A stretch of 45,000 nucleotides of DNA, taken from Aneurinibacillus soli (GTDB lineage Bacteria; Bacillota; Bacilli; Aneurinibacillales; Aneurinibacillaceae). The stretch lies in contig NZ_AP017312.1 of NCBI RefSeq assembly GCF_002355375.1, positions 180,001-225,000 on the forward strand, given 5' to 3'. Shown here one piece after another: positions 1 to 45,000 of the stretch. The notes beneath the pieces are model-generated. The model was not told where the DNA came from. It did not search any database and was given only the letters and a program-made list of their open reading frames with translations. Within the stretch, counting starts at the first letter, position 1. Every line of letters starts with the position of its first letter. A program made the position numbers and the translations under genes.

Positions 1-143
1 CCTGTTACGCGGTGGAGAATTAATCCCATCCCCGCAGTTCCCCCAAGTACGATATGCGAAGCGGCAAAAATCCGTATACCCAATGCTACTAGCATACAGC
101 CTGTAATAATCATGATCATTTGTTTCTTCCAGCTCATGTTCAT
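1..143 (-). CDS. YitT-family membrane protein, N-terminal fragment
   Basis: Only the first 47 codons lie in the window; the rest continues beyond the left edge. The translation starts MNMSWKKQMIMIITG and runs into a hydrophobic helix, followed by a GGTAGMGLILHRVTG stretch. A first helix followed by a Gly-Gly-x-x-Gly segment and a second helix is the typical opening of the YitT/DUF161 family of multi-pass membrane proteins, whose function is not firmly known. The start at 143 is supported by a GAGGAGGGG ribosome binding site about ten bases upstream; a second ATG two codons later is possible. Assignment to the family is inferred from this short piece only. Confidence 0.6.
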   Translation of the reverse strand, partial: MNMSWKKQMIMIITGCMLVALGIRIFAASHIVLGGTAGMGLILHRVT

Positions 144-473
144 ATATTTCACCCCTCCTCTATACAATCCCATTAAAAGTATTCTTATTCATATTTTTAT
201 GCACAATTATATTGATAATATTTAACTACACAAACACTTCTATCTAACTATACCATGCTTAAATACTTTATATCCATGAAAAATAAAGCATATCATTAAA
301 TTCTAAATAGTATAAAAAGTTTGTGGTCCTCATCTTTATCATTCACTTATATAAATATTTATTCATAAAAGCGTTAAAGCGATAAAGTTTATGCTTCGGT
401 ATCCCTCTCTGCTATAATCCGGTATACTAAACCTAATCAGTGATTATTACGCTAGTCCGAAAGGAGAATTCAT
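144..473. other. AT-rich divergent intergenic region
   Basis: These 330 bases are markedly AT-rich and separate the divergent YitT-family gene and the glutaredoxin-like gene. The right part holds the promoter at 389-418. I see several TATAAT-like stretches but no other clear promoter, no repeat and no coding frame. Confidence 0.5.
389..418 (+). promoter_or_regulatory. Extended -10 promoter of the glutaredoxin-like gene
   Basis: A perfect TATAAT at 413-418 is preceded by TGC, giving an extended -10 element. The -35 is poor (TTATGC at 389-394, 18-base spacer). It lies 55 bases upstream of the ATG at 474. Confidence 0.5.
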
Positions 474-701
474 ATGTCGATCATTGTTTATTCTGCACCG
501 GGTTGTAGTACATGTGAGCTTGTCAAAAACTTTCTCCGAGAAAAAGAATACGATTTTGAAGTGCGCGATCTTCTGGCTAACCGTGAGTACCAAAAGGAAG
601 TCGAAGCTTTTGGGTTACTTGGCATTCCCGTAACCGTTATAAATGGAAAGGCAATCAAAGGTTTTGATCCTGCTGCACTAGAACGTATGCTTACGGAATA
701 A
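474..701 (+). CDS. Glutaredoxin-like thiol-disulfide protein (NrdH/Grx type)
   Basis: A 75-residue thioredoxin-fold protein. The redox motif CSTC lies at residues 11-14, just after the first beta strand (IIVYSAPG). The cis-proline segment GIPVTVING lies near residues 50-58 and the closing GFDPAALERML helix is typical of NrdH and other small glutaredoxins, which pass electrons to targets such as ribonucleotide reductase. Which reductant or partner it uses cannot be told, as no nrd gene is nearby. The ATG has an AAAGGAG site about eight bases upstream. The gene stands alone between its own promoter and a palindromic terminator. Confidence 0.8.
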   Translation: MSIIVYSAPGCSTCELVKNFLREKEYDFEVRDLLANREYQKEVEAFGLLGIPVTVINGKAIKGFDPAALERMLTE

Positions 702-710
702 CAGACAAAA

Positions 711-732
711 AAAGGCGGCATATGCCGCCTTT
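711..732. terminator. Bidirectional terminator between the glutaredoxin-like gene and phoU
   Basis: A perfect 22-base palindrome, AAAGGCGGCAT followed by its complement, sits between the two convergent stop codons. The A-run at 707-713 becomes a U-run after the hairpin on the minus strand, so it serves phoU best. Confidence 0.75.
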
Positions 733-1360
733 ACGTATTTAAATCCGCTATGTTTCCTGTAGACATATACAACGTCCACTCTCCAATATTCGTGGCATGG
801 TCACCAATTCTCTCTAGCGCTTGAATCACTTTAAAAAGCTGTACACCTTCCTGTACATAGCCAGACTCACTTTCCATACTTCGCTCCAAATACACAAAAC
901 ACCGGCTGTAATACGCATCAATTACATCATCCATATCATCAAGAGATCGAAGCTGTCGAGTATCCCCCATTTTAAGCGCACGCACGCTCAAGGCAAGTAT
1001 CTCCTGAACACTTGCAGCCATATCAGGTATCTCAAACAAAGGCACGCGCTGCGGACCGCCTTCAAGGCGAACCACGACACTCGCAATATCTCCTGAAAGA
1101 TCGCCAATCCGTTCCAAATCCGTAACAACTTTTAGATAAGCTCCGATTGTCCGAAGATCCTTGGCTACCGGAGCCTGACGAGCAATCAAACTAAGCCCCA
1201 TCTTAAAAATGCGGGCTGCAAGTACATTAAGCTTTTCATCTCGTATAATAACTTCTTTTGCCTGTTTAACACTTCCAGTTTGAAAAGCTTTCCACGCCTG
1301 CAGAAATCCATTCTGCGCAATTTGCGCCATATCTGCTACTTCATTCTTTAGTGTTACCAT
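731..1360 (-). CDS. phoU: PhoU-type phosphate signalling regulator
   Basis: A 209-residue, all-helical protein with the two PhoU repeats: the first signature is LERIGDLSGDIA near residues 82-93 and the second LERIGDHATNIGEW near 181-194. In the family, PhoU links the PstSCAB phosphate importer to the phosphate-sensing kinase and curbs uptake when phosphate is plentiful. I chose the start at 1360 (MVTLKNEV) because AGGAG lies six bases upstream and because PhoU proteins normally begin close to the first helix; in-frame starts at 1384, 1381 and 1375 would add up to eight residues. It is unlinked to the pst operon, which lies about 38 kb to the right. Confidence 0.9.
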   Translation of the reverse strand: MVTLKNEVADMAQIAQNGFLQAWKAFQTGSVKQAKEVIIRDEKLNVLAARIFKMGLSLIARQAPVAKDLRTIGAYLKVVTDLERIGDLSGDIASVVVRLEGGPQRVPLFEIPDMAASVQEILALSVRALKMGDTRQLRSLDDMDDVIDAYYSRCFVYLERSMESESGYVQEGVQLFKVIQALERIGDHATNIGEWTLYMSTGNIADLNT

Positions 1361-1426
1361 ATTTCGCTCCTGCATGGCCATCATTCACCAACCTTATTAT
1401 GAGGTTCACGTACAGTACGAACATTA

Positions 1427-1469
1427 ATCATACCGGAAAAATATTAATCTCACGTAAAGATAACTTAAA
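1427..1469 (-). promoter_or_regulatory. Candidate Pho-box promoter of phoU
   Basis: Read on the minus strand, three hexamers resembling the PhoP box TT(A/T)ACA occur at exact 11-base steps: TTTAAG (1469-1464), TTTACG (1458-1453) and TTAATA (1447-1442). They are followed nine bases later by TATGAT (1432-1427) as a -10. The hexamers match only 4-5 of 6 positions, so this is a candidate. Confidence 0.4.
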
Positions 1470-1571
1470 TATTGCGTGATATCCTTTCGAGTAAAAAAGG
1501 TCAAAACTCGGGTAGTCTCTCCTACTGTAGTATAGTAAACTATGAATACGAATAATTCTTTGGAGGAACCT

Positions 1572-2759
1572 ATGAAAACAAGAGGACGACCCGATTTCGT
1601 AATCCTGATTTTCACCCTGCTTTTCGTCGGATTCGGTATCGTCATGGTGTACAGTGCCAGTTCAGTATATGCACTGAACCGCTTCCATACAGATACCTAC
1701 TTTGTGAAAAAACAGCTGATTTCTGCTGTCATTGGCTTGGTTGCCATGTCGTTTGCCATGAATATTCCGTATACTTTTTATAAAAAGAACTTTGTCCAGA
1801 TTGCATTGGGGATTATATTGTTGCTCCTTCTTGTTCTCATCCCTGGCATTGGTTTATGGAGAAATGGAGCACGCAGTTGGCTAAACCTCGGTATCTTCCA
1901 ACTCCAGCCAGCCGAATTTGCCAAGCTCGCGGTCGTTATTTATCTATCTGCGCTTATTTCCAAAAAAGGACAGCAAATCGAGACTTGGAAGAAAGGGCTC
2001 CAGCCAGCCATCACCGTTATCGGTATCTTTGGCATCTTGATTGCCGCTCAGCCAGATATGGGGTCTGCTGCTATTCTTGGCCTCACAGCTGTATCGGTTC
2101 TTGTCGCAGGCGGAGCTAAATTCAAATACCTGCTTCGGATTGCCATTCCGATCGCCGCAGCCGCTATCGCTCTCATTGTCACCTCACCGTATCGTATGAG
2201 CCGTGTAACGAATATTGGTGATCCATGGTCCGATGGCATGAATGGTCTTGGAAGTGGCTTTCAGCTTGCTCATTCCTATTTTGCCATTGCACACGGCGGA
2301 ATGGTCGGGACTGGTTTTGGAAAAAGCATTGAGAAGTATTTGTATCTCCCTGAAGTACAAACTGACTTTATTTTTTCCATTATCGGAGAAGAACTTGGAT
2401 TTATCGGTGCTACTTTATTTCTGATCCTGTTCATTCTATACTTATGGCGCATCATTCTTATTACAAGGCGTGTCAATGATTTATTCGCCAATCTGATCGG
2501 CATTGGTGTAGCCAGTATGATTTCTATCCAGGCCCTTGTAAATATCGGTGGTGTAACCGGGTTGATTGCCATTACTGGGGTTCCTCTCCCATTTATCAGC
2601 TACGGTGGATCTTCTCTACTGCTTAATATGCTCAGCATCGGCATTGTCCTTAGTATTTCGCGCGAAGCCTACAGGCAGGCTGTACAAAAAGCAGAAGGTA
2701 AAGGAGGGGCAACCAACTCTTCCGTTGTACCATTTAATGCATCACGTCGCAAAGCATAA
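1572..2759 (+). CDS. ftsW: FtsW/RodA/SpoVE family peptidoglycan glycosyltransferase
   Basis: A 395-residue SEDS-family membrane protein with about ten membrane helices. Visible family signatures are the opening MVYSASS, the RSWLNLG and LQPAEFAKL stretches, QPDMGSA, the extracellular LPEVQTDFIFSIIGEELG loop with its conserved Asp and Glu residues, and the late GVPLPFISYGGSS motif. SEDS proteins polymerise lipid II together with a class B penicillin-binding protein; FtsW works at the division septum and SpoVE in spore cortex synthesis. I cannot separate FtsW from SpoVE without neighbours or a tree. The start at 1572 has TGGAGGA seven bases upstream; an in-frame ATG ten codons earlier has no such site. 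A weak -10 (TATAGT, 1531-1536) precedes it. It is a single-gene unit. Confidence 0.85.
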   Translation: MKTRGRPDFVILIFTLLFVGFGIVMVYSASSVYALNRFHTDTYFVKKQLISAVIGLVAMSFAMNIPYTFYKKNFVQIALGIILLLLLVLIPGIGLWRNGARSWLNLGIFQLQPAEFAKLAVVIYLSALISKKGQQIETWKKGLQPAITVIGIFGILIAAQPDMGSAAILGLTAVSVLVAGGAKFKYLLRIAIPIAAAAIALIVTSPYRMSRVTNIGDPWSDGMNGLGSGFQLAHSYFAIAHGGMVGTGFGKSIEKYLYLPEVQTDFIFSIIGEELGFIGATLFLILFILYLWRIILITRRVNDLFANLIGIGVASMISIQALVNIGGVTGLIAITGVPLPFISYGGSSLLLNMLSIGIVLSISREAYRQAVQKAEGKGGATNSSVVPFNASRRKA

Positions 2760-2772
2760 TAGCTTTTCGATA

Positions 2773-2823
2773 GTAAAACCCCCTCTCTCCGTTATAGTGG
2801 AGAAGAGGGGGTTTTACTTTTTT
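2773..2823 (+). terminator. Intrinsic terminator of ftsW
   Basis: A near-perfect 18-base-pair stem (GTAAAACCCCCTCTCTCC against its complement at 2799-2817) with an eight-base loop, followed by a run of T at 2818-2823. Confidence 0.9.
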
Positions 2824-2833
2824 CTAGTAAATT

Positions 2834-2869
2834 AAAAAAGGTTGATGGCATAATGCCATCAACCTTTTT
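2834..2869 (-). terminator. Intrinsic terminator of tuf
   Basis: The inverted repeat GGTTGATGGCAT / ATGCCATCAACC (2840-2864) is flanked by A-runs and T-runs on both sides, so it can stop transcription from either side. It lies 18 bases past the tuf stop and ends the minus-strand ribosomal block. Confidence 0.85.
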
Positions 2870-2886
2870 CTATAGGAAAACAGTAA

Positions 2887-4077
<1,191 letters not shown>

Positions 4078-4128
4078 TTGAGTAAATCCTCCTTGATTAA
4101 AAAGGTTAGGTTAGAAAATAAGTATTTC

Positions 4129-4179
4129 AAAAAAAGGTTCAACTGGTAGAGGACATGTACCCCCTACACATTTTAAACC
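4129..4179 (-). terminator. Terminator-like hairpin between fusA and tuf
   Basis: On the minus strand an outer GGTT/AACC pairing encloses an eight-pair GTAGGGGG / TCCTCTAC stem (two wobbles) with a TACATG loop, directly followed by seven T. I see no clear promoter between this hairpin and tuf, so it would act as a partial terminator or a processing site. Confidence 0.45.
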
Positions 4180-4216
4180 TTTCTCTGGTTACAATAAAGA
4201 GGGTTTGCGTAAAAAA

Positions 4217-6298
4217 TTATACGCCTTTTGCTTTTTTGATGATTTCGTCAGCAACATTTCTCGGCACTTCTTCATAGTGATCGAAGTGCATAGAGTACGT
4301 GCCGCGACCTTGTGTACGGGAACGCAGAGCTGTTGCATATCCGAACATTTCAGAAAGTGGAACGAAACCACGAACTACCTGAGCAGTACCGCGAGCTTCC
4401 ATACCTTCAACACGGCCACGACGGGAACTAATGTCACCCATGATGTCTCCCATGTATTCATCTGGTACGGTTACTTCTACTTTCATCATTGGTTCAAGGA
4501 TAGCTGGGTTACACTTCTTACCCGCTTCTTTCAAAGCCATAGAGCCGGCGATTTTGAACGCCATCTCAGAGGAGTCAACCTCATGATAGCTACCATGAAC
4601 AAGTCTTGCTTTCAGGTCAAGAAGCGGATATCCAGCAAGAACACCGTTCTTCATAGACTCTTCGATACCATTTTGAACAGCTGGAACGTATTCACGCGGA
4701 ATCGCTCCACCGACAACTTTGTTTTCGAAGACGTAACCTGAACCCGGTTCGCCTGGTTCAAATTCAACCACAACGTGGCCGTATTGACCTTTACCACCGG
4801 ATTGTTTTGCGTACTTCGCTTCAACTTTCGCGCCCTGGCGGAAAGATTCTTTGTACGCAACTTGCGGAGCACCTACGTTCGCTTCTACTTTGAACTCGCG
4901 ACGCATACGGTCAACGATGATATCAAGGTGAAGCTCACCCATACCAGAGATGATCGTTTGACCTGTCTCCTGATCTGTGAATGTTTTGAACGTAGGATCC
5001 TCTTCAGCGAGCTTCGCAAGAGCCATACCCATTTTATCCTGGTCAGCTTTTGTTTTCGGCTCGATTGCAATGGAGATAACCGGATCCGGGAAGTTCATGG
5101 ACTCCAGGATTACCGGAGCTTTCTCATCGCAAAGAGTATCTCCAGTTGTTGTATCTTTTAAACCTACAGCTGCGGCAATGTCACCGGAGTAAACCGTTTT
5201 GATTTCTTCACGAGTGTTTGCGTGCATCTGAAGGATACGACCGATACGCTCACGCTTGCCTTTAGTAGAGTTCAGGACATACGAACCGGAATCAATTGTA
5301 CCTGAGTACACACGGAAGAATGTCAACTTACCTACATACGGGTCAGTCATGATTTTGAATGCCAGTGCGGAGAAAGGAATTTCATCGCTAGATTCGCGAA
5401 CTGTTTCCTCTTCGCTATCTGGAACGGTACCTTTAATCGACGGAACATCCAGCGGAGACGGCAGGTAATCGATAACAGCATCCAACATCGGCTGAACGCC
5501 TTTGTTTTTGAAGGCAGAACCACAAGTAACCGGGAAGAATTGAACGCTGATTGTCGCTTTGCGAATCGCATTTTTCAGTTCGGCAATTGTTACTTCTTCA
5601 CCTTCAAGATATTTCATCATGAGTTCTTCATCAAAATCAGAAACTGCTTCGATCAGCTTACCACGGTATTCTTCTGCTTGATCAGCAAATTCAGCCGGGA
5701 AACCTTCTGTGATTTCGATATCTGTACCCAGATCGTTTGTATAGATGTATGTTTTCTTCTCAACGAGGTCGATGATTCCACGGAATTCATCTTCTGCACC
5801 GATCGGAAGTTGGATCGGATGAGCATTTGCTTGCAGACGCTCATGCAGAGTACCTACAGAGTAAAGGAAATCTGCACCGAGTTTGTCCATCTTGTTGATG
5901 AAAACAATACGCGGTACGCCGTATGTTGTCGCTTGACGCCATACAGTTTCTGTTTGCGGCTCAACACCTGATTGTGCATCAAGAACCCCAACCGCACCGT
6001 CAAGTACACGGAGTGAACGCTCTACTTCAACTGTGAAGTCTACGTGGCCAGGTGTGTCAATAATGTTGACACGGTGCTCTTTCCACTGAGCAGTTGTCGC
6101 AGCCGATGTAATTGTGATACCGCGCTCTTGCTCTTGCTCCATCCAGTCCATTTGCGAAGCGCCTTCGTGAGTTTCCCCGATTTTGTGAACGCGGCCTGTA
6201 TAGAACAGGATACGCTCAGTAGTCGTGGTTTTACCGGCGTCGATGTGGGCCATGATACCAATGTTACGAGTCTTGGCTAAGGGGAATTCGCGTCCCAT
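4217..6298 (-). CDS. fusA: Translation elongation factor EF-G
   Basis: A 693-residue translocase GTPase that moves tRNA and mRNA through the ribosome. Motifs are AHIDAGKT at 17-24, DTPGH at 81-85 and NKMD at 135-138; domains II to V follow at normal length (Bacillus subtilis has 692 residues). I set the start at 6298 ([14 protein letters not shown]), the conserved beginning of the family, with AAAGGGG eight bases upstream; an open frame extends 16 codons further up but has no support. It follows rpsG by 78 bases in the operon rplGB-rpsL-rpsG-fusA-tuf. Confidence 0.98.
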
Positions 6299-6352
6299 TA
6301 AACTAGCCCCTTTCTCAATGTAGAGATTTGACAATACTAGATGCAAGTCAAA

Positions 6353-6369
6353 GCGGACATAATGTCCGC
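6353..6369 (-). other. Hairpin just after the rpsG stop
   Basis: GCGGACAT and its exact complement are separated by one base, so the real loop is a few bases larger. It begins eight bases past the rpsG stop and has no U-run. A role in RNA processing or mRNA stability is a guess. Confidence 0.35.
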
Positions 6370-6376
6370 CTTGATC

Positions 6377-6847
6377 CTACCAGCGGTAGTGAGCAAATGC
6401 TTTGTTCGCTTCCGCCATTTTGTGAGTGTCTTCGCGCTTTTTAACAGCTGCGCCTGTGCTGTTAGCTGCATCAAGAATTTCGCCTGCGAGGCGCTCTTCC
6501 ATTGTTTTCTCCCCACGTTTACGGGAGTATTCAACTAACCAGCGAAGTCCGAGTGTAGTGCGGCGTTCCGGACGAACTTCAATCGGAACCTGGTAGTTAG
6601 CACCACCAACGCGACGAGCGCGTACTTCAAGAACCGGCATGATATTTTTCATAGCTTCTTCAAATACTTCCATTGGCTCACGACTAGTGCGTTGTTGAAC
6701 GAGATTGAAAGCATCGTACAGAATGCGCTGGGAAACACCGCGCTTACCATCAAGCATCATACGGTTAATCAGACGAGTTACTAATTTGCTGTTATAAATC
6801 GGGTCAGGTAATACATCACGACGAGCTACTGGGCCTTTACGTGGCAT
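6377..6847 (-). CDS. rpsG: 30S ribosomal protein S7
   Basis: A 156-residue primary assembly protein of the 30S head that contacts 16S rRNA near the decoding and exit sites; the length equals that of the Bacillus protein. The start [20 protein letters not shown], the central [16 protein letters not shown] and the closing [13 protein letters not shown] are all characteristic. The start codon has GGAGGGG eight bases upstream. It lies between rpsL and fusA in the conserved str order. In other bacteria S7 represses its own operon; no S7-binding structure could be recognised here. Confidence 0.97.
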
Positions 6848-6893
6848 TCAATTCCCCTCCTTTACTTCAATATTTTGATTAAAATTCGATTCC

Positions 6894-7316
6894 TTACGCT
6901 TTTGGCGCTTTCGGACGTTTTGCACCGTATTTAGAACGGGATTGCAGACGGTTTTGAACGCCTGCTGTGTCGAGTGCACCGCGTACAATTTTGTAGCGTA
7001 CACCTGGCAAGTCTTTAACACGACCGCCACGGATCAGAACAACACTGTGCTCTTGAAGGTTGTGGCCAATCCCTGGGATGTATGCAGTAACCTCGATGCC
7101 GTTTGTTAAACGAACACGAGCATATTTACGCAACGCAGAGTTTGGTTTTTTCGGTGTCATTGTACCAACACGAGTGCACACACCACGTTTTTGCGGAGAG
7201 TTCGTGTTAGTCAGCTCTTTCTTCATGCTGTTATAGCCTTTGCCCAGAGCTGGTGATTTAGATTTGTAAACCTTCTTTTCGCGACCTTTGCGCACGAGCT
7301 GATTGATAGTTGGCAT
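6894..7316 (-). CDS. rpsL: 30S ribosomal protein S12
   Basis: A 140-residue decoding-centre protein. [12 protein letters not shown] is the universal start and is preceded by AAGGAGGT seven bases upstream, so the GTG three codons earlier is rejected. The segment [11 protein letters not shown], where streptomycin-resistance substitutions arise in other species, has the ordinary sensitive sequence. The loop [27 protein letters not shown] is intact, including the PGVRY region. It starts the rpsL-rpsG-fusA-tuf group behind rplGB, and a very stable hairpin (7391-7441) lies upstream of its ribosome binding site. Confidence 0.97.
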
Positions 7317-7390
7317 GCGTCGCACCTCCTTCCAAGTTTCACAAGTTTAAGACCACAGGTCCTGGTGGTTCATCAAAAAGCAAATGAAAA

Positions 7391-7441
7391 GTTTTTGCCA
7401 GCCGGGTGTCTGGAGTCCAGATGCCCGGCTCCGGCAAAAAC
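7391..7441 (-). other. Very stable hairpin between rplGB and rpsL
   Basis: On the minus strand a 9-pair stem GTTTTTGCC/GGCAAAAAC, a GG bulge, a 7-pair AGCCGGG/CCCGGCT stem, a CA/CA internal loop and a 5-pair TCTGG/CCAGA stem close on an ACT loop, followed by TTTTC. It lies between the rplGB stop and rpsL, with no second promoter seen below it. Attenuator, RNase III site or ribosomal-protein binding site are all possible. Confidence 0.6.
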
Positions 7442-7451
7442 ATTGCTTATC

Positions 7452-7706
7452 TTACTTATTATGTTTCAGACCCACCACCGCAGTTCCTACATCAATTCCA
7501 CACGCTCGCCCAAGTCGGCGCATGGATTCAACATAATGAATCGGCAGACCTTTATCCTTGCAGATGGAAATTATTTTTCCGGTCAATTTGGCATCCGCAT
7601 CCCTGGCAACGATGACTTCTACAAGAGAGTCAGCCTCGACTGCCCGGGCAGTTTGCTTTGCACCAATGATAAGCCCACTTGCCTGTTCTACTTTTTCATA
7701 AGACAT
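7452..7706 (-). CDS. rplGB: L7Ae-family RNA-binding protein (YbxF type)
   Basis: An 84-residue L7Ae/L30e-fold protein, which binds kink-turn RNA in the family. The translation MSYEKVEQASGLIIGAKQTA and the later SMRRLGRACGIDVGTAVVGL match the Bacillus YbxF/YlxQ group, with the conserved RRLGRACGI loop that contacts the kink-turn. I place the start at 7706 because GGAGG lies eight bases upstream; the ATG two codons earlier is too close to that site. It sits between rpoC and rpsL as in Bacillus subtilis, and appears to be the first gene of the str operon because a promoter lies directly upstream. Confidence 0.85.
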   Translation of the reverse strand: MSYEKVEQASGLIIGAKQTARAVEADSLVEVIVARDADAKLTGKIISICKDKGLPIHYVESMRRLGRACGIDVGTAVVGLKHNK

Positions 7707-7748
7707 TTTCATATCCTCCAAAGTATAGAGTACCGGGCACACTCAAGA

Positions 7749-7778
7749 ATGATATCATCCGGAGTGGTATCATGTCAA
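7749..7778 (-). promoter_or_regulatory. Promoter of the rplGB-rpsL-rpsG-fusA-tuf operon
   Basis: TTGACA (7778-7773), an 18-base spacer and TATCAT (7754-7749) with a TGA extended -10. The spacer and -10 form an imperfect dyad, ATGATACCAC against GATGATATCAT, which could be an operator. Confidence 0.75.
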
Positions 7779-7795
7779 GCTATTACAGAAAGTTT

Positions 7796-10700
7796 TTACT
7801 TTGATACTTCCTCAAGTCCTGCTCCTTCTTCTACTAGAGACTGTTCAACAGTTTCTTCTGCTGGCATAAGATCATGCTGCAGTTTGATGTTGCGGTAACG
7901 GTTCATACCTGTACCGGCTGGAACAAGTTTACCGATGATAACATTCTCTTTCAGACCAAGGAGACGGTCTACCTTACCCTTAATTGCAGCATCTGTCAGG
8001 ACACGTGTCGTCTCCTGGAAGGAAGCTGCGGACAGGAAGGAATCTGTTTCAAGGGAAGCCTTCGTAATACCAAGCAGCACTGAACGGGCAACAGCCGGCT
8101 GTCTGCCTTCCCACAGCACTTTCTTGTTCGCTTCTTCAAACTCATGAATTTCTACATATGCCCCTGGCAGAAGGTCGGTTTCTCCGCTATCGATGACGCG
8201 AACTTTGCGCAGCATCTGACGGATCATAACCTCAACGTGCTTGTCGTTAATTTCTACCCCCTGCATACGGTATACTTTTTGTACTTCCTGCAGGATGTAG
8301 TATTGAACGCCACGCATGCCACGGACTTTGAGCATTTCTTTCGGGTCAATCGAACCTTCTGTCAGCTCTTCCCCGATATCAACCTTACGGCCAATTGCTA
8401 CTTTCAAGCGGGAGCCATACGGAATTTGATACACTTTGCTTTCGGTTTCACCACGGATTTCAACTTCACGACGGTCTTTGCCTTCACGCATGTCGACAAC
8501 TTCCCCATCGATCTCTGTGATTACAGCCTGACCTTTAGGATTACGCGCTTCGAAAAGCTCCTGAATACGCGGAAGACCCTGTGTGATATCGTCTCCGGCA
8601 ACCCCACCGGTGTGGAAGGTACGCATCGTCAGCTGTGTACCTGGTTCCCCGATCGACTGGGCTGCAATAATACCAACAGCTTCGCCGACATCCACATTTT
8701 TACCTGTGGCGAGGTTACGGCCATAGCATTTTTTACATACACCATGATGCGTACGGCAGCCAATAACCGAACGAATGGTTACTTTTTCGATACCTGCTGC
8801 AATGATTTCATCAGCTAGGTTCTCATCGATCAGCTCATTACGGCCTACCATGACTTCATCTGTCTCTGGATGGCGTAATGTCTGGAATGAATAGCGACCT
8901 ACGAGACGGTCATACAGATCTTCAATGATCTCTTTACCGTCACGAATTGCCATCGCCTCTACACCTTTATCCGTACCGCAGTCGTCTTCCCGAACGATTA
9001 CGTCCTGTGCAACGTCTACCAGACGGCGTGTCAGGTAACCCGAGTCAGCTGTACGCAGGGCGGTATCGGCGAGACCTTTACGCGCACCGTGCGTCGAGAT
9101 GAAGTATTCGAGTACAGACAGACCTTCACGGAAGTTTGATTTGATTGGCAACTCGATGATACGACCAGATGGATTCGCCATCAGACCACGCATACCTGCA
9201 AGCTGTGTAATCTGCGATACGTTACCGCGGGCACCGGATGTGGCCATCATGTTGATCGCGTTGAACTTGTCGAGAGACGCCATCAACACTTTTGTAACGC
9301 GGTCTTTCGCTTTGCTCCAGATGCTAATAACACGGTCATAGCGCTCATTATCTGTAATGAGACCACGGCGGAACTGCTGCTGCACAACTTCTACTTCTGC
9401 ATCGGCATCAGCCAGAATCTGCTGCTTCTCTTCCGGTGTTTTAATATCAGCAACAGCTACCGTAATCCCTGCTTGTGTGGAGAACTTAAAGCCATTTGCC
9501 TTGATGTCATCGAGAATAACAGATGTTTGTGTCGTTCCAAAACGACGGAAACATTCTGAAATAATTGTACCAAGATATCCTTTTTTCACGGCTTCATGTT
9601 CTGGCAGATTTTCAAGGAACTCCTTCACGTTCGTTCCTTTATCGAAAATAAAGAACTTATCCGGAACCTGTTTTTGCAGATTGTATTTCGTCGGATCATT
9701 GATGTATGGCAGCTCAGGTGGAAGGATTTCATTAAAGATCAGCTTCCCTACGGTTGTAACCATAAGCGGCGCATTAATCTGCTCCGGCGTAAAGGATGTT
9801 TTGCCCAGGCTTGTCGGTGGTATAGCAATGCGAGCATGCAACGTTACATGGTCGTTTGCATATGCAGCGATCGCCTGATTCGGGTTAGAGAATACTTTCC
9901 CCTCACCTGTTGATTCTTTATTTTCCATCGTCAGATAGTACGTACCTAGTACCATATCCTGAGATGGTGTAACAACTGGCTTACCGTCTTTCGGGTTCAG
10001 GATGTTCTGTGCTGCCAGCATAAGAAGACGAGCTTCTGCCTGTGCTTCTGCTGAGAGCGGCACGTGTACCGCCATCTGGTCACCATCGAAGTCAGCGTTG
10101 TACGCTGTACATACAAGCGGGTGGAGACGGATCGCACGTCCTTCAACAAGTGTTGGTTCGAACGCCTGAATACCAAGACGGTGAAGCGTAGGGGCACGGT
10201 TGAGAAGAACCGGGTGTTCACGGATAACGTCCTCGAGAACATCCCATACTTCCGGATGCACGCGCTCTACTTTGCGCTTCGCTGATTTGATATTGTGTGC
10301 GAGTCCTTTGCTGACAAGCTCTTTCATTACGAATGGCTTAAACAGCTCAAGTGCCATTTCTTTCGGCAGACCGCACTGGTACATTTTGAGGTGCGGACCT
10401 ACTACGATAACCGAACGACCAGAGTAGTCAACACGCTTACCGAGCAAGTTCTGACGGAAACGACCCTGCTTACCTTTCAGCATATGGCTGAGAGATTTCA
10501 GCGGACGGTTACCCGGTCCTGTTACCGGACGGCCACGGCGACCGTTATCAATCAGCGCATCTACTGCTTCCTGTAGCATACGCTTTTCATTTTGTACGAT
10601 GATATCTGGAGCGCCGAGATCAAGCAGACGCTTAAGACGGTTGTTCCGGTTGATTACACGACGGTACAGGTCGTTCAAGTCAGACGTTGCAAAACGTCCA

Positions 10701-11437
10701 CCATCAAGCTGAACCATCGGGCGCAGTTCCGGCGGGATAACCGGCAGTACATCAAGTACCATCCAATCCGGGAAGTTCCCGGAATTACGGAAGGACTCCA
10801 GCACTTCGAGACGTTTGATCACACGGTTGCGACGCTGTCCCTGTGCTGATTTCAACTCTTCTTTCAAAAAATCTACTTCTTTATCAAGATCAATCTCAGC
10901 CAGAAGCTTCTTGATCGCTTCTGCACCCATCTGAGCGGTGAATGCCTGGCCGTATTTCTCACGGTAGTTGCGGTATTCTTTCTCAGAAAGAAGTTGCTTC
11001 TTCTCAAGCGGTGTCTCCCCTGCATCGGTTACAACGTATGATGCGAAGTAGATTACTTCTTCGAGGGAACGTGGAGACATATCGAGCACAAGGCCCATAC
11101 GGCTCGGAATTCCTTTGAAATACCAGATGTGAGAGACAGGGGCAGCAAGTTCGATGTGCCCCATACGCTCCCGACGTACTTTGGCGCGCGTCACTTCAAC
11201 GCCGCAACGGTCGCAGACGACGCCTTTATAACGTACACGCTTGTACTTTCCGCAGTGACATTCCCAGTCCTTTGTCGGTCCGAAAATTTTCTCGCAGAAC
11301 AAGCCTTCTTTTTCCGGCTTTAACGTCCGGTAGTTAATGGTTTCCGGTTTTTTGACCTCACCGTATGACCAGGAACGAATTTTATCCGGTGATGCGAGGC
11401 CAATCTTCATATATTCAAAATTATTGACATCTAACAA
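7796..11437 (-). CDS. rpoC: RNA polymerase beta' subunit
   Basis: A 1213-residue catalytic subunit. The N-terminal zinc site has Cys60, Cys62, Cys75 and Cys78; the active-site motif NADFDGDQ lies at 447-454 with Mg-binding Asp449, Asp451 and Asp453. The second zinc site ([16 protein letters not shown]) is intact, followed by the [16 protein letters not shown] segment. The start is a TTG at 11437, with GGGAGGT seven bases upstream; the protein then reads like other Firmicutes ([14 protein letters not shown]). It follows rpoB by 35 bases and is cotranscribed with it. No clear terminator follows before the next promoter at 7778. Confidence 0.98.
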
Positions 11438-11472
11438 GGCGCATACCTCCCATTACTTCCCGGTTTCATCCT

Positions 11473-14400
11473 TTACTCTTCGACACCGCTGATGTTCAGG
11501 TTGAGCTTCTCGCTCGGCGCATCATCATCTTCATCCGTATCGCGCATCTCAATTTCCTGCTCGTCTTCGGACAGAATCTTAACGTCCATACCAAGGCTCT
11601 GCAGCTCTTTAATGAGTACTTTAAAGGATTCCGGTACACCAGGTTCCGGTACATTTTCTCCCTTAACAATGGCTTCGTATGTTTTCACACGACCAACCAC
11701 GTCATCCGACTTGACAGTAAGAATTTCCTGAAGTGTATAAGCGGCACCGTATGCTTCAAGTGCCCATACCTCCATCTCCCCAAAACGCTGACCGCCGAAT
11801 TGGGCTTTACCGCCGAGCGGCTGTTGAGTAACGAGAGAGTATGGTCCAGTCGAACGGGCGTGAATTTTATCATCAACCATGTGGGCCAGTTTGATCATGT
11901 ACATAACCCCGACGGTTACGGTACGGTCAAACGGCTCCCCGGTACGACCATCATACAGAACCGTTTTACCTGTACGGCTCATACCCGCTTCTTCAAGCGT
12001 ATTAAACACATCGTCTTCTGTCGCACCATCGAATACTGGTGTTGCGATATGAATACCCATGAGTTTGGCTGCCATACCCAAGTGAACTTCGAGCGCCTGC
12101 CCGATGTTCATACGAGACGGTACACCCAGCGGATTGAGAACAACCTGTACTGGCGTGCCATCCGGCAGGAACGGCATATCTTCTTCTGGCAGAATCCGCG
12201 CGATAACCCCTTTGTTACCGTGACGGCCGGCCATTTTATCCCCAACAGAGATTTTGCGTTTCTGTGCGATGTATACACGTACGAGCTGGTTAACGCCCGG
12301 TGGCAGTTCATCGCCATTGTCACGGGTAAATACTTTTACATCGACAATAATGCCGGAACCACCGTGCGGTACGCGGAGAGATGTATCGCGAACTTCGCGT
12401 GCTTTCTCCCCAAAGATCGCATGCAAGAGACGTTCTTCTGCTGTCAGCTCCGTTACACCCTTCGGCGTTACTTTACCAACGAGAATGTCGCCATCCTTGA
12501 TCTCAGCACCGACGCGAATGATACCACGGTCGTCAAGATTACGCAGTGCATCTTCCCCAACGTTCGGGATGTCGCGTGTAATCTCTTCCGGTCCAAGCTT
12601 CGTATCACGAGCTTCAGACTCGTATTCTTCGATATGGATTGACGTATATACGTCTTCTTTTACAAGCTTCTCACTTAGGAGAATCGCATCTTCGTAGTTG
12701 TAACCTTCCCATGTCATGAAGGCAACGACTACATTGCGTCCGAGAGCCAGCTCTCCACTTTCGGTAGACGGACCGTCTGCGATAATATCGCCAGCCTGTA
12801 CGAACTCACCGGTTTTGATGATTGGACGCTGATTGATGCATGTTCCCTGATTAGAACGCTCAAATTTGTGTAATTTATATTTATCGATATCACCCATGAT
12901 CGTACGGCCTTCGAGGGTTTCCTGACGGCGAACCCAGATCTCACGGGCTGTTACACGCTCAACAACACCCGGATGGCGAACAACGATCGCAACACCAGAA
13001 TCTTTGGCGGCTTTATGCTCCATACCGGTTCCAATGAACGGAGCCTGCGGTACAAGAAGCGGTACGGCCTGACGCTGCATGTTCGCTCCCATGAGCGCAC
13101 GGTTGGCGTCATCGTTCTCAAGGAACGGAATCATGGCAGTCGCAACGGATACAACCTGCTTCGGTGATACGTCCATGTAATCCACTTTATCGCGTGGAAT
13201 CGTGATGATTTCACCTCGGCGACGGCAAATAACCATCTCGTTCGCAAATTTCATCTCTTCTGTAAGCGGCGCATTTGCCTGAGCTACGTTGAACACATCT
13301 TCTTCATCCGCTGTGAGGTATTCAATCTCCATCGTAATCTGGCCTGTTTCCGCATCAATTTTACGACGCGGTGTTTCAATAAAGCCATACTCATTAATAC
13401 GAGCATACGAAGACAGTGAGTTGATCAAGCCGATGTTCGGACCTTCCGGCGTCTCAATTGGACACATACGACCATAGTGAGAGTGGTGAACGTCACGAAC
13501 TTCGAAGCCTGCACGTTCACGTGTCAGACCACCTGGTCCGAGTGCAGACAGACGACGTTTGTGCGTCAGCTCAGCCAGTGGATTCGTCTGATCCATGAAC
13601 TGGGAGAGCTGGGAGCTTCCGAAGAATTCCTTGATCGCTGCAATAACCGGACGAATGTTAATGAGTGCCTGTGGCGTAATTGCATTCGCATCTTGAATCG
13701 ACATCCGCTCACGAACCACACGCTCCATACGGGACAAACCGATACGGAATTGGTTCTGCAGCAGTTCTCCTACAGAACGCAGACGACGGTTACCAAGATG
13801 ATCAATATCATCTGTTGTACCAATGCCTTGCAGCAAGTTCATAAAGTAGTTAATAGACGCGATAATATCAGACGGTGTAATGTTCTTGATTTTCTTATCA
13901 ATCACACCGTTGGATGTTACTTTGATAACTTTTCCATCTTCAATCGGTGAGAAGATGTTGATAGACTGAAGACGAATATCTTCTTCCAGTACACCGCCGC
14001 GAGGTCTCACATTCACAAACCCTACACTCTCTTCAAGCAGTGGCAGGATGCGATCAAGCAAACGGCGGTCAATCATTTGACCGGCTTCTGCAATAATTTC
14101 ACCTGTCGCTGTGTCTACGAGCGTCTCAGCAAGGCGCTGGTTATACAATCTATTTTTAATGTGCAGCTTCTTGTTGATTTTATAACGACCTACATTAGCC
14201 AGATCGTACCGCTTCGGATCGAAGAAGCGAGACACTAACAGACTCTTTGCATTCTCGACTGTTGGCGGCTCTCCTGGACGCAAACGTTCATAAATCTCAA
14301 TCAGCGCTTTTTCTGTCGAATCGGTATTGTCCTTCTCAAGCGTGTTACGGATGTATTCATCCTCGCCTAGCAGACTCAAAATCTCAGCATCTGTGCCGAA

Positions 14401-15000
14401 TCCTAATGCACGCAAAAGAACCGTAACAGGGATTTTTCTCGTACGGTCGATGCGAACATAAATAATATCTTTCGCGTCGGTTTCAAGCTCAAGCCATGCA
14501 CCGCGATTTGGGATAACAGTAGCCCCATACGCTTGCTTACCGTTTTTGTCTACTTTTGTGCTGAAGTACACGCTAGGAGAACGAACAAGCTGACTGACGA
14601 TTACCCTTTCAGCCCCATTAATGACGAAAGTACCTGTCTCTGTCATAAGCGGGAAATCACCCATAAATACTTCTTGTTCCTTGACTTCTCCCGTTTCCTT
14701 GTTAATGAGACGGACTTTCACTCGCAGCGGAGCTGCATACGTTACGTCGCGTTCTTTGGATTCATCAACCGAGTATTTCGGCTCGCCCAAGCTATAATCA
14801 ATGAATTCCAGAACAAGATTACCAGTGAAATCTTGAATCGGAGAGATATCGTGGAACATCTCACGCAACCCTTCATCCAAAAACCACTCATATGATTTTT
14901 GTTGGATTTCGATCAGGTTTGGTAATTCCATTACCTCTTTAATTCTTGCGTAGCTGCGACGCTGGCGATGACGTCCACACTGAATTAGATGACCTGCCAA
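11473..15000 (-). CDS. rpoB: RNA polymerase beta subunit
   Basis: An 1175-residue subunit that forms the catalytic cleft with RpoC. The N-terminal stretch [17 protein letters not shown] and the rifampicin pocket ([21 protein letters not shown] then LSALGPGGL, around residues 465-490) are wild type at the usual Asp, His and Ser positions. The bridge to RpoC ([20 protein letters not shown]) is complete, and an acidic tail rich in Asp and Glu ends the protein. I chose the TTG at 15000 as start because GAGAGG lies eight bases upstream; the GTG at 15009 overlaps that site. A strong promoter and a structured leader precede it. Confidence 0.98.
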
Positions 15001-15085
15001 CTTATTCACCTCTCAAACCGAGTTTTTGCACAAAAAAGAACAAAGCCTCCCTATGTATGTAAGAAGACTTTATTTTTAATTTAGA

Positions 15086-15144
15086 GAACCGAACACTGCT
15101 ATTATTTAAGTATAACCTTAGACATACAACAGCATACACGGTTC
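15086..15144 (-). other. Structured 5' leader of rpoB
   Basis: In the rpoB leader, GAACCG at one end pairs with CGGTTC at the other, with an inner GCTGTT/AATAGC stem. A different outer pairing, CCGAAC with GTTCGG, uses overlapping bases, so two alternative folds are possible. It lies about 90 bases downstream of the promoter and about 90 bases upstream of the start codon. Function unknown. Confidence 0.5.
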
Positions 15145-15232
15145 GGAGCAACCTGCCTTTAAATTCCGAAAAAAGGGGTTGACTTTTTATGCAATTCCTA
15201 TCTAACGCTCACAAGATTAGTGGCATTAAATA

Positions 15233-15261
15233 ACGATAACACAATGGAAAAGCAATGTCAA
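15233..15261 (-). promoter_or_regulatory. Promoter of rpoB-rpoC
   Basis: A perfect TTGACA (15261-15256), a 17-base spacer and TATCGT (15238-15233). It abuts the rsmC stop codon, so rpoBC has its own promoter with a leader of about 225 bases. Confidence 0.8.
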
Positions 15262-15262
15262 C

Positions 15263-15862
15263 TTATGATTTCCGTGCTCGGAAGATGGAATAGCCCTTTC
15301 TCCGTTCTACTTCCTCTACGTCTTCATACAGCTCCTGCAGTCTAGTAAATGCCGATGGCGCTCCCTGCTTCTTCTGAATCACTACCCAAAGAGAACCGCC
15401 CGGCTTTAGATGCGCATGAGCTTCCTCAAAAATCCCATGTACCACCTGTTTACCCGCGCGAATCGGCGGATTGGTCAAAACAACATCGAACATCCGATTC
15501 TCTGGTACGGAAGCAAGGCGATCACTCACCACAGCCTGGGCATTCGTAACGCCATTCAACTTCAAATTGCGATTGGCTAGCGCGACAGCACGCTCATTAA
15601 TATCCACCATAAGCACCTGCCCGCCTGGAGTAAGGGATGCGGCGGACATACCCATCGGACCATACCCGCAGCCTACATCAAGAACATCCATGCCATCTGC
15701 GATTTCCATCGTTTCAATCAACAGTACACTCCCAAAATCAATGCGATTTTTGGAGAAAACACCCCGGTCTGTTACAAAGCGAAAATCCCGACCGCGCAGC
15801 GTAAACGTAAATGTCTGTTCCCGACTGTCGGCTCCGGGTTGATTCGTATAGTAATGCTCCAC
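15263..15862 (-). CDS. rsmC: RsmC-type 16S rRNA guanine-N2 methyltransferase (YbxB)
   Basis: A 199-residue class I methyltransferase. The SAM-binding motif VLDVGCGYGPMG is near residues 60-71, the acidic strand end VDINERAVA near 86-94, and the catalytic NPPIR motif of N-methyltransferases near 131-135. It corresponds to Bacillus YbxB, found at the same place between rplL and rpoB, which is related to the C-terminal half of Escherichia coli RsmC that methylates G1207 of 16S rRNA. The start is GTG at 15862 with AAAGGGTG upstream. It lies between the rplL terminator and the rpoB promoter, so its expression should be low. Confidence 0.85.
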   Translation of the reverse strand: MEHYYTNQPGADSREQTFTFTLRGRDFRFVTDRGVFSKNRIDFGSVLLIETMEIADGMDVLDVGCGYGPMGMSAASLTPGGQVLMVDINERAVALANRNLKLNGVTNAQAVVSDRLASVPENRMFDVVLTNPPIRAGKQVVHGIFEEAHAHLKPGGSLWVVIQKKQGAPSAFTRLQELYEDVEEVERRKGYSIFRARKS

Positions 15863-15890
15863 CTATGTTTCACCCTTTCTGGATAGTAAC

Positions 15891-15921
15891 AAAACGCCCG
15901 GCGGTAATCGCCGGGCGTTTT
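15891..15921 (-). terminator. Terminator after rplL
   Basis: A 13-pair stem AAAACGCCCGGCG/CGCCGGGCGTTTT with a five-base loop lies 18 bases past the rplL stop. The U-run is short (the stem ends in TTTT on the minus strand), so some read-through into rsmC is likely. Confidence 0.75.
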
Positions 15922-15939
15922 ATACAGAAGGTATAAAAC

Positions 15940-16299
15940 CTACTTAACTTCAACCACTGCGCCAGCTTCTTCAAGCTTAGCTTTAATTTGCTCAGCTTCG
16001 TCTTTAGCAATGCCTTCTTTAACGTTAGCTGGAGCGCCATCAACCATAGCTTTCGCTTCTTTCAGGCCGAGACCTGTGATTTCGCGAACAACTTTGATAA
16101 CGTTGATTTTAGAAGCACCTGCGCTAGCAAGTACAACTGTGAATTCTGTTTGTTCAGCTTCAGCAGCAGCGCCGCCAGCCATAACTGCAACCGGAGCAGC
16201 AGCTGTTACGCCGAATTCTTCTTCAATTGCTTTAACGAGATCGTTCAGATCGAGAACGGACATTTCTTTAATCGCTTCAATGATTTGTTCTTTAGTCAT
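15940..16299 (-). CDS. rplL: 50S ribosomal protein L7/L12
   Basis: A 119-residue acidic stalk protein present in several copies on L10, where it recruits translation factors. Order: N-terminal dimer domain (residues 1-30), an Ala/Gly-rich hinge (about 33-48, [16 protein letters not shown]) and the C-terminal factor-binding domain, with the conserved [21 protein letters not shown] helix region. The start ATG has TTAGGAGG upstream. It follows rplJ by 28 bases in the L10 operon, and the terminator at 15891-15921 follows it. Confidence 0.97.
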
Positions 16300-16327
16300 C
16301 GTTTGTTCCTCCTAACAGATAATTGAA

Positions 16328-16825
16328 TTAAGCCTGTTGGCCTTCTTTTTGTTCAGATACTGCTTTAACAGCAAGAGCGAAGTTACGCATCGGAGCCTGG
16401 AGAACACTAAGAAGCATAGAGAGCAGGCCTTCGCGGTTCGGCAGGCTTGCCATTGCTTTTACTTCAACGTCAGTCAGGACTTTGCCTTCCATAACGCCAC
16501 CTTTGATTTCCAGTGCTTCGTTTGTTTTCGCGAAATCTGCGATAATTTTCATAGCAGCCATTTCGTCTTCCATGCTGAATGCGATCGCTGTAGGACCTGT
16601 CAGAACTGCATCTAAATCAGACAGACCTGTTTCAGCAGTCGCGCGGCGAGTCATAGTATTTTTGTATACTTTGAACTCAACGCCAGCTTCGCGGCAAAGT
16701 TTACGCAGTTGCGTAACTTGTGCAACGTTCAGACCACGGTAGTCAGTAACAACCGTGCTTTTGCTGTTTTGAAACTTCTCAACGATTTCACTAACAACTT
16801 GTACTTTCTCTTCACGTACGGACAT
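16328..16825 (-). CDS. rplJ: 50S ribosomal protein L10
   Basis: A 165-residue stalk base protein that anchors L7/L12 dimers to 23S rRNA. It begins [20 protein letters not shown], contains the rRNA-binding [20 protein letters not shown] segment near residues 29-48, and ends in a helix that carries L12 dimers. CAGGAGG precedes the ATG. The gene is headed by a leader RNA (16861-16994) that in Bacillus binds the L10-L12 complex for autoregulation, and by its own promoter. Confidence 0.97.
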
Positions 16826-16860
16826 GTTTGCACCTCCTGTAGCATGAGACTTTTATAATG

Positions 16861-16994
16861 AAAAAAGCCCACGCAGACATGCGAAGGCTTCAGAATACAT
16901 TCAAAACGTATATCGTACAGCACCTCGGAAGGATATTAAGTCTTCTGGAGAAGACGCCTCCTGTCTACGGTAACGGCATATTCATTTATCAACA
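16861..16994 (-). ncRNA. L10 leader RNA with attenuator hairpin
   Basis: The leader contains the conserved blocks ACCGTAGACAGGAGGCGTCT, an AGAAGACTTAATATCC stretch and TTCCGAGGTGC that mark the L10-binding leader of Firmicutes (L10 leader family in Rfam). It ends in a hairpin AAGCC...GGCTT (16866-16890) followed by six T, a terminator placed before rplJ. Binding of L10 or L10-L12 to this leader lowers rplJL expression in known cases. The 5' end is inferred from the promoter. Confidence 0.85.
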
Positions 16995-17000
16995 AATGCT

Positions 17001-17029
17001 ATTCTATCAACTTCTCAATCAAATGTCAA
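17001..17029 (-). promoter_or_regulatory. Promoter of rplJ-rplL
   Basis: TTGACA (17029-17024), a 17-base spacer and TAGAAT (17006-17001) with a TGA extended -10. It starts five bases past the rplA stop. Confidence 0.85.
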
Positions 17030-17033
17030 GCAA

Positions 17034-17738
17034 TTAGTTTGCTGGAGCAGTCAATTTGAGTGTGTTGACTTTTACGCCAGGACCCATTGTGGAGCTGACA
17101 GTAATGTTTTTCATGTATGTGCCTTTTGAAGCAGCTGGTTTTGCTTTTACCAGTGCGTCAACAAGGGCACGCAGGTTTTCTTCGAGCTTCGCAGCGTCGA
17201 AAGAAACTTTACCGATCGGAGCGTGGATGTTACCCGCTTTATCTGTACGGTATTCGATTTTACCTGCTTTGATTTCTTTTACCGCTTTTTCAACTTCGAA
17301 AGTAACGGTACCAGTTTTCGGGTTCGGCATGAGGCCTTTTGGTCCGAGTACGCGACCCAGTTTACCAACAGTACCCATCATGTCTGGTGTTGCAACGACT
17401 ACGTCGAAATCAAACCAGCCCTGCTGGATTTTTGTTACCATTTCGTCGTCACCAACGAAATCTGCGCCTGCAGCTTCTGCTTCTTTCGCTTTCTCACCTT
17501 TTGCGAAAACGAGAACGCGCTGAGTTTTACCAGTACCGTGCGGCAGAACTACTGCACCACGAATTTGCTGGTCATTTTTGCGCGGGTCTACGCCCAGGCG
17601 GAATGCAACTTCTACAGTTTCATCGAATTTTGCTTTCGAAGCCTTTTTCACGATCTCAAGCGCTTCGTTCATATCATAAGCAGCTGTACGATCGAACAGC
17701 TTTGCAGCTTCTAAGTAATTTTTACCTTTTTTAGCCAC
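17034..17738 (-). CDS. rplA: 50S ribosomal protein L1
   Basis: A 234-residue protein of the mobile L1 stalk, which helps release tRNA from the E site and in many bacteria represses the L11-L1 mRNA. The order is the usual split domain I, the inserted domain II with [19 protein letters not shown] near residues 127-145, and the return to domain I ending in [10 protein letters not shown]. The start is GTG at 17738, with TAGGAGG upstream. The 124-base gap to rplK holds a possible L1-binding fold and a second hairpin. The rplJ promoter follows directly. Confidence 0.96.
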
Positions 17739-17758
17739 TTTACTTTCCTCCTAATACT

Positions 17759-17784
17759 GTGGTTTTAACGGTTGTGCCTCCCAC
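17759..17784 (-). promoter_or_regulatory. Possible L1-binding site in the rplA leader
   Basis: On the minus strand, GTGG...CCAC encloses GAGGCACAACC and an unpaired GTTAAAA side, giving two short helices with a large asymmetric internal loop just upstream of the rplA ribosome binding site. Asymmetric loops of this kind are the known target of L1 in rRNA and its mRNAs. I judged it by eye only. Confidence 0.4.
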
Positions 17785-17790
17785 GAAACA

Positions 17791-17831
17791 GGGTTGCGCG
17801 CACCGGAGTAATCTCCGCCTGTACACAACCC
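17791..17831 (-). other. Hairpin in the rplK-rplA gap
   Basis: GGGTTG and CAACCC close a 41-base element with an inner CGGAG/CTCCG stem and ATTA loop. There is no U-run. It may be a processing site or part of an L1-responsive leader. Confidence 0.4.
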
Positions 17832-17862
17832 CTCGGTAGAAACAAGTTCATGTAGTCGAAGA

Positions 17863-18288
17863 CTAGTCTTCGATTGTGATGCCCATACTGCGTGCAGTAC
17901 CTTCAACCATACGCATAGCTGCTTCTACACTTGCAGCGTTCAGATCTTCCATTTTTTGCTCAGCGATTTCGCGAACTTTGTCGCGTTTAACTGTAGCAAC
18001 TTTTGTTTTGTTCGGTACAGCAGAACCAGATTCGATGCCTGCTACTTTTTTGAGCAGAACAGCTGCTGGTGGAGTTTTTGTAATGAATGTAAATGAACGG
18101 TCTTCGAACACTGTAATCTCAACCGGGATAATCAGACCCGCTTGTTCCTGTGTACGAGCGTTGAATTCTTTACAGAAACCCATGATGTTAACACCCGCTT
18201 GACCGAGTGCTGGACCTACCGGCGGTGCCGGATTCGCCTTACCTGCAGGAATCTGCAGTTTTACCATTTTAATGACTTTCTTCGCCAT
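17863..18288 (-). CDS. rplK: 50S ribosomal protein L11
   Basis: A 141-residue protein of the GTPase-associated centre, the same length as in Bacillus subtilis. [20 protein letters not shown] and [19 protein letters not shown] show the Pro-rich thiostrepton-site domain; the C-terminal rRNA-binding domain ends [16 protein letters not shown]. The ATG at 18288 is preceded by AGGAGG nine bases upstream; the GTG three codons earlier overlaps that site. It follows nusG by 27 bases. Confidence 0.97.
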
Positions 18289-18315
18289 GGAACACACCTC
18301 CTGAAAACGATAGCT

Positions 18316-18849
18316 CTATAACTTAGCCACCTGAGTGAAATCTAACTCAACTGGCGTTTCGCGTCCAAACATATCAACCAACACTTTTACTTTGCGCTTG
18401 TCCATTTGAATCTCTTCAATGGAGCCAACCATATTGGCAAACGGCCCTTCTTTAACCCGAACCGTTTCTTTCAGCTCAAAGTCCACACGATGCACGGATT
18501 CCTCCATGCCCATCTGCTTCATAATCGATGTAACTTCTTCAGGCAATAAAGGAGTCGGTTTCGAACCTGCGCCTGCGGAGCCTACAAACCCAGTTACACC
18601 TGGCGTATTCCGCACCACGTACCAGGAATCATCCGTCATGGCCATTTCCACGAGAACGTAACCCGGGAACACCTTCTTCGTTACGACCTTCTTCTTGCCA
18701 TCGCGAAGCTCGGTTTCCTCTTCTGTCGGAATCATGACACGGAAGATTTTATCTTCCATTCCCATTGACTCGACTCGCTTCTCAAGGTTTGTCTTAACTT
18801 TATTCTCATAACCTGAATAAGTATGAACAACGTACCAGCGTTTTTCCAT
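18316..18849 (-). CDS. nusG: Transcription termination/antitermination factor NusG
   Basis: A 177-residue factor that rides on RNA polymerase and controls pausing and termination. The NGN domain (about 1-115) contains RWYVVHTYSGYENKVK and the FPGYVLVEM stretch, and the KOW domain near 125-160 reads VKEGPFANMVGSIEEI; the end is GRETPVELDFTQV. The length matches Bacillus subtilis NusG. The only credible start is the ATG at 18849, yet the nearest Shine-Dalgarno sequence (AGGGGGG) is 27 bases upstream, with a small hairpin between. It lies between secE and rplK in the usual order. Confidence 0.97.
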   Translation of the reverse strand: MEKRWYVVHTYSGYENKVKTNLEKRVESMGMEDKIFRVMIPTEEETELRDGKKKVVTKKVFPGYVLVEMAMTDDSWYVVRNTPGVTGFVGSAGAGSKPTPLLPEEVTSIMKQMGMEESVHRVDFELKETVRVKEGPFANMVGSIEEIQMDKRKVKVLVDMFGRETPVELDFTQVAKL

Positions 18850-18856
18850 GATTCGA

Positions 18857-18883
18857 GGACAAACAGGTGTCCGTAACCCCCCT
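18857..18883 (-). promoter_or_regulatory. nusG ribosome binding site separated from its start by a hairpin
   Basis: AGGGGGG lies at 18883-18877. Between it and the ATG (18849) is GGACA-CCTGTT-TGTCC (18872-18857), a five-pair hairpin. Folding would shorten the effective spacing from 27 to about 11 bases. Confidence 0.55.
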
Positions 18884-18888
18884 AATGA

Positions 18889-19098
18889 TTATTTCCCGGT
18901 TTTTAGAATCAATCCTAACAGTTGGGAAATACCTAAATCAATCACTGCGAAGAAGATCGCGATGAGCACTACCGTCACAAGGACAACTGACGTATACGTA
19001 AACAGCTCTTTACGGGTTGGCCAGGTGACTCTTTTTAATTCGGTCCAGACTTCTTTGAGAAAGACCGGTCCGCGTTTGAGTTTATCTACAAAACCCAT
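18889..19098 (-). CDS. secE: Preprotein translocase subunit SecE
   Basis: A 69-residue single-span subunit of the SecYEG channel. The amphipathic helix FLKEVWTELKRVTWPTRKEL (about residues 13-32) with the signature WPTR is followed by one membrane helix (about 35-57). Bacillus subtilis SecE has 59 residues, so this is slightly long at the N-terminus. GGGGGTG lies upstream of the ATG. It sits between rpmG and nusG, the normal order. Confidence 0.95.
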   Translation of the reverse strand: MGFVDKLKRGPVFLKEVWTELKRVTWPTRKELFTYTSVVLVTVVLIAIFFAVIDLGISQLLGLILKTGK

Positions 19099-19133
19099 AA
19101 CGCACCCCCAATAAATGGACTCCCGAAAAAAAA

Positions 19134-19283
19134 CTAGCGAGTTTCCCGATGAAGAGTATGATCATTGCAGAATTTGCAGTGTTTCTTCATCTCGATGCGA
19201 TCCGTTTGCTTACGTTTGTTTTTCGTTGTGGTATAGTTGCGTTGTTTGCACTCGGTGCACGCTAACGTTACAGTTACCCGCAT
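19134..19283 (-). CDS. rpmG: 50S ribosomal protein L33, zinc-ribbon form
   Basis: A 49-residue protein starting [20 protein letters not shown] and ending HTLHRETR. Four cysteines in two pairs (CTEC at 9-12 and CKFC at 36-39) form the zinc ribbon of the Zn-containing type, corresponding to RpmGB of Bacillus subtilis. A GGGAGGTG site precedes the ATG at 19283. It heads the rpmG-secE-nusG group behind a strong promoter. In Bacillus subtilis it directly follows sigH, but here a chemoreceptor gene lies between. Confidence 0.95.
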
Positions 19284-19363
19284 GATGTTACACCTCCCAC
19301 ATAATTCGTCCTGTTAACAGACGTTCAATTATTCTGTCGTGTCGACGCACGACTACCTAGACT

Positions 19364-19392
19364 ACTTTATCACAAGCAAAATTTAGTGTCAA
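19364..19392 (-). promoter_or_regulatory. Promoter of rpmG-secE-nusG
   Basis: TTGACA (19392-19387), a 17-base spacer and TAAAGT (19369-19364) with a TGA extended -10. It gives a leader of about 75 bases before rpmG. Confidence 0.8.
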
Positions 19393-19409
19393 ACAAAATG
19401 TTCCTGCTA

Positions 19410-21392
19410 CTACTTCCCTGTCTTAAAACGGGATATCAGATGCTCAAGCTGGTCCGAAAGTTCTGTCATCATGGTCGCATCGCTTGCCAGTCGTTGAGCA
19501 GAAGCTGCCTGCTGTTCGCTGACAGCAGCCACTTCCTGCGAACCTGCGGAAGCTTCTTCTGTAATACCGGAGATATGTTCCATGTCGTTAACGACTTTAT
19601 GGGCATTTTCCTCCGCTATTTTAATAGAGGAAGTAATGGATGCGCCTTTCTCGGCAAGCATACGCATACGAGCATGAATCTCAGCAAATGAATCGCCAGT
19701 ATGCTGCACCATGTCACTTCCTTCCGCAATGACCCGATGTCCCTGTGTAATGGAATCAATGGCTTCATGAGTCTCCCGCTTGTTCTCTTCTACAATACGC
19801 GAAATACTTCCTGCTGCTTTATCGGTTTCCTCTGCCAGCTTACGTACTTCATCCGCTACGACAGCGAATCCTTTGCCAGCCTCTCCAGCCCGTGCCGCTT
19901 CAATGCTTGCATTGAGAGCAAGCAGATTAGTCTGAGATGCAATGCTCGTAATCAGGCTGACGATATCACCGATGTCCTCAGAACGCTGCCCAAGCTTCTG
20001 AACAACTCCGGAAGCATGGTCAATCATCCCCTGAATTTCTTTCATTTTTTTCACGGCCGCCTGCACAGCCTGCTCCCCGGATTCAGTCAAAAGGGCTGTT
20101 TCATTGAACGTGCTGTTCATCTCACCTGCATACTGCGATACGTGATGCAAGTTTTCATTCATAACAGTAACTTCGTGATGCGCTGATTGAACAGAAGCTG
20201 CAATATCACCGGCCCCTTCCGCCAAATCGTTAATGGTTACTGCTACCTGCTCAGCTGAATGCGTCGTTTCCTGACTCGCAATCGTCAGCATGTCAGAAGA
20301 ATGGCGCATTTTGCGTGACGCTTCTCCGATTTCAGATAGAAGCATCCGGATACTATCTACCATTTGATCAAAATTTTCACTTAATACGCCCACTTCATCC
20401 CGGCTGCGATTACGAGTCTGAACCGTTAAGTCCCCTTCCGCAATCTGCCCGGTCAATTCCGTAAGATGACGGATTGGACGCACAAATCTCGTAGCAAACA
20501 TAATAAGAACTACAATAACAAACAACAGAACCACACTTGCCGTTACGAAAGAAATCTTAGCTAAATAAGTAAGCTGGCTCGATGCTTCTTGAACCGGCGC
20601 GGTTATTGCTACTACCCATCCTGTAAGCGGGATACGCGAGAAAAATGCATACTTATCAACGCCTTTGTACACATATTGCTTGTAGACATTGTTACCAGCC
20701 TTTGCCTCATTAATACCTTCTGTCAATTCCGGGATGTTTAATTTATAAAGGTTCAGCTTTAAAATCTCTTCTTTTGTAGGGTAGGCGATGATCGTACTAT
20801 CTTCCTGAACCATATAGGCGTAGCCAGTTTTTCCTATCTTCTCAGATGAAACGATATCGCTTAATACCGTGATCGGAACTGTAGCTGCTAGCATGCCGAC
20901 CAGTTGATTGTTCACGTCGTGAATTGGACTCGCTACTACAATGACCAACTTACCACTTGCCTTTGAGATCAGCGGATCTGAAATCGCATAGGACTCCCCA
21001 CTTATAATTTTTTTGAAGTATGCACGATCGCTTACATTTACTTCTTTTCCACTGGTAGTGAAAGCGTTTCCTTTTTTGTCTGCAACAAACATCATTTCAT
21101 ATTCAGCATACTCAGCCAGCTTGTTTTTTAAGAATGGCATCTGTTTCTGAATATCTGCGCTACGGATGTCGTAACTTGTAGCCATGTTAGAAATTCGATC
21201 CTGTTCCTGATTCAACCATTCTTTAATCTTAATGCTCAGTCGATCCAATTGGATAAAAGCACGGTCCTGGAAGTTGCTTTCCAAAAAATCCTTTGCTTTG
21301 TTATGATTGATCCAGGCCACACCAGCAAGAGCAAGAATAACAAGCGGTATAATGACAAGAAGCAACTTAGTTTTAAGACTTTTTGCACCCAT
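19410..21392 (-). CDS. Methyl-accepting chemotaxis protein with a double Cache sensor
   Basis: A 660-residue transmembrane chemoreceptor. Order: a first membrane helix (about 8-27), an extracellular Cache domain (about 30-275) with the signature [17 protein letters not shown] and the later [19 protein letters not shown], a second membrane helix (about 285-305), HAMP (about 306-360) and a long coiled-coil signalling domain with the conserved tip [20 protein letters not shown]. Such receptors bind small molecules, often amino or organic acids, and control CheA. The ligand is unknown. The ATG at 21392 lies 11 bases after AGGAG; the GTG at 21404 overlaps that site. It has its own promoter and follows the sigH terminator, so it is an independent unit between sigH and rpmG. 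Confidence 0.93.
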
Positions 21393-21434
21393 AAGCAGAC
21401 TCACTCCTGTTCTTCTTGCAAATAAAGTATTGCT

Positions 21435-21464
21435 ATTATACCACGAATTTTTCTGAATTGTTAA
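21435..21464 (-). promoter_or_regulatory. Promoter of the chemoreceptor gene
   Basis: TTAACA (21464-21459), an 18-base spacer and a perfect TATAAT (21440-21435). I see no TAAA-N15-GCCGATAT sigma-D pattern, which would be usual for Bacillus motility genes. Confidence 0.7.
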
Positions 21465-21470
21465 GCAAAC

Positions 21471-21494
21471 AAAAAAACAGGGATTCTCTCCCTG
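21471..21494 (-). terminator. Terminator of sigH
   Basis: CAGGGA/TCCCTG stem with a five-base loop, followed on the minus strand by seven T. It lies 22 bases past the sigH stop. Confidence 0.85.
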
Positions 21495-21516
21495 CTTCCT
21501 GTTTATCCGTATACAA

Positions 21517-22164
21517 CTATACTTGCGAAACCTCCCGCACTTCCAGATACTTCTCCAGCTTGCGTTTTACACGCTGAAGGGCGTTGTCAATCGACTTGAC
21601 ATGGCGTCGCAAATCAACAGCAATCTCCTGATACGACCTGCCGTCCAAATATAGCAGAAGCACCTGCTGTTCAAGATCACTCAAAATCTCGCTCATTTTG
21701 TCTTCAATATCATCATATTCTTCCTGATTAATAATCAGCTCTTCCGGATCTGTCACCCTTGTCCCACAGATAATATCAAGCAAAGTACGGTCCGAGTCTT
21801 CATCGTAAATCGGCTTGTCTAAGGAAACATAGGAGTTAAGCGGAATATGCTTCTGCCGCGTCGCTGTCTTAATCGCCGTAATAATCTGGCGCGTAATGCA
21901 GAGCTCAGCAAATGCTTTAAAAGAGGCCAGCTTGTCCCCTTTAAAATCACGTATGGATTTGTACAGGCCAATCATACCCTCCTGTACGATATCTTCCCGA
22001 TCCGCCCCGATCAAGAAGTACGATCTGGCCTTGGCTCGGACAAAGTTCTTATACTTGTTGATCAAATACTCGAGTGCATCACTGTCGCCCACGCGAACGA
22101 GCTCGACGACTTCTTCGTCGTACAGTGTATCATAACGGGTATGGTCTGCAACGCTCAACATCAT
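21517..22164 (-). CDS. sigH: RNA polymerase sigma-H factor
   Basis: A 215-residue sigma-70-family factor that in Bacillus directs transition-phase and early sporulation genes. Region 2 reads [36 protein letters not shown] (about residues 41-76), almost as in Bacillus SigH, and region 4 is [41 protein letters not shown] precedes a run of possible starts (ATG 22164, ATG 22161, TTG 22158); spacing slightly favours the TTG, and I report the longest. It has its own sigma-A promoter although rae1 lies just upstream. Confidence 0.96.
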
Positions 22165-22198
22165 CCCTCCGACCTGCCAATATGCATCAGATAAAGCA

Positions 22199-22228
22199 AT
22201 TATATATTATGTCACCTTACACCGTCAA
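22199..22228 (-). promoter_or_regulatory. Sigma-A-type promoter of sigH
   Basis: TTGACG (22228-22223), an 18-base spacer and TATAAT (22204-22199). It lies in the 69-base gap after rae1. Confidence 0.8.
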
Positions 22229-22233
22229 TCAAT

Positions 22234-22746
22234 TCACACATCGCCGCGCCGCCATTTTTCGAATTGTTCTTTAATTTTGTCATCGAGCGTAAGTCCCCGC
22301 CCTTTTGGCTGTTGGCGGGTTTCTTCTACTTTTACGCTAATTTCCTGCTTTAGCCGCTTTACTTCATTCCACAGCTCACGCGCTGATTTGCGTAGCGCAC
22401 CATAGCCAAACGTAACACGCTGCTCGGTATAATCGGATGTAGCGACATAAATCTGACGGTGTCGGTGCGAGAGCTCAAATACAAGCCTTTCAATGCATTC
22501 ATCAGCAGTTTCTTTCTCTTTTGTATATCGGATGTCAAGACGGTACTCTGTAAGCTTTTTCCCCATTCCTTTCACATTATGGGCGTCAAATACAACAATC
22601 ACCTTTGTTCCAGTGAATCCCTGATAATCAGCCAGCCAACTCAGAAGGTCATCCCGTGCTTCTTCGAGACTGATTTTCTTTTTTTCTTTCAGCCGCTTCC
22701 AGTCACCAATGACGTTGTAGCCATCAACAATTAGGATTTCCTCCAT
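22234..22746 (-). CDS. rae1: NYN/PIN-fold endoribonuclease Rae1 (YacP)
   Basis: A 170-residue NYN-domain protein, the same length as Bacillus YacP/Rae1, a ribosome-associated endoribonuclease that cuts mRNA in the A site. The first acidic residue is in ILIVDGYNVIGDW (residues 4-16), followed by KVIVVFDAHNVKG and the late VATSDYTEQR with the last acidic site. The C-terminal 50 residues are basic and helical. GAGGAG lies close to the ATG. It sits between rlmB and sigH in the conserved RNA-enzyme cluster. Confidence 0.85.
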   Translation of the reverse strand: MEEILIVDGYNVIGDWKRLKEKKKISLEEARDDLLSWLADYQGFTGTKVIVVFDAHNVKGMGKKLTEYRLDIRYTKEKETADECIERLVFELSHRHRQIYVATSDYTEQRVTFGYGALRKSARELWNEVKRLKQEISVKVEETRQQPKGRGLTLDDKIKEQFEKWRRGDV

Positions 22747-22758
22747 AGCTCCTCATCC

Positions 22759-23502
22759 CTACTTGGACAGCGGATGGCGCTGACGGTACACTTCATACAT
22801 CAGGAGCGCTCCCGCAACTGATGCATTCAGCGATGTGACATTCCCCACCATCGGCAGGTTCACCGTAAAATCACATTTTTCCCGAATCAGGCGGCTCATT
22901 CCCTTACCCTCACTACCGATGACGAGGGCAATCCCCATATCGAGACGCGCTTCCCGGAACTCCTCTTTGCCGGAAGCATCGGTACCGACTACCCAGATAT
23001 TCCGTTCTTTCAGGTCATCAATTGTACGCGCTAGATTTGTGACACGGGCTACCGGTACATATTCAATCGCACCAGCAGATGATTTGGCTACGGTTGAAGT
23101 CAATCCGGCCGAGCGTCGTTTTGGAATGATGACTCCATGCACACCTGTCGCATCTGCCGTACGGAGTATCGAGCCTAGATTATGCGGATCTTCAATCTCA
23201 TCGAGAATGACAAGAAACGGCGACTCTCCTTTTTGTTCGGCACGTGCCAGAATATCCTCAAGTTCTGCATAGTCATATGCAGCGATATAAGCAAGCACCC
23301 CCTGATGACTCTCCCCTTCTGCGGCCTGATCCAGCTTTTTGCGTGGAACGATCTGGACAGTAACTCCTGCCTCTTTGGCCAGTGCCATCACTTGCCCGCT
23401 TACCCCTTTTTGTGAACCTTCTGCAATCCAGATTTTATTAATGGAACGTCCGGAACGGATCGCTTCGATTACCGGATTTTTCCCCACAATATATTCGCTC
23501 AT
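22759..23502 (-). CDS. rlmB: SPOUT-family rRNA 2'-O-methyltransferase (RlmB/YacO)
   Basis: A 247-residue TrmH-type methyltransferase that makes 2'-O-methylguanosine in the 23S peptidyl-transferase region in the family. The N-terminal substrate domain begins MSEYIVGKNPVIEAIRSGR; SPOUT motifs are LDEIEDPHNLGSILRTADA, ALVIGSEGKGMSRLIREKC and LNASVAGALLMYE, which form the knotted SAM site. I place the start at 23502 because GAGGAG is six bases upstream and the protein then aligns with the family; an open frame extends 24 codons into mrnC. It is 16 bases from mrnC. Confidence 0.92.
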   Translation of the reverse strand: MSEYIVGKNPVIEAIRSGRSINKIWIAEGSQKGVSGQVMALAKEAGVTVQIVPRKKLDQAAEGESHQGVLAYIAAYDYAELEDILARAEQKGESPFLVILDEIEDPHNLGSILRTADATGVHGVIIPKRRSAGLTSTVAKSSAGAIEYVPVARVTNLARTIDDLKERNIWVVGTDASGKEEFREARLDMGIALVIGSEGKGMSRLIREKCDFTVNLPMVGNVTSLNASVAGALLMYEVYRQRHPLSK

Positions 23503-23518
23503 AATAAACTCCTCTCGT

Positions 23519-23932
23519 TCAATTCGATTCAATACAGGCCACGGCTTCATCCAAAATCTCGTCCAGCCGCTCATGCTGCTCTAACAGATATAAATAACCG
23601 ATCAACGCTTCAAATCCGGTACTGAGCCGGTATTCTGTAAGATCTGCATTTTTGGGAACGGTAGCGGACTTGGCATTACGCCCCCGCTTCAGCACTGCCT
23701 GTTCTGATTCAGTGAGCTTATCCCAGATTCCATGAACGATCTTCGCCTGTGCCCGGGCTGATACATAGCGAACAGCGGAGCGCTGCAGCAGGTTCGGCTT
23801 CACCTCTCCTGCTGCAATCAGGCGCTGGCGTACGCGCACTTCCAGCACTGCATCTCCCATATACGCCAGAGCAAGTGCATTCAGCTGTTTCGGATCTCGT
23901 GTCAAATCATCATGTTTCATATCGGCTACCAC
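23519..23932 (-). CDS. mrnC: Mini-ribonuclease III
   Basis: A 137-residue RNase III-like protein without a double-stranded RNA-binding domain, which in Bacillus matures 23S rRNA ends. The catalytic signature LNALALAYMGDAVLEVRVRQ lies at about 18-37, with the Asp of GDAVLE expected to bind metal, and the second acidic cluster is in LSTGFEALIGYLYLL near 104-118. The GTG at 23932 overlaps the cysS stop codon; an ATG four codons later is an equally possible start, and neither has a strong ribosome binding site, so translational coupling to cysS is likely. Confidence 0.9.
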   Translation of the reverse strand: MVADMKHDDLTRDPKQLNALALAYMGDAVLEVRVRQRLIAAGEVKPNLLQRSAVRYVSARAQAKIVHGIWDKLTESEQAVLKRGRNAKSATVPKNADLTEYRLSTGFEALIGYLYLLEQHERLDEILDEAVACIESN

Positions 23933-25341
23933 TACTTTCTGTGCCAGCGCACACCCTGCGGCGTGTCTTCTAGCACAATTCCCAGCTCCTGCAACTGGTT
24001 GCGAATTTCGTCAGCACGAACAAAGTTACGATCTTTGCGCGCCTGTCCACGCTCTACAATAAGCGCATCAATCCCCTCATCAGATGGCCCTTCCGCTACC
24101 ACATCCGATTCTCCGAAGGCAATGCCAAGCACATCTCCGAATTCGGTGAATAATGCAAGATACGCTTCAAGCACGGCTTTTGTGGCATCTTCAGAAGCAA
24201 TCAAACGGTTCGCCTCTCGTACCATGTCAAACAGAACGGTAATAGCATCTGCTGTGTTGAAGTCATTATCCATCTCCTCTACAAAACGACCACGGAACGC
24301 ATTCAACTTCGCCTGCTCTTCTGCATCCATAGTACCTGCCACAGCCGAATCCAGGCGATGCTTCAAATTACGAACAGCCGTATCAATACGTTCAAGACTA
24401 TTAGTCGCCTGCTGAATCAGGTCTTTACTGAAGTTAACCGGATTACGGTAGTGCGCACTGAGCAAGAAGAAACGAACAACGCGCGCTGGATACTGTTCGC
24501 GAATGTCTTTGACAAGAATAAAATTACCGAGCGATTTGGACATTTTTTCGTTCTCAATGTTAATAAAACCATTGTGCATCCAGTAGCGTGCCATCACATG
24601 GCCGGTCAGGCATTCTGACTGGGCAATTTCATTCTCGTGATGCGGGAACGTTAGATCATGGCCACCACCGTGAATATCGAACGTGTCACCCAGGTATTTT
24701 TTCGACATGGCCGAGCATTCAATATGCCAGCCCGGACGTCCTTCTCCCCACGGGCTTTCCCAATAAATCTCGCCTGGCTTCGCCCCTTTCCAGAGCACAA
24801 AATCAAGCGGGCTTTCTTTCTTCTCATTCACTTCAACGCGGGCTCCAGCCTGTAGGTCTTCGATATTCTGTTGTGATAACTTGCCGTATTCAGCAAACGA
24901 AGCGGTGCGGAAATACACGTCGCCCCCTGCCGCATATGCATGCCCCTTATCAATCAGACCCTGCACAAACTCGATAATCTCTGGAATATGTTCCGTTACC
25001 TTCGGGTGAATTGTCGCTTCCTGAATAGACAGCGCACGTACGTCTTCTTTGAAGGCAGCAATAAATGTCTCCGCTACTTCCTTCACCGTCATGCCGGTCT
25101 CTTCTGCTTTTTTTATGATTTTATCATCGACATCCGTGAAGTTCTGTACGTATGTTACATCATAGCCTCGATAAGCAAAATAGCGACGCACCACATCGAA
25201 TACAATCGGCGGACGAGCATTTCCGATATGAATAAAGTTATATACAGTCGGCCCGCATACATACATTTTCACTTTACCCGACTCAAGCGGGATGAACTCT
25301 TCTTTCTTACGCGTAAGCGTATTGTAGATTTTAATGCTCAT
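23932..25341 (-). CDS. cysS: Cysteinyl-tRNA synthetase
   Basis: A 469-residue class I synthetase that charges tRNA-Cys. Signatures are HIGN at 38-41, KMSKS at 266-270, and zinc ligands Cys29, Cys209, His234 and Glu238 that select cysteine. The length is close to the Bacillus protein. The start overlaps the end of cysE by 11 bases, so the two are translationally coupled and share the T-box upstream of cysE. The last codon overlaps the mrnC start. Confidence 0.97.
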
Positions 25342-25990
25342 GAATAGTTGAACTCTCCTTTAACTGGTTTACTTCATTACGAAGTTGCTCAATTTCATTC
25401 TGCATGGACTGTAGAAGTTCTTCAACAGGGTCCGGCATATTCGTATGATCGAAGGCCTGTTGCTGTACTTTTACGCCATCCTGTATAATTACGTGCCCTG
25501 GCACGCCAACAACCGTTGAATTCGGCGGCACTTCTTTCAATACAACAGAACCTGCCCCAATCTTCGAGTTATCTCCAATCTTCATGGAACCAAGTACTTT
25601 GGCTCCGGTAGCGATCAATACATTATCCCCGATGGTTGGATGACGCTTCCCTTTTTCTTTACCGGTTCCTCCAAGCGTGACACCCTGATATAAGGTTACG
25701 TTCTCTCCAATTTCACACGTCTCACCGATTACAACTCCCATACCGTGATCAATAAACAACCCTTTGCCAATCCGCGCACCCGGATGAATCTCAATCCCCG
25801 TGAGCCAGCGGCCAAGCTGCGACACCATCCGTGCCAATGTAGGCAGATTACGCTTCCACAGGCGGTGGCTAATCCGATGAAACCAGATCGCATGCAGACC
25901 AGAGTATGTCAGCACGACTTCCAGCTTGCTTCGCGCTGCCGGATCACGCTCCATTACGACACTTATATCTTCTTGAAGTTTTTTAAACAT
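25331..25990 (-). CDS. cysE: Serine O-acetyltransferase
   Basis: A 219-residue enzyme making O-acetylserine, the precursor of cysteine. It has a helical N-terminal part followed by left-handed beta-helix hexapeptide repeats (about 65-170), with [17 protein letters not shown] containing the catalytic Asp-His pair and the [20 protein letters not shown] loop. The C-terminal tail after 180 is a coiled-coil-like helix. GGAGTG lies upstream of the ATG. It is the first gene after the T-box, between gltX and cysS as in Bacillus subtilis. Confidence 0.95.
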
Positions 25991-26012
25991 GTTGTCACTC
26001 CTTTACACAGAC

Positions 26013-26305
26013 AAAAAAACGCCTCCATAGCTATAACAGCTACAGAGGCGTTTGTATCGCGGTTCCACTCTGCTTTGTTCAATCCTAATGCAATCAAATA
26101 TGCAAAAAAAAACGGATTCAACACTCTTCGCCCATAACGCGGGCTGACGAGTCTCTCTACTTATTCCTTATTTAAGAACGGTTCAAGAGACTGGCTCACG
26201 GAGGCATTTCTGGAGCGAACAGCAGGCTGCTTCCAGCACAGCATCATACAGATGCCGTCAGCCCTCTCTGGTGTTGTCCGCGCATCCCGTACTTCTTCCG
26301 TTCAA
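26013..26305 (-). promoter_or_regulatory. T-box leader with cysteine (UGC) specifier
   Basis: The gap between gltX and cysE holds a T-box antitermination leader. The T-box itself, AGAGTGGAACCGCGATA, is at 26071-26055. A terminator follows at 26053-26013: AACGCCTC...GAGGCGTT, then seven T. Stem I shows an AGAGAGGG element and, on its 3' side, GAAATGCCTC, in which TGC (26206-26204) occupies the specifier position. Uncharged tRNA-Cys should therefore allow read-through into cysE and cysS. The 5' end is approximate. No promoter was found, so transcription may come from gltX. Confidence 0.88.
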
Positions 26306-26316
26306 CGCCTTTATGT

Positions 26317-27795
26317 TTAGTTTGTGATGGAATCGTAGTTTTCAATCAGATTACGCACACGCGCCGCTACTTTATCACGGCCAAGCAAATACAGAGATTC
26401 ATTCAGATCAGAACCATGCATCAAGCCTGTTGTCGCAACGCGAACCGGCATGAAAAGATTTTTGCCTTTCTGTCCGGTTGTTTTCTGAACAGCCTTTAGC
26501 GCAGCTTTCACAGCATCAGCGGAATAATCCTCTGCTCCCATGATTTCATCTACGAATGCTTTCATTACATCCGGAACTTGCTCACCTGACAGCACTTCTT
26601 TTGCTTCTTCATTATAAGAAACTTCCTCTTCGAAGAAAAGAGCGGCATAATCGACGATCTCGGCGGCATAATTAAGCTTCTCTTGATGAAGGGCTACCAG
26701 ACGCTCTACCCATTCACGTTGCTCCGCTGTGATCTGTTCTGGAAGCTGGCCTGCCTGCTGCATGTGCGGAATACAGAGATCTACCATACGAGAAGTCGGC
26801 GTCTGCTTGATGTAATGATTGTTCATCCAATTTAATTTATGAATATCAAATACAGACGGTGACTTGGAGACACGCTCCAGCGAGAATTGCTCAATCATCT
26901 GCTCTTTCGTGAAAATCTCTTCTTCCCCTTCTGGCGACCAGCCAAGAAGAACGAGGAAGTTCATCAGTGCTTCTGGCAAGTAACCTAAGTGACGATATTG
27001 CTCCATGAATTGGATGATGGACTCGTCACGTTTGCTCATTTTCTTATGATTTGGATTGAGAATAAGCGCTACATGCGCAAATTCAGGTGTTTCAAATCCG
27101 AACGCTTCATATACAGCTAACTGACGCGGCGTATTGGAAAGGTGCTCCTCACCACGAATTACATGCGTAATGCCCATCAAATGGTCATCGACTGCAACCG
27201 CAAAGTTGTATGTCGGGATTCCATCCGGGCGGGCAATTACAAAGTCACCCATGCCGTTCGATTCAAACGTAACAACACCACGAATTCGGTCACGCACTAC
27301 ATACTCATGATCAGCAGGGACGCTGAAACGAATGGAAGACGTACGTCCTTCCGCTTTGTACGCTTCGATCTGTTCCTGCGTAAGGTGGCGGCACTTGCCG
27401 TTGTAGTGTGGGGTTTCACCTTTTTCGACCATCGCTTCACGCTCTGCAGCAAGCTCGTCCTCATTACAGTAGCAAGGATATGCTTTGCCTTCTTCCACAA
27501 GCTGGTTCAGGTATTTCGTATAAATGTCCAGGCGATCCATACAACGGTACGGTCCTACACCGCCGTCTTTATCGATACCCTCATCCCACTCCGTACCAAA
27601 CCAGCGCAGGCTTTCGATCAGTTTCTCTTCTGCACTCTCTACATTGCGCTTCCGGTCTGTATCCTCGATACGCACAATAAAATCTCCACCATGATGACGG
27701 GCGAATAAGTAATTAAACAGCGCCGAACGAGCGCCGCCGATATGTAAATGTCCTGTCGGGCTTGGAGCAAAACGCACCCGGACTTTTTTCGACAT
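26317..27795 (-). CDS. gltX: Glutamyl-tRNA synthetase
   Basis: A 492-residue class I synthetase. The family opening VRVRFAPSPTGHLHIGGARS carries HIGG at 18-21; KMSKR lies at 252-256, and a Cys-rich insert (CYC at 108-110 and Cys135) resembles the zinc-binding element. The C-terminal anticodon-binding domain ends MHGSDLNESLYLLGRDKVAARV. Bacilli use a non-discriminating form that also charges tRNA-Gln; sequence alone does not prove that here. AAGGATG precedes the ATG. It follows ispF by 36 bases and precedes the Cys T-box. Confidence 0.95.
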   Translation of the reverse strand: MSKKVRVRFAPSPTGHLHIGGARSALFNYLFARHHGGDFIVRIEDTDRKRNVESAEEKLIESLRWFGTEWDEGIDKDGGVGPYRCMDRLDIYTKYLNQLVEEGKAYPCYCNEDELAAEREAMVEKGETPHYNGKCRHLTQEQIEAYKAEGRTSSIRFSVPADHEYVVRDRIRGVVTFESNGMGDFVIARPDGIPTYNFAVAVDDHLMGITHVIRGEEHLSNTPRQLAVYEAFGFETPEFAHVALILNPNHKKMSKRDESIIQFMEQYRHLGYLPEALMNFLVLLGWSPEGEEEIFTKEQMIEQFSLERVSKSPSVFDIHKLNWMNNHYIKQTPTSRMVDLCIPHMQQAGQLPEQITAEQREWVERLVALHQEKLNYAAEIVDYAALFFEEEVSYNEEAKEVLSGEQVPDVMKAFVDEIMGAEDYSADAVKAALKAVQKTTGQKGKNLFMPVRVATTGLMHGSDLNESLYLLGRDKVAARVRNLIENYDSITN

Positions 27796-27831
27796 GACTT
27801 GACACCATCCTTCCGAATTTTAACCCCTCTA

Positions 27832-28314
27832 TTATACGCTTTCTCTCTGTAGCAAGACAACCGCCATTGAGGCAATTCCTTCGCCTCGTCCCGTAAAGCC
27901 AAGCTTCTCCGTTGTAGTAGCCTTTACGTTAACCTGTTCGATATCAGCTTCCAGGCAGTCTGCGATGACACGGCGCATTTCTTCAATGTATGGTGCCATT
28001 TTTGGCTTCTGTGCCATGATCGTTGCATCTGCATTTCCTAGTGTATAGCCCCGCTCTTGTGCAAGTTTCCATACGTGGCGCAGTAGCACCTGACTATCCG
28101 CATCCTTAAATGCTTCATCTGTGTCCGGAAAGTGCTTGCCGATATCCCCAAGTCCAAGCGCGCCTAGCACTGCATCTGCAATCGTATGCAGCAATACGTC
28201 TGCGTCAGAATGGCCAAGCAGTCCTTTTTCATACGGAATCTCTACCCCGCCGATAATCAGCTTTCGCCCTTCCACCAGTTGGTGTACATCAAATCCCTGC
28301 CCGATTCGAATCAT
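27832..28314 (-). CDS. ispF: 2-C-methyl-D-erythritol 2,4-cyclodiphosphate synthase
   Basis: A 160-residue enzyme of the MEP isoprenoid pathway, forming the cyclic diphosphate from the IspE product. The metal site is seen in GQGFDVHQL (Asp9 and His11) and in the [17 protein letters not shown] stretch with its His; the trimer-interface and substrate segments [10 protein letters not shown] and [16 protein letters not shown] are intact. Its start overlaps the end of ispD by four bases, showing translational coupling. It corresponds to the Bacillus subtilis yacN position. Confidence 0.95.
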
Positions 28315-28994
28315 GACTCTTTCTCCTTCCTCTGCCGTAAAATCGCTTCTCCCATAATGAGATCATCCGGAGTCGTTAATTTAATGTTTGTATACTCTCC
28401 CTCTACCACATACACAGCCTGTCCTACCCGTTCTACTAGCGAAGCATCGTCTGTTCCAACGAAACCTTCACTTCGCGCCTTCTCATGGGCGGTAAGAATG
28501 GTAGAAAGAAGAAAAGCTTGCGGGGTTTGAACGGCCCACAAGCTTTTTCTTGGCGGTGTATCCAGCACCTGCCCCGCTTCGTCTGCACGCTTAATCGTAT
28601 CTTTCACGGGTACTGCGAGAATAGCCGGGCCACGTTCGCGCACAGCCTGTATGACTGCATCCAGTGCCGCCTGTGATACAAACGGGCGAGCGCCATCATG
28701 AATGAGCACATATTCACACGCACGAAGCGCACACAATCCTTCATACACACTGTCCTGACGCTCCGCCCCACCAGCCACAACACGCACAACAGGATACGAC
28801 GCGATTAGCTCACGGGTTTGTGCTACATCTTCCGCTGATGTGACAACCACGACATCCGCAATGTCCGTACGGGATGCAAATAAATCAAGGGTATGAAGCA
28901 GGACCGGTTTCCCTTCCAGCTCAATGAATTGCTTCTTAATAGAACCACCCATCCGCTTGCCCTGCCCGGCTGCCGCAATCACTACACCTACCAT
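28311..28994 (-). CDS. ispD: 2-C-methyl-D-erythritol 4-phosphate cytidylyltransferase
   Basis: A 227-residue MEP-pathway enzyme that makes CDP-methylerythritol. The nucleotide-binding loop [19 protein letters not shown] lies at about 5-23, [12 protein letters not shown] near 95-106 and the closing [12 protein letters not shown] near 207-218, all typical. It lies 17 bases after yacL and overlaps ispF. The ribosome binding site is a modest GAGTGAG. Confidence 0.95.
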
Positions 28995-29011
28995 ACGGTC
29001 TCACTCTTTTC

Positions 29012-30106
29012 TTACAGTGCTTTTTCCATCAATTTAGGCTTCGCAAAAATCATCCGCCCTGCTGATGTCTGAAGTACACTCGTCACAATGACATCAATCA
29101 CTGAACCGATATATTCCCGACCGCCTTCCACAACGATCATCGTACCATCATCCAGGTAGGCAACGCCCTGCCCATTTTCTTTTCCGTCTTTAATGACCTG
29201 TACATGAAGTTCTTCGCCGGGAAGAACAACCGGCTTTACTGCATTTGCAAGGTCGTTAATGTTCAGGACAGATACACCCTGAAGCTCACATACCTTATTC
29301 AGATTAAAGTCATTCGTTACGACTTTGCCTTGCATCACTTTAGCAAGCTTAACAAGCTTGCTATCTACCTCGCTGATCTCTTCAAAATCCTGATCGGTAA
29401 TGATAACTTTCACTTTCAGCTCTTTCTGGATTTTGTTCAAAATGTCCAGTCCGCGACGTCCCCGATTGCGCTTAAGTGCATCAGATGAATCCGCGATGTG
29501 CTGCAGTTCCTCCAGAACAAACTCTGGAATGACAAGGGCACCTTCAATAAATCCAGTTTTGCAAATATCCGCAATCCGCCCGTCAATGATTACGCTTGTA
29601 TCCAAAATTTTGTATTCTGTTCCACTCGATTCCTGCTTCTCATCCTTTTTCTTCTCACCTTTTGAACGGTTGCTTGAGAACACCGACATAATCTCGTCTC
29701 GTTTGCGCAGACCGACCTGAAACCCAATATAGCCGCATAACACAGACACAAGCAGCGGAAGTAGTTTAGCGACAATCGGAATAGGAATGCTATTAATAGG
29801 GAGAAAAAGTAAAAAAGCAACGATAAGTCCAATGATCAGCCCCATAGCTCCAAATAAAACATCGGTAATCGGCAACTTGATCAACGTTTCTTCGCTGCGT
29901 TTAATCGTACGGACAATATAATCAGTTGGCCACGACATAATTACGGCGAATAGAACCGCTCCCAGTACCGCTCCAATATATTCTGTTCCCGGAATACTAC
30001 CCATGTGTGCATATGATTCTAGAAAAGAGAGGAACTGCGGCCCAAATTGATAACCAAGACCAGCACCAACCAGCAAGAAGAACAGTTGGATTATTCGTTT
30101 GACCAT
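29012..30106 (-). CDS. yacL: PIN and TRAM domain membrane protein (YacL)
   Basis: A 364-residue protein with four membrane helices (residues about 5-135), then a PIN nuclease-like domain (about 168-290) and a C-terminal TRAM domain (about 295-355). PIN acidic residues are visible in [33 protein letters not shown] and [10 protein letters not shown]. The combination is that of Bacillus YacL, at the same place before ispD. Its precise target is not established; a role in RNA cleavage is inferred from the domain. AAGGAGG precedes the ATG. Confidence 0.88.
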
Positions 30107-30136
30107 ACTTTCACCTCCTTGATTGACTCATATCTC

Positions 30137-30142
30137 ATTATA
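30137..30142 (-). promoter_or_regulatory. Candidate -10 upstream of yacL
   Basis: A perfect TATAAT on the minus strand 30 bases before the yacL start. No good -35 at 16-18 bases, so this is tentative. The rest of the 181-base gap to carD holds only the carD terminator. Confidence 0.35.
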
Positions 30143-30246
30143 GTCATAACTAGCAAAGAAAAAACGGCTTAAATCAAAAACGACAAAAGAAGTCCTTGTT
30201 TGACAAATCACTCTGTTTATACGAAGCAGCTTTCGCAAAAGTTCCG

Positions 30247-30282
30247 AAAAAAAAACAAAAAGCTTCTCTTAGAGAAGCTTTT
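30247..30282 (-). terminator. Terminator of carD
   Basis: AAAAGCTTCTCT and its complement flank a one-base centre, so the real loop is 3-5 bases; the minus-strand side continues in a T-rich run (TTTTTGTTTTTTTTT). It starts six bases past the carD stop. Confidence 0.85.
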
Positions 30283-30287
30283 CCCCT

Positions 30288-30767
30288 CTAACTATTCATA
30301 ACCTGCTCAAGTAAAGTTGTCGCCTGTTCCTCATCAATGTTCTTGACAAGCACGAGTTCACTGAGCAAAATCTGCCGGGCATTATCCAGCATTTTGCGCT
30401 CGCCGGTCGAAAGTCCTTTCTCCCTGTCACGACGCATCAAATCCCGAACCACATCCGCCACTTCATAGATGTCGCCCGTACGCATCTTCTCCATGTTCTT
30501 GCGGAATCTGCGGTTCCAGTTCGTGGATACATCTATCTCGTCAGTTCGCAGAATCTGAAGAACATGCTCTAAAGCTGGCATGTCGATTACTTCACGAATA
30601 CCAAGATTCGATACCTTCTCCATCGGGATCATGACCTGCATATTCCCTACAGGCATCTTCATGATATAATACTGCTGCTTTTCTCCCAGGATTTCTTTCT
30701 CTTCAATGGCTTCAATAACACCTGCACCGTGCATCGGATAAACAATCTTGTCGCCAATTTGAAACAA
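30288..30767 (-). CDS. CarD-like RNA polymerase-binding transcription factor
   Basis: A 159-residue CarD/CdnL-family protein. The N-terminal RNA-polymerase-interacting domain (about 1-60, FQIGDKIVYPMHGAGVIEAI then KQQYYIMKMPVGN) is followed by a helical DNA-binding domain with RRFRKNMEKMRTGDIYEVADVVRDL. Family members stabilise the open promoter complex, notably at rRNA promoters. I place the start at the TTG at 30767, five bases after GGGGGTGG, where the family normally begins; the longer frame to 30827 would overlap the second promoter. It has two promoters of its own and a terminator, so it is a separate unit between yacL and pssA. Confidence 0.88.
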   Translation of the reverse strand: MFQIGDKIVYPMHGAGVIEAIEEKEILGEKQQYYIMKMPVGNMQVMIPMEKVSNLGIREVIDMPALEHVLQILRTDEIDVSTNWNRRFRKNMEKMRTGDIYEVADVVRDLMRRDREKGLSTGERKMLDNARQILLSELVLVKNIDEEQATTLLEQVMNS

Positions 30768-30798
30768 CAAATCCACCCCCAACAGAGTATCCACTTTC

Positions 30799-30827
30799 AA
30801 GGTATCACAGAAAGAATTTTTTGTCAA
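30799..30827 (-). promoter_or_regulatory. Downstream promoter of carD
   Basis: TTGACA (30827-30822), a 17-base spacer and TACCTT (30804-30799) with a TGA extended -10. Confidence 0.65.
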
Positions 30828-30839
30828 TTAAATTTCACT

Positions 30840-30869
30840 ATCATAACACATCAAAAAGAAAACTGTCAA
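30840..30869 (-). promoter_or_regulatory. Upstream promoter of carD
   Basis: TTGACA (30869-30864), an 18-base spacer and TATGAT (30845-30840), 42 bases upstream of the other promoter. Confidence 0.65.
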
Positions 30870-30891
30870 CCACAACTGTTCTGATGATATG

Positions 30892-30922
30892 AAAAAAAGA
30901 CCGGAAACATACCGATCTTTTT
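30892..30922 (-). terminator. Terminator of the ctsR-to-pssA operon
   Basis: AAAGATCGG pairs with CCGGTCTTT (one wobble) around a seven-base loop, followed by seven T on the minus strand. It lies 11 bases past the pssA stop. Confidence 0.75.
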
Positions 30923-30932
30923 ACTAATTTGT

Positions 30933-31661
30933 TCAAGAATGAAACATTTCTTCCTCTGATTCCTTATGGCGACGCTTACGTACCATGCGATCTATGCTTC
31001 TCTTCACACCATACAGTGCATAAAGCATAAGCGGAACGAAAATCACCATCGGGAACTGCTGTGGGAACTTCCAAGCTGTCAATACTACGACACCGATAAT
31101 AATCGGAGTAACCCAAAAAGCAGAACGTGGAATGCCTACTTTCTTGAAGTTTGGATATTTAATGTTGCTGATCATCAGATACGATAGACCAAACATGCTA
31201 AGTGCCAGGTAAACTGACGGAAACGCATTATGGTACAGCGCCATGGTCGCTAGCACACCGCCTGCTGCTGTAATGGGAAGTCCGATAAAATAGCCGGTAT
31301 TTCCACCTGTTGCTGAGTTAAAACGAGCAAGACGAAGTGCTCCACATGCCGGAAACAGCCCAGCCAGCACAATGCCTACCCATCCCATATCCTGCAAAAT
31401 CACTACATACATAATAAGCGCGGGTGCAACGCCAAATGTCACAATATCAGACAGTGAATCAAGTTCTTTGCCAAATTCGCTCTGCGCATTCAACATGCGT
31501 GCCAGGCGGCCATCCAGTCCATCGAACACCATCCCGACAATCACCATAATCGCCGCGTAGTTAATGTACTGAGGATCCCCTTGAAAAGCAAACAACATCG
31601 CCACAACGCCCAGAAACAAATTACCGATTGTAAACATATTCGGAATTGCCTTGGCTATCAT
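30933..31661 (-). CDS. pssA: CDP-diacylglycerol-serine O-phosphatidyltransferase
   Basis: A 242-residue membrane enzyme making phosphatidylserine, the precursor of phosphatidylethanolamine. The CDP-alcohol phosphotransferase motif D-x2-D-G-x2-A-R-x8-G-x3-D-x3-D is fully present at about residues 47-72 (DGLDGRLAR ... FGKELDSLSD). About seven hydrophobic helices follow, and the tail is strongly charged. The start at 31661 has AAGGAG upstream; an open frame extends 27 codons further without support. No decarboxylase gene (psd) is next to it, unlike Bacillus subtilis where pssA and psd are linked elsewhere. Here it trails disA by about 100 bases, probably in the same operon. Confidence 0.9.
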   Translation of the reverse strand: MIAKAIPNMFTIGNLFLGVVAMLFAFQGDPQYINYAAIMVIVGMVFDGLDGRLARMLNAQSEFGKELDSLSDIVTFGVAPALIMYVVILQDMGWVGIVLAGLFPACGALRLARFNSATGGNTGYFIGLPITAAGGVLATMALYHNAFPSVYLALSMFGLSYLMISNIKYPNFKKVGIPRSAFWVTPIIIGVVVLTAWKFPQQFPMVIFVPLMLYALYGVKRSIDRMVRKRRHKESEEEMFHS

Positions 31662-31762
31662 TTTGCTCCTTATACCTCCCCGGTCCGCACATATTACGGA
31701 CTCCCTCTCTCGGCTCAGGGATTTTTTGTAACCCCTGAACAATTATCTTATTGTATGATGCA

Positions 31763-32842
31763 CTAAATATGCCTGTCAATAAATACTTGCTCCTGAATCC
31801 GTTTGAGGCCTTCTTTAATGGCTCGTGCCCGTACCTCTCCAATGCCTTCAACTTCATCCAGTTCTTCGATCGTTGCCATCATAACCTGAGGCAGGCCAGC
31901 GAACTCTTCAATCAAGTTGGAGACAATGGATGCTGGCAGACGCGGAATCTTACTTAAGATGCGATAGCCACGTGGAAATACAGGCTCATCATGAAGATTA
32001 GGCACTGGCGAGTATCCGAGTACTTTCAGGACGTTAATCGGTTCAAGCAGATCATCCGCAGATAACTTGTGCAACTGATTGAGTACATCATCCGGGTCCA
32101 CCTCTTCTCCCAGGCGGCAATAATCTTTTATGAGTAAATAAGCATCATCTTCAATTTTCGACACAAGTTCTTCCATCTGCATGCTGATCAGACGGCCTTC
32201 TGTTCCTAATTCATTAATATATTTAAGAATTTCCGTTTTGATGCGCATCACCATCTCAATTCGCTGTACAACAAGCGCCACTTCGTGCAAGGTGACCAGT
32301 TCTTCAAACTCCAGCGCACCAAGATTCGTCAGTGCCTGATCAAGTACCGACTTATACTTTTCGAGCGTTTGAATGGCCTGATTTGCTTTGGTCAAGATAA
32401 CTCCAATGTCTTTAAGCGCGTACCGATACGGCCCACGGTATAGCGTAATAACATTACGGCGCTGCGAAATCGAGATTACCAGTTGTCCGGTCTGCCTTGC
32501 CACACGCTCTGCTGTACGATGGCGAGTTCCAGTCTCCGTAGACGGGATGGATGAATCTGGAATGAGCTGTGTATTTGCATACAGAATTTTTTTCACATCA
32601 TCACTTACAATAATAGCTCCATCCATTTTAGCCAGTTCATATAAATGCGACGATGTCAAATCACAGTTAATGGAGAATCCTCCGTCTACAATGTCCCGGA
32701 TGGCTGGTGTATGGCCAATTACAATAAGGGCTCCGGTTTTCGCTCGCAACACATTCTCTAACCCTTCTCGCAGCGGTGCTCCGGGAGAAACGAAGCGTAG
32801 AACTTCACTTATAAACTGTTCGCGTTTGTTTTCTGCTGCCAT
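31763..32842 (-). CDS. disA: Diadenylate cyclase DisA, DNA integrity scanning protein
   Basis: A 359-residue protein that makes cyclic di-AMP from two ATP and scans DNA for branched structures. The cyclase domain has DGA at 74-76 and RHR at 107-109; a helical linker follows, and the C-terminal helix-hairpin-helix domain contains [19 protein letters not shown] near 327-345. In Bacillus RadA binds DisA and controls its activity, and the genes are adjacent here too, with two bases between the radA stop and the disA start and the GGGAGG site overlapping the radA stop. Confidence 0.96.
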
Positions 32843-32844
32843 GC

Positions 32845-34224
32845 CTATCCTCCCAGTGTTTCCCGCAGTGCTTCCGATACGGTATGTACCCCGACAATTT
32901 CGATGCCTACAGGATACTCCCAGCCCGTGCTATTTTTCGCGGGAATGATTACACGTTTAAATCCTAGTTTTTGCGCTTCCTTCACCCGCTGTTCAATGCG
33001 AGAGACACCGCGCACTTCTCCGGTCAATCCTACTTCTCCGATCACTACATCATACGGGTTCGTCTGCTTGTCACGGAAACTAGATGCGAGACTAACTGCC
33101 ACAGCGAGGTCAATCGCTGGTTCATCAAGGCGCACGCCGCCCGCAACATTCACATAGGCATCCTGATTTTGAAGCAGAAGTCCTACACGCTTCTCCAGAA
33201 CGGCCATAATCATCGCAATACGATTGTGGTCAACTCCGGTAGCCATGCGGCGTGGAGTAGCAAAGCCGGTCGGTGTAACCAGCGCCTGCATCTCGACTAG
33301 AACCGGGCGCGTCCCTTCCATACTGGCAACAACGGTTGAACCTGCTACACCTAGCGAGCGCTCAGATAAAAACATTTCAGACGGGTTTGTTACTTCTGCT
33401 AATCCTTTTTCCGCCATCTCAAAAATACCGATCTCATTCGTCGATCCGAAGCGGTTTTTCACCGCGCGCAGAATACGGTATGTATTGTGACGCTCCCCTT
33501 CAAAATATAGAACAGAATCTACCATATGTTCTAAAAGACGCGGTCCGGCTATAGCTCCCTGCTTCGTAACGTGGCCGACGATCATGATCGCGATGTCTTT
33601 CGTTTTCGCCAGGCGCATCAGGTGAGCGGTGCACTCTCGCACCTGTGCCACACTGCCGGGCGCGGATGTAACATCTGGATGAAAAATGGTTTGAATGGAA
33701 TCCATAATGACGACAGCCGGGTTCAACTGGCTGATCTGCTGCTCCAGCAAAAACAGATCAGTCTCTGCCAATACATACAACTGTGAACTATTCGCGCCAA
33801 GCCTCTCTGCCCGCAGCTTGATCTGTTTGGCTGATTCTTCACCGGAGATATACAGCACCGTATGGCCATTGCCCGCTAACTCCTGTGACGTCTGCAGAAG
33901 AAGCGTCGATTTTCCGATCCCAGGATCTCCTCCTACAAGCACAAGTGACCCTGGTACGACACCGCCCCCCAATACCCGGTTCAGCTCACTCATGTTTGTA
34001 TCAAGGCGAGGTTCGTCCTCCCCAACGATAGTCGTAATGGAGACCATTTTAGATGAACCAGCTGAGAATCCACCATGACGAGCACCCACTGTCCCTGCTT
34101 TCGGCTTTTCTACTATTTCTTCCACCAGAGTGTTCCAACTGTTACAGCCCGGACATTTCCCCATCCATTTGGGCGACTCATATCCGCACTCTTGACATAC
34201 ATATTTCGATTTATATTTAGCCAT
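32845..34224 (-). CDS. radA: DNA repair protein RadA
   Basis: A 459-residue RecA-like ATPase that drives branch migration in recombination. The zinc finger has Cys10, Cys13, Cys24 and Cys27; Walker A is [10 protein letters not shown] at 98-107; the RadA signature KNRFG is at 256-260; and the C-terminal domain resembles a Lon protease domain without a clear active site. The length matches the Bacillus protein. It follows clpC by about 110 bases with a terminator between and is tightly coupled to disA. Confidence 0.96.
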
Positions 34225-34271
34225 TCCATTTCTCTTCTTTCTACCTCATAATTTCTCCTTCTCCATTGTGC

Positions 34272-34314
34272 AAAAAAAGCTCTCCTGAGTAAAGCATCGC
34301 TTTCCCAGGAGAGC
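34272..34314 (-). terminator. Terminator between clpC and radA
   Basis: GCTCTCCTG pairs with CAGGAGAGC around a stem with inner AAAGC/GCTTT pairing, followed by seven T on the minus strand. It would end most transcripts from the CtsR-controlled promoter, with read-through to radA-disA-pssA. Confidence 0.8.
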
Positions 34315-34334
34315 CTGATTTATTTCTCTATCAT

Positions 34335-36785
34335 CTAGTTCGATACCGATTCTCCGGCTTCCTGTGTGGTAAAGGTCAGATCATTGTCACACACATCGAT
34401 CTTCACAACACTACCTTTTTGAATGTTACCGGTAAGCAGCTCTTCTGAGAGTCGATCTTCAATATGACGCTGAATCGCACGACGTAGCGGACGCGCACCA
34501 AATGCCGGATCAAATCCTGCTTTCGCCAGAAAACTCTTCGCCTCATCTGTCAGAACAAAGTCAATATCTTGCTCGTTCAGTCGCTTACGAAGTGATTCGG
34601 TCATAAGCAGCGCAATCTCTGTAATGTGCGTCTCTTCCAGTGAGTGGAACACGATCAGCTCATCGATCCGGTTGATAAACTCTGGACGGAAACTACGCTT
34701 CAACTCACCAAGAACACGATCTTTCATATCCTCGTAGTTTTTCGAGCTATTCGGTGTCGTAAAGCCGAGCGATGAGTTCTTCTTAATCATATCGGCCCCG
34801 ACGTTCGATGTCATGATGATTACCGTATTGCGGAAGTCAACCGTACGTCCTTTCGAATCGGTCAGACGACCGTCTTCAAGCACTTGAAGCAAAATATTGA
34901 ACACTTCTGGGTGCGCTTTTTCGATCTCATCGAGCAACACAACGGAATATGGCTTGCGGCGAACTTTTTCTGTCAGCTGGCCGCCTTCATCAAAACCGAC
35001 ATATCCCGGAGGCGCACCTACGAGGCGAGAGGTAGAATGTTTCTCCATGTACTCGGACATGTCGATGCGGATAATCGAATCTTCCGCTCCAAAAAGCGCT
35101 TCTGCTAACGCACGGGCAAGTTCGGTCTTCCCAACACCTGTCGGTCCAAGGAAAATGAAGGAGCCGATTGGGCGCCTCGGATCTTTTAGACCGGCACGAG
35201 CACGGCGGATCGCACGGGAGATCGATTTCACTGCATCTTCCTGTCCAATTACGCGCTCATGCAGAATTTCTTCCATTTTGAGAAGACGCTCGGTTTCTTC
35301 TTCTTTCAGCTTCACAACTGGGATCCCCGTCCAGCTCGCTACGATAGAGGCGATATCTTCCGGTGTGACTTCTGAGTCCGTCTGGCCCTGTTTTTCCTGC
35401 CATTCATTCTTCGTACGATCTAATTCTTCACGCAGCTTCTGCTCTTTATCACGCATAGAAGCAGCTTTTTCGAATTCCTGACTTTGAACGGCTGCGTCTT
35501 TTTCCTTGCGAACTTCTTCGAGCTTTTGTTCAAGCTCTTTGAGATTCGGTGGGATGGTATACGATTGCAGACGAACTTTGGATGCCGCTTCGTCAATTAA
35601 ATCGATCGCTTTATCCGGCAGGAAACGATCAGAGATATAGCGGTCCGACAGCTGTACCGCCTGGCTGATCGCTTCATCAGTGATTTTTACACGATGATGT
35701 GCTTCATAGCGGTCACGCAGCCCGAACAAAATCTGTACCGCTTCTTCCGGTGATGGTTCATTCACTTGAATCGGTTGGAAGCGGCGTTCAAGCGCTGCAT
35801 CTTTCTCGATATATTTGCGATATTCATCAAGCGTAGTCGCACCGATGCACTGCAGTTCTCCACGGGCGAGTGATGGTTTCAGAATGTTGGAAGCGTCAAT
35901 CGCTCCTTCTGCTCCACCTGCTCCAATAAGTGTGTGCAACTCGTCAATAAAGAGGATGATATTACCTGCTTGGCGGATTTCATCCATGATCTTCTTGAGA
36001 CGGTCTTCAAACTCCCCGCGATATTTTGTACCGGCGACAACCGTTCCCATATCAAGCGTCATGACACGCTTATTGCGAAGAGTTTCTGGGATTTCGTTGT
36101 TAATAATGCGTTGTGCCAAACCTTCGGCAACGGCTGTTTTCCCAACACCAGGCTCTCCGATCAGAACCGGATTGTTCTTCGTCCGACGGCTTAGCACTTG
36201 AATAACGCGCTCGATTTCTTTGGCCCGACCGATTACTGGATCAAGTCCGCCATCGCGGGCAACCGCTGTCAGGTCACGCGCCAGGCCATCAAGCGTCGGT
36301 GTATTTACAGCCGCATTGCTTGATGCCTGCTGGTGCGAAGACATCGCTTCACTGCTTCCTAGCAGTTGAAGAACCTGCTGGCGCGCCTTGTTCAGGCTCA
36401 CTCCAAGGTTGTTCAGCACACGGGCTGCCACACCTTCTCCTTCACGAATCAGGCCAAGCAAAATATGCTCTGTACCTACATACGTATGGCCCAACTTACG
36501 CGCTTCATCCATCGAAAGCTCAATGACTTTCTTCGCGCGCGGTGTATAATTAATATTACTCGACTGTTCGCCGCCGCGCCCAATCAAGGACTCTACCTCG
36601 CCCTGAATTTTATCCAGACCAAGACCAAGTGCTTGCAACGCTTTTGCGGCAATGCCGTCTCCTTCACGAATCAGACCTAACAGAATGTGCTCAGTCCCGA
36701 TGTTTTTATGACCCAGGCGAACCGCTTCTTCTTGCGCGAGAGCAAGGACTTTTTGTGCTCTTTCTGTAAAACGACCAAACATCAT
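34335..36785 (-). CDS. clpC: AAA+ unfoldase ClpC
   Basis: An 816-residue class I Hsp100 chaperone that feeds proteins to ClpP. Order: two N-terminal repeats (about 5-145, each with [13 protein letters not shown]), the first AAA module with GEPGVGKT at 210-217, the coiled-coil M domain (about 410-465) with a UVR-like segment, and the second AAA module with GPTGVGKT at 547-554. The M domain accepts adaptors such as MecA and McsB. GGAGGTG precedes the start. It is the fourth gene of the ctsR operon. Confidence 0.97.
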
Positions 36786-36811
36786 ACACAGACACCTCCG
36801 TAGATTTCATA

Positions 36812-37879
36812 TTATTCCATTGCAGATTGCAAACGTTCACGTATTAAGCGGGCCCTGCGTTCATCCCGCGAATCTGAATCGAGCTGTTGGCCCACATGCT
36901 GCTGTAGAAAACCAGGCTGGACCATAACCGTCAGCTCATTCATCACTGAAAGCGGAATATTGCGGATAATTCCCAGGTCAATACCAAGCCGCACATCTGA
37001 GAGTTTCTCAGCTGCTTCGTCAGATTCAATAATCCGGGCATTGGTCAGAACCCCGTATGAGCGGCAGAGCTGGTCTTCTAAAAGAAGACGTCGATTCTGC
37101 ATCAAATACCTTCGAGCCGCACGCTCCTGTTCAATAATCTGATGGGCTACACTGGTCAAGTTCTCAATGATCTCTTCTTCGGACTGACCAAGCGTAATCT
37201 GGTTGGAAATCTGGAACAAGTTACCGGACGCATCGCTACCTTCCCCGTACAGCCCTCGCACAACCAGACCTACCTGTGCAATCGCGGACAGGATCCGGTT
37301 AATCTGATGAGTAAGCACAAGTCCAGGCAGATGCATCATGACAGATGCTCGGATGCCGGTTCCGACGTTTGTCGGGCAGCTCGTCAGGTAGCCCCGGCGC
37401 TCATCAAACGCAAAGTTCACGTGCTTCTCAAATATATCGTCCATCCGATCTGCAGCCTCCCATGCTTTCTGAAGCTGCAAACCTGAAAACAGGCATTGGA
37501 TTCTAAGATGGTCTTCCTCATTCACCATGATGCTGAATGCCTCGTTCTCGCTGAGAAGCACAGCGCCCCCGCGTGACTCGGCCATCAAATTCGGACTGAT
37601 CAAATGCTTCTCCATCAGCACACGCTTCTGCAGGCCGGTCAACTGATCCATTCGAATAAACTCGAATGGCCCCTGACGCTTACAATCTTCATCTTCCATT
37701 ACCTGTCTGACAGCAGCGGTAATCTGCTCCAGCTGGCTGTCAGTCGCGAGAATCGGAAACGGATACTCCTGTATATTGCGAGCCAGGCGAACACGACTGC
37801 TAATTGCAATATCGGCATCTTCACCTTCCCCATTCATCCACTCACTTACCGCATTTGTTATAAAGTTCTGGAAAGACAT
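36812..37879 (-). CDS. mcsB: Protein arginine kinase McsB
   Basis: A 355-residue kinase of the phosphagen-kinase fold that phosphorylates arginines and marks proteins for ClpCP. Visible signatures are SSRVRLARN at 27-35, the NEEDHLRIQ catalytic stretch at 120-128, SCPTNVGTGIRASV at 167-180 with Cys168 in the active site, and a C-terminal region with the DVRLGIDLGII stretch. It needs McsA as activator, whose gene lies 12 bases upstream. GGAGGG precedes the ATG. Confidence 0.96.
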   Translation of the reverse strand: MSFQNFITNAVSEWMNGEGEDADIAISSRVRLARNIQEYPFPILATDSQLEQITAAVRQVMEDEDCKRQGPFEFIRMDQLTGLQKRVLMEKHLISPNLMAESRGGAVLLSENEAFSIMVNEEDHLRIQCLFSGLQLQKAWEAADRMDDIFEKHVNFAFDERRGYLTSCPTNVGTGIRASVMMHLPGLVLTHQINRILSAIAQVGLVVRGLYGEGSDASGNLFQISNQITLGQSEEEIIENLTSVAHQIIEQERAARRYLMQNRRLLLEDQLCRSYGVLTNARIIESDEAAEKLSDVRLGIDLGIIRNIPLSVMNELTVMVQPGFLQQHVGQQLDSDSRDERRARLIRERLQSAME

Positions 37880-37891
37880 GCGATTTCCCTC

Positions 37892-38416
37892 CTACAAATG
37901 TGCGATTTGCTGCTCAAGTTCGCGTATTCGATCACGCAATTGTGCTGCTCTCTCGAATTCTTCCTGTTCAATGCACATTCGAAGTTCATATTTCAGTTGA
38001 TCGACTTCTTTTTTCAGTTTAATGGTACCGCCAGAACGCTCGGGAACTTTGCCACTGTGGCGGGTATTCCCATGCACCCGACGAAAAAGTGGATCGAGCC
38101 GCTCTGCGAATGCCTCATAGCAATCACTGCAGCCGAACCTTCCACTTTTACTAAACTGCGGATAAGTCATGCCGCATGTTTCACAGTGTAGTGACTTCTC
38201 TTGCTCGGTCTGCTGAAATGAAACCGCATTGCTTCCCTGTTGATTTAACAGACCGGAAAGTAAGTGATGAATCGAAAAATCATTCATTCCACCCGGGAAC
38301 ATATGACCCTTCTCCTGTGCGCACACTTCACAAATGTGAAGCTGCATTTTTTCACCATTGATAATTTGGGTGAAGTGAAGGGTTGCCGGCCGTTGATGAC
38401 ATTCCTGACAAATCAT
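37892..38416 (-). CDS. mcsA: McsA, zinc-binding activator of McsB
   Basis: A 174-residue protein with two CxxC-type zinc modules: MICQECHQRP with a partner ICEVC (residues about 1-32), and CETCGMTYPQF with GCSDCYEAF (about 72-102). The C-terminal UVR domain (about 133-168, LKYELRMCIEQEEFERAAQLRDRI) mediates contacts with McsB or ClpC. It activates the arginine kinase and modulates CtsR. GGAGG lies nine bases upstream of the ATG. It is the second gene of the ctsR-mcsA-mcsB-clpC operon. Confidence 0.95.
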   Translation of the reverse strand: MICQECHQRPATLHFTQIINGEKMQLHICEVCAQEKGHMFPGGMNDFSIHHLLSGLLNQQGSNAVSFQQTEQEKSLHCETCGMTYPQFSKSGRFGCSDCYEAFAERLDPLFRRVHGNTRHSGKVPERSGGTIKLKKEVDQLKYELRMCIEQEEFERAAQLRDRIRELEQQIAHL

Positions 38417-38444
38417 AGACGGCGTCCTCCTGACTGTATATATA

Positions 38445-38900
38445 TTATAGAAAAAGCGCAGTAAGCATGTTTTTCAAAAGATCCGCTCGTATGCGGTCCC
38501 TAAGCGGCACAGGGACCACTGTTAACACACGTCCGGTAGCCGCTTTCATCAAACGCATCTCTTTAAGCGTAATAATCCGTTCTTCCATAAGTCTCACGAT
38601 AATATTGTCGCAGGCAGCTGCTGTGATGCTTTCCCCAATGGTTTCAAGCAAAAGCTGATAAAAGAGCTGGTTATCCAAAATTTCAACTTTACGAATCCGG
38701 ATATATCCTCCGCCTCCCCGCTTACTTTCTACCATGTATCCTTTCTCGACGGTAAATCGAGTGCTGATCACGTAATTAATCTGGGATGGCACACACTGGA
38801 ACCTGTCAGCCAGCTCACCACGCTGGATCTCTACCGCACCATTGCCCTGCTGTAAAATCCGTTTCAAATGCTGTTCAATGATGTCGGATATGTTCCGCAT
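38445..38900 (-). CDS. ctsR: Class III heat-shock repressor CtsR
   Basis: A 151-residue dimeric repressor of clp genes. It opens MRNISDIIEQHLKRIL; the winged helix carries the helix-turn-helix RGELADRFQCVPSQINYVIS (about 27-46), and the thermosensing glycine-rich wing is intact as ESKRGGGGYIRI (about 58-69). The C-terminal part dimerises. AAGGAGGAGG lies upstream of the ATG. Its own promoter contains a perfect CtsR operator, so the operon is autoregulated. Confidence 0.97.
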   Translation of the reverse strand: MRNISDIIEQHLKRILQQGNGAVEIQRGELADRFQCVPSQINYVISTRFTVEKGYMVESKRGGGGYIRIRKVEILDNQLFYQLLLETIGESITAAACDNIIVRLMEERIITLKEMRLMKAATGRVLTVVPVPLRDRIRADLLKNMLTALFL

Positions 38901-38932
38901 GTCTGCACCTCCTCCTTATCGTTTTTATTGAC

Positions 38933-38981
38933 TTTGACTTTCTTTGACTTTAATTATAATCATGCCGATCCTAAAATGCAA
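38933..38981 (-). promoter_or_regulatory. ctsR promoter with CtsR operator
   Basis: TTGCAT (38981-38976), a 17-base spacer and TATAAT (38958-38953). Downstream, AGTCAAAGAAAGTCAAA (38949-38933) fits the CtsR heptad repeat exactly, and a further GTCAA follows at a six-base step. The site covers the expected transcription start. Confidence 0.93.
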
Positions 38982-39050
38982 GTGGTCCATACCTCTGTAT
39001 TCTCGACGGAAAATCACCTTTCTATTCTTGTATCCGGCTGATGTTATACA

Positions 39051-39087
39051 AAAAGAAAACGCCTCACCAGCCTGAGCCGTGGGCGTT
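39051..39087 (-). terminator. Terminator of the pst operon
   Basis: AACGCC pairs with GGCGTT around an 18-base interior with a short AC/GT extension, followed by TTCTTTTT on the minus strand. It lies 17 bases past the pstB stop. Confidence 0.7.
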
Positions 39088-39103
39088 CTGTTTGTCTTAT
39101 TCC

Positions 39104-39853
39104 TTACCCGAAGCGTCCCGAGATGTAATCTTCTGTGCGCTTATCCTGCGGGTTTGTAAAAATCGTTTCGGTTTCATCGTACTCAACCATATCACCTAGG
39201 AGGAAGAATGCCGTGCGATCAGACACGCGTGCCGCCTGTTGCATGTTGTGCGTTACGATCACAATGGTGTATTTCTTTTTCAGCTCATACAGCAGCTCTT
39301 CCACTTTCTGTGTCGAGATTGGATCAAGTGCCGATGTCGGTTCATCCATCAGAACCACTTCTGGTTCTACCGCTAGCGTGCGTGCAATACACAAACGCTG
39401 CTGCTGACCGCCAGAGAGTCCCATTGCATTTTTATTGAGACGGTCTTTTACTTCATCCCAGAGACCGGCCTGCTCGAGGCAGCGCTCTACAATCTCATCT
39501 ATCTTCTTTTTATCGCGGAAGCCATTGATACGCAATCCTGCAGCCACATTCTCATAAATTGACATGGTAGGGAATGGGTTCGGTTTCTGGAATACCATGC
39601 CGACCTGCTGACGTACGGTCACAGGATCACGGTCAGACGCATAAATATCCTGGCCTTCTAGCAGAATCTCTCCATCTACACGTGCGCCCTCGATCACTTC
39701 ATGCATCCGATTAATCGCACGCAAGAACGTCGACTTTCCACAGCCGGACGGTCCAATAAAAGCTGTTACTTTATTTTTTTCCAGCGTCATATTGATATTT
39801 TTAATGGCGTGAAAATCCCCATACCATAGGTTCAAGTTCTTTGCTTCGATCAT
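39104..39853 (-). CDS. pstB: Phosphate ABC transporter ATP-binding protein PstB
   Basis: A 249-residue ATPase that powers PstCA phosphate import. Walker [10 protein letters not shown] is at 34-42, the Q-loop FQKPNPFP at 88-95, the ABC signature LSGGQQQR at 146-153, and Walker [14 protein letters not shown] at 166-178. I place the start at 39853 ([12 protein letters not shown]), with GAGGTGGGAG upstream; the open frame above it overlaps pstA and reads nothing like an ABC protein. It is the last gene of pstSCAB. Confidence 0.97.
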
Positions 39854-39873
39854 TGCGCTCCCACCTCGGTTTT

Positions 39874-40752
39874 TTATCGCTTCCGCGTAATCACACGCGC
39901 CGTTACGTTCAACAAAATCACCATCATAATAAGCGTCAGTGCGCCTGCCCATGCCTGCGCCTGCCACTCTGCATACGGCGAGATCGCATAATTGAATATA
40001 AGAACGGGCATAGACGCGATCGGTTGATTCAATGAATGACTCCAGTACATATTGCCGAACGCTGTAAACAGGAGCGGCGCTGTCTCGCCTGCCACACGCG
40101 CAATCGCAAGCATGACGCCGGTGATAATACCGCGCAGGGCCGTTGGCAAAATAATTTTCATAATGACGCGCCACTGTGGAATGCCGAGTGCAAGACCGGC
40201 TTCCCGCATGTGGTTCGGTACAAGCTTCAACATCTCTTCGGTTGTCCGCGTAACAGCCGGAATCATGATGAATGCCAGTGCCATACCACCCGCATAAGCG
40301 GAGAAACCGCCCATCATCAGGACAACAAGCCCATAAACGACAATCCCGACGACAATCGATGGAACACCGAGCATAATATCAGTTAAGAATGATACAAATT
40401 TTCCAAAGCGATTGCGTCCATACTCAGATAGGAAGATTCCAGCCATTAAACCAACTGGAATTCCGATGACAGACGCAAGACCAAGCAGAATAAATGTTCC
40501 AACGATACCATTGGCCATCCCGCCGCCGATCTCACCTGGAGGAGCCGGCAGCTCAGTGAAGAAGTCAAAATTAAGAGCGGATACCCCTTTAACCAGCACA
40601 TATCCCAAAATGCTGAACAGAGGGGTAAGCGCGAGAATCATACTAATGATCGTCATCCCAACCATGATTTTACTTTGTGCCTGACGACGGCTGAGACGAG
40701 CGGTAGACTTCTCGAAACCTACGCCCTTACTGCTTTTTAATACACTCTCCAT
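39874..40752 (-). CDS. pstA: Phosphate ABC transporter permease PstA
   Basis: A 292-residue inner-membrane permease with about six membrane helices after a charged cytoplasmic start (residues 1-28). The ABC permease EAA loop appears as [23 protein letters not shown] near residues 183-205, and the [13 protein letters not shown] stretch is typical of PstA. It forms the channel with PstC. The start is four bases past the pstC stop, with AGGAGG inside the end of pstC, which implies translational coupling. Confidence 0.95.
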
Positions 40753-40755
40753 CGA

Positions 40756-41679
40756 TTACTTCGCCTCCTGTACGCCCCGTGAAGTCGTCCACACGAGGAA
40801 TTTCGCAAAAATGTTGACGAGCAGCGTAACCGCGAACAGGAGGAAGCCAATCTCAATGAGAGTAGATAAGTATAAGTTCGACGATGCTTCATTAAACTCG
40901 TTAGCGATGACGCTTGCCATTGTATAAGCAGGGTCAAATATAGAATCCGGAACTTCCGGCCGATTTCCGATAACCATAGTCACAGACATTGTTTCGCCAA
41001 TTGCACGTCCTAACCCGATAATCATCGCACCGAGAATACCGGAACGAGAATAGGTGAGAACGGCTTTGCGAATCATTTCCCATTTGGTGGCCCCCAGTGC
41101 GAGCGCTGCTTCGCGCTGCGACTCCGGTACAACCATCAGCACCTCCCGCGAGATCGAAGCGATCGTCGGGATGATCATAATAGCTAGAATGACGCCCGCT
41201 GTAAAAATCCCTACCCCGAAGGACGGACCGCGGAAAAACGGAATGAAAGTGCCCAGTGTGTTAATAAACACAGGCGCTATATATTCGCGAATAATTGGAG
41301 ATAAAACGAAAATGCCCCACAAACCGTATACAATCGACGGAATAGCCGCCAGAAGCTCAATCAAAAATCCAATCACATCGCGGAACCACTTTGGCGCGAT
41401 TTCCACCAGGAAAATCGCAATTCCTACACTAATCGGTGTGGCAATCGCAAGGGCAAGGAGGGACGATACGATGGTGCCATAAATGAAAGGCCATGCCCCG
41501 AACTCTTCTGCCACTGGGTCCCATGCCTTGCTGAAAAGAAAGCTCGGGCCGTACTTGTCAATCGCAAAACTAGAACCGCGAAACATCTCCCACAGCATAA
41601 TGCCCAGCATCGCAATGATGGAACAACCAAAAACATACGCAACCGCCTTAAACACCTGGTCTCCATATCGTCTCTTCAA
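40756..41679 (-). CDS. pstC: Phosphate ABC transporter permease PstC
   Basis: A 307-residue permease with about six membrane helices. The EAA loop REAALALGATKWEMIRKAVL (about 194-213) and LLAAIPSIVYGLWGIFVLSP (about 110-129) identify it as PstC. I chose the TTG at 41679 as start because GAGGAG lies eight bases upstream; the GTG at 41688 overlaps that site. A terminator-like hairpin separates it from pstS. It overlaps functionally and in order with pstA and pstB. Confidence 0.95.
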   Translation of the reverse strand: MKRRYGDQVFKAVAYVFGCSIIAMLGIMLWEMFRGSSFAIDKYGPSFLFSKAWDPVAEEFGAWPFIYGTIVSSLLALAIATPISVGIAIFLVEIAPKWFRDVIGFLIELLAAIPSIVYGLWGIFVLSPIIREYIAPVFINTLGTFIPFFRGPSFGVGIFTAGVILAIMIIPTIASISREVLMVVPESQREAALALGATKWEMIRKAVLTYSRSGILGAMIIGLGRAIGETMSVTMVIGNRPEVPDSIFDPAYTMASVIANEFNEASSNLYLSTLIEIGFLLFAVTLLVNIFAKFLVWTTSRGVQEAK

Positions 41680-41700
41680 GAGATACACTCCTCTTCCTTG

Positions 41701-41736
41701 AAAAAAGCGGCAAAAAACTCATCATGAGTTTTTTGC
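41701..41736 (-). terminator. Attenuating hairpin between pstS and pstC
   Basis: A 13-pair stem GCAAAAAACTCAT/ATGAGTTTTTTGC with the centre C as minimal loop, followed by CGC and six T on the minus strand. It would stop part of the transcripts after pstS, so that the binding protein exceeds the membrane parts. Confidence 0.75.
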
Positions 41737-41759
41737 ACGCTCTCCCCTGCTTTCTTTTT

Positions 41760-42875
41760 TTATTTCAGTACAGCTTCGCCGTTTACTTTTACTTTTTTCA
41801 GTGCTTCTACGCCTTTATCTTGCAGTTCTTTCGGCATCGGAGCGTAGTTCAGTTCACCTGCATATTTCTGGCCGTCTGTTACAGCCCATTTAAGCATGGT
41901 CAGCATTTTTTCTGCTTTTGCTTTGTCGAGTGTCAGGTTTTCCGGAACGAGTACCCATGTTGTACCTACGATCGGGTAGCTGTCTTTACCCGGCTGATTG
42001 CTCAGTTTCACTTTCAGATCTTCTGGAATGGTTGTCAGTGCGCCTTTCGCTGCCGATGTTACTGTTTCAAGCGTTGGAGCTACGAACTGACCATCTTTGT
42101 TTTTGATACTAGCTGCTGTCATGTTGTTCTGAATTACATACGCCAGCTCGACATAGCCGATTGAACCTGGTGTATTTTGCACTTGACCTGCTACGCCTTC
42201 ATTACCTTTCGCCCCTGTACCTACGTTTGCCCATTTAACAGACTTACCTGTCTGCTCTTTCGTCCATTTTGCTGGCACAGCTGCGTTTAAATATGTTGTT
42301 ACGATATGTGTAGTACCGGAGCCGTCAGAACGGTGTACCGGGAAGATATCAGTTGCTGGAAGTGCTACGCCTTTATTGTCCGCAGCAATTTTCGGATCGT
42401 TCCATTTTTTGATCTTGCCATTATAGATGTCTGCAATGTTTTCTGGAGTCAGCTTCAGGTTTTTCACACCTTCAAGGTTGTACGCAATGGCTACACCACC
42501 AAGTGTTACCGGAATGTGAAGCACATTACCGCCTGCTGCTTTCAGCTCATCGTCTTTCATCGGAGCATCAGAAGCTGCGAAGTCAACGGTTTTAGCAGTC
42601 AGCTGTTTGATCCCGCCGCCAGAACCAATGGATTGATAGTTTACTTTTACATCCGCATGCTCTTTGGAATATTCACTGAACATTTTAGAGAACAACGGAT
42701 TTACAAATGTAGAACCTGCTCCATTCAAGAGTCCAGTGTCTCCGCTAGCTGCTTTCTCACTACCTGGTTTCGCCGTATCTTTATTTGTTGTAAGATCGTT
42801 ATTGCTAGAACCACAGCCAGTAAGAGCTGTCATGATCATACCTGTAGCTGCTAATACCCCTAATTTTTTTAACAC
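41760..42875 (-). CDS. pstS: Phosphate-binding lipoprotein PstS
   Basis: A 371-residue extracellular lipoprotein that captures phosphate for PstCAB. The signal peptide (residues 1-20) ends in the lipobox LTG-C with lipidated Cys21, followed by a Ser/Asn/Lys-rich linker. Phosphate-binding loops are visible in GAGSTFVNPLF, QSIGSGGGIKQL, FAASDAPMKDDE and HRSDGSGTTHI. The start is taken as GTG at 42875, nine bases after AAGGGGG; the open frame to 42974 would add 33 residues before the signal peptide and reaches into the promoter. It leads the operon behind a Pho box. Confidence 0.95.
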   Translation of the reverse strand: MLKKLGVLAATGMIMTALTGCGSSNNDLTTNKDTAKPGSEKAASGDTGLLNGAGSTFVNPLFSKMFSEYSKEHADVKVNYQSIGSGGGIKQLTAKTVDFAASDAPMKDDELKAAGGNVLHIPVTLGGVAIAYNLEGVKNLKLTPENIADIYNGKIKKWNDPKIAADNKGVALPATDIFPVHRSDGSGTTHIVTTYLNAAVPAKWTKEQTGKSVKWANVGTGAKGNEGVAGQVQNTPGSIGYVELAYVIQNNMTAASIKNKDGQFVAPTLETVTSAAKGALTTIPEDLKVKLSNQPGKDSYPIVGTTWVLVPENLTLDKAKAEKMLTMLKWAVTDGQKYAGELNYAPMPKELQDKGVEALKKVKVNGEAVLK

Positions 42876-42945
42876 TGCAAGAATCCCCCTTAGTAGTTTT
42901 AGTAGATGAGCTCTACTAGTTTTTTTGGTGTCTCGCTCGAGATTC

Positions 42946-43018
42946 ATAGTAAAGCACTTGAGGGGGTGGAACAAGGCATTTAACTCTATCTTTAATCTAT
43001 CTTTACAAAGCGTTTACA
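42946..43018 (-). promoter_or_regulatory. Pho-box promoter of pstSCAB
   Basis: Read on the plus strand, four hexamers occur at exact 11-base steps: TTAACT (42980), TTTAAT (42991), TTTACA (43002) and TTTACA (43013), matching the PhoP box TT(A/T)ACA. They lie upstream of a TACTAT -10 (42951-42946) that lacks a good -35, as expected for a PhoP-activated promoter. The repeats run opposite to the gene. A small hairpin (42900-42918) lies in the leader. Confidence 0.75.
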
Positions 43019-43056
43019 TAGTAAATAAATACAGGAAATATATGTTTTTCACAAGC

Positions 43057-43078
43057 AAAAAACCCTTATTTCTAAGGG
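43057..43078 (-). terminator. Terminator after the truncated chemoreceptor gene
   Basis: CCCTTA/TAAGGG stem with a four-base loop, followed by six T on the minus strand, 46 bases past the stop codon. Confidence 0.75.
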
Positions 43079-43123
43079 CTTACGTTTTTTGTAAATTTTT
43101 AATTAAGACTCGATTATACAATC

Positions 43124-44488
43124 CTATATTTTAAAAATATGTATAGCATCACGAAGTTCTTCAGCCGTTTTCGCAAGAACAGTAGAAGCCGATACTATTT
43201 CTTCAATGGAAGCATTTTGTTCTTCAACAGAAGCTGCTATATTTTGTGTACTTTCTGCTGATACCTCAGATATTTGAGCAATATCGCCCATCATTTGAAC
43301 CATCGTTTGAGAACTAGTGTTTACTTGCTCGATTACAGAAGTAACCTGTTGAGAATGAGTATATACTTTCTCGATAGAACTCGAGATACCTCGGAAAGCT
43401 TCTCCCGTTTGATCAACAAGCGTAAGGCCTTCTTGCACGGCGGTAAGGCCCTCTTGCATGGCCTGAATGGCTCTATGTGATTCGTTTTGAATATCACAAA
43501 TGAGCGTTTGAATACTTTCTGCTGAATGGTTAGACTCTTCGGCTAATTTACGAACTTCATCTGCTACGACAGAAAATCCTTTTCCATGTTCTCCTGCCCT
43601 GGCTGCCTCAATCGCGGCATTCAATGCTAACAGGTTTGTCTGGTTTGCAATCTGTGTAATGAATTCGATAAATTTCCCGATTTCGTTTGACTTTTGGCCA
43701 AGTGATTCAATAACAGTAGCCGTAGTCTGAACCTTTTCTTGAACCACATTCATTTGTTTGGTTGTATGACTCACTACTTCATTTCCCTGAAGAGCTTGCT
43801 CTGTTGCCACACTTGAACAATCCGCAACGGTTTGAATGCTACATACGGCTTGTTCCATCCCTTTAGAGTTTTCTTCTACTACCTTTGTGGATTGCACAAC
43901 AGTTGCCACCTGCTTATCGGAACCAGAAGAAACTTCCTGCATGGCAAGCGAGATCTGCTCCGTAGCTTTGCTTGCATGTTCTACATTTGCAGACATTTCT
44001 TCCGTCATAGCTGATACTTGTTCAGCATTTTGGGACACTTTATACACAATCACACGCAGCCTGTCACTCATTTTATTAAAGTCATCCGCTAAATCCTTAA
44101 TTTCATCTTTGGTTTTGACGACAATCCTTTCTCCGGTTAAATCCCCCTCAGCAATCCGGCGTAGCTGTATCGCTATTTGCTTAATAGGATTAGAAATCAT
44201 ACGTGAGATCAGAATGCTTATGATAATACCTAATATTACCGCGCATATGCTCAATGTAATGACCAGCGTCTTGCCTGAGTGATATAAATTAACCGCTATA
44301 TTGGTAGCAAGATCCGCCCCTTTGCTGTTTACATCTGCTAATTCCTCTAGCTTTTGATTTGCCTCATCAAAATAGGGCCGCGAAGACTTTATAATGGAAT
44401 TCACTTCAGTCAACTTATTCTCGTGGGCATCCTCAATAAGTGCGGAAAGAGTATTGAAGTAAATCACTTCTTTTTCTTTTAAACTATC
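43124..44488 (-). pseudogene. 5'-truncated methyl-accepting chemotaxis protein
   Basis: The C-terminal 454 codons of a chemoreceptor. What remains is the end of a four-helix-bundle ligand domain (roughly up to residue 75), one membrane helix ([19 protein letters not shown]), HAMP, and a complete signalling domain with [20 protein letters not shown] and the [12 protein letters not shown] stretch. The first membrane helix and the first half of the sensor are missing. The frame stays open to 44488 and then meets a TGA at the edge of the IS4-type element, so the gene was most likely cut by insertion. A GTG at 44467 could start a shorter product lacking a sensor, which I think unlikely to work normally. 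Confidence 0.8.
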
Positions 44489-44490
44489 AT

Positions 44491-45000
44491 ATCAGGCCTG
44501 TTGATTAACCAATTTTAGACAAACTACTCCCCTGTATGAGTAGAGATCGACTTATTATTGTATGAATTGCAATCATCCATTCGGCCTGAAGGCTCTCAAA
44601 CCGTAAAAGACGTGCAAACTGAATAAAAGATAGCATAGCGAAACGTGAAACCATCGGTTTCGCCTTCTCATAGATCCACTTTATCAAAACATAGGTAATT
44701 AAAGCCGTATACAATTGACCGTATACAGCATTTTTAGTGGTACCAAACAATACAGGTACATTTACGTGTTGCTTAATCCAGCGGAAAAACGTTTCGATTT
44801 GCCATCTGGCTTTATAAATCTCCGCAATTTTTTCGGCAGATAGGTCTCTTCGATCCGTTACGACTCGAATCTCATTCCCTTCATCATCTGTAAAAAATAT
44901 AACACGATGCCGCTCTTGAGAACGACACTGAGAAGTGCCGAGATAGCACGTACTGTCTTTGATTACAGAGGATGCAGTAGAGGAGCAGCGTCGAAGAGAT
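44491..45000 (-). mobile_element. IS4-family insertion sequence, right part cut by the window edge
   Basis: The left boundary is near 44491-44500 (sequence ATCAGGCCTG), where the chemoreceptor frame breaks and 5-14 bases before the transposase stop at 44505. The other end, the terminal inverted repeat and the target duplication lie outside the window, so the exact boundary is inferred. Confidence 0.65.
44505..45000 (-). CDS. IS4-family DDE transposase, C-terminal part
   Basis: The frame is open from the right window edge to the stop at 44505, giving the last 165 codons. The segment AEIYKARWQIETFFRWIKQH contains Y-x2-R-x3-E-x6-K, the signature of IS4 transposases, with the Glu that completes the DDE catalytic triad. 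A preceding VIKDSTCYLGTSQ and VIFFTDDEGNEIRVVTDR lead into it, and the FGTTKNAVYGQLYTALITYVLIKW part is typical of the C-terminal end. No frameshift or early stop is visible in this part. Catalytic Asp residues lie outside the window. Confidence 0.85.
   Translation of the reverse strand, partial: SLRRCSSTASSVIKDSTCYLGTSQCRSQERHRVIFFTDDEGNEIRVVTDRRDLSAEKIAEIYKARWQIETFFRWIKQHVNVPVLFGTTKNAVYGQLYTALITYVLIKWIYEKAKPMVSRFAMLSFIQFARLLRFESLQAEWMIAIHTIISRSLLIQGSSLSKIG

Follow-up and report, generated by a model that had tools for sequence, protein, structure and literature searches.

Terminator-like hairpins before rpoB recur in many Bacilli and probably limit RNA polymerase synthesis

Main

Terminator-like stops before rpoB recur in many Bacilli and probably keep RNA polymerase synthesis in check. 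In the window analysed here, a stretch of 45,000 nucleotides from Aneurinibacillus soli within which all coordinates are given, we consider it reasonably likely (probability about 0.6) that transcription of rpoBC is limited by an intrinsic terminator in the rpoB leader, probably a partial one acting as an attenuator. To our knowledge, how the amount of RNA polymerase is set outside E. coli and its kin is poorly described. An attenuator-like rpoB leader recurring across Bacilli is undescribed in the literature as far as searched: no open paper in the search described a terminator in the rpoB leader of any Bacillales, and an earlier report may exist among subscription papers, most of which lay outside the search, or in supplements.

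Results

The rpoB leader and its promoter

The genes on the minus strand of the window run in the order nusG, rplK, rplA, L10 leader, rplJ, rplL, RsmC-like methyltransferase (a match under the curated cut-off), rpoB and rpoC. We take the penultimate gene, encoding RNA polymerase beta, to be rpoB from its protein sequence and the known gene order. Upstream of rplJ, the L10 leader (RF00557, 16852–16988, minus strand) scored 58.7 bits, and a promoter-like TTGACA-17-TAGAAT lies near it at 17029–17001 on the same strand. The list of open reading frames starts rpoB at GTG 15009. The likelier start is TTG 15000 (rpoB at 11473–15000, minus strand): the putative Shine–Dalgarno AGAGGUG (15007–15013, minus strand) stands six bases before the TTG, and the GTG overlaps this ribosome-binding site. 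Throughout the family set of 11 genomes (G000–G010; seven sampled genomes of the genus Aneurinibacillus), the rpoB start region reads GAGAGGTGAAT[A/G]AGTTG.

The leader fills the gap from the methyltransferase stop (15263) to rpoB on the minus strand. Its promoter (15233–15261, minus strand) consists of TTGACA (15261–15256), a 17-bp spacer and TATCGT (15238–15233), with TG before the −10 box; TTGAC[A/T] and a −10-like box occupy the equivalent place in 11/11 family genomes. With a predicted +1 at ~15226 and the presumed TTG start, the leader spans 15001–15226 on the minus strand, and the length of ~225 bases given in a first-pass annotation of this DNA is right. It is a real structured leader. 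The 219 nt from 15228 to 15010 fold at −64.7 kcal/mol against a shuffle mean of −44.4 kcal/mol (z = −4.6), more stably than 200 of 200 shuffles. At the gathering threshold, Rfam gave a single match in the whole window, the L10 leader, and none for the rpoB leader; at a relaxed threshold, 14900–15400 gave two chance-level matches (E = 0.82 and 7.8).

A putative terminator 31 bases before rpoB

The strongest feature of the leader, absent from the first-pass annotation, is a 15-bp hairpin followed by C-U6 (15074–15032, minus strand). The hairpin, here called stem-loop 4 (15039–15074), has three G-C pairs and six A-U/G-U pairs at its base, and appears in the predicted fold of all 11 family genomes. 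Its tail, C-UUUUUU (15032–15038), would complete an intrinsic terminator. Ten of the 11 genomes share both this tail and a gap of 31 bases to the start codon; the remaining one (L090) has C-UAUUUAU and a gap of 47. As at E. coli tL7, a terminator-like hairpin with a U-tract thus lies between the ribosomal-protein genes and rpoB on the same strand. Because only 31 bases separate the tail from the rpoB start in the window, there is no room for another promoter, and rpoB is therefore unreachable without passing the terminator.

For comparison, we used 171 background terminators, our own predictions after open frames of at least 100 codons across 400 kb of the window's genome; these were picked by the prediction procedure, whereas stem-loop 4 entered the comparison at given coordinates. 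At −14.3 kcal/mol it lies close to their median of −13.3 kcal/mol, 59% of them being no stronger. As few as three G-C pairs occur in 2.9% of the 171, and a base of six A-U/G-U pairs, the type described for NusG- or NusA-dependent terminators, occurs in none. By free energy, then, stem-loop 4 is no weak hairpin, so the case for partial termination is its A-U base only. The DNA motif TTCTTT consists of the last two bases of stem-loop 4 plus the tail; it straddles the hairpin end, and the 12-nt tail itself lacks TTNTTT. In other Bacilli, TTNTTT occurs in the last 14 nt of 27/27 rpoB terminators selected by regular expression and in 39/171 of the background tails, which were scored over 12 nt and hence over a different length.

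We also looked for an antiterminator. When stem-loop 4 was forbidden, its arms stayed unpaired in the best fold of all 11 family sequences, at a cost of 11.7–16.9 kcal/mol. A terminator/antiterminator switch or riboswitch was rejected, since no alternative fold captures the terminator arm in these best folds (11/11).

Terminators before rpoB across Bacilli

Regions upstream of rpoB were collected from named species and further Bacilli genomes, mostly one per genus. The rpoB start was anchored in 157 of 170 loci, the other 13 being left out, and 102 non-redundant leaders were drawn from 156; at least three of the loci (L001, L013 and L026) appear mis-anchored and count as misses. A terminator-like hairpin of −8 kcal/mol or lower was present in the 260 nt before rpoB in 70/102 leaders against 41/306 shuffles, with hairpins counted anywhere in the 260 nt and some of the 70 therefore not at the equivalent place. 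At a cut-off of −10 kcal/mol the counts were 43/102 and 14/306; 32 of the 102 leaders fell short of −8 kcal/mol.

The best motif upstream of rpoB in the 102 leaders, in a search run without a shuffled control, was TGnTATTATTATAAAATGYCA, covering the −10 box and the first transcribed bases. The corresponding part of the window (15221–15261, minus strand), promoter and first transcribed bases, is conserved, with an ATG at about +1. A leaderless mini-ORF at this conserved AUG was rejected by eye, as the reading frames differ among leaders. Downstream of the start motif, a search that used 65 of the 102 leaders gave as best motif a terminator, ..AACCCATTTTCTTTTT, with a log-likelihood of 402 against 103–107 for three shuffled sets (the real set was run from 60 starts and the shuffled ones from 25).

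From these leaders, 27 distinct versions of the terminator were extracted and aligned, and a model, R2, was built from the 27 hairpins. The pattern AAAATGWGGTN{2,14}ACCCWTTTT, written after the leaders had been seen, had 17 matches in 200 Bacilli genomes, one each in 17 genomes and all 31–163 bases upstream of an rpoB match (placements checked by eye); its reverse had one match in the 200. Among the best 44 whole-genome matches of R2, 42 lay 24–156 bases upstream of rpoB, and the exceptions were one away from rpoB (G193:C5) and one in a genome without a listed rpoB to place it against (G147). All distances are counted from where the rpoB match begins, which need not be the start codon. Among the best 66 matches, 49 lay before rpoB, and further down the list most were elsewhere. 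Nineteen of the best 44 came from genomes whose loci trained R2, and among the remaining 25 some duplicate sequences of the training set (G060 is the L086 contig; G080, G144 and G114 carry the L030 sequence). Pattern and model were both made from rpoB leaders, so that finding rpoB is partly built in; the scarcity of equal scores elsewhere is not. Of the 43 family labels sampled in Bacilli, 15 had the R2 terminator sequence ahead of rpoB, as compared by eye. As judged from these searches, the conserved sequence of other Bacilli, outside the genus of the window, appears nearly confined to the rpoB site.

Within the window's genus, R2 matched nothing at rpoB, and both pattern and model miss the window's own version. 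The proposed link between the window's terminator and the conserved Bacilli form rests on place, shape and tail; the sequences differ. In the alignment of the shared terminator (A5), covariation is weak, with one pair changed on both sides, because the terminator sequence itself is conserved; RNAalifold gave no consensus pairs on A5.

Leader length and inner sequence vary by clade. A motif common to the leaders between start and terminator was sought and rejected, the best motif of 77 regions being clade-specific. Two sets of short common words, GGnAA...AAUAAUAG and AUGUCAA...UUUUUU, were noted by eye and are unproven. Paenibacillus rpoB leaders (many of L012–L087) contain a clade-specific element near CGTATAATATGTACATTTTGGGCAAATCTAC, between start and terminator, and AAAATGTCA was seen by eye at their start and again some 50 nt later. 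In rpoB leaders of Brevibacillus and f22 (for example L011, L016, L018 and L035), two overlapping, exclusive hairpins are possible in 9 of 18 examined. One is TGGGTTAAA/TTTAACCCA (−9 to −12 kcal/mol); the other pairs AAAAATG with CATTTTT and uses up the first U-tract (−4 to −9 kcal/mol). As candidates for a true switch, these hairpins rank above the stems of the window.

A family-specific domain encloses the hairpin

All 11 family genomes have in common the promoter, a long-range helix (P1), two stem-loops and the terminal terminator-like hairpin. The domain measures 156–168 nt and comprises P1, stem-loop 2, stem-loop 3, a conserved linker around CGGUUCUUCAAAUUAAUAAUAAAGUCUUC that joins stem-loops 3 and 4, and stem-loop 4. 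In the window, the 5′ strand of P1, UUGCAUAAAA (15185–15194, minus strand), pairs with the 3′ strand, UUUUGUGCAA (15026–15035, minus strand), with a probability of 0.74–1.0, enclosing stem-loops 2–4 and taking in four U of the terminator tail. The same two strands form P1 in most of the 11 genomes, and 97% of its cells are paired. Stem-loop 2 (AACCCCUUU...AAAGG.AGGUU; 15148–15183, minus strand) was placed from the window fold and family conservation.

A covariance model of the domain, R1, matches its 11 members by construction. In the window's genome it has one match, at rpoB (E = 8.2e-27; next best 3.1), and a search of 87 of the 170 loci plus the window gave nothing good beyond family members (best other E = 0.45). 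In the R1 alignment, 93.3% of cells pair, against 51–64% with slid partners, and the covariation score is 0.174, against 0.128 for shuffles (0/500 reach 0.174) and 0.068–0.107 for slid controls. Five pairs changed on both sides, all in stem-loops 2 and 3, which is no excess over the slid controls (2–6). P1 and stem-loop 4 are backed by conservation, not by covariation.

The two outer stems are one helix in two registers

The first-pass annotation had drawn attention to two outer stems, and both are present on the minus strand as described, overlapping and mutually exclusive. GAACCG (15144–15139) with CGGUUC (15091–15086) forms the outer stem of stem-loop 3 (15086–15144) and is termed register 1; CCGAAC (15146–15141) with GUUCGG (15094–15089) is register 2, a minor alternative of the same outer stem (15089–15146). 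The two 6-bp stems are a single helix in two sliding registers, a trivial ambiguity that is possible because of an internal repeat, CCGAACCG/CGGUUCGG. In the window leader, register 1 pairs with a probability of 0.98–1.00 and register 2 with 0.002. Enforcing register 2 gives −60.8 instead of −64.7 kcal/mol; stem-loop 4, P1 and the start region are unchanged in both enforced folds. Of 2000 dinucleotide shuffles of the 219-nt leader, 390 contain one or more slipped pairs of perfect 6-bp stems, and the coincidence of registers is therefore unremarkable.

Mutually exclusive helices were not kept in the relatives: the exact second stem occurs in 2/11 family genomes, the window's and its nearest relative (L001), and the exact first stem in 1/11. 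In L001, one register-1 C-G pair has become U-G, and the registers have probabilities of 0.61 and 0.38. A conserved switch between registers is not supported, and the suggestion that the leader could move between two folds falls with it.

Comparison of the relatives, which the first-pass annotation had proposed as a check, bore out the stem and not the choice of register. Across the 11 relatives, the 3′ arm of the outer stem (CGGUUCUUC and near variants) changes little and the 5′ arm differs, as in GUUAUU with AAUAAC (L089). Own arms pair at a mean of −8.1 kcal/mol against −6.4 kcal/mol for swapped arms, and 14 of 20000 permutations that ignore relatedness did as well; own-arm pairing is weak in L003–L006 (−4.3 to −5.1 kcal/mol). 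The register shifts from species to species. These comparisons support the outer stem of stem-loop 3 as part of a real structural element.

Proposed mechanism and alternatives

In the scheme that we infer, which includes termination itself, its partial efficiency, its factor dependence and its regulatory meaning or feedback, polymerase would arrive from the rpoB promoter or by read-through from the nusG-rplKA-rplJL-methyltransferase cluster. What the analysis itself establishes is the promoter sequence, the folds, their conservation, and the recurrence and specificity of terminator-like hairpins ahead of rpoB. Stem-loops 2 and 3 would form first; stem-loop 4 would follow, with its U-tract ending 31 bases short of rpoB. 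There, some of the polymerase would halt, and the remainder would transcribe rpoBC and close P1, which takes in part of the U-tract and so can form only after read-through. Read-through would probably be set by NusG or NusA together with elongation speed, and hence by how the polymerase behaves; this dependence is proposed from the hairpin base, made up entirely of A-U/G-U pairs, and from the interruption of the T-tract as read across the hairpin end (TTCTTT). Synthesis of beta and beta′ would thereby be held down and partly uncoupled from that of the ribosomal proteins. The earlier idea that the leader acts on early elongation would hold in outline, by way of the terminator-like hairpin and not of the proposed switch. 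That beta and beta′ in Bacilli are set by a dedicated, rpoB-specific attenuator whose read-through is tuned by NusG and NusA, with nusG upstream in the same cluster, is a more tentative extension that we regard as doubtful; under it, the termination behaviour of the polymerase would itself set the polymerase amount.

The alternatives differ in what the hairpin is for. It might mainly end the transcript of the ribosomal-protein operon upstream, as an unregulated terminator with enough read-through to feed rpoB. The terminator scan lists no other same-strand site between the methyltransferase stop at 15263 and rpoB, and the best folds contain no antiterminator, both of which would fit such an end. 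However, the terminator lies downstream of the rpoB promoter and must act on its transcripts too, and in other Bacilli the sequence is more conserved than terminator function requires and is nearly exclusive to rpoB; we therefore hold this explanation to be possible but unlikely. Somewhat less likely still is a trans-acting factor or ligand that binds stem-loops 2–3 or P1 and alters termination at stem-loop 4, as in ribosomal-protein leaders. A structured, covarying domain does precede the terminator in 11/11 family genomes, with conserved sequence between stem-loops 3 and 4, but the R1 domain was absent outside the family in the loci searched, the best start-to-terminator motif elsewhere is clade-specific, and no competing fold of the terminator arms appears.

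Promoter and terminator-like hairpin lie ~190 nt apart and both recur in relatives, which would suit a separate small RNA of that length ending at stem-loop 4. We find this improbable: with rpoB starting 31 bases past the tail and no room for a promoter of its own, read-through must happen, and length and inner sequence differ between clades. Least credible of all, and in our estimate very improbable, is control of rpoB translation or of early elongation by a switch between the two exclusive outer stems. The stems exist and overlap, and in L001 the registers stand at 0.61 and 0.38, but in the window they stand at 0.99 against 0.002 with a gap of 3.9 kcal/mol, the downstream fold is the same in both registers, and the exact second stem stands in 2 of the 11 family genomes, a count made on that exact sequence. 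A partial intrinsic terminator limiting rpoBC transcription is the reading that we prefer.

Discussion

A terminator whose sequence is nearly restricted to rpoB, and which 15 of the 43 family groups sampled in Bacilli share, is a concrete candidate for polymerase control. If the preferred reading is true, it would be a Gram-positive counterpart of the E. coli rpoBC attenuator. The Bacilli element is open to direct study in B. subtilis.

Within its own gene cluster, the rpoB leader resembles the L10 leader (RF00557) in being structured, and has no credible Rfam match. Sections of PMC8060035 give, as features of the NusG-dependent terminators of B. subtilis, a weak hairpin that ends in A-U/G-U pairs and a U-tract that is interrupted, and report that NusA or NusG assists most intrinsic termination in this species. 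Factor help being so common, factor dependence alone would not prove regulation. Stem-loop 4 is like these terminators in the consecutive A-U/G-U pairs at its base and, if the TTCTTT that spans hairpin end and tail is counted, in an interrupted U-tract; its dependence on either factor is a prediction. Neither PMC8060035 nor a survey of premature terminators (PMC2965389) uses the term rpoB in its main text.

In mycobacteria, a conserved stretch upstream of rpoB in the rpoB-rpoC promoter region lowers rpoB expression, according to passages of PMC6181997. That stretch differs in lying between two promoters; the same passages describe a feed-forward effect and make no claim of a terminator.

The closest likeness is to E. 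coli, where parts of PMC4670729 and PMC6181997 describe tL7, an attenuator in the rplL-rpoB gap that uncouples polymerase from the ribosomal proteins and whose read-through is raised by rifampicin. The original attenuator papers appear by title in the reference list of PMC9973297, and autogenous control of E. coli rpoBC is noted in part of PMC10931766. Both systems place a terminator or terminator-like element between ribosomal-protein genes and rpoB. Unlike tL7, the element of the window follows a methyltransferase gene and belongs to a leader that has a promoter of its own; in many other Bacilli the element is conserved in sequence. The Bacilli element would act like the E. coli attenuator, and the two are likened by place and action, not by descent.
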